Below, piece by piece: positions 1 through 35,992 of a stretch of DNA of 35,992 bases. Positions within the stretch are counted from its first letter, which is position 1. Each line of letters opens with the position of its first letter. This DNA is from Hahella sp. HN01 (lineage in GTDB: Bacteria; Pseudomonadota; Gammaproteobacteria; Pseudomonadales; Oleiphilaceae): the NCBI RefSeq assembly GCF_018986435.1, contig NZ_JAHMIN010000032.1, forward strand, positions 41,858 to 77,849, written 5' to 3'. The translations under genes and the position numbers were made by a program. The notes beneath the pieces were generated by a model that saw nothing but the letters and a program-made list of their open reading frames with translations, was not told the DNA's origin and made no database searches.

Positions 1-121
1 AGCGTAGGAAAGCTGATTTATAATAATATAAAGAGCGGCCTATACAATCATTTGGTGACTGGTTTGTGCATGGCGTATGGGTTAGTCCTACTGTTTACTA
101 AGTAGAAAAGGAGTTTCTTTT

Positions 122-1306
122 GTGAAGGTTGCCTTTTTGTTCTTGTTGGGAGTGGTTGTTGTATTTCAATACTCGAAGTTCCCAATTATTGTTCCCTATC
201 TTTCATCAGACATGGGAATGACTATCGTCGAAGCCAACTCAATTCTTTCTATGATCAGCTTTATAGGCATTTTCTTTGGAGCTTATCTGGCGAGTCTTGT
301 TAAAAAACTAAGCGTAGAAGTCATTGTGACCCGGTCTCTGGTGGTCGCGTCTCTGGCTTCGTTGGCGATGTACTTCACAACAGAATCATATGCTTTCGTT
401 TTTCTGAGGGTAGTTGAGGGGATCACTAATATCCTGATGATGATCGCCATTCCTACGCTCCTGTTCAAAGTGTGTAAGAACAACACCAATGTCGTGATGG
501 CGTTATGGGGGGCTGTGTTTGGGGTCGGTTTCGCCGCCGCCAACGTTATTTTTCCTTATATTATCTCGATTTTTTCATGGGATGCCGTGTTCCTGGCGCA
601 CTCACTCATGCTCCTTTGCTTACTGGCGGCCTACCTGAGCGTTTACCACAAACCTGCCGAGGCTGCGCCCGTCCAGGCGAATACGGACGGTTTTGGACTG
701 TCCATATACAAGAGGCTGCTGACGCACAGACCTTATCAGCTCATCATGATAGTGTTTCTGTGCTTTACGCTGATGTACATCTCAAGTGTGTCCATGATTA
801 CTTCTTTCCTTTCCGAGAACGCCTCGGAAGGCATTGATTATGCGACCTCAATTATTTTCATATGCACCCTCCTTGGGGTTCTCTCCGTCCTGGTGACTTC
901 TTATTTGATCAGCAGGAACGTCTCTCCGCTATTGATGATCGCTATTTCGGCGGTTTTTATTGGCGTTAACGCGGCCTACCTGTTTGATACGGATAATTTA
1001 TCTCCGCTCCATTACTGCATCCATTTTCTGTTTCTTGGCGTGTTTGAAGGCGCAGTTTTCTCCCTGGTGACATTGGTAGCCTTCAATGAGCATGACATGA
1101 TCGAGATTAAGTCTGGCTATATTCATACTGGCAACTTTGGCTCGTTTTTTGGCCCTATTGTCGCTTCTCTGTTTGTCGCTAATGGCGATTGGGATAATTT
1201 AAAGTATCTTTTTGCCGCGGTGGCGGTTGCAGCCCTGATATTCAGCCTGCTCTCGTATGTAAGGCTTGAAGTGAAATTAAGAGAAGTCGCAACCCAGGAG
1301 GGATGA
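122..1306 (+). CDS. MFS family transporter
   Basis: This 394-residue protein is almost entirely hydrophobic, with roughly a dozen membrane-spanning stretches and a basic loop after the second one (SLVKKLS near residue 60), as in major facilitator superfamily permeases. A longer polar loop near residues 175-195 probably separates the two six-helix halves. The substrate cannot be told from sequence. The start is GTG at 122, eight bases after a good AAAAGGAG (106-113). A TATAAT at 19-24 could be a -10 box, but its -35 would lie outside the window. The stop overlaps the first ATG of the next gene, so this is the first gene of a three-gene operon with the CYTH and LRR genes. Base composition is lower in GC than most of the window, which may indicate acquisition by transfer. 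Confidence 0.85.
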   Translation: MKVAFLFLLGVVVVFQYSKFPIIVPYLSSDMGMTIVEANSILSMISFIGIFFGAYLASLVKKLSVEVIVTRSLVVASLASLAMYFTTESYAFVFLRVVEGITNILMMIAIPTLLFKVCKNNTNVVMALWGAVFGVGFAAANVIFPYIISIFSWDAVFLAHSLMLLCLLAAYLSVYHKPAEAAPVQANTDGFGLSIYKRLLTHRPYQLIMIVFLCFTLMYISSVSMITSFLSENASEGIDYATSIIFICTLLGVLSVLVTSYLISRNVSPLLMIAISAVFIGVNAAYLFDTDNLSPLHYCIHFLFLGVFEGAVFSLVTLVAFNEHDMIEIKSGYIHTGNFGSFFGPIVASLFVANGDWDNLKYLFAAVAVAALIFSLLSYVRLEVKLREVATQEG

Positions 1307-1308
1307 AA

Positions 1309-1797
1309 ATGGATAACTTGGAAATTGAAAGGAAGTTTCTTGTCGAGCGCTTTGAGCCGCATCTTATGCAGGTCAAATCAGTACATAAAATCCGGCAGGG
1401 TTATATGTTTCTGGACGACACTAAGGAAGTGCGTTTGCGTAATAAAGACGAAAAGTATTACCTCACCATAAAAGTCAATCAGTCTGGCATCGTACGTCAG
1501 GAGTTTGAGTACGCCATTCCTGCTGCGGATGGAGACCGCTTATTTGTGTCCGCTATAGATAGCTCTCTGATAGAGAAAACCAGATATATAGTGTCTGTAG
1601 CGGATAAAGAGTGGTCCGTCGATGTATTTCATGGTGAGAATGAGGGATTAATGATGGCGGAAATAGAGCTTGATAGTGTTGATGAGCCCTTTATTTCCCC
1701 AGACTGGCTGGGGCTTGAGGTAACTGAAGACCGACGTTATCGTAACGCTTACCTTTCCCATACGCCTTTTAGCTCATGGAACTCTAAAAGTGAATAA
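1309..1797 (+). CDS. CYTH domain-containing protein (class IV adenylate cyclase / triphosphatase fold)
   Basis: The N-terminus carries the CYTH signature ExExK (EIERKFLV, residues 4-11), followed by alternating charged strands (EVRLRNKDEKYYLTIK; RQEFEY; IEKTRYIV; MAEIEL; LGLEVTED) that match the acidic and basic rungs of a triphosphate tunnel. CYTH enzymes hydrolyse inorganic triphosphate or related polyphosphates, or less often make cAMP. Which reaction applies here is not visible. At 162 residues the length fits a stand-alone CYTH domain. An in-frame ATG at 1303 is only a base from AGGAGG (1297-1302), so the ATG at 1309, six bases after it, is preferred. The reading frame is packed between the MFS gene upstream and the LRR gene, whose GTG start lies inside its last codons. 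Confidence 0.88.
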   Translation: MDNLEIERKFLVERFEPHLMQVKSVHKIRQGYMFLDDTKEVRLRNKDEKYYLTIKVNQSGIVRQEFEYAIPAADGDRLFVSAIDSSLIEKTRYIVSVADKEWSVDVFHGENEGLMMAEIELDSVDEPFISPDWLGLEVTEDRRYRNAYLSHTPFSSWNSKSE

Positions 1798-2707
1798 CGT
1801 CATTTCAGTTAATAATGAATCGCTGCAATCGTTTCCCGTCATAGAAGACTATTCCGCCTTACGGGAAATTAGTTTGAACGGAAATAGGATTAGCGAAATC
1901 CCAAATGCTATTGGACTCGCTGCTAACCTGAAAAAATTCAGCGTCTTCGATAATCAAATCGCGGAGATTGCGTCTGAAATCTGGAGTCTGACTCAGCTTG
2001 AAGATTTGAACGTCAGTAAGAATCAGTTAGCCGCGATTTCCAGTGAGATTGGCAATCTGACCAAGTTGAAGTTAATCGATATCGCGCATAACAGGTTGAG
2101 CGAGATTCCGGGTTCGATTGCAAACTGTCGTGACGTGGAGTTTTTATATGCCAGCAACAACAAGATTGCTGCGCTGCCGGGTTCACTGACGCGTTTGGAT
2201 AAGCTGCTTTACCTTAACCTGAGCGATAACCCGCTGGCGGCGTTGCCGGAAGATTTCAGTTTTGAGTCACTGGTGGAGTTCAGGCTATATAACAGCGGTC
2301 TTGCCGCCTTGCCGGATTCTTTCTTCCTGTCCCGAACGCTGAAAGAAGTGTACCTCCAGAACAATCGTTTAACTGAACTGTCGAAGACGGTTGGTCGTTC
2401 AACCAAGCTGCGTAAGTTATTCCTGGAGGGCAATCAGATCACGGCTTTGCCTGATGAAATTGGAGGCTGCGCGTCACTGGAAGAACTCGATTTGCGCAAC
2501 AACCCCATTGAGCGCCTGCCAGACGCCATCGGTGAACTGAAACAACTGCGTCTGTTGGATCTCAGAAAAAATCGTCTGGAAACGCTGCCTGAATCAATCC
2601 TGTCGTTGGAGAACCTCTGCAAACTGGATCTGCGCTGGTCAGAACGGCTAAAAATGCCGGAATGGCTCGACGAACTCAGAGCAAGAGGCTGTCTGGTTTA
2701 CTGCTAA
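1790..2707 (+). CDS. Leucine-rich repeat protein
   Basis: Nearly the whole 305-residue protein is about twelve repeats of 23 residues (one of 22) with the pattern LxxLxLxxNxLxxLPxxIxxLxx, from about residue 22 to the end. Clear units include LEELDLRNNPIERLP and LRLLDLRKNRLETLP. It ends with GCLVYC. No signal peptide or membrane segment is seen, so it is probably a cytosolic protein-binding solenoid. It starts at GTG 1790 and overlaps the CYTH stop by 8 bases, implying translational coupling. LRR proteins in bacteria act as binding scaffolds or effectors. The partner is unknown, but the operon suggests it may bind the CYTH protein or a cytosolic face of the MFS permease. That is inference only. 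Confidence 0.88.
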   Translation: MNNVISVNNESLQSFPVIEDYSALREISLNGNRISEIPNAIGLAANLKKFSVFDNQIAEIASEIWSLTQLEDLNVSKNQLAAISSEIGNLTKLKLIDIAHNRLSEIPGSIANCRDVEFLYASNNKIAALPGSLTRLDKLLYLNLSDNPLAALPEDFSFESLVEFRLYNSGLAALPDSFFLSRTLKEVYLQNNRLTELSKTVGRSTKLRKLFLEGNQITALPDEIGGCASLEELDLRNNPIERLPDAIGELKQLRLLDLRKNRLETLPESILSLENLCKLDLRWSERLKMPEWLDELRARGCLVYC

Positions 2708-2753
2708 TGCTGGCTCGCCAGAATATTTCTGATTGGACTCTGGCTAACGGGTC

Positions 2754-3230
2754 TTAAGGCCGACAGCAAGTCTTGCGGGTCAACGGAATATGTCTGGCGA
2801 CTGTGTTCAGAAATGCATCCAGTTGGATATGCCCGCGACAGTAAGCGATGGGAGTGCTCCAGCCGAACTCTTCATCCCAGGTCAGGATATCGTAGGAGCC
2901 TGGGGCTGCGGCGATCTGGGGCGCTTTGGCGTCTGGTTCGCCGTCGCGCCAGGGCAATATGGCCGCGTCGGCCTGGTAGTCTTCCTCGATGTAATAGGCT
3001 CCGGTCAGGTATTGTAAGGCGTCTTTGACGGGCATGTAGCCCAACACGTCTGCGGCGGGGGAGTCGAAGCCGTTCCAACATCGGGCCTGGCCGCTCTGGC
3101 GGTCATAAGCGCGATACATGGCGTCATAAACCAGCCCCGCCGGATAGGCGATAGCGACCAGATATAGAATGCCGACTCTACACTCTGTTCCGGATAGCCA
3201 CATGGGCTTTGCAATCGTCGGCGATGTCAT
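2754..3230 (-). CDS. Hypothetical protein
   Basis: I do not recognise this 158-residue product. It is rich in aromatic and acidic residues (YYIEEDYQ, WDEEFGW) and has cysteines at about 18, 51, 130, 155 and 156. A mildly hydrophobic stretch near residues 20-35 (GILYLVAIAYPAGLVY) could be a buried core or a weak membrane segment. It converges with the LRR gene, 46 bases apart. The ATG at 3230 has only a weak upstream GGA, so a later start (for instance the methionine at residue 10) is possible. Several overlapping frames are also open in this GC-rich stretch. The folded-looking C-terminal half supports this frame, but it remains the least certain long gene in the area. Confidence 0.5.
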   Translation of the reverse strand: MTSPTIAKPMWLSGTECRVGILYLVAIAYPAGLVYDAMYRAYDRQSGQARCWNGFDSPAADVLGYMPVKDALQYLTGAYYIEEDYQADAAILPWRDGEPDAKAPQIAAAPGSYDILTWDEEFGWSTPIAYCRGHIQLDAFLNTVARHIPLTRKTCCRP

Positions 3231-3421
3231 TAAATTTCACTTTTTCCTGTTCTACTTTCCCGGCGTATACTCGGGTTGAAGCGGTTCGCTTTGTGCGGAA
3301 AATTATCCATGTTGAGGGCGGAGCTGTATAGAAAGCCAGCTTGGTGATTGGCGGTTTATTCTGAGAAATACGCTGCATTCGCGAAGGGTAAATCCTCCGG
3401 CCGCTGGTTAAACCGGGAATA

Positions 3422-4156
3422 GTGGGCTATCTGTTTTTAGCAGAGAACAAGGAAAAGACTTTTAGTAGTGGGCATCTGAGAGACGAGTTGAGCAGGGTTA
3501 TGGCTAAAGCAAGCGCGATAAATACGCCGGTGCATATTGTTCTGGTCGGCGATTCCATTTTTGATAACGCATCCTACGTTGATGAAGGCGACTCTGTTGT
3601 CGAGAAATTGCAGGCGGCGGTTGGGGAGGACGTGAAGGTGACCCTGATCGCGGTGGACGGCAGCGTCACCACGGATGTGTCGGAGCAACTGGTGGATTTT
3701 CCTGACGACGTCTCTCACGTCATCGTGAGCTGTGGCGGCAATGACGCCCTGAGCGTGATTAACATTCTGGACGCCCGCGTCAACACCGTCGGCGCGGCCA
3801 TGCGCGCAATGGACCGGGAGCGCGACGCCTTTCGCTCCAACTACAGCAACATGCTGGAAGCCCTGCTGGAAAAAAGCCCGAATCTGGTGGTCTGCACCGT
3901 TTACAACAACACCCCGGGCCTGGGGGCGGAAGCGTTGGCCGGGCTGGCGTTATTCAATGAGATTATTCTGGAGGAAGCCATCGCCAGACGGCTCCCTGTC
4001 ATTGATCTGCGCAACCTTTGTCAGGATGTGGGAGATTACTCCGCCAAGTCCCCCATTGAACCCTCCGCCCAAGGCGGGAAGAAAATCGCCAAGGTCATTC
4101 AGCGGGTTGTGACGCTGCATGCGTTTGGGACCGGAGAGAGCAGAGTCTACGTCTAA
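3422..4156 (+). CDS. SGNH/GDSL hydrolase family protein
   Basis: The protein has the block I motif with the nucleophilic serine (VLVGDSIFDN, about residues 40-49) and block III (SCGGNDAL, about 101-108), as in SGNH esterases and lipases. The C-terminal block reads DYSAKSPIEPSAQGGKKIA. It contains the IEPS-GG-KIA pattern I associate with this subfamily, but no histidine in the usual DxxH position. Acyl-ester hydrolysis is the likely activity and the substrate is unknown. No signal peptide is seen, so it is probably cytoplasmic. The longest frame begins at GTG 3422 with a poorly spaced GGGA. An ATG at 3500 (MAKASAINTPVH) just before the domain is a plausible alternative start. It stands alone, with a REP-like repeat about 55 bases downstream. 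Confidence 0.8.
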   Translation: MGYLFLAENKEKTFSSGHLRDELSRVMAKASAINTPVHIVLVGDSIFDNASYVDEGDSVVEKLQAAVGEDVKVTLIAVDGSVTTDVSEQLVDFPDDVSHVIVSCGGNDALSVINILDARVNTVGAAMRAMDRERDAFRSNYSNMLEALLEKSPNLVVCTVYNNTPGLGAEALAGLALFNEIILEEAIARRLPVIDLRNLCQDVGDYSAKSPIEPSAQGGKKIAKVIQRVVTLHAFGTGESRVYV

Positions 4157-4210
4157 GCACACTTGCCTCGCTTCAAGCGAGAAAACGGGGCGGGTATACG
4201 GGATAAACCC

Positions 4211-4246
4211 GTTCGCCCTGAGCCCGTCGAAGGGCCTTCCAGAGCG
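4211..4246. repeat. REP-like dispersed repeat, copy 1
   Basis: This 36-bp copy starts GTTCGCCCTGAGCCCGTCGA and ends in CCTTCCAGAGCG. The same unit recurs with few changes at 4905-4940, 5021-5056 and 12284-12319, always between genes. The CCCTGAGC and TCGAAGGG halves form an imperfect inverted repeat, like the widespread bacterial REP family with the TTCGACAGGCTCAGG core. It lies between the SGNH hydrolase gene and a convergent gene. Confidence 0.8.
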
Positions 4247-4274
4247 TCAACTCCCCCCACTTCCAGACGTTGCT

Positions 4275-4775
4275 TTATGATTCCGCCGGTCCGGTTTGCG
4301 CGAGATCATCCTGATAGTCAGCAAGAATATGCTGGTCCAGCAGCTCCAGCCTGACCTTCAACGCTTGTGCGTATTCAGGCGTTGGCGGCGCATTCACTGG
4401 AATCAGATTCTGCACCGATTCGCCTTGCTCCACCGCCGCCACCCACTCCTCCATAGCTCCGATATAGCCATCCAAAGCGCAGGCGGCATTGGGCGCGTCT
4501 TCCGTGGTGATATAAGCCGTGGGCAAATCGCCGGTAATCACCCAGACCCATTCATCCACCTCCGGCCGCGTCGGGCGAATCTGAAAAAGAAACACCCCCA
4601 GAATGCCTGGCGTATACATGCCGATATAAGACTGCAGAATCCCCTCGCACCAATTGTAGAAAGCGAGTTCATCTCCCGCCGCGCGCAGAAGCTCGGAAAA
4701 GTCGTCTTTATCCTGTGAAAGCGTTTTTAAGTAAGCGGAAGTTTCCACCACTTTACTCATATCGACATAGTGCAA
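4275..4775 (-). CDS. Conserved-looking hypothetical protein
   Basis: This is a 166-residue soluble protein with no signal peptide. Distinct segments are FYNWCEGILQSYIGMY near residue 40, a beta-rich core (VDEWVWVITGDLPTAYIT) near 75, and a helical stretch ALDGYIGAMEEWVAAVEQ near 105. I recall similar conserved proteins of unknown function but cannot name the family. The start is chosen as TTG at 4775 because AGGAG sits six bases upstream on this strand. The alternative ATG (MSKVV) at 4760 is more than 20 bases from that site. It converges on the SGNH gene, with a REP copy between them. Confidence 0.7.
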   Translation of the reverse strand: MHYVDMSKVVETSAYLKTLSQDKDDFSELLRAAGDELAFYNWCEGILQSYIGMYTPGILGVFLFQIRPTRPEVDEWVWVITGDLPTAYITTEDAPNAACALDGYIGAMEEWVAAVEQGESVQNLIPVNAPPTPEYAQALKVRLELLDQHILADYQDDLAQTGPAES

Positions 4776-4904
4776 GTCAGACTCCTGATAAGCTGTCCCA
4801 TTAAAACCAGCGCCTTTATGCCAAAGTTATTCGAGCAGGGGAATAGCCAGCAGCTGACCCCAGACGAAAAAAACGCGAATAAAGGGAGACATAAACCACC
4901 CCCC

Positions 4905-4940
4905 GCTCGCCCTGAGCCCGTCGAAGGGCCTCCCAGAGCG
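4905..4940. repeat. REP-like dispersed repeat, copy 2
   Basis: This copy is in the same orientation as copy 1 and differs by only a couple of bases (GCTCGCC at the left end, CCTCCCAGAGCG at the right end). Confidence 0.8.
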
Positions 4941-5020
4941 CCAAAGACCCTAAGTAAAGACTGATCCAATACAACACCCACCCCCACATACTCTCGCCCA
5001 CCGGGCCACTAAATACCCCC

Positions 5021-5056
5021 GTTCGCCCTGAGCCTGTCGAAGGGCCTTCCAGAGCG
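5021..5056. repeat. REP-like dispersed repeat, copy 3
   Basis: This copy has the same orientation as the two upstream copies and is almost identical to copy 1 (CTGTCGA instead of CCGTCGA). Copies 2 and 3 are about 116 bases apart (start to start). Confidence 0.8.
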
Positions 5057-5244
5057 CCAAAGAAACCGCCGACAGACCAGACGCCTTTGCCTGAACTGAA
5101 TAGGTAAACCTATAATCGGGAGCGGTTCTAACCGTGGCTATAGTATTCGTAGGAAAAGGGTGAGGGGACACATCCATAATCAAGTTGCCAGTCGAATGGC
5201 GACGTCCCTCGCAGAACGCGGAGAACTTACAAACGGAGTAGTGC

Positions 5245-6021
5245 ATGAAGAAAAGAATGACATTGAGCCGCATCGGCGCTGTCTCTTGTCTGCGCGGAAT
5301 AGCGGCTTTGTTTGCGCTGCTGTGGGCAGCGGCGACCTTTGGCGTTGAGAAAGGCGTTGATCAACAAAAAGTACTGGCCTATGTGGAGAAGCTGAGTGAA
5401 ATCAAGTCGCCGCAACAGGCGCTGGATTACTGGCGTTCGCTGGAGCCGGAACTGGGCGAAACAGACGGGCGTTATGAATACTGGCTGGGGAAAATCTACC
5501 AGGACTTGCAACAAAACGAAGCAGCGCTGCAGGCGTTTAACCAAAGCGTCAAACTCGATCCCGGCAATCGCTGGCCCTACATAAAAATCGCCGAGATAGG
5601 CATTCAGCAGGGGGCGTTCGAGGCGGTGGAATCACTGATGAACAAACTCATCAACGCCTACCCCGACTGGTCTGTTCCTCCACTGACCCTGGCGCAGTCC
5701 TACTACGCCAGCGGACGCTATGACGACGCGGTGAATGCCGTGACAACCTCCCTGAAGATCGAACTCACGCTGGAAGGCTACGTGCTGCTAAGCAAGGCCG
5801 CATTGGAGACCAAAGACTACCTCACCGTCGTCCAGGCTGGCGTGACGGCGCAGGAAAGCGATCCGCAACTGCAAAAAGACCCTGAACTGTCCGAACGCAT
5901 TGTGCAGGCCCTGGTCGGCATGGAACGTCGCGACAAAGCCGCTGTCTATCTCAATGACCAAAAGTCCGCGTTGCCTGCAGAGACGATTCGGGCGTTGCAG
6001 GAAAAATACGGGCTTAAGTAG
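5245..6021 (+). CDS. Exported tetratricopeptide-repeat protein
   Basis: The 258-residue protein begins with a basic start and a hydrophobic signal segment (about residues 8-32, ending near AAATFG), so export to the periplasm is likely. It is followed by helical pairs typical of TPRs. The clearest unit is YWLGKIYQDLQQNEAALQAF with NQSVKLDPGN at about residues 80-110, and a second is LAQSYYASGRYDDAVNAV at about 150-170. TPRs bind proteins and often scaffold envelope complexes. No catalytic domain is seen. The ATG at 5245 follows GGAG (5235-5238) by six bases. It appears to be monocistronic, preceded by a long repeat-bearing intergenic region and followed by the convergent abiE remnant. Confidence 0.8.
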   Translation: MKKRMTLSRIGAVSCLRGIAALFALLWAAATFGVEKGVDQQKVLAYVEKLSEIKSPQQALDYWRSLEPELGETDGRYEYWLGKIYQDLQQNEAALQAFNQSVKLDPGNRWPYIKIAEIGIQQGAFEAVESLMNKLINAYPDWSVPPLTLAQSYYASGRYDDAVNAVTTSLKIELTLEGYVLLSKAALETKDYLTVVQAGVTAQESDPQLQKDPELSERIVQALVGMERRDKAAVYLNDQKSALPAETIRALQEKYGLK

Positions 6022-6157
6022 TTTTTGCCTCGGCGCTCTGTGTTGCATGCTGCTTTTTGAGGCCTGAATAGAGAGTTTGCGCCTGAGCTTCGGGATGGTT
6101 TGACGTTCATGAATAAGCTGCTGGAAAGCAAAATCTTGGATGTCTTAGCGCCACAAA

Positions 6158-7072
6158 TCACATGCCCAGAACTTCTTTTAGCTTTTCTAAAGCCTGGTTA
6201 TGTTTGTTATCTGGCATTTTAGCCAGATTTATCTGTTTCCACTGAATGGCTGGAAGTTCACTCACACCTTTCAGGTTAAGTAGCCCCCAATCGGGCTGAC
6301 GGTTTTTAAACGAAAGCAGAAAGCCTTTCTCGCTTTCAGTTAGTCCTTGATGAATCAATTCAACCAAGCGTTCTCTAACGGCCAGCAGTTCTTCCAGAGG
6401 GACATTCGTCTCGGCCATGTTTGCAAACTCACCTGCGTAGATGGCCGATATATCCTTATACTGTGGGCTGAGCAATTCGGCTATTGGTCGATTGTGACTT
6501 GATAGATAAACAAGCAAGGCTTTTCGTATTTCATCTGTCAGCCCTTCATTTTCCAAGAGCCACTTAACATCAAACAAATCTCTTGGGTGCTGCCTGTCTA
6601 ATGCCGCGCAGATTTTTCCAGCATAGAGATCAGCTAGGGCCACCACAGGCACTTCGACGTAGCCGAACTCATCTTCTACTGCAGCGCACACTTCCATCAG
6701 TTGTGGCTCGTAAACCGTGCCCCGCAATACCGGCGATAATTCGACTTTTATTTGTACGCCATTTCGCGCAACTATCAGACGTAGCGCATCGCGTTTTGAT
6801 TTATAGGCTTCTGTTAGTTCTATGTCTTTAAACGCTGCTTTTAGATCTGCGCTAATTGCACCCAATGCATCACAAATTTCCTTTTAAGCCTCATCACGGT
6901 CCTTCATGGGGAGATAGACCAGATCAATATCAACAGACAAGCGCGGAAGTTCTCTTACAAAGAGGTTGATTGCTGTACCTCCTTTGAGCGCAAAACATTT
7001 TTGTTTGGCGACAAATGGCAAAACCTGCATCAATAGCTGCACTTGTTTGTAATAATTACTGTTTTTATCCAT
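6158..7072 (-). pseudogene. abiEii: AbiEii/AbiGii-type nucleotidyltransferase toxin gene interrupted by one in-frame stop
   Basis: The first 62 codons (from ATG 7072) contain the nucleotidyltransferase signature GGTAINLFVRELPRLSVDIDL. This has the GG-S/T motif and the DxD metal ligands of the AbiEii toxin of type IV toxin-antitoxin systems. A TAA at 6884-6886 ends this part. Translation in the very same frame continues as KEICDA and then LGAISADLKAAFKDI through to the natural stop at 6158, giving the conserved C-terminal part including LADLYAGKICAALDRQHPRDLFDVKWLL. Reading through the TAA gives about 304 residues, normal for the family, so this is a single nonsense change and not a frameshift. 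A TTG at 6865 could restart the second half without the catalytic motif. AGGA lies six bases before the ATG, and the antitoxin gene ends 8 bases upstream. Confidence 0.85.
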
Positions 7073-7080
7073 CCCTGATC

Positions 7081-7926
7081 CTAACTTTTACTTACCGTTA
7101 CCATATGTGACGGTACGGTGATTAGATAATCTGTATCCAGTTTGCCGCCTTTAGCGACAACGCGCTTTCCCGATCCCAGGTCGTAGTCTTCGACGTCCAG
7201 CTTGCTAAACCAAGGGTAGGCTTGACGTTTGGCCAGCCAGAAAAACAGCCGCTTGACCTTTACGCTCTTACAGGCTTTCAAAAGTATATCGAGTTTTCTG
7301 GGTGATAAGTTTACTAGTCCCTGCATTAGCTCATCGGCATGCTCAAACGTCAGCGCCTCTGGCAAGTCCGTCAACAACTCTAATATGGCCTTCTCTGGGC
7401 ATGAGAAATATACGGGCGGCAATTCCACTGTCCACTCATATTCTTTGATAAAAGTCTTATCGGCTAACAGGCTTTCAGGCCATAGCTTGATGGTGCTGTG
7501 TCCTTCAAGCTCTACAGGTAGCGACAATCGTGTTAGCCACGCTGGTAACTTACCTGGCGCGTATAAATGGATATGTAGCTTACTGCCCAATGACAGATAT
7601 TGTGATAAGCCAGACAAAGAAAGGGCTGTCAGCCCACCGACTACAACAGGGGGTACGTTATCCCCTTTACTTTTTTCCATGCGCTGCATAGAGGCGACTA
7701 CACCTTCCCAGCTCAAAGAGCGGGAATACTGGCTATAAACGCCTGTAGCCAACAATAATAAAGTGCCGGTTTTAACAGCGTTGTCTAGCGCATGAGCACT
7801 TAAGCCTTGATCCGCTAGCCACTTCTTGGTGGCTAACATGCCATAAGGCAGGAGCGTTCTAAGTAATTGCTTATAGGCGCCTTTCGTTACGCTTTCCTTT
7901 AAAGTAACACCCTTATCCAAGCCCAA
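7081..7926 (-). CDS. abiEi: Type IV toxin-antitoxin system AbiEi family antitoxin
   Basis: The 281-residue product has the order expected of AbiEi. An N-terminal winged-helix region comes first (LLPYGMLATKKWLADQGL at about residues 25-43, then AVKTGTLLLLATGVYSQ). It is followed by the conserved GLTALSLSGLSQYL segment and the antitoxin domain (CPEKAILELLTDLP at about 176). The C-terminus holds a GKR-VVAKGGKLDTDYLITVP motif. In studied systems AbiEi represses its own operon by binding inverted repeats and neutralises AbiEii. It lies immediately upstream of the broken toxin gene. The longest frame begins at TTG 7926, with a weak GAG-containing leader, and a second TTG two codons later is possible. 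The region is visibly lower in GC than its neighbours, suggesting acquisition. Confidence 0.87.
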   Translation of the reverse strand: MGLDKGVTLKESVTKGAYKQLLRTLLPYGMLATKKWLADQGLSAHALDNAVKTGTLLLLATGVYSQYSRSLSWEGVVASMQRMEKSKGDNVPPVVVGGLTALSLSGLSQYLSLGSKLHIHLYAPGKLPAWLTRLSLPVELEGHSTIKLWPESLLADKTFIKEYEWTVELPPVYFSCPEKAILELLTDLPEALTFEHADELMQGLVNLSPRKLDILLKACKSVKVKRLFFWLAKRQAYPWFSKLDVEDYDLGSGKRVVAKGGKLDTDYLITVPSHMVTVSKS

Positions 7927-7960
7927 AAATCTCTTTGTCGGTTTATAGTTTTCTAAATAT

Positions 7961-7977
7961 ACGGCGATATTCGCCGT
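7961..7977. promoter_or_regulatory. Palindromic operator candidate, gene-proximal, upstream of abiEi
   Basis: The arms ACGGCGA and TCGCCGT are separated by TAT, and the right side continues with AAATT. It lies about 35-50 bases upstream of the abiEi start and nearly matches the palindrome at 8032-8054. Characterised AbiEi antitoxins bind two inverted repeats in their promoter, so autorepression is the likely role. Confidence 0.65.
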
Positions 7978-8031
7978 AAATTCTATGCTTTATAAACTGG
8001 CACAACTATACAGAGTTTACCCTTATTAACT

Positions 8032-8054
8032 TTTACGGCGATTATCGCCGTAAA
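8032..8054. promoter_or_regulatory. Palindromic operator candidate, distal, upstream of abiEi
   Basis: The arms TTTACGGCGA and TCGCCGTAAA form a 10-bp perfect inverted repeat around TTA. Its centre is 74 bases (about seven helical turns) from that of the proximal site. The AT-rich stretch between the two sites, containing TATAAA and TATAGT on the minus strand, probably holds the abiE promoter. Confidence 0.65.
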
Positions 8055-8121
8055 TTTATGAAATATTAAACCTCTATGGTTTTAGAGCAATAGCGCTATC
8101 CGGAGTGAAGATCTTCCATGT

Positions 8122-8142
8122 CGCCCGGACTCAAGCCGGGCG
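8122..8142. repeat. GC-rich hairpin of the CCCGG/CCGGG type
   Basis: The stem CGCCCGG/CCGGGCG has loop ACTCAAG. No T-run follows on either strand, so a terminator role is unproven. The stem resembles the terminator-like hairpins at 14435, 26027 and 26688. It lies between the abiE operators and the phoX-like gene. Confidence 0.5.
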
Positions 8143-8294
8143 TCATAAAATCGGCGTATCGTCGATATCGAACTAGAAGGACGCCTAACTGCCTCTCCCG
8201 TAATGAAATCTAATTGTAACCATGCTGTCACCTCTTTCCGGTATTTCTGGCCCACTGCGTTCTGAAGTGAACTCTGATGAGAAGAGGTTTGAGT

Positions 8295-10265
8295 ATGTCC
8301 GACATAAAAAAATTCGAATTCGACAACTCCGGAATTGATCCAGTCACCAACTTTTCCGGAAACCGCCCTTTCGCTTCCGTGCTTGAAACCCGCATCGCCC
8401 GCCGCACCGTCATCAAAGGCGGCGTCAGCGCCGCGTTGGCGGGCATGCTGGGCATGTCGCTGATCGGTTGCAGCAACGACAACGACGGCGGCGACCCTGA
8501 TGACAACCAGGGCCCTTTGCTGGGCTTCACCGCGATCGCCACCAGTGTGGCCAATGAAGTGAAAGTGGCCGCAGGCTACACGGCGACGCCGTTTGTTCCC
8601 TGGGGCACGCCGCTGACCGGCGCGCTGCCAGACTATTTGGGCGACGGAACCAACACCGGCGCCGATCAGGAGCAACAAGTAGGCATGAACCATGACGGCA
8701 TGCACTACTTTCCCATCGATGTGAAAGAAGGCGGCTCCAACTCCGAAGAAGGCCTGCTGGTGATGAACCACGAATACATCGAGCCGGACTTCCTGCACCC
8801 TGACGGCCCGACCGAAGTCGGCGGCGTTCGTCCTGAAGCGGAAGTACATAAAGAAGTGGCCGCCCATGGCGTCAGCGTTATTCACATCAAGAAAACCGCT
8901 GGCGTTTGGGATATCGTCCACGGCAGCCAGTACAACCGTCGCGTGACCGGCGCTACCGACATGGAGTTGCGCGGACCGGTGCGCGGAACCGACTATGCGG
9001 TGACCAAGCACAGCAATGAGGGAACTCTGGCGCGGGGCACTCTGAACAACTGCTCCATGGGGTATACGCCCTGGGGCACCTATCTGGCCTGTGAAGAGAA
9101 TTGGGCGGGTTACTTCAAAACCGATGATGATCCCAAGCCGCGCAATCTCTCCCGTTATGGTGTGGGAACCCGTTCCCGTTATGGTTGGGACACCGTTGCG
9201 GGCGTGGATGTCTACGAACGTTTCGACGCCACCAGCAAAGGCGCCAGCGCTGCGGACGACTATCGCAATGAGCCCAACACCTACGGCTGGATTGTGGAAA
9301 TCGATCCGTTCGAGCCGACCTCCACGCCGCAGAAGCGCACCGCTCTGGGCCGCTTCGGTCATGAAGGTATCATTTTTGGTCTGGTGGAAGAGGGCAAGCC
9401 GATCGTTTGCTATTCCGGCGACGACTCCCGTTTCGAATACATCTATAAGTACGTGTCCAATCAAGCCTATTACGCAGACACCGCCAGCGGCGCGCTGCTG
9501 GACGACGGCAAGCTGTACGTGGCGAAGTTTAACGATGACGGCAGCGGCGAATGGCTGGAGTTGTCTCATGGCGTAAACGGCCTGACTGTCGCTAATGGTT
9601 TCGCGGATCAGGCGGATATCCTGATCAACGCCCGCACCGCGGCGGACTCAGTCGGCGCCACGCCCATGGATCGTCCTGAATGGGGCGCAGTGCATCCCAC
9701 GACTGGCGAGGCGTACTTCACGCTGACTAACAACAGCAAGCGTAAGGAAGACCAGGTCGACGCGGCGAACCCACGCCCGAATAATCAGTACGGCCATATC
9801 ATTCGCTGGCGCGAGAACAGTGATTCCGTGACGGCATTCCAGTGGGATATCTTTGTGCTGGGCGGTCCCGCCGGCACGGCGACGCCGGGTGAGAGCGCGG
9901 CGCTGGTGACGCTGGACGACAGCAACAAGTTCAACAGCCCGGACGGCCTGTGGTTCGATAAGCGCGGCGTGTTGTGGATTCAGACGGACACCGGTGGCAC
10001 AGAAGAATTCGGCAACGATCAGATGCTCGCCGCCGATCCGTCCACCCGCGAGATCCGTCGCTTCTTCACCGGTGTGGTGGACTGCGAAGTCACCGGCGTG
10101 ACCTCGACGCCGGACCTGAAAACCATGTTCGTCAATGTCCAGCATCCGGGCAGCAAAAACGGCGACGGCAGCTACACCAGCAACTGGCCGGACGGCGGCT
10201 CCGCGCGTCCTCGCGCTTCCACTGTCATCATCACCAAAGACGACGGCGGCGTAATCGGCAGTTAA
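8295..10265 (+). CDS. PhoX family (DUF839) phosphatase, Tat-exported
   Basis: This 656-residue protein matches PhoX-type calcium/iron-dependent alkaline phosphatases, which release phosphate from organic esters outside the cytoplasm. Family segments seen are LLVMNHEYIEP (about 152), TPWGTYLACEENW (about 257), RFGHEGIIFGL (about 356), YSGDDSRFEYIYKYV (about 377) and SPDGLWFDKRGVLWIQTD (about 550). The N-terminus has a twin-arginine signal (RIARRTVIKGG, arginines 36-37) followed by a short hydrophobic stretch. That stretch ends LIGC at residue 59, which also fits a lipobox, so the mature protein may be a lipoprotein. The ATG at 8295 has GAAGAGG seven bases upstream and is preferred to the in-frame ATG at 8277, which lacks a good site. 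It ends 6 bases from the convergent outer-membrane gene. No Pho box was identified. Confidence 0.88.
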   Translation: MSDIKKFEFDNSGIDPVTNFSGNRPFASVLETRIARRTVIKGGVSAALAGMLGMSLIGCSNDNDGGDPDDNQGPLLGFTAIATSVANEVKVAAGYTATPFVPWGTPLTGALPDYLGDGTNTGADQEQQVGMNHDGMHYFPIDVKEGGSNSEEGLLVMNHEYIEPDFLHPDGPTEVGGVRPEAEVHKEVAAHGVSVIHIKKTAGVWDIVHGSQYNRRVTGATDMELRGPVRGTDYAVTKHSNEGTLARGTLNNCSMGYTPWGTYLACEENWAGYFKTDDDPKPRNLSRYGVGTRSRYGWDTVAGVDVYERFDATSKGASAADDYRNEPNTYGWIVEIDPFEPTSTPQKRTALGRFGHEGIIFGLVEEGKPIVCYSGDDSRFEYIYKYVSNQAYYADTASGALLDDGKLYVAKFNDDGSGEWLELSHGVNGLTVANGFADQADILINARTAADSVGATPMDRPEWGAVHPTTGEAYFTLTNNSKRKEDQVDAANPRPNNQYGHIIRWRENSDSVTAFQWDIFVLGGPAGTATPGESAALVTLDDSNKFNSPDGLWFDKRGVLWIQTDTGGTEEFGNDQMLAADPSTREIRRFFTGVVDCEVTGVTSTPDLKTMFVNVQHPGSKNGDGSYTSNWPDGGSARPRASTVIITKDDGGVIGS

Positions 10266-10271
10266 GCCGCG

Positions 10272-12002
10272 CTAGAACGTCTGCCGGCCGCGGATGAGGA
10301 ACTGGACGCCGTCGATTTCCTCTCCGCCGCCTTCGTCCCGGTCCAACGGGACGGCGATATCCAGGTGCAGGACGCGTGTGACCTGGATACGGCTGGAAGT
10401 CAGACGCAGACCGATCCCGACATCGTGCAGGACGCCGCTGTTGGGACCGTTATCCTCGCCGGGAAACCATGCCCGTCCCATATCCACGAAGACCGCGCCG
10501 CCCAGGCGAAACAATTCGAACGGATGCCAGTTGGAGTAGTAACGACGCTCCAGGGTGAGCAGAAAGCTGCGATCCCCCGTCTGATAACGCAAAGGGTAAC
10601 CACGCAGGCCGTTATCGCCGCCCAGAGTGAGCTGCAAGTCTGAAGTCAGGCCTTTGCTGTAAGCCAGATTAAGCGCTGCGTACCAGCTGTTCTTACGCTT
10701 GGATTCGGTGCGCAGGTAACGGGTTTGCAGACCCAGGACCATATTTTCCATCCGGTCCCCGGAAGGGCTCCAATAAGCGCTCTGATCGAACTGGATATCC
10801 GCGAATTGCAGGCGTTCCGCAAGCAGCGCGCGGCTGATTCCGCTTTTCAGCACCCACTGATCCTCGCTGGCGCCGAACGATTCCGACGACCAGCCCAGTC
10901 GCGCATATAACTGCAGGCCGGTGGGAATATCCTCGATCTGTTGGATCTGATTGAAGTTGTAGGTCTGGAAGTAAAGGTCCTCACTGTATTGGTAACCGAT
11001 CCAGGGATAGCTGAGGATACGGTCCTCAGGAAAGGGATCGGGGGGCGTTTCTCCCGCTTCTTCGGAGAAGTCGTAATGGGCGTACTCATAGCCATAAAGC
11101 AGACGATGGTCGTTGAAAGCCCCGCCGCCAATGGAATGACCGCTGAACAGGCCGTAACTCTCCAGGCGCTGCTTGAACTCGCTGACGCTATCGCCCCGGT
11201 AATAAAGTTTTTGCGTCAGTTGCTCCCGGTTGTAGGCGACGCCGCCGGACCAGTTGGCCCCGACTTTATAGAAGGGCCGTACAAACTGGGCGGCGCGGCG
11301 GTAACCGTCGCTGTTTTCCGAAAGCGTTAACTGGGACGTCCAGCGGGAGCCCAGCAGGTTGGGGTCCTGATAATCGACGGTAAAACCGGTGCGGGATTCA
11401 TCTTTCTTGTGGCTGAACGCCAGACGCTTGCCATACCCCAGAAAGTTCTCGTCGGTCAGGCCCAGTATGGTGGTGTTCTCGCCGCCGCTACGACTGAAGC
11501 CCAGCGCAGGCAGTAACGTCCATAAGTCCCGGGTGACCACGGCGACATCCACGACTCGCCCGCACACGCGAAAGGGCCGCACCCAGGCGTTGTACAGGTA
11601 GGATTTATCGCGCAGAGCACGCTCGCTTTGCTGCAGGACATGCGGGTCGTAGGGATCGCCGCTTTTGAACAGAAGCTGGTAACGGGCGGCTTCTTCACGG
11701 GTGCGGATATGCAAGGCGTTGGCGGTGCGGTAAATCCAGTGATCTTCTTCCGGGTCAGTGGCGTCGAAGATCTCCCGATTGAAGACATAGACTTCGCCAA
11801 TCTGCGCATTCTCGGGAATGGCTAACCCCAGCTCCTGCCGTAGTTGTTCGCGAGGGTTATCGAAGTCCACCTCGCCGGGTTGGATTTCCGCATACTGACA
11901 GCTCAACGCCGCTTCCTGCTCGGCCCAGGTGAGTTCGGCGCAGCAACCCGACGCAAGGGCGACGAGCCAGCGGAATGGTCGGCGAGGGGAGATTGGGCTC
12001 AT
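10272..12002 (-). CDS. Omp85/BamA-TamA-like outer-membrane beta-barrel protein
   Basis: The 576-residue protein has a signal peptide (about residues 1-27, ending near TWA). One POTRA-like unit follows at about residues 65-160 (TREEAARYQLLFKSGDPYD and ALRDKSYLYNAWVRP). Next come many short amphipathic strands and a terminal strand ending in phenylalanine (FLIRGRQTF), the usual Bam recognition signal. Segments such as GGDNGLRGYPLRYQTGDRSFLLTLERRYY and GAVFVDMGRAWF match the conserved last part of the bacterial surface-antigen (D15) barrel. It is shorter than BamA (about 800 residues, five POTRAs) or TamA, so it is a minor Omp85 member of unknown cargo. The product probably acts in protein or lipid transfer at the outer membrane. 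It is convergent with the phoX-like gene, with no room for a terminator between them. Confidence 0.83.
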   Translation of the reverse strand: MSPISPRRPFRWLVALASGCCAELTWAEQEAALSCQYAEIQPGEVDFDNPREQLRQELGLAIPENAQIGEVYVFNREIFDATDPEEDHWIYRTANALHIRTREEAARYQLLFKSGDPYDPHVLQQSERALRDKSYLYNAWVRPFRVCGRVVDVAVVTRDLWTLLPALGFSRSGGENTTILGLTDENFLGYGKRLAFSHKKDESRTGFTVDYQDPNLLGSRWTSQLTLSENSDGYRRAAQFVRPFYKVGANWSGGVAYNREQLTQKLYYRGDSVSEFKQRLESYGLFSGHSIGGGAFNDHRLLYGYEYAHYDFSEEAGETPPDPFPEDRILSYPWIGYQYSEDLYFQTYNFNQIQQIEDIPTGLQLYARLGWSSESFGASEDQWVLKSGISRALLAERLQFADIQFDQSAYWSPSGDRMENMVLGLQTRYLRTESKRKNSWYAALNLAYSKGLTSDLQLTLGGDNGLRGYPLRYQTGDRSFLLTLERRYYSNWHPFELFRLGGAVFVDMGRAWFPGEDNGPNSGVLHDVGIGLRLTSSRIQVTRVLHLDIAVPLDRDEGGGEEIDGVQFLIRGRQTF

Positions 12003-12347
12003 TGCGTATCCATCGAGAGGAAGTCCTGATTAATAAGCAGTTTTTATTTATAAGCTTAGCGGTTTATGCAGCAAGATGGAGCCTCAACTTTATCGTCTGA
12101 TAACTGAGCGTACTTCTGAATACCGAGCGCACCTTAGAATACTGCACGTTTGTATGATTCACGCCACCACTCCGTTCGCCCTGAGCTGCGTACCCGCTGC
12201 GTCTCAATAATCAGGATCAATCGTCCACCCTGACCCTGCGGAAGGGCTGCGCACCCGCTGCGTCTCAACAATCGGAATCAGCCGTTCACCCTGAGCCTGT
12301 CGAAGGGCTTCCCAGAGCGTAAAGCCGAATCAGGAGTGGAAACACGC
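12003..12347. repeat. Intergenic region with decayed REP-like cluster (core 12174-12319)
   Basis: This 345-base gap has no supportable gene. From 12174 it holds a truncated REP start (GTTCGCCCTGAGC) and then two imperfect tandem units 61 bases apart, each with a CCCGCTGCGTCTCAA segment (about 12186 and 12247). A well-kept 36-bp REP copy follows at 12284-12319. The middle part reads like a REP copy damaged by insertion of the CCCGCTGCGTCTCAA segment. The 5' part (12003-12120) is AT-rich and must hold the promoter of the outer-membrane gene. Confidence 0.7.
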
Positions 12348-13253
12348 CTATTCCACCGCCGCCAACGCCGCAGAACATTTCTCCCGTAAAAAGTCCCGCA
12401 ACAAAAGCGCGGCGGGAGTCACCTGTTTCTTCCCTGGACACACCAGATACATGCTGATTTCCGCGCAGGCATACTGGCTCAGGGTGGCGCGCACGCGGCC
12501 ATGGAGCAGGTCGTCGCTCATGTCGAGCATGGACTTATTGGCCAGACCGACGCCGGCGACGGCCCAGCGGTGGACGGCTTCGGCGTCGTTGCTGATGCGG
12601 TCGCCCTTTACGTTGACGCTAATACGCTGGTCGCCGTCGTGAAACCCCCACTGGTCATAGGCGCGCTCATCCACCAGGTACAGCAGGCAGTTATGGTGGC
12701 GCAGATCCTGCGGCGTTAATGGATCGCCATGGCGTTCAAAATACGCTGGCGAACCGCAGATGATGCGCCGGGTGTTCACGATATTGAAGGCGACATGGTT
12801 GGAGTCCGGCGGCGCGCCATAGCGCAGGGCGATATCCACGTTTTCCCGATTGATGTCCGCCACCCGGTCCGTCAGCTCCAGGCGCAGCACGAGATTGGGG
12901 TATTGCGCCTGAAACTCGTCCAGCCAGGGCATCAGCAGATTGCGCCCAAAATCTGAGGACGCGGAGATGCGCAGAGTCCCGCTGATTTCACCTTTCTTCG
13001 CCAGTAACTCCCGGCGTCCCGCATCCAGGGCGTTCAGCGCTGCGCGGCAGTGGAGCAGGTAACTCTCTCCCTCGCTGGTAAGGCGCAGGCTGCGGGTGGA
13101 GCGCACGAACAGGGCGGTGTCCAGGCTCTGCTCCAGGCGCTTGATGGCGGCGCTGGCGGCGGCGGGGGTCATATCCAGCTCGCGGGCGGCGGCGGTGAGG
13201 CTGCCGTGCAAAGCTGTCTGGTGAAAAACGGTAAGGTCGTTGATAGAGGACAT
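12348..13253 (-). CDS. LysR family transcriptional regulator
   Basis: The start is set at ATG 13253, giving 301 residues, the normal size. The N-terminal helix-turn-helix is typical (HQTALHGSLTAAARELDMTP and SAAIKRLEQSLDTALFVRST, residues 10-55), followed by the effector-binding domain from about 90. The frame is open upstream to 13328, but the first 25 residues would precede the conserved LTVFHQTA start. It is divergent from an alcohol dehydrogenase gene with 118 bases between starts. This is the classic arrangement for a LysR regulator that controls its neighbour and itself, and a palindrome sits on its own start codon. The inducer is unknown. It resembles the small group of LysR regulators paired with quinone reductases. 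Confidence 0.88.
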   Translation of the reverse strand: MSSINDLTVFHQTALHGSLTAAARELDMTPAAASAAIKRLEQSLDTALFVRSTRSLRLTSEGESYLLHCRAALNALDAGRRELLAKKGEISGTLRISASSDFGRNLLMPWLDEFQAQYPNLVLRLELTDRVADINRENVDIALRYGAPPDSNHVAFNIVNTRRIICGSPAYFERHGDPLTPQDLRHHNCLLYLVDERAYDQWGFHDGDQRISVNVKGDRISNDAEAVHRWAVAGVGLANKSMLDMSDDLLHGRVRATLSQYACAEISMYLVCPGKKQVTPAALLLRDFLREKCSAALAAVE

Positions 13254-13273
13254 TTTCAAAAAATATTTGAAAA
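13253..13273. promoter_or_regulatory. Palindrome in the LysR/ADH divergent region
   Basis: The arms TTTTCAAA and TTTGAAAA around AAATA form an inverted repeat containing the T-N11-A pattern bound by LysR-type regulators. It touches the lysR start codon, as expected of an autoregulatory site, and lies about 100 bases before the dehydrogenase start. Confidence 0.5.
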
Positions 13274-13371
13274 AGAAACAACTAATAGGCTGTTTTTCGT
13301 TAACAGTCAATGAGAGAGAATGCCTCATCGCCGCATTACGGCCCCGAATTCACCTTCAAAGGAGCACGAAC

Positions 13372-14391
13372 ATGAAAGCTATTGGTTATCTGCAAGCGCA
13401 GCCTATCGATCATCCGGAATCACTGTTGGACATCACCCTGCCTGACCCGCAGCCTCAAGGCCGCGACCTGTTGGTGGAGATCAAGGCGGTGGCGGTTAAC
13501 CCGGTAGACGTCAAAGTGCGCAGAAGTTCTTCTGCGGAAGGAGACGCTCACAAGGTGATCGGCTGGGACGCTTCCGGTGTGGTGAAAGCCGTGGGAGATC
13601 AGGTCAGCCTGTTCAAGCCCGGCGACGAAGTCTACTACGCAGGCTCTATCGCCCGTCCCGGCACAAACAGCGAACTGCATCTTGTCGATGAGCGCATCGT
13701 CGGGCGCAAGCCGTCCAATATCGGCTTTGCGGAAGCGGCAGCGTTACCTTTAACGGCGATCACCGCCTGGGAAATGCTGTTTGAACGTCTGGAGATCGGC
13801 AAGCAGGACGATTCAACCGGTCCTGCCCGCTTACTGGTAGTCGGCGCCGCTGGCGGCGTGGGCTCCATCATGCTGCAGTTGGCCCGCAAACTGACTGACG
13901 CAGTGATCATCGGCACGGCGTCGCGTCAGGAAACCCGTGATTGGGCGCTGGCCATGGGCGCGCATCATGTCATCGACCATCGCCTTCCTTTGCACGAAGA
14001 GTTACAGCGCATCGGCATAGACAGCGTGACTCATGTGGCGAGCCTGACTCATACAGAAAAGCATTACAGCAGCATTGTAGAGGCGCTGGCGCCGCAGGGT
14101 CGTCTGGCCTTGATCGACGATCCTTCCACGCCGATCGATATCATGCCTCTGAAGCGCAAGAGCCTGTCTCTGCATTGGGAAATGATGTTTACCCGCTCGC
14201 TCTATGAAACCGCGGACATGATTGAACAGCATCGCCTGTTGAATCGTGTGGCGGAGCTGGTTGAGGAAGGCGCAGTGCGCACGACGCTGAAGCAGAATCT
14301 GGGCAAGATCAATGCGGAGAATCTGAAGCGCGCCCACAGCCTGATTGAGAGCGACGCCGCCATTGGCAAGATCGTGTTGGAGGGATTCTGA
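13372..14391 (+). CDS. Zinc-binding alcohol dehydrogenase family protein / NADPH:quinone reductase-like
   Basis: The 339-residue protein is a medium-chain dehydrogenase/reductase. The GroES-like N-terminal half contains NPVDVKVRRSS (about 40) and GWDASGVVKAVGDQVSLFKPGDEVYY (about 63-88). The Rossmann half has LLVVGAAGGVGSIMLQLAR (about 154-172). The structural-zinc cysteine cluster of classical alcohol dehydrogenases is absent, as in the quinone-reductase branch and in the family annotated zinc-type alcohol dehydrogenase-like. An NADPH-dependent reduction of quinones or enones is likely. The ATG at 13372 follows AAAGGAG (13358-13364) by seven bases. The frame opens upstream at 13240, but that extension has no binding site. 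The gene is probably controlled by the divergent LysR protein. Confidence 0.88.
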   Translation: MKAIGYLQAQPIDHPESLLDITLPDPQPQGRDLLVEIKAVAVNPVDVKVRRSSSAEGDAHKVIGWDASGVVKAVGDQVSLFKPGDEVYYAGSIARPGTNSELHLVDERIVGRKPSNIGFAEAAALPLTAITAWEMLFERLEIGKQDDSTGPARLLVVGAAGGVGSIMLQLARKLTDAVIIGTASRQETRDWALAMGAHHVIDHRLPLHEELQRIGIDSVTHVASLTHTEKHYSSIVEALAPQGRLALIDDPSTPIDIMPLKRKSLSLHWEMMFTRSLYETADMIEQHRLLNRVAELVEEGAVRTTLKQNLGKINAENLKRAHSLIESDAAIGKIVLEGF

Positions 14392-14434
14392 CACTTTTGG
14401 TCCCTTCGGCGTTTCCGTATTGCAACCGTCCCAT

Positions 14435-14456
14435 GCCCGGCTAAGCCGGGCGTTTC
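14435..14456 (+). terminator. Rho-independent terminator-like hairpin after the dehydrogenase gene
   Basis: The stem GCCCGGC/GCCGGGC has loop TAA and is followed by GTTTCC. It is 44 bases past the stop. The T-run is short, so termination may be weak. Confidence 0.55.
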
Positions 14457-14743
14457 CGCTGTTTTCAGCGGCCTTCCGCAAAGTCCAGTTACTTTATTGC
14501 AACGGTTTTGTAAGTCTTGCCTAGGACTTCCCGTGGATTTTCCCGTCTCGAAGCTGGCTTTGATTGTAGTTTCATCTTTTTTATTTTCTTTTAATGTATT
14601 GTTTTTAAAAGAGAAATTATTTCAATTGGTTTTCTTTTTCAGATTGCCCGTGTTATTCAGGTTTTCTGGTATGAAACTTGAAAACTTATCAGCAGTTTTT
14701 GTTGAACCGTTGTAGCGCCGCAGAATGTAAGAGGAGACGATTA
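14457..14743. other. AT-rich leader region before the PEP-CTERM protein gene
   Basis: Most of this gap is unusually AT-rich (14570-14700), with long T-runs and AT-only stretches. It probably holds the promoter of the downstream gene, but no clear -35/-10 or -24/-12 pair stands out. A 72-codon frame at 14497 has no ribosome binding site and biased, repetitive composition, so I do not call it. Confidence 0.5.
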
Positions 14744-15229
14744 ATGCGAAAGGTGACACTTCTTGGTTTTCTGGGCGCTCTGTTATTGACTGGTATGACG
14801 CAGGCTTCCGTCATCGGGGAAGCGGAAGAGGCGACTTGGACCCCGTCGCAAATCCAGGCGGGAGAAATGGCTAAGCAAGGTCGCGCTGCAGTGAGTGAAC
14901 ATCGACCGCATGAGCCGCGTCAGGCGCAAGCGTCGAGAGAGGCGGATGACTGGCTGGACGCCTACGTGCAGGAAATGTTTCAGGTGGAGGCGCGGGCGCC
15001 GCGTTTCATTGGCGCTGAACCGGTGGTCAAACCGTATTGGTTCACATTGCTGTTGTCAGACGTCGCCTCTATTCGCTGGTTGTTCTCGCATTTGGGCGGC
15101 AACCTGTGGGTGATTGATCACAATGGTCCGGTGACCTATGTTCCGCAGCCATCTACTTTGGCGCTGATGGGGTTGGCCGGATTCGCCACGCTGACGGCAG
15201 GATTGCGAAATAAGCATAAATATTGTTAA
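14744..15229 (+). CDS. PEP-CTERM-like sorting-domain protein of unknown function
   Basis: The 161-residue protein has a signal peptide (residues 1-22, ending MTQAS) and a C-terminal tripartite tail. The tail has a motif VPQPS at 133-137, a hydrophobic helix (LALMGLAGFATLTAGL), then basic residues (RNKHK). This is the architecture of PEP-CTERM exosortase substrates, with Q in place of the usual E. The middle is polar and rich in Glu, Gln and Arg (30-90) with no known domain. A fairly hydrophobic segment lies at about 97-121. Such proteins are exported, handed to the exosortase and released or anchored outside. ATG 14744 is preferred because GAGGAG (14731-14736) lies seven bases upstream. An exosortase gene is in the window at 29502-31055. 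Confidence 0.78.
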   Translation: MRKVTLLGFLGALLLTGMTQASVIGEAEEATWTPSQIQAGEMAKQGRAAVSEHRPHEPRQAQASREADDWLDAYVQEMFQVEARAPRFIGAEPVVKPYWFTLLLSDVASIRWLFSHLGGNLWVIDHNGPVTYVPQPSTLALMGLAGFATLTAGLRNKHKYC

Positions 15230-15392
15230 GACTCCGGGGCCCGGATGTGTCACTATAGGGTCCCCTCAAAAAAATTCCGAATTATTAAAGAGTTGCCTGC
15301 GCCGGTCCGTTCCGCTCCGTCTTCCTGCGGACGGGCCGGCTTGGGGCTTGTTTTGCTAACGATTCGCCAAGGTTTGGTGTGAAGTATCGGCA

Positions 15393-15881
15393 ATGAAGAT
15401 TAGGCGAGCCTTCTCGGAAGAGTGTGTTGTATTGAGTGAGATCGCCATGGAAAGCAAGGCGGTCTGGGGCTACTCCCAGGCGTTTATGGACGCCTGCCGC
15501 GCGGAATTGACTTATTCCGAAGACTACATGTCCCGACACGCGGTATATACGGCGGTCGCCCGCAGCGGCGAAATCGCCGGTTTCTATTCTTTGCGCGCGC
15601 TGTCCCCGGTGTGTACTGAGATGGACGCGTTGTTCGTGCGCCCGGACTATATGCGTCAGGGCGTCGGTCGCGCTCTGATGGAGCATGCGGTGCTGTGGGC
15701 CTATCAATCTGGTTATCACCTGATGATGATTCAGGGCGATCCCAACGCCGCTGGGTTCTACGAAACCTTTGGCGCCATTCTGATCGGCTACTCCGACTCC
15801 ACCCGTTTCCCTGGCCGTAAGCTGCCTTTGTTCCAGATTGCGTTGATCGATCAGGTCTCTGCAATCAGCGCGTCTTTGTAA
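15393..15881 (+). CDS. GNAT family N-acetyltransferase
   Basis: The 162-residue protein has a GNAT fold. The acetyl-CoA pyrophosphate-binding motif is RPDYMRQGVGRALM (about 87-100), following strand EMDALFV, and the late motif GDPNAAGFYETFGA is at about 114-127. The acceptor is unknown. It could be a small molecule or a protein N-terminus. The upstream leader contains a GC-rich inverted repeat (GCCGG ... CCGGC, about 15301-15342), which may end transcription from the preceding gene. The ATG at 15393 has only a weak GGTGTGAAG upstream. Confidence 0.85.
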   Translation: MKIRRAFSEECVVLSEIAMESKAVWGYSQAFMDACRAELTYSEDYMSRHAVYTAVARSGEIAGFYSLRALSPVCTEMDALFVRPDYMRQGVGRALMEHAVLWAYQSGYHLMMIQGDPNAAGFYETFGAILIGYSDSTRFPGRKLPLFQIALIDQVSAISASL

Positions 15882-16082
15882 TCCCTTCGTAACCGTTTCC
15901 CGCGCCTTTGTGTCGTTATTGGCCTTCTATGTGATTATTTTTTGAACTGTGTCACAAAAAGGACTAATTTATAAGACATCACCAAGAGTCTCTATCAGTG
16001 GCGAATTGTCTGACGCCTGACAGGCGACGATGTGTTCCTGAACGGCGCCGACGCGACAATAACAATATAAAGGCTGAGGATT

Positions 16083-16757
16083 ATGGAAACTCTCAATGCT
16101 GTCATCACCATCGCCAGCGTGTTGCTGGTGTTGAGCGGCGTCGCTTTGTTCTTCGGGGGCAAGCTCGCCAATCATGGCGCGGAAGCGCGGCAGACGGGCA
16201 TCTACGCGAACTTCAACGCGCCCACCGTGGTTTTGTTGCTGGCGGGCGTCGGGATGGCGCTAGCTCCACGACTGACCAACAACACTCAATATGGCTTCAA
16301 CCAGTTACCGGCGCCGGCGGCGGGGATTGAGAGCATGTCCGACGCCTCCAACAAAATCGCCGGCGTGGCGCAGTCGGAAAGTCAGCCGCAGGTTTCCATT
16401 CAAGCGAAAACGTCGTTATTAACGGCGGGCGGTTATGAACTCATGAGTTATTCCCGCGACAACAAACAAATGCATCTTGTGGGCGGAATGGATCTATACG
16501 CGCTCAAGGTCGACCAATACCAGATCTTCGTGGAACTCAACGCTTACGACGACCAGGGCCTGCGTGATATCTACACTGGCAGCGGCCTGCTGTATTTTGA
16601 CGGTTCCAACTGGATGCTGGATATGGAAGGCGGTGTCGGGCCGGCCATGTTGACGCAGCAGGAAACGCCTGTGAAGGTCACCAGGGAAGGAGATTTTATC
16701 GTGCTGGCCTATGAGACGGACGGGCGCTCTTACCAGTTGATCTGGCTGCAGGATTAA
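16083..16757 (+). CDS. Membrane protein of unknown function
   Basis: The 224-residue protein has two N-terminal membrane segments (about residues 6-26 and 45-63) separated by a short polar loop. A long soluble domain, probably periplasmic, follows from about 68 to 224. The soluble part has beta-rich stretches (QIFVELNAYDDQGLRDIYTGSG; SYQLIWLQD) but no motif I recognise. The ATG at 16083 has GAGG six bases upstream. The 200-base leader contains a small hairpin CGCCT-GAC-AGGCG (16013-16025) and an AT-rich stretch that may include the promoter. It converges with the YbaK-like gene, with 15 bases between stops. Confidence 0.75.
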   Translation: METLNAVITIASVLLVLSGVALFFGGKLANHGAEARQTGIYANFNAPTVVLLLAGVGMALAPRLTNNTQYGFNQLPAPAAGIESMSDASNKIAGVAQSESQPQVSIQAKTSLLTAGGYELMSYSRDNKQMHLVGGMDLYALKVDQYQIFVELNAYDDQGLRDIYTGSGLLYFDGSNWMLDMEGGVGPAMLTQQETPVKVTREGDFIVLAYETDGRSYQLIWLQD

Positions 16758-16772
16758 GCGCCCGCGCGGCGT

Positions 16773-17282
16773 TCACCAACGCCCGAACATGTGAAAAGCG
16801 GAGGGGCTGCCAATAGGCGCGCTGAAGTCGCCATGTTTGCAGTCCCGCACCAGCGTTTCGAATTGCTGATGATTCATATGAATCAGATCCCGATGATCAC
16901 CCGCCTCCAGATACAGGTCCGCTGAACGCAGCAGCTCGTCGTCGACGATCGTTTCCATCTGATAGGCCAGCCCGACGGCGGGAATGGCGCCGAGGGAACA
17001 ATCGTCGAACAGGGAAGACAGGGACTTCTCATCCGCCAGCTTCAAGCCTCGCTGCACGAGAGAGCCCAGCTTTCTCATCTGCACTTTGTTGATAGCGGGA
17101 AGCACCGCCATCAGATGGCGGCCTTCATGATCCTCCATCACCACGGCCTTGGCCATGTTCTTAAAAGGCACATGGGCGGCGATGGCGGTCTGTACCGCGC
17201 CTTCGCTATAAACATGGTGGGTGACGTCATAGGAGATCTGTTGATTGTTGAGGTACTGTCTGACTCGGTAGGCAATAGACAT
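16773..17282 (-). CDS. YbaK/EbsC-type aminoacyl-tRNA deacylase family protein
   Basis: The 169-residue protein has the YbaK/ProRS-editing fold: an N-terminal YDVTHHVYSEGAVQTA (about 18-33), the conserved lysine segment KNMAKAVVM (about 41-49), HLMAVLPAINKVQMRKL (about 56-72), and DCSLGAIPAVGLAY (about 94-107). Family members hydrolyse mischarged tRNAs such as Cys- or Ala-tRNAPro in trans. The exact substrate is not visible. The length and the mid-protein GAIP motif fit the YbaK-like subgroup rather than ProX. The start at 17282 has GGAGG eight bases upstream. It is soluble and stands alone between two rightward genes. Confidence 0.83.
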   Translation of the reverse strand: MSIAYRVRQYLNNQQISYDVTHHVYSEGAVQTAIAAHVPFKNMAKAVVMEDHEGRHLMAVLPAINKVQMRKLGSLVQRGLKLADEKSLSSLFDDCSLGAIPAVGLAYQMETIVDDELLRSADLYLEAGDHRDLIHMNHQQFETLVRDCKHGDFSAPIGSPSAFHMFGRW

Positions 17283-17578
17283 TTTCTCGCCCTCCTACAT
17301 CTTTTTAACGCACAGGCAGCGCCTGACTGAGCAGGCGCAGGCGGATAAATAGTGAGAAAGCTATTTGTCCGCCGGATTCATAAATTATAGCTCTTAAGGC
17401 TTTGACTTGATCGCTTTTTGTACTTGCCGAGCGTTTGGATCTGGCCTGGACGCGAAATCTGGCGCTGGTCCGGATATTGCTGTAAGCCCCCTTTGATTCA
17501 ACCTGCGCCAGCGCCGGCGATCCCGGCATCGACGCGGCGGCGTATTGAGCGATCCTCACATACATACAGGAGCAGTAG

Positions 17579-18211
17579 ATGTCCGTGCAGTGGCGTAAAG
17601 GTCTGGCAATCGTTGAGGGCTGCGCCCTCGTAGCCTTAGGGCTGGTTTTTCTCAACAGTTCGCATTTGCTGGTCAGCGGCGTCGCCGGGTGGGCGCTGAT
17701 CATCGAACACTGGATTCCCCTGAGTTTCGGCGGCTTGTTTTTTCTGCTGAATTGCCCCTTCTTTGTGCTTTCGTGGCTTACCTTGGGGCGCGCCTTCACC
17801 TTTAAGTCATTGGCGGCTATCGCTTTTGTCAGTCTGTTGAGCGATGCGCTGATGGCGTCGATTGCATTACAGGCCACGCCACAATGGTTGGCGGCGTTGA
17901 TCGCTGGCGGCCTGATTGGCGCGGGGCTGACCTGGATCATGCGTCACGGCGCTTCCCTGGGCGGGGTGAATATTGTCGCGGTCTGGGCGGAGCACCGCTA
18001 TGACCTGCAGGCGGGGCAGACCCTGTTTGCAGCGGACTGCCTGGTCGCTCTCGTCGGCGCCTGGGTGTTCAATGGCTGGGAGCTGTTGTGGTCCCTGATG
18101 GGATTTGTGGTGCTGAGCTGGGTGGTGGGGCGTTATCACAAGCGGGATCAGCTGCGGAGAGTGGAAGCTGAAGAGTGCGAATCGTCTCGTGTCGAGCTGG
18201 GAGTTAGATGA
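17579..18211 (+). CDS. YitT family (DUF161) membrane protein
   Basis: The 210-residue protein has five or six hydrophobic helices. It carries family segments GLVFLNSSHLLVSGVAGWALI (about 21-41), PLSFGGLFFLLNCPFF (about 47-62) and GASLGGVNIVAVW (about 123-135), typical of YitT/YczE-like membrane proteins. The usual C-terminal DUF2179 cytosolic domain is absent, and the protein ends in a charged tail (KRDQLRRVEAEECESSR). The function of the family is unknown and transport is suspected. The start ATG 17579 is six bases after AGGAG (17568-17572). A leftward frame of 211 codons on the other strand is its shadow. Nothing but AT-rich spacer lies between it and the next gene (18212-18417). Confidence 0.82.
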   Translation: MSVQWRKGLAIVEGCALVALGLVFLNSSHLLVSGVAGWALIIEHWIPLSFGGLFFLLNCPFFVLSWLTLGRAFTFKSLAAIAFVSLLSDALMASIALQATPQWLAALIAGGLIGAGLTWIMRHGASLGGVNIVAVWAEHRYDLQAGQTLFAADCLVALVGAWVFNGWELLWSLMGFVVLSWVVGRYHKRDQLRRVEAEECESSRVELGVR

Positions 18212-18417
18212 TTCTTGCAATCTTGATTGTATAAACGATGTTCAAGTATTAGGTCTTAGAGTCTAGATTGGCGATGATGTTTTAGACCGTAAAGATGATA
18301 AAAAGCCGCTTTCCCCTTTAATTTTCAGGGCTCTGAGCCTGGGGTGGTGGCGTTGCAGGCGCAGAAAAGCTATTATCGGCGGCCCATTAACCGCAACAAC
18401 ACTAGTATTTTGTCCCT

Positions 18418-18855
18418 ATGAACGCCAACACGGACGTATACTTCCGAGAATCCGATGACAAATCCTTCGCCGAGCGGGTGATCCGCGAGAGTATGGCGGA
18501 GTACTTCAACAAGTATGAAGTGGAGTGGACGCCGGAGCGGGTTTCGAAATACTGGGGCGACCACGAAAATTACGATATTTTTTATCGTGAAGAGAAAGTC
18601 GGGGTGTTGCGTCTGGCGTTTGACGAAGAAGCCTGCATCGTGCGCGACATGCATGTACTGCCCGCCTACCGCAATCTCGGCGTTGGCAGTCAGGCCATCC
18701 AAAGAGCATTCACCGCCGCCTGGGTGCGCGAATTGCCCAGCGTCCGCCTGAAAACCTTCGTCTGTAATCCATCAAAAAACCTGTACCGTCGTCATGGCTT
18801 CGCCCTGATCGACAGGAAAGACAATCTGATTTTGATGGAAAAAAAGGTCGACTAA
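18418..18855 (+). CDS. GNAT family N-acetyltransferase
   Basis: The 145-residue acetyltransferase has the acetyl-CoA loop VLPAYRNLGVGSQAI (about 80-94) and a late motif NPSKNLYRRHGFALIDRKD (about 118-136), as in small single-domain GNATs. The substrate is unknown. The ATG at 18418 lacks a Shine-Dalgarno sequence (the preceding bases are TTTTGTCCCT), so initiation may depend on a nearby weak site or a leaderless message. It converges with cobN, and a hairpin separates the two. Confidence 0.82.
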   Translation: MNANTDVYFRESDDKSFAERVIRESMAEYFNKYEVEWTPERVSKYWGDHENYDIFYREEKVGVLRLAFDEEACIVRDMHVLPAYRNLGVGSQAIQRAFTAAWVRELPSVRLKTFVCNPSKNLYRRHGFALIDRKDNLILMEKKVD

Positions 18856-18868
18856 GTGATTAATCCGG

Positions 18869-18888
18869 CAGGCGCGTACATGCGCCTG
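18869..18888. terminator. Hairpin between convergent GNAT and cobN genes
   Basis: The stem CAGGCGC/GCGCCTG has loop GTACAT and is followed by TTG. It sits between the two stops and could end transcription from both sides, although T-runs are short. Confidence 0.5.
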
Positions 18889-18892
18889 TTGC

Positions 18893-21800
18893 TCACAGAC
18901 TTCCCTCCGCCTGCTCATCCAGCTCCAATATCAGTGCTTCCATACGCTCCCGATAATCCCCTGGCTCCCGCCAGAGCCCACGCTGCATCGCTTCCAATAG
19001 ACGTTCCGCCATTTCCTGCAACGCCTGTGGATTGTATTCGCGCATAAAGGCCTGGTTGGCGGCGTCGAAGGCGAGGGCGTCGCTGACATGGGCGTATTGG
19101 TAGTCGTCCACTAGCCCTGTGGTGGCGTCATAGGCGAACAGGTAGTCAACGCTGGCGGCCATTTCGAAAGCGCCTTTGTAAGAGTGTCGCTGCATGGCGG
19201 CTATCCATTTGGGATTGGTCACCCGTGAGCGAATGACTCGGTTAAGCTCCTCTTTCAGCGTGCGTATTTTCGGCGCGGCGGGGTTGCTGTGATCGTTGAG
19301 ATAGACGCTGGGGGCATCGCCCCGCAGCACGCTGACCGCGTTGGTCATGCCGCCCTGGAATTGGTAGTAATCGTCGGAATCCAGGATGTCGTGCTCCCGG
19401 TTATCCTGATTTTGCATCACCACTTCCAACTGGCCGAGGCGGTAGCTGAACGCGCCAAAGGCCTCTTCTCCCGTCTCTTTTTGTCCGTAAGCGTAACCGC
19501 CCCATTGCACGTAGGCGCGGGCGAGGTCGTTTGGCGTTTCCCAGCAACGCTCGTCGATCAGGCCTTGAAGTCCGGCTCCGTATGCGCCGGGTTTGCTGCC
19601 AAAGACGCGGAACCCGGCCTGTCGTCTGGCTTCTTGAGCTGACGCGCCGGCGGCGGTCAGTTGCGCCTCTCGTTCCCGGATATGGCGCTGAATGAGATTG
19701 CTGTCGCCGGGCTCCTCCAGCTCCGCCAGTTTTTGCACGGCGGCGTCGAACAGTTTGATGACATTGGGGAACGCGTCGCGAAAGAAACCGGACACCCGTA
19801 GCGTCACGTCCACGCGGGGGCGGTTCAGATAGAACGCCGGTATGATTTCGAAATCCACCACGCGATGAGAGCCGGGCGCCCACACCGGTTTAACGCCCAT
19901 CAGGGCGAAGGCTTGTGCGATATCGTCGCCGCCGGTGCGCATGGTGGCAGTGCCCCAGACCGACAGCCCGATTTGCCTGGGATAATCGCCATGCTCTTGC
20001 AGGTGGCGCAGCACCACTTGCTCCGCCGACGCCTGACCCAGCTCCCAGGCGGTTTTGGACGGAATCGCGCGGCTGTCCACGGCATAGAAATTACGTCCAG
20101 TAGGGAGCGTATCCAGACGTCCGCGGGTGGGCGCGCCGCTGGGGCCGGGTGGCACGAAGCGTCCCGCCAGCGCGCGCAGACTGTGTTGAATCTCGTTGTC
20201 GGCGCTACGCTGCAATGCAGGCTTCAGTACGGTTTGCAGATAGGCGAGCAGGGCTGAGGCGCCGGGCAGGCTGTCCCGCAGCGCGGTTATCGGCGCATCA
20301 CTCAGAACATATTGCTCAACCAGTTGTTGCGCATAAATCTCCAGACGTTCCCGCGTATGCTGTTCCGTCCGCCAGACTGATTCCAGCAGCACGGCCAGAG
20401 GCTGCGGCCGTGCGCCCAGCCAGAGGCGGGTTTGCGGTTGCAGGGGATCGAATGGGTCATCGCCGTTGACGGACATCTGCATATCCGCCGCCAGCGCATG
20501 CAACAGGCCTCGATCATCAGGCTGCTCGCCACGAGGCAGTCGCACCAGCGCCGTCAGAGTATCGCGCATCTGTGCAGGTTCTGGCAGTTCCCCCAGGCAA
20601 TGCAGACCATCGCGGATCTGCGCCTCTTTGATGTCGCAGAGGTAGGTGTCCAGTTCCTGCAGCACGGCGTCGTCGTCCGGTTCCGCGCCTGCTTGCGACA
20701 GCTCCGCCAGCACGTTGGCGCTGCGGGCTTTCTGCAGAATTTCACGGCGCAGGTGATTCTCTCGACGTGCATCCAAGCCCATGGCCTGATAATACTCGTC
20801 CACCATACGCTCCAGCTCCGCCAGTTCGCCATAGACTTCCGCCCGGGTCATGGGCGGCATCAAATGGTCGATGATCACCGCCTGGGCGCGGCGCTTGGCC
20901 TGCGCGCCTTCGCCGGGATCATTGACGATAAAAGGATAGATATGCGGCATGGGGCCAAGGGCGATGTCCGGCCAGCACTGCTCCGACAGGGCCACTCCCT
21001 TGCCCGGCAGCCATTCCAGATTGCCGTGTTTGCCCACATGCATGATGGCGTCAACTTCGTAGGCGTGGCGCAGCCAGAAGTAGAAGGCCAGATAGCTGTG
21101 AGGCGGGATCAGGTCGGGATCGTGATAGTTAGCAGCGAGATCCATGTTATAGCCCCGCGCAGGCTGAATGCCGACGAAGGTTTCCCCCAGGCGGACGCCG
21201 GACAGCATCAACCTGCCGGCGCGACATTTCGGATCTTGCTGCGGCGCGCCCCAGCGCTCCAGTACAGCCTGTCGACAGCTCTCCGGCAGGCGATTGAAGC
21301 AGGCTTCGTAATCCGCCAGGGCCATGCTTTGATGGCAAGGCAGCAGCTCAAGGGTATCTGGATTATTGGTGATGGATGACTGCAACAGTTCGATCAGCGC
21401 CGCGGAGTTTTCGGGAATATCCGACACTGGGTATCCCGCCATCTGCAGACCGCGCAGCAGGTTTAACGTGGAGCGCGGCGTATCCAGGCCGACGCCGTTG
21501 CCGATGCGGCCGTCCCGGGTGGGGTAGTTGGCCAGCACCAAGGCGATACGTTTGTGGGCGTTGGGCTTGGCGCTCAGTCGACTCCAGCGCAGCGCCAGTT
21601 CGGCGACGAAGCGGGCGCGCTCTTCCTGTAACGCGTAGCGCACCACATTCAGCTGACAGCGTTCGCTGTAGTGATCGGAGTCTTTGAATCCCACTGCGCG
21701 GGTGATGACCCGGCCGTCCAGTTCCGGCAGGGCGATATGCATGGCGATATCCCGGGAACGCAGGCCGCCGCTTTGCTCGCGCCAGTCCGCCTCACTGCTG

Positions 21801-22708
21801 GAAGCCAGAATCACCTGCAAAATAGGGATGTCGACACTCAGTGGATGGGTATAGTCAGTGGGCGTTGATGAGAGAGATGCGTTGCCGGTGTTTTGCAGCG
21901 CGAAAGCGGTGGTGTTGAGAATCACTGTAGCCGCGCTGCGCTGGCACAGCAGGTCCACAGTTTCCAGACAGGCGGCCTCTTTCAGGGAGGCTACCGCCAG
22001 CGGCAGCGGGTTCAAACCCTGTTCCTGCAGTACGCGAATCAGTCCGTCGAACATGGCGGTGTTGGCTTCCTGCAGGTGGCTGCGATAGAACAGCAGCAGC
22101 GCGGTGGGCTGGTCTGGACGCCAGTCCTTGCGCCAATCTTCGAGAGTGGCGTCGGCGATGTGTTGATGATAGATCAGCGTGCGCGGAATAACCTGCGGCT
22201 CAAGCCAAGGCAGGTTCCAATCGAAAAAAGTGGTCGCAAGATAGCGAAACAGCTGTTCACTGTTGCCGCGTCCGCCTTCCCGCAAATAGCGCCAGACGCG
22301 ATGAGCGCAGGCGGCGTCGACGTTGCCGCCGTTCAGCAGTTGCTGGTCTTCGCTGTCATCGCCAGGAACCAGAATCAATGTGCGTCCGGGACGCCGCGCC
22401 CAGTCCTTCAGTTGCTCCAGTCCATAGGGCCAATAAGACGCGCCGCCAAGCAGCGACAGCACCACGACTTTGGCGTGGTCCAGCACCTGGTCCCGATAGA
22501 GGTCGAACGCCGCTGGTTTGCTCAGGTGCATCCAGTTGGCGAGCCGCAGGCTGGGATAATCATCCGGCAGCGTCTCCGCCACTTGGGCGAGCAGCGCAAG
22601 CGCGCCGTCCGCCGCAGTGAGAATCACCAGATCCGCTGGCGTTTGCTGCAGATCGACGATGCCTTCGCCGTCATTGAAACCGCCCGGTTGCGCCGCCAGC
22701 AGATGCAT
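18893..22708 (-). CDS. cobN: Cobaltochelatase subunit CobN
   Basis: The 1271-residue protein is a full-length large subunit of the aerobic cobaltochelatase (family members about 1250-1300 residues). That enzyme inserts cobalt into hydrogenobyrinic acid a,c-diamide with ATP hydrolysis by CobS and CobT. Recognisable segments are an N-terminal LANWMHLSKPAAFDLYRDQ (about 85-103), IMHVGKHGNLEWLPGKGVAL (about 558), YPFIVNDPGEGAQAKRRAQA (about 591), GLSVWGTATMRTGGDDIAQA (about 915) and GSHRVVDFEIIPAFYLNRPR (about 946). The 4-base gap after cobW shows one operon. CobS and CobT are not in this window, so they or ChlI/ChlD-type ATPases must be elsewhere. The start is ATG 22708, with a weak GGAAG in the end of cobW. 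It ends at the hairpin shared with the GNAT gene. Confidence 0.95.
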   Translation of the reverse strand: MHLLAAQPGGFNDGEGIVDLQQTPADLVILTAADGALALLAQVAETLPDDYPSLRLANWMHLSKPAAFDLYRDQVLDHAKVVVLSLLGGASYWPYGLEQLKDWARRPGRTLILVPGDDSEDQQLLNGGNVDAACAHRVWRYLREGGRGNSEQLFRYLATTFFDWNLPWLEPQVIPRTLIYHQHIADATLEDWRKDWRPDQPTALLLFYRSHLQEANTAMFDGLIRVLQEQGLNPLPLAVASLKEAACLETVDLLCQRSAATVILNTTAFALQNTGNASLSSTPTDYTHPLSVDIPILQVILASSSEADWREQSGGLRSRDIAMHIALPELDGRVITRAVGFKDSDHYSERCQLNVVRYALQEERARFVAELALRWSRLSAKPNAHKRIALVLANYPTRDGRIGNGVGLDTPRSTLNLLRGLQMAGYPVSDIPENSAALIELLQSSITNNPDTLELLPCHQSMALADYEACFNRLPESCRQAVLERWGAPQQDPKCRAGRLMLSGVRLGETFVGIQPARGYNMDLAANYHDPDLIPPHSYLAFYFWLRHAYEVDAIMHVGKHGNLEWLPGKGVALSEQCWPDIALGPMPHIYPFIVNDPGEGAQAKRRAQAVIIDHLMPPMTRAEVYGELAELERMVDEYYQAMGLDARRENHLRREILQKARSANVLAELSQAGAEPDDDAVLQELDTYLCDIKEAQIRDGLHCLGELPEPAQMRDTLTALVRLPRGEQPDDRGLLHALAADMQMSVNGDDPFDPLQPQTRLWLGARPQPLAVLLESVWRTEQHTRERLEIYAQQLVEQYVLSDAPITALRDSLPGASALLAYLQTVLKPALQRSADNEIQHSLRALAGRFVPPGPSGAPTRGRLDTLPTGRNFYAVDSRAIPSKTAWELGQASAEQVVLRHLQEHGDYPRQIGLSVWGTATMRTGGDDIAQAFALMGVKPVWAPGSHRVVDFEIIPAFYLNRPRVDVTLRVSGFFRDAFPNVIKLFDAAVQKLAELEEPGDSNLIQRHIREREAQLTAAGASAQEARRQAGFRVFGSKPGAYGAGLQGLIDERCWETPNDLARAYVQWGGYAYGQKETGEEAFGAFSYRLGQLEVVMQNQDNREHDILDSDDYYQFQGGMTNAVSVLRGDAPSVYLNDHSNPAAPKIRTLKEELNRVIRSRVTNPKWIAAMQRHSYKGAFEMAASVDYLFAYDATTGLVDDYQYAHVSDALAFDAANQAFMREYNPQALQEMAERLLEAMQRGLWREPGDYRERMEALILELDEQAEGSL

Positions 22709-22712
22709 GGAC

Positions 22713-23783
22713 TTAGACTTCCGCCGCGCTCAGGGCGTCACGTAGAGCGGAGGCGTCAATGCCCTGACCGATAAACACCAGACGGGTTTTACGGTCTTCG
22801 TCAGCGCCCCACAGGCGGTCGAAATAATGGGCGATGCGGTCGCCCACTGCCTGCACTACCTGACGCATGGGCTTATCGCCGTTGGCGACGAAGCCTTTGA
22901 CCCGGTAGATCGTATTGGCGCTGATGAGGTCGCGGGTTATCGCCAGGAGCTTGTCGCTGTCCACGGCGCCTAGCGTAATGACGCAGGAGTCAAAATCGTC
23001 GTGGGCGTGGCGGTGGTGATGACCGTGGTCATGGTGATGATCATGATGAGTGTGGATGGCTTCGATGCGCTCTTCCGTCGCAGCTTCCAGGCCAATCAGC
23101 ACTTGCGAATCCACCTCGCCGTTGGCGACGAACAGGGTTTTTACCCGCTCCGGCAGCTTCGCCTGCACCTGTTGCAGCGCCTGCGCGCGGGCGTCTTCGT
23201 CGAGACAGTCGCTCTTACTGATAACCACCAGATCGGCTGAACTGAGTTGGTCGTCCAGCAGTTCCCGCAGGCTGGGGTTGTGATCCAGACTGTCGTCCGC
23301 CTGGCGCTGTTGCTCCACCCGTTCCGGATCGTGAGCGAAGCGGCCTGCCGCCACAGCCGGGCCGTCCACCACGGTAATAACTGCGTCCACGGTGCAGAAC
23401 TGCTTGATGTCCGGCCAGTTGAACGCCTGCACCAGCGGCTTGGGCAGCGCCAGACCGGAGGTTTCAATCAGGATATGGTCAATCTGATCGCGGCGCTCCA
23501 CCAGCTTCTGCATCACGGGCAGAAATTCTTCTTCCACCGTGCAACAAATACAGCCGTTGGCGAGTTCATAAATGCCGGAATCCGTTTGCGTGGCGGCGTT
23601 GTCGTCGCAATCCAGAGGACAATTGCGCAGCAGGTCGGCGTCGATATCCAGCTCGCCGAACTCATTGACGATCACTGCGATGCGTTTGCCGTTGGCTTGT
23701 TTCAAAAGATTGGACAGCAGGGTGGTCTTACCGCTGCCAAGAAATCCGGTGACGACAGTGGCGGGAATTTTATTCAGTTGCAC
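22713..23783 (-). CDS. cobW: CobW family GTP-binding metal chaperone
   Basis: The 356-residue protein is a G3E GTPase: Walker A GFLGSGKTTL at 13-22, the metal-binding CICC motif at 78-81, ETSGL at 107-111, a guanine-specificity motif SKSD at 189-192, and a C-terminal CobW domain. A strongly histidine-rich stretch (residues 244-261) lies between the two domains and probably binds metal. CobW proteins use GTP to load or deliver cobalt, here to CobN, whose gene begins 4 bases downstream. Related COG0523 proteins handle zinc. The operon with cobN and the His loop favour cobalt. The ATG at 23783 starts MQLNKIPATVVTGF. The upstream region is discussed separately. Confidence 0.93.
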   Translation of the reverse strand: MQLNKIPATVVTGFLGSGKTTLLSNLLKQANGKRIAVIVNEFGELDIDADLLRNCPLDCDDNAATQTDSGIYELANGCICCTVEEEFLPVMQKLVERRDQIDHILIETSGLALPKPLVQAFNWPDIKQFCTVDAVITVVDGPAVAAGRFAHDPERVEQQRQADDSLDHNPSLRELLDDQLSSADLVVISKSDCLDEDARAQALQQVQAKLPERVKTLFVANGEVDSQVLIGLEAATEERIEAIHTHHDHHHDHGHHHRHAHDDFDSCVITLGAVDSDKLLAITRDLISANTIYRVKGFVANGDKPMRQVVQAVGDRIAHYFDRLWGADEDRKTRLVFIGQGIDASALRDALSAAEV

Positions 23784-24101
23784 GTTGGGGCCTCTTGCAG
23801 TGTTCCTTAAGATGCGGCGGCGCGTACTCCTGCGCCTCGATTAATGAGTCGCATTCTGCGCCAAATCTCCCGGATTTTCATCCTCTTAGAGTGGGTGAAC
23901 GCAGATCGCCAGGGGAATAAAAGCGTATGGAGACAAGCCGGATAGCGGGTAGATTTCACGGCGCGCCATTCCCTCGCGCCCAGTGAATGACGACCGGCGT
24001 GGCGGGCGCGTATTGACTTTACCGCCGGAGATTTACATCTTTAGCAGACTTAACCTTGCAAGCGTTAAGCGTCGAAAGGACCTGCCTGAAAAGGATGTGA
24101 T
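23784..24101. other. Divergent intergenic region upstream of cobW, with hairpins and a weak riboswitch-like signature
   Basis: These 318 bases contain no gene I can support. On the minus strand GCCGGTCG (23998-23991) is followed by a GGCGCG/CGCGCC hairpin (23960-23980), whose loop carries AGGGAATGG, and then CCCGC. On the plus strand ATGGAGACAAGCCGG (23927-23940) resembles the B12 box of cobalamin riboswitches. The pieces are on opposite strands and the P5 stem does not pair, so I do not call a riboswitch. Confidence 0.35.
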
Positions 24102-24506
24102 GTGAACGCTACTGCTATTGTCCGTATTCTCTGCACTCCGTTGGCCTGGGTGGCCGGCGTCCTCTATGGCGCGTTGTTGGCGCTAATCTACTACAACCTG
24201 CGCGTCGAGTGGGGATGTGATCCTGAAATGTATGGCGGCGGGGATTGTCTGGCGGAAGGTTGGGACGCCTGGCCGGGTCAGGTAAGGTTTGTCTGCGCCG
24301 GACTGGTGGGCGCTTGTGCGGTTGTCGCCGCGACCTTTATTGCACCCGCCTGGAAGCGCTGCGCTTCGGCGGCAGCCAGCGTGGCGGGGGGAGGCTTGAT
24401 GTATCTGTTGCTGGGCATTTACGCGTTAGCCGGCGCTCTGGCGTGCGGCGCGATTGCCGGCGTGATCTACGACGCCTTGTCCCGACGCAATAAGGCGCCT
24501 AAGTGA
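24102..24506 (+). CDS. Small polytopic membrane protein of unknown function
   Basis: The 134-residue protein has three likely membrane segments (about residues 12-32, 61-81 and 88-120, the last possibly two). The loop CDPEMYGGGDCLAEGW (about 39-54) contains two cysteines that could form a periplasmic disulfide. Glycine and alanine are abundant in the helices. The family is unrecognised. It starts at GTG 24102, six bases after AAGGA (24091-24095). Its last four bases overlap the GTG start of the AraC gene, so the two are co-translated, and it may report to or be controlled by that regulator. Confidence 0.7.
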   Translation: MNATAIVRILCTPLAWVAGVLYGALLALIYYNLRVEWGCDPEMYGGGDCLAEGWDAWPGQVRFVCAGLVGACAVVAATFIAPAWKRCASAAASVAGGGLMYLLLGIYALAGALACGAIAGVIYDALSRRNKAPK

Positions 24507-25348
24507 AAGAATATTCCCGTTTGTGGGAGAGCCCCCGCGTGCAGGGCGTAGAGTTGCTTTCCGCCGCGTTTAACCGTTTCTCATTCAGCAAACACTGGCA
24601 TGACCAGCTTGCCGTGGGCGTTATTCTGCAAGGCGCTGAGGGACTGGATTATCGGGGCGGCAAAGTGGTGATTCCCCGTGGCCAGATCGTCGCCATTAAT
24701 CCTGCGGAGCCGCATACTGGCTTCGCCGCCAGCGATGGCGGCTGGCGCTATCGCATGTTCTATTTCGAAGAAGCCCTGCTGCGGGAAACGCTGCGTGAGC
24801 ATCGCAATGGTTTCTCGCCCTTTCTGCGGGGTCCGGTAATTGATGATCCGGTTGTCTTTTCGTTGTTGCTGGAACTGCATCAGGCGTTGGAGACGGAGAG
24901 TTTTTCTCTGGCTCAGGATTCATTGCTGACCGCGGCGCTGCATCAGCTTTTCCAGCACCATGGCGATGGCGGCGAACTAGAGACGAGGCGCGTTCAGGAT
25001 CTGCAAGGTTGTCTGCGGATTCGCGATTACCTGCATGACCACTGGCGTCGCAATGTCGCCCTGGAAGAGTTGGCGGGGCTGACCGGCATGAGCCGCTTCC
25101 AGTTGATTCGCGCCTTCAAGCAACGCTTTGCGCTGACCCCTCATCAATTTCTGATATTGCTGAAAACCCGTGAAGCCAAACGGATGTTGGAGGCCGGTAT
25201 GGAGCCGCTGACGGCGGCTTTGGAATGCGGTTTCTTCGATCAAAGTCATCTGCATCGCAATTTCAAGCGAGTGTATGGCGTGACCCCCGGCAGTTTCGCC
25301 AAACGCAATTTCGTACAAGAACCCTTCTCTCCTTCCGTCATAGATTAG
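24503..25348 (+). CDS. AraC family transcriptional regulator with cupin-like sensor domain
   Basis: The 281-residue protein has an N-terminal AraC-type ligand-binding half with FSFSKHWHDQLAVGVILQG (about 26-44) and INPAEPHTG (about 65-73). The C-terminal double helix-turn-helix is at about 180-270: VALEELAGLTGMSRFQLIRA and ALECGFFDQSHLHRNFKRVYGVTPGSF. This type often lies beside a LysE-type exporter and activates it in response to an amino acid. The exporter gene follows after 65 bases here. The GTG start at 24503 overlaps the preceding stop (GTGA). Confidence 0.87.
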   Translation: MKEYSRLWESPRVQGVELLSAAFNRFSFSKHWHDQLAVGVILQGAEGLDYRGGKVVIPRGQIVAINPAEPHTGFAASDGGWRYRMFYFEEALLRETLREHRNGFSPFLRGPVIDDPVVFSLLLELHQALETESFSLAQDSLLTAALHQLFQHHGDGGELETRRVQDLQGCLRIRDYLHDHWRRNVALEELAGLTGMSRFQLIRAFKQRFALTPHQFLILLKTREAKRMLEAGMEPLTAALECGFFDQSHLHRNFKRVYGVTPGSFAKRNFVQEPFSPSVID

Positions 25349-25413
25349 CGCCTGTTGTTGGTCGCCTCTGCGAGACTGTAGGCGGCTTTGGAGTCAATGC
25401 AGGAAGTAAATCT

Positions 25414-26010
25414 ATGTCGTTAAGTTTTATCGTGGCCTGGCTGGCCGTCATGTTCCCCCTGGTTTTCAGTCCCGGCCCCGCCAATGTGGTGTTCGCCGCA
25501 TCCGGCGCGCAGTTGGGCGTTAAGCGCTCATTGCCCTTGATGGCGGGAATCGATCTGGTGTTTCTTCTTAAATCATTGCTGGTGGGGTTTGGCCTGGGAG
25601 CGGTGATGCAGGAGTATCCGCAAAGCTACGCCATTCTGCGCACCGCGGGCGCCTGTTATCTGTTTTATCTGGGTTACTGCTTTTTCCGCCCTGCGCTGTC
25701 TGGAGAGCCGGCCGCCCCCAAAATCCTTGGCTTCAAAGATGGCCTGATCATCCAACTGCTCAACGCCAAAGGGTGGGTGATGGTGGTCCTGATGTTCTCC
25801 TTGTTTGGCGCTCAGGGAGAAGAGGCGACGGCGCGGGCGCTATGGCTGGCGGCGATGCTGGCCTGTCTTAATATCTGTACTCATCTTGCCTGGATCGCTG
25901 CTGGCGCGGTGCTGGTGAAGCGCCTGACTGGTGGTCTTGGCCAGCATGTTCAGGCGGTTTTGTTCGGCGGCGGCTTGATCGTTGTCGGCGTCTGGTTACT
26001 CCTGGGTTGA
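25414..26010 (+). CDS. LysE/RhtB family amino-acid exporter
   Basis: The 198-residue protein has six hydrophobic helices and the LysE signature near the N-terminus: FSPGPANVVFAASGAQLGVKR (about 19-39, with conserved PGPA) and LFYLGYCFFRPAL (about 84-96), followed by NAKGWVMVVLMFSLF (about 114-128). Such proteins export neutral or basic amino acids or homoserine lactone-like compounds. The start ATG 25414 follows AGGAAG (25401-25406) by seven bases. The same frame is open back to 25225, but that part overlaps the AraC gene. A strong terminator follows, so it closes the 24102-26010 unit. Confidence 0.88.
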   Translation: MSLSFIVAWLAVMFPLVFSPGPANVVFAASGAQLGVKRSLPLMAGIDLVFLLKSLLVGFGLGAVMQEYPQSYAILRTAGACYLFYLGYCFFRPALSGEPAAPKILGFKDGLIIQLLNAKGWVMVVLMFSLFGAQGEEATARALWLAAMLACLNICTHLAWIAAGAVLVKRLTGGLGQHVQAVLFGGGLIVVGVWLLLG

Positions 26011-26026
26011 CCTACCCTATCTTGCA

Positions 26027-26049
26027 CCCGGCTTCGGCCGGGCTTTTTT
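26027..26049 (+). terminator. Rho-independent terminator after lysE-like gene
   Basis: The stem CCCGGC/GCCGGG has a stable TTCG tetraloop and is followed by CTTTTTTA. It is 17 bases past the stop. Confidence 0.85.
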
Positions 26050-26195
26050 ATTTGCTCTCTTTGATTGGGAGTTTTTAATTTCCCACGACGGGTTTTCGTC
26101 ACTTTCATCGCTTTCATTTCTTTGGCGCGCGATGGGCGTCGTCCTCCATTGCTTCCAGCGCCAACCTTTTCATGCATAGAGTTTTGGAGCAGATA

Positions 26196-26657
26196 ATGGA
26201 AGAAGTATATAAAACCCCGGAATCCTCCCTTATTGACGGCCGCAATAGCCGCAAACCCGTTGGTGATTACCGCCTATATAAGTTGCCCGCAGTAGGGCTG
26301 GCGACGTTCTTCGGCACTATTCTGGCCGGCGGCATTATCCTTTCTTACAACTTCAAGCAGCTTGGCCGTGAAGATATGGCCCGCAATGCTTTGGTGTTCT
26401 CTCTCCTGGCGTTAGTGGTGATCTTTGGATTGGCGTTCTTTGTGCCGGATATTCCTGGCGTCAACGTGGTGTTCACCGTCGTACAGTTGGTGGCGATGAT
26501 GCAGATCGCCAAGAAGTACCAGGGAGATGATGTTGAACATCATATGGCGAACGGCGGCGCCATGATCTCGAATTGGGCGGCGTTTGGTATTTCGCTGCTG
26601 GTGTTGGTTGTCGTGATTGGTTTGTTGTTTGGCGTTGGCATGTTGCTGCCGTATTGA
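26196..26657 (+). CDS. Membrane protein of unknown function
   Basis: The 153-residue protein has a polar N-terminal tail (about 35 residues, DGRNSRKPVGDYRLYK) followed by three to four membrane helices (about 37-60, 73-91, 96-112 and 128-150). A charged loop KKYQGDDVEHHMANGG separates the last two. The family is unknown. GGAG (26186-26189) six bases before ATG 26196 sets the start. An in-frame ATG at 26172 has no such site. It stands between the LysE terminator and the bidirectional terminator shared with the exosortase operon. Confidence 0.72.
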   Translation: MEEVYKTPESSLIDGRNSRKPVGDYRLYKLPAVGLATFFGTILAGGIILSYNFKQLGREDMARNALVFSLLALVVIFGLAFFVPDIPGVNVVFTVVQLVAMMQIAKKYQGDDVEHHMANGGAMISNWAAFGISLLVLVVVIGLLFGVGMLLPY

Positions 26658-26687
26658 TCAAATAAAACTGGTTCGAAATATAAAAGA

Positions 26688-26718
26688 ACGCCCGGGATTA
26701 GCCGGGCGTTTTTGTTTT
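26688..26718. terminator. Bidirectional terminator between membrane protein gene and PEP-CTERM VIT protein gene
   Basis: The stem ACGCCCGG/CCGGGCGT has loop GATTAG, followed by TTTTGTTTT on the plus strand and preceded by an A-rich run that gives T on the minus strand. Both flanking genes converge on it. Confidence 0.8.
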
Positions 26719-29512
26719 AAAGACTGGCGGGCTGCAGTGTGAACTGGCGTCTGCGATGCAGGGCGGCGAACGCCAGCATCAGACCTGCCAGTCCCAGCAG
26801 CAGCCACTCTTCAGGCTCAGGAACCGGAGATGCGCTGAACATGTCCATCGGGGCGCTGAAAGCTTCTTGTCCGGTCTCTACCTCTCGATCAAAACGATCC
26901 GCCTTTTGCTCCGCTTCCTCCAGCGCTTTTTTCTGACGCTCTTCCACCAGTACGATCATGGACGAGTAGTCCGTCACCATATGTTCGGCTTTGGCGATCG
27001 CGTGCAATTGATCCAGCACCTGGACATCGGAGGTGTCGCGGGTCTGCGCCAGATATTCCAGCCAGCGGCGCGCGGCGATAGCTGAGAAGAAGTCCTCCCC
27101 GCTTTGCGCGCTGTTATTCTCCGCCTCGGCGCTGGTGTTTTCATCCATGTACCAAAGGTAGTGAGGGGTGATGGCGAACAAGCCGTCTTCTGCTCGCCCT
27201 TGTCGGAACTGGTGGGCGATGATCGCCTCCTCTAGCGACTGGGTGACGCCGCCATGGCTCTGCTTGAGCAAGTCCAGTGTCTGGTCGTGGTAGGCGTAAG
27301 CCAGAGCGCCGCCCAGGTGAACCAGCCATACCGGCGGCATCTGGGTGGCTTTGAATGAGACCTGGGACTCCTGTTCATAGCTGCCGGCGTCGGTCAGCAG
27401 CATCACCGCCTCATAATCCTGCTTTGCGTTTCTGCGCCAGTCGGCTAACTGGTTCATGGGCAGACTGTCGCCATAAAACTCTTCGGCTGCCGGCAGGGTT
27501 TTGATGGGCTGGCAGCGCGTATGGCACAGAAAAATTTCGTGGGCGATATCGAGCTGTTGTAGTTGCTTCAACGCTGCCGCTACATTTTCCGTCTGCTCGC
27601 CCATGCTGTAGGAGCCGTCGATAAGAATGGCGTAAGGCGTTTTTGATGCTTGGATATCCCATTGCGCATCAGCGCCGGTGCGGGGAACGGCGCGAACGCG
27701 CTGGCCAGCGACGACGGCGTCATGCTGCTTGCGCGGGACGACCGCTGACACCGGTGCAGTAGTGGGGAGCCATGCATCCTCTTCAGTGCGAATTGGCTGG
27801 CCGTTCAGGGTGCGTTGAGTTTGATCGCTCCAATAGGCGTTGCGCTTTTCCAACAGCTGAGGCAATGGCCAGGCGCCTTGGTCGTCCATGGTTGTTTTGT
27901 ATTCCACCGTTAAATACATGGGTTTGACCTCGTAGTCCGTACCCAGTCGCAGGCCCATGGAGCGATTGTATTTGGCGCTACGAGGCGGAACGGGAAAGGC
28001 GCGCAAACGATATTGACGGGGGCCGACCTGTTCCAGCAAAGAGGGGTCGATGCGTCGGCTCACTTCGTCGTTGTAAACCTGTTGCGCTGCGCCGCGAGGC
28101 GCCACAGCGTAGACAAACTTGTCCAGATCCGTCGCATCGTCGCTCAGCCATAGGCCCGTTAGCGCGGCTTCTTCCGGAAGACTGAAATGGAACGTGACCT
28201 CATGATTGTTGTAGGTCTGGTTCTCCAGGGTTTGCACTATGCGAATGCGCGCGCTGTCGTCTTGCGGCTCAATCGTGATCGCCATGTTGGTGACTAATAC
28301 ATGCCGGTTTAGCACATCCACCAGTCCGGCAGCGGGGCTGCCTTGGTCGAAGGTGGCTTTGAGGGCGTTTAGAATCGCCTCCGGTTCTCCTTTTTCGATG
28401 GGCTGATCAAAGAACTTCTGATAATAACGGGCGGCGCGCTCTTTATCCTCGTGGAAGTAGGCTCCATCGTAAAGAAAGGGCGTCGCCAAAAAGTCGAAGA
28501 CGGCTTGTGATACTTTCGCCAAAGCATGGTCCGCATTGTCAAAAGCGCCCAGGTAAGCGTTATACACGGCGCTGTTTCTTTCGGTAGTGGATAGATAACG
28601 ATAGGGCGCCAGATAGGCGTTGATCAGCCCTTTGCGCAAGGCGTCGTGTTCTTCTCGCGGAATACTGGGGATCGTTTCGCCAGGTCTGAATTGCTGGTCC
28701 AGGAACGCCATGCGTTCAAAGGTATCTTGCTGCGGCTGCTGGTTCAGGACGGCGAACAGGATGGCGTTTACCCCCAGTATTCCCGCTGCAATGGCGCTGG
28801 CTTTGGCGCGTCCAAGACTGGCGTCCGCAATGCGCCATTCACGCAGAAACTCCCGGATGTAAAGGAAAATCAGCACAAAGGGGAGCGCCAGAAAGACCAC
28901 GCAAGTCGACAGGCCACATATCAGCGCTACCAGGAAGAGTAGATAGTTAAAAATATCACCCAGGTGGCTTAGTTTGATCTCTCCCAATAATTCGAAGAAG
29001 CCTGCGGTGGCGGGAATAAAGAACGGCGCGAGCAGCAGTGCGCAATACAGGCCAGTCAACAGCATGGTCATGGCGAGACTGAGTCGCAGCCACATGGGGA
29101 AACGAGTGTGGAGGCCGCCCCACAGACAGGCGAGATAGGCGAATAGGGCGACCAGTATATTGATCAGCACGTGCGTGACGCCCGGATTGAGCTCGCGCAG
29201 CAGGAACATTGTGCTCAGCATGATAAAGATGATGGGCATTTCCACGCCGTAAAACAGTTTGACCAGCGCGGTGGGATTTTTCCGGAAACGCGTGAAACCC
29301 AGACCGATACAGAGCGCCGGTATCGCCACCAACAGGGTGGCGAACAATGCGGTGAACCCGCTGTGCAGCCCGATGACGGCGCCGGTGATCGCGGGCATGG
29401 TGAAGTGGGGAATGATCAGGACGCCCGCAAGCACGGCGTAGGTCAGGTTCCAGAACCAGAACAGGAGGTAGCAGCAGACCGCTATCCACACAGGTAACTT
29501 CTTATTTTCCAT
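26717..29512 (-). CDS. PEP-CTERM integral membrane protein with VIT and VWA domains
   Basis: The 931-residue protein has about seven membrane helices in residues 1-265. A soluble linker (265-400) precedes a VIT-like domain (about 405-540, FHFSLPEEAALTGLWL and QQVYNDEVSRRIDPSLLEQV). A von Willebrand A domain (about 625-770) has an intact MIDAS start DGSYS (633-637) and a later Asp in LLTDAG. The YSSMIVLVEE segment (850) is typical of VIT proteins. The tail is an exosortase signal: VPEPEEW (897-903), hydrophobic helix to about 918, then HRRRQ. It overlaps the upstream exosortase gene by 11 bases, which strongly suggests it is that enzyme's substrate. The VWA domain probably binds a partner in a metal-dependent way. 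Family databases describe rare polytopic PEP-CTERM proteins, and this seems to be one. Confidence 0.87.
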   Translation of the reverse strand: MENKKLPVWIAVCCYLLFWFWNLTYAVLAGVLIIPHFTMPAITGAVIGLHSGFTALFATLLVAIPALCIGLGFTRFRKNPTALVKLFYGVEMPIIFIMLSTMFLLRELNPGVTHVLINILVALFAYLACLWGGLHTRFPMWLRLSLAMTMLLTGLYCALLLAPFFIPATAGFFELLGEIKLSHLGDIFNYLLFLVALICGLSTCVVFLALPFVLIFLYIREFLREWRIADASLGRAKASAIAAGILGVNAILFAVLNQQPQQDTFERMAFLDQQFRPGETIPSIPREEHDALRKGLINAYLAPYRYLSTTERNSAVYNAYLGAFDNADHALAKVSQAVFDFLATPFLYDGAYFHEDKERAARYYQKFFDQPIEKGEPEAILNALKATFDQGSPAAGLVDVLNRHVLVTNMAITIEPQDDSARIRIVQTLENQTYNNHEVTFHFSLPEEAALTGLWLSDDATDLDKFVYAVAPRGAAQQVYNDEVSRRIDPSLLEQVGPRQYRLRAFPVPPRSAKYNRSMGLRLGTDYEVKPMYLTVEYKTTMDDQGAWPLPQLLEKRNAYWSDQTQRTLNGQPIRTEEDAWLPTTAPVSAVVPRKQHDAVVAGQRVRAVPRTGADAQWDIQASKTPYAILIDGSYSMGEQTENVAAALKQLQQLDIAHEIFLCHTRCQPIKTLPAAEEFYGDSLPMNQLADWRRNAKQDYEAVMLLTDAGSYEQESQVSFKATQMPPVWLVHLGGALAYAYHDQTLDLLKQSHGGVTQSLEEAIIAHQFRQGRAEDGLFAITPHYLWYMDENTSAEAENNSAQSGEDFFSAIAARRWLEYLAQTRDTSDVQVLDQLHAIAKAEHMVTDYSSMIVLVEERQKKALEEAEQKADRFDREVETGQEAFSAPMDMFSASPVPEPEEWLLLGLAGLMLAFAALHRRRQFTLQPASL

Positions 29513-31055
29513 TGTCGCTCCGTTCAGCGCCGGAAGTCTCAGCTCCGGTCAGGATGTGTTGAACATGTTGGCGCAGTAAAGCTGTCGCCTGCGCCGCAAG
29601 GTCGGGGGTAATCATGCTGTTCCAGGCGATGGAGACCATCACCCAGGATTGTTCCGGTTCACGCCAGGCGGAAAAAACGCGGGAGGAATAATCCGCGGTT
29701 TGCCTGTCGGCGGACTGGAACCAATAAAATGCGGAGCGGGCGCCTTGGTCGAGGCGCAGATATTTAATCTCGCTTTGGTCCGGCAGCACCCAGGTTTTCT
29801 CATCATCAATGCTGACGCCCTGGGATCGATAGCAATTACGGGGATCGTGCTGGGCTTTCCAGTAGCGGCTGTGCACCAGAATCAAACTGCCCTGCATGTC
29901 CCGCCAGGAAAACAGGTATTTGCGGGCAGTGGCGGCGTTGCGATCAAAAAAGCCGGCTTCTATGTCGGATAAGGGAGCCGCCTGCGCGGCGAACTGTGGC
30001 GGCGCCGGCAGGTCGACCGATGCGTCCGCCAGCGTCTGTTTCGGGTGCGGTGTATAGCCGAACAGCGCCAGAACCAGGAGAGCGGCAATGGCGAGTTCCC
30101 CGTTACGACGCCAAACCGATGGCTCCGTCGAGGCTGATCCAGAGAAACGGGAGAAAGATGATGGCGCATTGTTCTGGTCCGCCTGAGGACGCGATGGCGC
30201 CAAGGTCAGGGCGAGCCAGGCCAAGGCGCAGGACAGCACAAATCCCAACGCGCCGAGGGCTGTATGAATGTGATCCGCAACCTGCGGCGCATCCAGCGCC
30301 AGATCTGTATACACCAGGGCGGTAATGCGCAGCGCGTTGAAGAATATCAGTGCGCTGAGAAACAGCATCAGGACGGCAAGCCAGCGCCAGGACAGCGCCT
30401 TGCGCTCCAACCAGGTGAGCAGCAGGAAAAAGATCATACCCGCCCAGATTCCTTTCAAGCCGCTGCAGGCCAGATCCACCACCGCCGCTTTGTTTTCAAT
30501 CAGGATGATGGACTCATTGGACATGGGAGGAACGCCCAACGCAGAGAGTAAGTCGCCAGCCAGATCGGCGCACAGCAGGCGCAGAGGAAAGCCAAGATAA
30601 ATATCCAGATAACCTTCAAAGGGAAGTGCGAATATCAACAGTGCGCAGGGGATCAACGCGCTGCGCCAGAGACTGGGCGCGACATACAGGCCCAGCAGGC
30701 CGTAACTGGCGGTTGTCATTAGCGTGGCGGAGAAGATATGAATGCCGGTGACGTACTCGTTGAGTAGATAAGCAAAACAGCTGGTCGTCAGCAGGGCGAA
30801 GGGAAGCATGCGCCATTGAAACGCCAGCCCATGGCCAGAAGATGTTTTTCTCCTGTAAGCATGGATCGCTACGCCGACCAGTAAAAGACAGGCGAGGACA
30901 TGGAACTCGTTTTCCGGCGTCAGCATCTGGTTTCCTATCCAGGCTAGGACAGGGCTGAACAGCCATAGGAAAAGGGTGGCGATAATCACGCGAACGCCAA
31001 TACGATAAAGCGGCGGACTAAACAGGGATGTTCCGGACAATGCGTTTGGCGGCAT
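29502..31055 (-). CDS. Exosortase with fused C-terminal EpsI-like domain
   Basis: The 517-residue protein has about eight membrane helices in residues 20-290 holding the exosortase catalytic set: Cys197 in LACSGLKG, Arg243 in NALRI and His264 in HTALGALGF. Exosortases cleave PEP-CTERM signals of exported proteins. After a linker and one further helix (about 320-334), residues 365-500 form a soluble domain resembling EpsI (HDPRNCYRSQGVSIDD, then YFWF/WVMVSIAW-type strands). The enzyme and this domain are often two genes. The stop overlaps the start of the VIT/VWA PEP-CTERM gene, so the two are coupled. From memory, exosortase type O has a similar neighbour, but I cannot confirm the class. No polysaccharide genes, usual partners of EpsH-type systems, are in the window. 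Confidence 0.88.
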   Translation of the reverse strand: MPPNALSGTSLFSPPLYRIGVRVIIATLFLWLFSPVLAWIGNQMLTPENEFHVLACLLLVGVAIHAYRRKTSSGHGLAFQWRMLPFALLTTSCFAYLLNEYVTGIHIFSATLMTTASYGLLGLYVAPSLWRSALIPCALLIFALPFEGYLDIYLGFPLRLLCADLAGDLLSALGVPPMSNESIILIENKAAVVDLACSGLKGIWAGMIFFLLLTWLERKALSWRWLAVLMLFLSALIFFNALRITALVYTDLALDAPQVADHIHTALGALGFVLSCALAWLALTLAPSRPQADQNNAPSSFSRFSGSASTEPSVWRRNGELAIAALLVLALFGYTPHPKQTLADASVDLPAPPQFAAQAAPLSDIEAGFFDRNAATARKYLFSWRDMQGSLILVHSRYWKAQHDPRNCYRSQGVSIDDEKTWVLPDQSEIKYLRLDQGARSAFYWFQSADRQTADYSSRVFSAWREPEQSWVMVSIAWNSMITPDLAAQATALLRQHVQHILTGAETSGAERSDNGK

Positions 31056-31156
31056 GCGTATCTGAAGGTCAGGATAGAGATATCAGTGAGGCATTATCTC
31101 TACTTAATCGGGCGAAAACCTAGCGGAAAAATGACGAATTATGGCGACGCCTGGCC

Positions 31157-31609
31157 TCAGAACCAGTTTGTGTTTTGAAAGTAGGCGCCGAACTGATCGA
31201 ACAGGCCGACGATGATGGCGTAGCGGGCGCCTTTGCCGGCGAAAGTGAGGAAAACAAAGATGGGCAGACGTATACGCATGAGGCCGGCGATGAAGGTCAG
31301 TGCGTCGCCGAACAGAGGCGCCCAGGCCATGAGCAGGGACCACACGCCATAACGTTGAAACCAGCCCTGCGCGGGCCCCAGGTTTTTCTCCTTGAAGGGA
31401 AACCAGCGCCGGTCCTTGAAGTGCAGAAGATAACGCCCCAACGCCCAATTAACGACGGAGCCAAGAGTATTGCCGACCGTGGCGAACACCCACAACAACG
31501 CCGGATCGTAGCCAGCGGTGAGCAGGCCGGCGAGCATGATTTCGGAATAGGCGGGCACCAGCGTCGCCGCCAGAAAGGCGATGAAAAACAGGCTGAAGTA
31601 AGCTTCCAC
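31157..31609 (-). CDS. YqaA/DedA-like (SNARE-associated) membrane protein
   Basis: The 150-residue protein has four to five hydrophobic helices with family segments FLAATLVPAYSEIMLAGLL (about 12-30), ATVGNTLGSVVNWALGRYL (about 43-61), WFQRYGVWSLLMAWAP (about 83-98) and GDALTFIAGLMRI (about 101-113). This matches YqaA, the small member of the DedA/VTT membrane proteins implicated in lipid scrambling. The start is GTG 31609. The VOC gene ends 9 bases upstream, so the two form an operon. It runs in the same direction as the exosortase gene, 101 bases further on. Confidence 0.82.
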   Translation of the reverse strand: MEAYFSLFFIAFLAATLVPAYSEIMLAGLLTAGYDPALLWVFATVGNTLGSVVNWALGRYLLHFKDRRWFPFKEKNLGPAQGWFQRYGVWSLLMAWAPLFGDALTFIAGLMRIRLPIFVFLTFAGKGARYAIIVGLFDQFGAYFQNTNWF

Positions 31610-31618
31610 TGCGAGCGC

Positions 31619-31990
31619 CTATTGGGAGTACACGCTGACTTCGATCAGGTTAAGGTCCGGATCGTTGAAATAGACGGAAGTAATCGCACCCATGGCGCCG
31701 CTTTTGGTGACGGGGCCTTCCACGATATCGACCTGTTCCGCCTGCAGATGGGCGATGACGTCTTCCAGTTTCCACTGGGTGATTAAACACAAGTCTCCAG
31801 AGCCGACGCCCGCGCGATTACGGGTTTCCTGTCCCAGGGTCTGCAGATTGATTTTCTGCATGCCGAATTTCAATGCGCGGCGTCCCGCGGCGAAGGTGAC
31901 AGGCTCCATATGCAGGACGCGCTGATAAAACGCAACAGAACGCTCGATATCCGCAACGGTGAGGACAATATGGTCGATATGGCTGATCAT
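31619..31990 (-). CDS. VOC family protein (glyoxalase/bleomycin resistance fold)
   Basis: The 123-residue protein is a single VOC module: HIDHIVLTVADIERSVAFYQRVL at the N-terminus (His4 and His7 region), LKFGMQKINLQ at about 40-50, LCLIT at about 67 and VYFNDPDLNLIEV at about 106-118 with the conserved metal-ligand Glu. The fold supports metal-dependent chemistry such as isomerisation, dioxygenation or drug binding. The substrate is unknown. Many annotations call this subgroup virulence-associated VOC proteins, without proven function. The ATG at 31990 has GGGA upstream. It is followed by the YqaA-like gene in one operon and is divergent from the cold-shock gene. Confidence 0.85.
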   Translation of the reverse strand: MISHIDHIVLTVADIERSVAFYQRVLHMEPVTFAAGRRALKFGMQKINLQTLGQETRNRAGVGSGDLCLITQWKLEDVIAHLQAEQVDIVEGPVTKSGAMGAITSVYFNDPDLNLIEVSVYSQ

Positions 31991-32084
31991 CCGAAAAATA
32001 TCCCGTTTTAAGAATTTTCAGAATCTATATGCTGGATTTGTGAAATCGGTGAGTCAATCTTTTGAGGACAAAAGAATTCTGGCT

Positions 32085-32113
32085 CTTACCAATTTTGTGG
32101 AAGGGAGTATAAT
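32085..32113 (+). promoter_or_regulatory. Possible promoter for the cold-shock gene
   Basis: A perfect TATAAT (32108-32113) is preceded 17 bases upstream by CTTACC, a weak -35. If used, it gives a leader of about 140 bases before the cold-shock gene, as is common for csp mRNAs. Confidence 0.45.
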
Positions 32114-32261
32114 CGATCTCCTAATCGTCGTTCGGACCGGGAAGGGCCGACGGCAAAGTTGCGCGGGAAAGGCCTCTGCGCCTCCCGCAGTGAAATCAGG
32201 AATAAGGCTAAGGAAGCACGCGCGACCAAAGCCGCAAGTTAAACATGGAAAGGGAGAGATC

Positions 32262-32477
32262 ATGCAGTCAGGAGAAAGAACTACCGGCATGGTGAAATGG
32301 TTTAATAACGCAAAGGGATACGGTTTCATTGAAAGCGCCGAAGGCGATGTGTTTGTACATTACAGCGCCATCAGAAAAGACGGCTATAAAACGCTGCGCG
32401 CAGGCAGTCATGTGGAGTACGAAGTGCAGCATTCATCCAAGGGCCTCTTCGCGCAGGAGGTTAGCAGCTCGGAGTAA
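32262..32477 (+). CDS. Cold-shock domain protein
   Basis: The 71-residue single cold-shock domain has GMVKWFNNAKGYGFI carrying the RNP1 motif KGYGFI and VFVHYSAI as RNP2. It binds single-stranded nucleic acid as an RNA chaperone or antiterminator. Unlike the best-known CspA proteins, it begins MQSGERTTGMV and lacks a C-terminal PAA-type end. It looks closer to the CspD-like branch. The ATG at 32262 has AGGGAGAG upstream. The frame is open far upstream (31959), but that part lies in the leader. A strong terminator follows the gene. Confidence 0.92.
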   Translation: MQSGERTTGMVKWFNNAKGYGFIESAEGDVFVHYSAIRKDGYKTLRAGSHVEYEVQHSSKGLFAQEVSSSE

Positions 32478-32514
32478 GTTAGCGGACTAACTTCTATATT
32501 TGCCCGGATAAAGA

Positions 32515-32545
32515 AAGGGGGAGCCAGATGCTCCCCCTTGTCGTT
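32515..32545 (+). terminator. Rho-independent terminator after the cold-shock gene
   Basis: This is a perfect 10-bp stem AAGGGGGAGC/GCTCCCCCTT with loop CAGAT, followed by GTCGTTTCT. It begins 38 bases past the stop. Confidence 0.8.
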
Positions 32546-32610
32546 TCTGGCTTTCACTGATTAACCCGCCTGAGTGCGTTATTTAAGTGAAAGCAAGAAT
32601 GCGCGCATGG

Positions 32611-33357
32611 TTATTTGCGGAAGCATCTCCGCATGCCCAGTCCCAATAGTCCTGTCATGAACAACGCCAGCACGGAAGATTCGCTGACAGGCGTCGGCGG
32701 CTCAATACGCAGGCTGGTGGTGATATTGAAGTTGGACTGAGTGGTGTGACGCTCGGCGAAAAAGATATCGAGATCGTAAACGGTGTCTTCCGCCAAGCCC
32801 AGCCCCAGTAAATCAGAGCCGCTGAAATGGCCATTGGTCGGGCCGTGTACGCCGCCCAGATCCATCACCAGTTTGCCGTCGATAAACACCCACAGGTCGT
32901 CATCACCGGTGAAGTCAAACATATCCATCTCTTTGAAGGAGGTTTTGCCTTCCAGGTGCATGGCGAAGTGATAGTTGTGGCTGCGTCCTTCATTGCCGGA
33001 CAACTCGCCATCGATAGGGAAGAATGTGGAATCGCTGTACGAGTACATGCCGCTTCCGTTGTCCGCCAGATTCAATTCCACGGATTTGGAACCATGGGAA
33101 TCGCTCCACCAATTATCGAAGCTGGCTGCGCTTTGCACGCCGCCGTAGCCGCCCGTACCAATGTAATCAGGTAGTCCGTCTGAGCCCAACGTGGAAGCCA
33201 GCATACCTCGTGAAAGGCCGCTGATGGCGTCTTCGAAGTCGGCTTCAGAGGCGACGTGATCGTAAATGGTTCCGGTCAGCAGGTAGGCTTGTGCGGCTCC
33301 GCTTAGAGAAAGCGCCAGAGTGGCTGCGATAAGGGTTGGATACTTACTCGGCTTCAT
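32611..33357 (-). CDS. Fibro-slime domain protein with degenerate PEP-CTERM-like tail
   Basis: The 248-residue protein has a signal peptide (residues 1-24, ending GAAQA) and a fibro-slime domain of the PA14-like beta-sandwich type: [22 protein letters not shown] with VHGPTNGH (about 147-175) and [20 protein letters not shown] (about 197-216). This domain is best known from slime-mould and fibrobacter surface proteins. The C-terminal tail has VSESS (224-228), a hydrophobic helix and RRCFRK, like a PEP-CTERM signal with SES in place of PEP. It probably becomes extracellular or surface-attached through the exosortase. AAGGAG sits nine bases before ATG 33357. A TAGGC/GCCTA hairpin with CGAAAA loop (33434-33449) lies upstream in the leader. 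Confidence 0.83.
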
Positions 33358-33575
33358 GCCTTTATCTCCTTTCTGTCATTTATCAACATCAATGTTGCTG
33401 ACTTCCGTCAACGAAGCGGAGTACAGCACAAACTAGGCCGAAAAGCCTAAATGGGTGTAAATCCAACGGTCTGTTACATATAGGAGAAAGGCGAAAGGAG
33501 ACGAGTTGTAAAATATCTCGACTCTCTTCGCCGCAAGATTAGCTAATTCTGTAAATGCCTGGAGAATAACGCTTT

Positions 33576-34235
33576 TTAGTCTCGGTTCGGCGCGCCGAGA
33601 GGGAAGTTTTTGCGATAGGGGCGCGCTTCCTCCACGGCTCTGGCGAAGGAAGGACGCGTCAGCAGACGCTGCCTGTATGCAATCAAACTGGTGTTTTCGG
33701 GCGGAATTGCATATGACCAATCAGCGTAAAAGAGAGCGGGCGCAGCGGCGCAATCCGCCAGGGTGAACGAATTCCCGGTCGCCCACTCACAACCCGCCAG
33801 GGCGGTATTCAGCCACGCGTAAGCTTTGTCCAGCTTTTGCTTCGCCTCCGCAACGCCTTGCAGGTCGTGAGCGCCTTCTTCCCGCATATGGTCATATACC
33901 AGCTTCTGCATCGGCGTCATGACATAGTTATCAAAAAAGCGATCCATCATGCGCACGGGCAGGGCGGCTTTGGGATCTTTGGGTATCAATGGCGCAGGCC
34001 CTGGGTAATACAGATCCAGATGCTCAATGATCACACTCGACTCCACCACAGTTTTCCCCTGATCCACTAACACTGGGAACTGCTTCATCGTCCACAGAGC
34101 TTCAAGCCGACGCCACGCCTCCACATCGTCGTGAGCGACCAGACAGAACTCAAACGGCGTCTGGTTTTCATAAAGCGCGGTCAACACTTTCTGGCAGTAG
34201 GAAGAAAAAGGATGCGCGTAAAACTGGAGTGACAT
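33576..34235 (-). CDS. Glutathione S-transferase family protein
   Basis: The 219-residue GST has an N-terminal thioredoxin-like domain with HPFSSYCQKVLTALYE (about 7-22, with the catalytic Ser/Cys position), a G-site MKQFPVLVDQGKTVVESSVIIEHLD (about 50-74) and a helical C-terminal domain including WLNTALAGCEWATGNSFTLADCAAAPALFYADW (about 138-170). It conjugates glutathione to electrophiles or reduces peroxides. The specific substrate is unknown. The start is placed at ATG 34235 (MSLQFYAHPF) with GGGAA upstream. The frame extends to TTG 34268 without support. It is divergent from the putative lipoprotein gene. Confidence 0.88.
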   Translation of the reverse strand: MSLQFYAHPFSSYCQKVLTALYENQTPFEFCLVAHDDVEAWRRLEALWTMKQFPVLVDQGKTVVESSVIIEHLDLYYPGPAPLIPKDPKAALPVRMMDRFFDNYVMTPMQKLVYDHMREEGAHDLQGVAEAKQKLDKAYAWLNTALAGCEWATGNSFTLADCAAAPALFYADWSYAIPPENTSLIAYRQRLLTRPSFARAVEEARPYRKNFPLGAPNRD

Positions 34236-34437
34236 AATCGATTCCCTGGTAATAAACGTGTGGCTCAAACCGCCGTAAAAAGTCGGCGAAGTATAAATCC
34301 TTGTCGTTTGAGCTTAGCTGGAATCGACAGTGTGCCTTAGAATGGGTGTGAAATTGCGTACGCTTATACTTCAACCTATGGAGGAACCAAGGCTCTGCCC
34401 TGATAGGATTAACAGGGCCCGCATTGGAGAAGGAATA

Positions 34438-34860
34438 ATGAGTAAATACATACGAATACTTTTTCTATTCACGTCCATAGGCAACGTTGGAGCCTGTCAG
34501 GCTAATGGGCATCGTGCGGATCTCTCCATTGAGCGGTTCCAGTTTTCCAATAAATTGGAGGCATGTCTTGAACTTAAGCCGGCGAAGGTTCAAGAAGACG
34601 ACGACCGCATTACACTGCTTGCGGATGTCGCGCTGCATGACAGCATTGCCTCCTGTACCTGTATGAGTGCGCTTATTAACTATCAGGTGGTAGATGAGTT
34701 TGAGGTGGATGGCGTCAAGATTGAGAATGAACTGTTACGGGCATTTAAAAACACAGCGCTAATCCAGGAAAAACATTTAAGCTTCATTATCTCAACTGAA
34801 CCTGATTATGAGTTTAAAGGGCATGTCTCAGTTCGAGTCAGTTGTCGACCTGCACTGTAA
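34438..34860 (+). CDS. Putative lipoprotein of unknown function
   Basis: The 140-residue product begins with a basic start and a hydrophobic segment ending NVGAC (cysteine about 19), which fits a lipobox, so it is probably a lipoprotein. The mature part is acidic and carries a cysteine-rich motif SIASCTCMSALINYQVVDE (about 69-87) plus a late cysteine in RVSCRPAL, suggesting a disulfide-bonded beta domain. I do not recognise the family. GGAG (34426-34429) lies eight bases before ATG 34438. The frame continues upstream to 34330 without a binding site. GC is lower than in neighbouring genes, hinting at transfer. It converges with the second LysE gene. Confidence 0.68.
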   Translation: MSKYIRILFLFTSIGNVGACQANGHRADLSIERFQFSNKLEACLELKPAKVQEDDDRITLLADVALHDSIASCTCMSALINYQVVDEFEVDGVKIENELLRAFKNTALIQEKHLSFIISTEPDYEFKGHVSVRVSCRPAL

Positions 34861-34890
34861 TTTGCACCCGGAGCGCCAAATTCTGGCGAG

Positions 34891-35508
34891 TTACCCCTTC
34901 ACAATCAAACAAGCCCCACTCCCCACAAGTACCGCGCCTGCGGTGGTTTTGGTCGCGCTCGCCATGGGGCTGTTAATAAATCTCGCGGTTATCTTTTGCG
35001 CCAGGCGGGCGTAGAGGAGCTTTACGCCGCCGACGGTCATGACGGTGATCGCTATGATGGCGGTTATGTCCGGCGCAGTCAGTGATGACATGTCCACGAA
35101 GACAGGGAACAGGCTTGAGTAAAACAATATGGCTTTGACATCTCCCAGCGTCAGCAACAAACCTGCGCTGAAACTGGTCGTCAGGCGAGATTTTGAAGAC
35201 GCTGTAAACCTAAAGTCGAGGGCCGATCGCGAGCGGATCAGGCTGAGTCCAAACCAGATCAAATAGGCGCCCGCCAGGTAGCGGATGACCAGAAAAAGCC
35301 CTCCCAGGGTGTCCGCCAGGGCCGTCATGCCCAGAATCGCCAGACAGACGAATATCAAATCGCCACACACCACGCCTGCCGCCACCGCGGCGCCATGAGC
35401 AAAGCCGGACACGGATGAACGAGCGACCACCAGCGCCACGCTGGAGCTGGGAATCGCCGCCAGGGCGAGCATGATCAGGCTCAGACTGAGTGCGTTGAGC
35501 GCGTCCAC
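34891..35508 (-). CDS. LysE family transporter (second copy type)
   Basis: The 205-residue protein has six hydrophobic helices with LysE-like landmarks: IPSSSVALVVARSSVSGFAHG (about 19-39, in place of the usual PGPD/A motif), GVVCGDLIFVCLAILG (about 45-60), YLAGAYLIWFGLSLIRSR (about 77-94) and LLTLGDVKAILFYSSLFPVF (about 117-136). The usual PGP near the first helix is replaced by PSSS, so it is a divergent member. Its cargo may differ from the 25414 exporter. The start is GTG 35508 with a weak AGAGAAG upstream. It is convergent with the putative lipoprotein gene, 30 bases apart. Confidence 0.82.
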   Translation of the reverse strand: MDALNALSLSLIMLALAAIPSSSVALVVARSSVSGFAHGAAVAAGVVCGDLIFVCLAILGMTALADTLGGLFLVIRYLAGAYLIWFGLSLIRSRSALDFRFTASSKSRLTTSFSAGLLLTLGDVKAILFYSSLFPVFVDMSSLTAPDITAIIAITVMTVGGVKLLYARLAQKITARFINSPMASATKTTAGAVLVGSGACLIVKG

Positions 35509-35659
35509 AAGGTTTAATCTTCTCTGCTTGCAACGGAAAATGATTTAAGGAAAAGAATAGCCGAATCCTCCCTTGACCTGTCTATAACTTCATACCTCAA
35601 AGTAGCTTTCGTCGGCTGCGCAGCTGTACGTTTTTCACTGAACTATCGGGAGAGGAATC

Positions 35660-35842
35660 ATGAGCGATACTGTGATGAATAAAGCGCAATGGGTGGAAGT
35701 TCTGCGGGCGGCGGGTTTGGATGAGGATGCAATGCGGCGCTGGCATCGGGAGTTCGAAGCCCGTTATCCGCAGGCGCATCAAAGCCTGTTGGAATGGTTG
35801 GGGATTTCCGCGGAGGAAATAAACCGCATCCGGGCCCTGTAG
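35660..35842 (+). CDS. Small helical protein of unknown function
   Basis: The 60-residue product is almost all helix-forming and charged: WVEVLRAAGLDEDAMRRWHREFEARYP at 11-37 and HQSLLEWLGISAEEINRIRAL at 40-60. The helix, proline-containing turn, helix arrangement recalls conserved small proteins of unknown role, and the end resembles the helix of some MerR-like or DNA-associated proteins. No function is assigned. GGGAG lies seven bases before the ATG, which supports expression. The upstream gene is divergent, so it probably has its own promoter. Downstream to the window end no gene is seen. Confidence 0.65.
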   Translation: MSDTVMNKAQWVEVLRAAGLDEDAMRRWHREFEARYPQAHQSLLEWLGISAEEINRIRAL

Positions 35843-35992
35843 GATACTGACTATTAATCCGGCATCGATATAGGCATTCTATGCCGCATATTTGATGCTT
35901 GGGTGGTTAAAGTATTTTTTCACCCTCGAAGGCTTCTTTTGCAACATACACATATGGGATCGAACTTTCTTTTTGAGATCCCCTTTCTTTCG
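35843..35992. other. Terminal intergenic stretch
   Basis: These 150 bases after the small helical protein contain no gene or clear terminator that I can support. A GGCATTCTATGCC inverted repeat (about 35873-35885) and an AT- and T-rich end are visible. The neighbour beyond the window is unknown. Confidence 0.4.

What the first reader, a model, noticed from the sequence alone, without database searches (positions are those of the whole stretch)
26717..31055. Exosortase coupled by gene overlap to a polytopic VIT/VWA PEP-CTERM substrate
The exosortase gene (Cys197, Arg243, His264 intact, fused to an EpsI-like domain) overlaps by 11 bases the gene of a 931-residue multi-helix protein with VIT and VWA domains and a clear PEP-CTERM tail. 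Dedicated one-enzyme/one-substrate pairs are unusual for exosortases, and a membrane-spanning substrate is odder still because cleavage would free or re-anchor only its C-terminus. Seen: architecture and overlap. Known: exosortase/PEP-CTERM logic and VWA metal-dependent binding. Inferred: the VIT/VWA domain is displayed outside and its tail is processed by this enzyme.
Basis: partly seen in the sequence, partly recalled or inferred. Interest (0 to 1): 0.75.

Follow-up and report, generated by a model that had tools for sequence, protein, structure and literature searches.

The report
Exosortase O with its single substrate
Two overlapping bacterial genes appear to encode a membrane-embedded protein-cutting enzyme and the one protein it acts on, and comparing relatives suggests a short tail motif that the enzyme may read.

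Summary
Window 29502-31055(-) is a full-length exosortase O (TIGR04489) and 26717-29512(-) a full-length TIGR02921 PEP-CTERM protein, overlapping by 11 bases. Both families were already catalogued: a new member of a known kind.

New here: of 84 target rows (window plus 83 relatives), 44 have an XrtO-like gene on the same strand, in 43 immediately upstream. Of the 43 paired targets with a readable tail, 42 carry PEPxEW; of 37 unpaired targets, 36 do not and resemble ordinary PEP-CTERM tails. In the window's genome and in 23 of 24 other paired genomes, the only in-frame PEPxEWxL found belongs to a TIGR02921 protein. This supports a one-enzyme/one-substrate pair with a readable motif, lost where the enzyme is missing.

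The predicted target has seven N-terminal helices, a periplasmic VIT/VWA part most like human inter-alpha-inhibitor heavy chain 1, and a C-terminal sorting helix. Cleavage and acceptor are inferred, not shown; independent evolutionary contrasts are too few for significance.

The parts
29502..31055 (-). exosortase O (XrtO): membrane domain with Cys197, Arg243, His264, fused to a C-terminal EpsI-like domain with an invariant HxPxxC motif
   Evidence: TIGR04489 581.1 bits vs 250; PF09721 116.8 bits; residues invariant in 40 of 40 paired exosortases; AlphaFold2 pLDDT 84.8
26717..29512 (-). TIGR02921-family substrate: 7 N-terminal membrane helices, conserved linker, VIT domain, VWA-like domain, PEP-CTERM tail
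   Evidence: TIGR02921 1461.7 bits vs 200; VIT residues 409-512; AlphaFold2 pLDDT 85.8; best PDB match ITIH1, E 1.5e-13
29502..29512 (-). 11-base overlap of the two genes; target ATG preceded by GGAG
   Evidence: 24 of 41 other pairs measured also overlap, by a rough start call
26747..26824 (-). PEP-CTERM sorting tail: PEPEEW motif, hydrophobic helix, RRR
   Evidence: TIGR02595 residues 897-922, 18.3 bits vs 16 (same place); the only in-frame PEPxEWxL found in the genome

Best explanation
An operon-coupled, one-enzyme/one-substrate exosortase system. The substrate sits in the inner membrane with N-terminus inside and seven helices, placing its VIT/VWA part (about residues 257-899) in the periplasm and its C-terminal helix as a temporary anchor. 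XrtO, in the same membrane, recognises the tail by PEPxEWxL at the outer face of that membrane, and Cys197 (with Arg243 and His264) cuts near the PEP motif, releasing the C-terminal helix and probably passing the new C-terminus to an acceptor. The N-terminal helices keep the protein on the membrane, so processing frees or re-attaches only its far end. Shown by comparison: pairing, the motif, and that both go together. Predicted: topology and fold. Inferred: the cut, its position, the acceptor and the biological role. Where XrtO is absent the tail is of the ordinary PEP-CTERM type, which suggests that another exosortase, such as cyanoexosortase B, serves it.
For: XrtO-like gene on the same strand in 44 of 84 rows; in 43 of 44 directly upstream, 1.3 kb away in L097. 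Of 41 pairs measured, 24 overlap and 16 have gaps of 2-217 bases. PEPxEW in 42 of 43 paired readable tails, 1 of 37 unpaired, 0 of 59 generic tails. W at +3 and L at +5 in 43 of 43 paired; glycine at +5 in 0 of 43 paired, 22 of 37 unpaired, about 40 of 59 generic tails. Only in-frame PEPxEWxL found in the own genome and in 23 of 24 other paired genomes (in G965 it lies on a separate contig as a TIGR02921 C-terminal piece). Of 11 genomes searched for PEP-CTERM at E 0.05, G955, G958, G959, G963 have none and G956 only its target. Enzyme and substrate distances correlate, r 0.989, 0 of 2000 permutations as high. One genome holds both tail types.
Against: No biochemistry. Pairing and tail change about five times each on the tree; of 2 independent contrasts on well supported branches the tail goes the same way in 0.9 on average and the other way in 0.0, too few for a significant sign test. 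Exceptions: L093 is paired but PEPELW; L067 has PEPEEW without an adjacent XrtO (its genome, 84% complete, holds XrtO pieces); L159 has PEPHEW in a genome with no exosortase found, though its upstream DNA is not held. 8 of 37 unpaired tails keep a W at +3. The distance correlation may reflect species relationships alone. The link of unpaired targets to cyanoexosortase B is inference.
Confidence: 0.78

Rival explanations
1. The tail motif and the pairing merely share ancestry: PEPxEW is an old trait of the target, and XrtO does not read it.
For: Few independent changes; 2 contrasts on well supported branches. L067 keeps the motif without an adjacent XrtO.
Against: The motif is kept in records titled Gammaproteobacteria, Polaromonas, Myxococcales, Deltaproteobacteria, Bacteroidetes and Cyanobacteria at 31-42% identity to the window's protein, while unpaired cyanobacterial lineages differ at these positions. 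One genome holds both types.
Confidence: 0.13
2. The target is processed by one of the other exosortases of the genome, and XrtO acts elsewhere.
For: The window's genome has two other exosortases and about 25 other PEP-CTERM tails; all 27 unpaired-target genomes searched have an exosortase.
Against: In paired genomes G963 and G956 the only exosortase match is the one beside the target, and no other PEP-CTERM hit reaches E 0.05.
Confidence: 0.05
3. The target is not cleaved; XrtO and target form a complex and the tail helix is only a docking anchor.
For: No cleavage data; the protein is already held by seven predicted helices.
Against: All three catalytic residues are invariant in 40 of 40, which mere docking would not require.
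Confidence: 0.04

Closest known systems
Exosortase O (NCBIfam TIGR04489) and TIGR02921 family PEP-CTERM protein
   Same: Both window proteins match these models over full length, far above cut-off.
   Different: No difference at family level. The PEPxEW motif and its absence from unpaired copies were not found described in the searches made.
Exosortase N with XrtN system VIT domain-containing protein (TIGR04476, TIGR04477)
   Same: By model names, an exosortase with a VIT protein that it sorts; both window proteins match below cut-off.
   Different: 69.1 bits vs 200 and 17.9 bits vs 250.
MSEP-CTERM protein (TIGR04286) and marine proteobacterial sortase target (TIGR03788)
   Same: Weak local match over the VIT region.
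   Different: 16.9 bits vs 150 and 20.5 bits vs 551.65; other sorting systems by name.
Cyanoexosortase B of Nostoc punctiforme (PMC12188702; passages seen)
   Same: An exosortase tied by mutant data to PEP-CTERM proteins, motility and biofilm; unpaired target tails resemble generic cyanobacterial tails.
   Different: A single putative exosortase with 35 predicted PEP-CTERM proteins, not one substrate.
Human inter-alpha-inhibitor heavy chain 1, ITIH1 (PDB 6fpy; PMC7170535, passages seen)
   Same: Best PDB fold match of the target; MIDAS Asp, Ser, Ser, Asp in both.
   Different: ITIH1 is a secreted animal protein joined to a glycan at its C-terminus by another route; TM-score by query length only 0.25; no N-terminal membrane helices or PEP-CTERM tail (recalled).

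Membership tests
Exosortase O (TIGR04489) | score above curated cut-off over the full model | tested here: met
   581.1 bits vs 250, model 1-451 of 451
Exosortase family | conserved Cys, Arg, His of the active site | tested here: met
   C197, R243, H264 in 40 of 40 paired exosortases; their role is recalled knowledge
EpsI (DUF3485) | domain score above gathering cut-off | tested here: not met
   15.2 bits vs 26.1; called EpsI-like only
TIGR02921 PEP-CTERM protein | score above curated cut-off over the full model | tested here: met
   1461.7 bits vs 200, model 1-921 of 922
PEP-CTERM | PEP motif, hydrophobic helix, basic C-terminus | tested here: met
   18.3 bits vs 16; helix 900-925
PEP-CTERM/exosortase sorting | tail cleaved by the exosortase | not testable with these tools
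   needs an experiment
XrtN/VIT system | scores above the TIGR04476 and TIGR04477 cut-offs | tested here: not met
   69.1 vs 200; 17.9 vs 250
ITIH-type VIT/VWA protein | VIT plus VWA fold with MIDAS residues | tested here: met
   VIT, fold, D632/S634/S636/D708; the usual MIDAS Thr position is not clear: the window has Asp682 where 66 of 84 rows have Thr or Ser
ITIH-type VIT/VWA protein | C-terminus covalently joined to a polysaccharide | not testable with these tools
   no data

The most novel reading that the evidence does not exclude
XrtO does not simply release its substrate but joins the new C-terminus of the ITIH-like ectodomain to a periplasmic or surface glycan or glycolipid. A protein held in the inner membrane by seven helices would thus become a covalent tether between membrane and matrix, parallel in function to the attachment of animal ITIH heavy chains to hyaluronan. 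The pair carries its own recognition code, PEPxEW, which evolution has rewritten several times when the substrate passed to another exosortase.
Probability: 0.18. Interest if true: 0.82.

Novelty: new member of a known kind. Interest (0 to 1): 0.5.

Why it matters
How exosortases choose substrates, and what becomes of the cut C-terminus, is poorly tested. A pair in which one enzyme has one substrate, with a short motif that sets it apart from other tails in the same cell, makes both questions testable. The substrate should stay on the membrane after cutting, so the product should be easier to find than released PEP-CTERM proteins.

Tried and rejected
Conserved neighbourhood beyond the pair: the VTT gene, glyoxalase-like gene, fibro-slime gene and the 161-aa gene gave no tblastn match (E 1e-3, 1e-4) in the fetched relatives, so only the pair was seen to travel together.

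Solved structures for the exosortase: no Foldseek match at E 0.001, no sequence match at E 0.1. Weak START-like hits (best E 0.21) are not used. For the target, the sequence-profile search of solved structures gave one hit, PARP4, at E 0.039.

The first genome scan with the single window protein found nothing; the profile scan found 117 relatives, of which the tool kept the best 80. Rows dropped before counting: L090, L091 and L092, the same contigs as L064, L067 and L068. L139, L145 and L159 were set as not assessable for pairing (contig edge) and L160 for tail (cut off). Unpaired means no XrtO-like frame in the DNA held, at least 1344 bases upstream. For the generic tails I fetched 60 of the 90 matches listed for seven genomes, mostly from the top of the list and leaving out targets; 59 could be read (L272 gave none), and a few were registered on an upstream PE motif, so their column counts are approximate.

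No paper with the words exosortase O, TIGR02921 or TIGR04489 was found; two searches gave nothing to the point. The 2012 archaeosortase/exosortase paper is not held. NCBI's own notes on these families were not available here.

Full report
Observation. The two genes are as described: 29502-31055(-), 517 aa, and 26717-29512(-), 931 aa, overlapping by 11 bases, with GGAG before the second ATG. By curated models the first is exosortase O (TIGR04489, 581.1 bits, cut-off 250) and the second a TIGR02921 PEP-CTERM protein (1461.7 bits, cut-off 200). VIT is a clear Pfam hit; the VWA domain is not, and rests on fold and conserved residues.

Own genome. The window lies in a 7.13 Mb, 134-contig genome with three exosortase matches and 29 PEP-CTERM matches at E 1, 27 of them marked over the cut-off. 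I read 27 of the 29 regions (the other two are in the window: the target and the fibro-slime gene); about 25 are real tails by eye and none has PEPxEW. A DNA pattern for PEPxEWxL hits twice: one is the target, the other has an in-frame stop. The other two exosortases were not classified (one search failed). TIGR02921 is over cut-off in 6 of 390 genomes of the order and in 1 of 185 of the class, that one being the window's own. XrtO is over cut-off in 1 of 398 genomes of the phylum, again the window's own, and in 4 of 390 of the order, each with the target next to it. In a fifth, G253, XrtO is split over two contigs and its C-terminal part adjoins the target. The sixth, G324, has the target without an adjacent XrtO and XrtO pieces elsewhere.

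Relatives. A profile scan of one genome per species found 117 relatives; the best 80 were kept. With six loci fetched earlier and the window, less three duplicates, this gives 84 rows. 44 have an XrtO-like gene in the DNA held, 37 have none, 3 cannot be judged. All 43 besides the window are on the same strand as the target, 42 directly upstream and one (L097) 1.3 kb away. Of 41 of these measured to the first Met (rough), 24 overlap, 16 have gaps of 2-217 bases, one 1312. Record titles of paired loci include Cyanobacteria, Gammaproteobacteria, Polaromonas, Myxococcales, Deltaproteobacteria and Bacteroidetes. Enzyme and substrate distances correlate at r 0.989 in 40 pairs, 0 of 2000 permutations as high; shared species history alone could do this.

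The tail. Of 43 paired targets with a readable tail, 42 have PEPxEW; L093 has PEPELW. Of 37 unpaired, 36 lack it; the exception is L067, from the incomplete G324. At +3 tryptophan and at +5 leucine are found in 43 of 43 paired tails. Unpaired tails often have glycine at +5 (22 of 37), as do generic PEP-CTERM tails of seven cyanobacterial genomes (about 40 of 59; 0 of 59 have PEPxEW); 8 of 37 unpaired tails keep a W at +3. Of 49 genomes of these loci searched for exosortases, 48 have one. By my tally of that table, all 27 unpaired-target genomes have at least one match, and in 26 of 27 no match over cut-off has an open frame above 349 aa; 20 of 20 paired genomes have one of 485 aa or more. The 27th, Microseira wollei (G950), has an unpaired copy with IPEPGMAIG and pieces of a second copy: an N-terminal piece after an XrtO gene and a C-terminal piece with PEPAEW on another contig. 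That these two pieces are one gene is inference.

One enzyme, one substrate. Of 24 paired genomes searched with the pattern, besides the window's, 23 have it, and in each the only in-frame match read is a TIGR02921 protein; G924 has none, and in G965 the match is a piece at the start of another contig. Five unpaired genomes tested have none. Of 11 genomes searched for PEP-CTERM at E 0.05, G955, G958, G959 and G963 have no hit and G956 only its target. That search also misses the targets of the first four, so other atypical tails could be missed too; in G956 150 of 161 candidates were scored. The other six genomes have 7 to 16 hits each, so there XrtO lives beside an ordinary PEP-CTERM system or, in G310, is gone.

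Tree. On a tree of the target without its last 75 residues, pairing and tail each need five changes. Four losses of pairing among cyanobacteria seem to go with a tail change (read by eye, several forks open); that of L067 does not. Independent contrasts: 2 on well supported branches (tail goes the same way in 0.9 on average, the other way in 0.0), 5 on all branches; no significance can be claimed.

Structure and topology. The target model (pLDDT 85.8) has seven long N-terminal helices and a C-terminal helix 900-925. Family-averaged charges follow the positive-inside rule for N-inside, ectodomain outside, C-terminus inside (many relatives were cut before residue 17, so the N-terminal end itself is thinly covered). 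The best PDB match is ITIH1 (6fpy, E 1.5e-13, 617 columns, TM 0.25 by query length). ITIH1's MIDAS uses Asp298, Ser300, Ser302 and Asp403; here D632, S634, S636 and D708 are conserved in 83, 83, 84 and 84 of 84 rows. ITIH heavy chains are joined by their C-termini to a glycan, and a C-terminal pro-domain is removed in the process (PMC7170535, passages). The parallel suggests, but does not show, a glycan acceptor. The exosortase model (pLDDT 84.8) has no solved relative at the thresholds used.

Known and new. [quoted passage not shown] that this is TIGR02921 is my inference. Both families carry curated models. I saw passages of four papers (PMC1569441, PMC12188702, PMC10936215, PMC7170535) and otherwise listings. 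My searches showed nothing on the PEPxEW motif or on exchange of tails, but they were word searches, lists were capped, and most subscription papers are not held. Verdict: a known kind of pair, better defined here, with a testable recognition code.

Noticed in passing
window 32611-33357 (-): Fibro-slime/PA14 domain protein with a PEP-CTERM-like tail in which PEP reads SES (VSESS); TIGR02595 14.7 bits, 19.1.
   Followed up: no
window 14678-15229 (+): A 183-aa ORF with no Pfam hit at E 1e-5 ends in a PEP-CTERM-like tail with PQP in place of PEP.
   Followed up: no
window 31157-31609 (-): VTT-domain gene just upstream of XrtO, weakly like undecaprenyl phosphate transporters (UptA model, 33 bits vs 300); not found near the pair in the relatives fetched.
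   Followed up: partly
L066 (G310): A genome with the same genus code (g212) as paired genomes G217 and G282 holds only decayed pieces of the target, and its single exosortase match is not next to them: apparent joint loss of the pair.
   Followed up: partly
L229 (G931): Rhizonema has a further 545-aa exosortase only weakly like XrtO (29 bits), possibly another two-domain class.
   Followed up: no
window 29502-31055 (-), C-terminal domain of XrtO: The whole XrtO model gives weak START/ABA-receptor-like fold hits (best E 0.21), not significant; which part matches was not shown.
   Followed up: no
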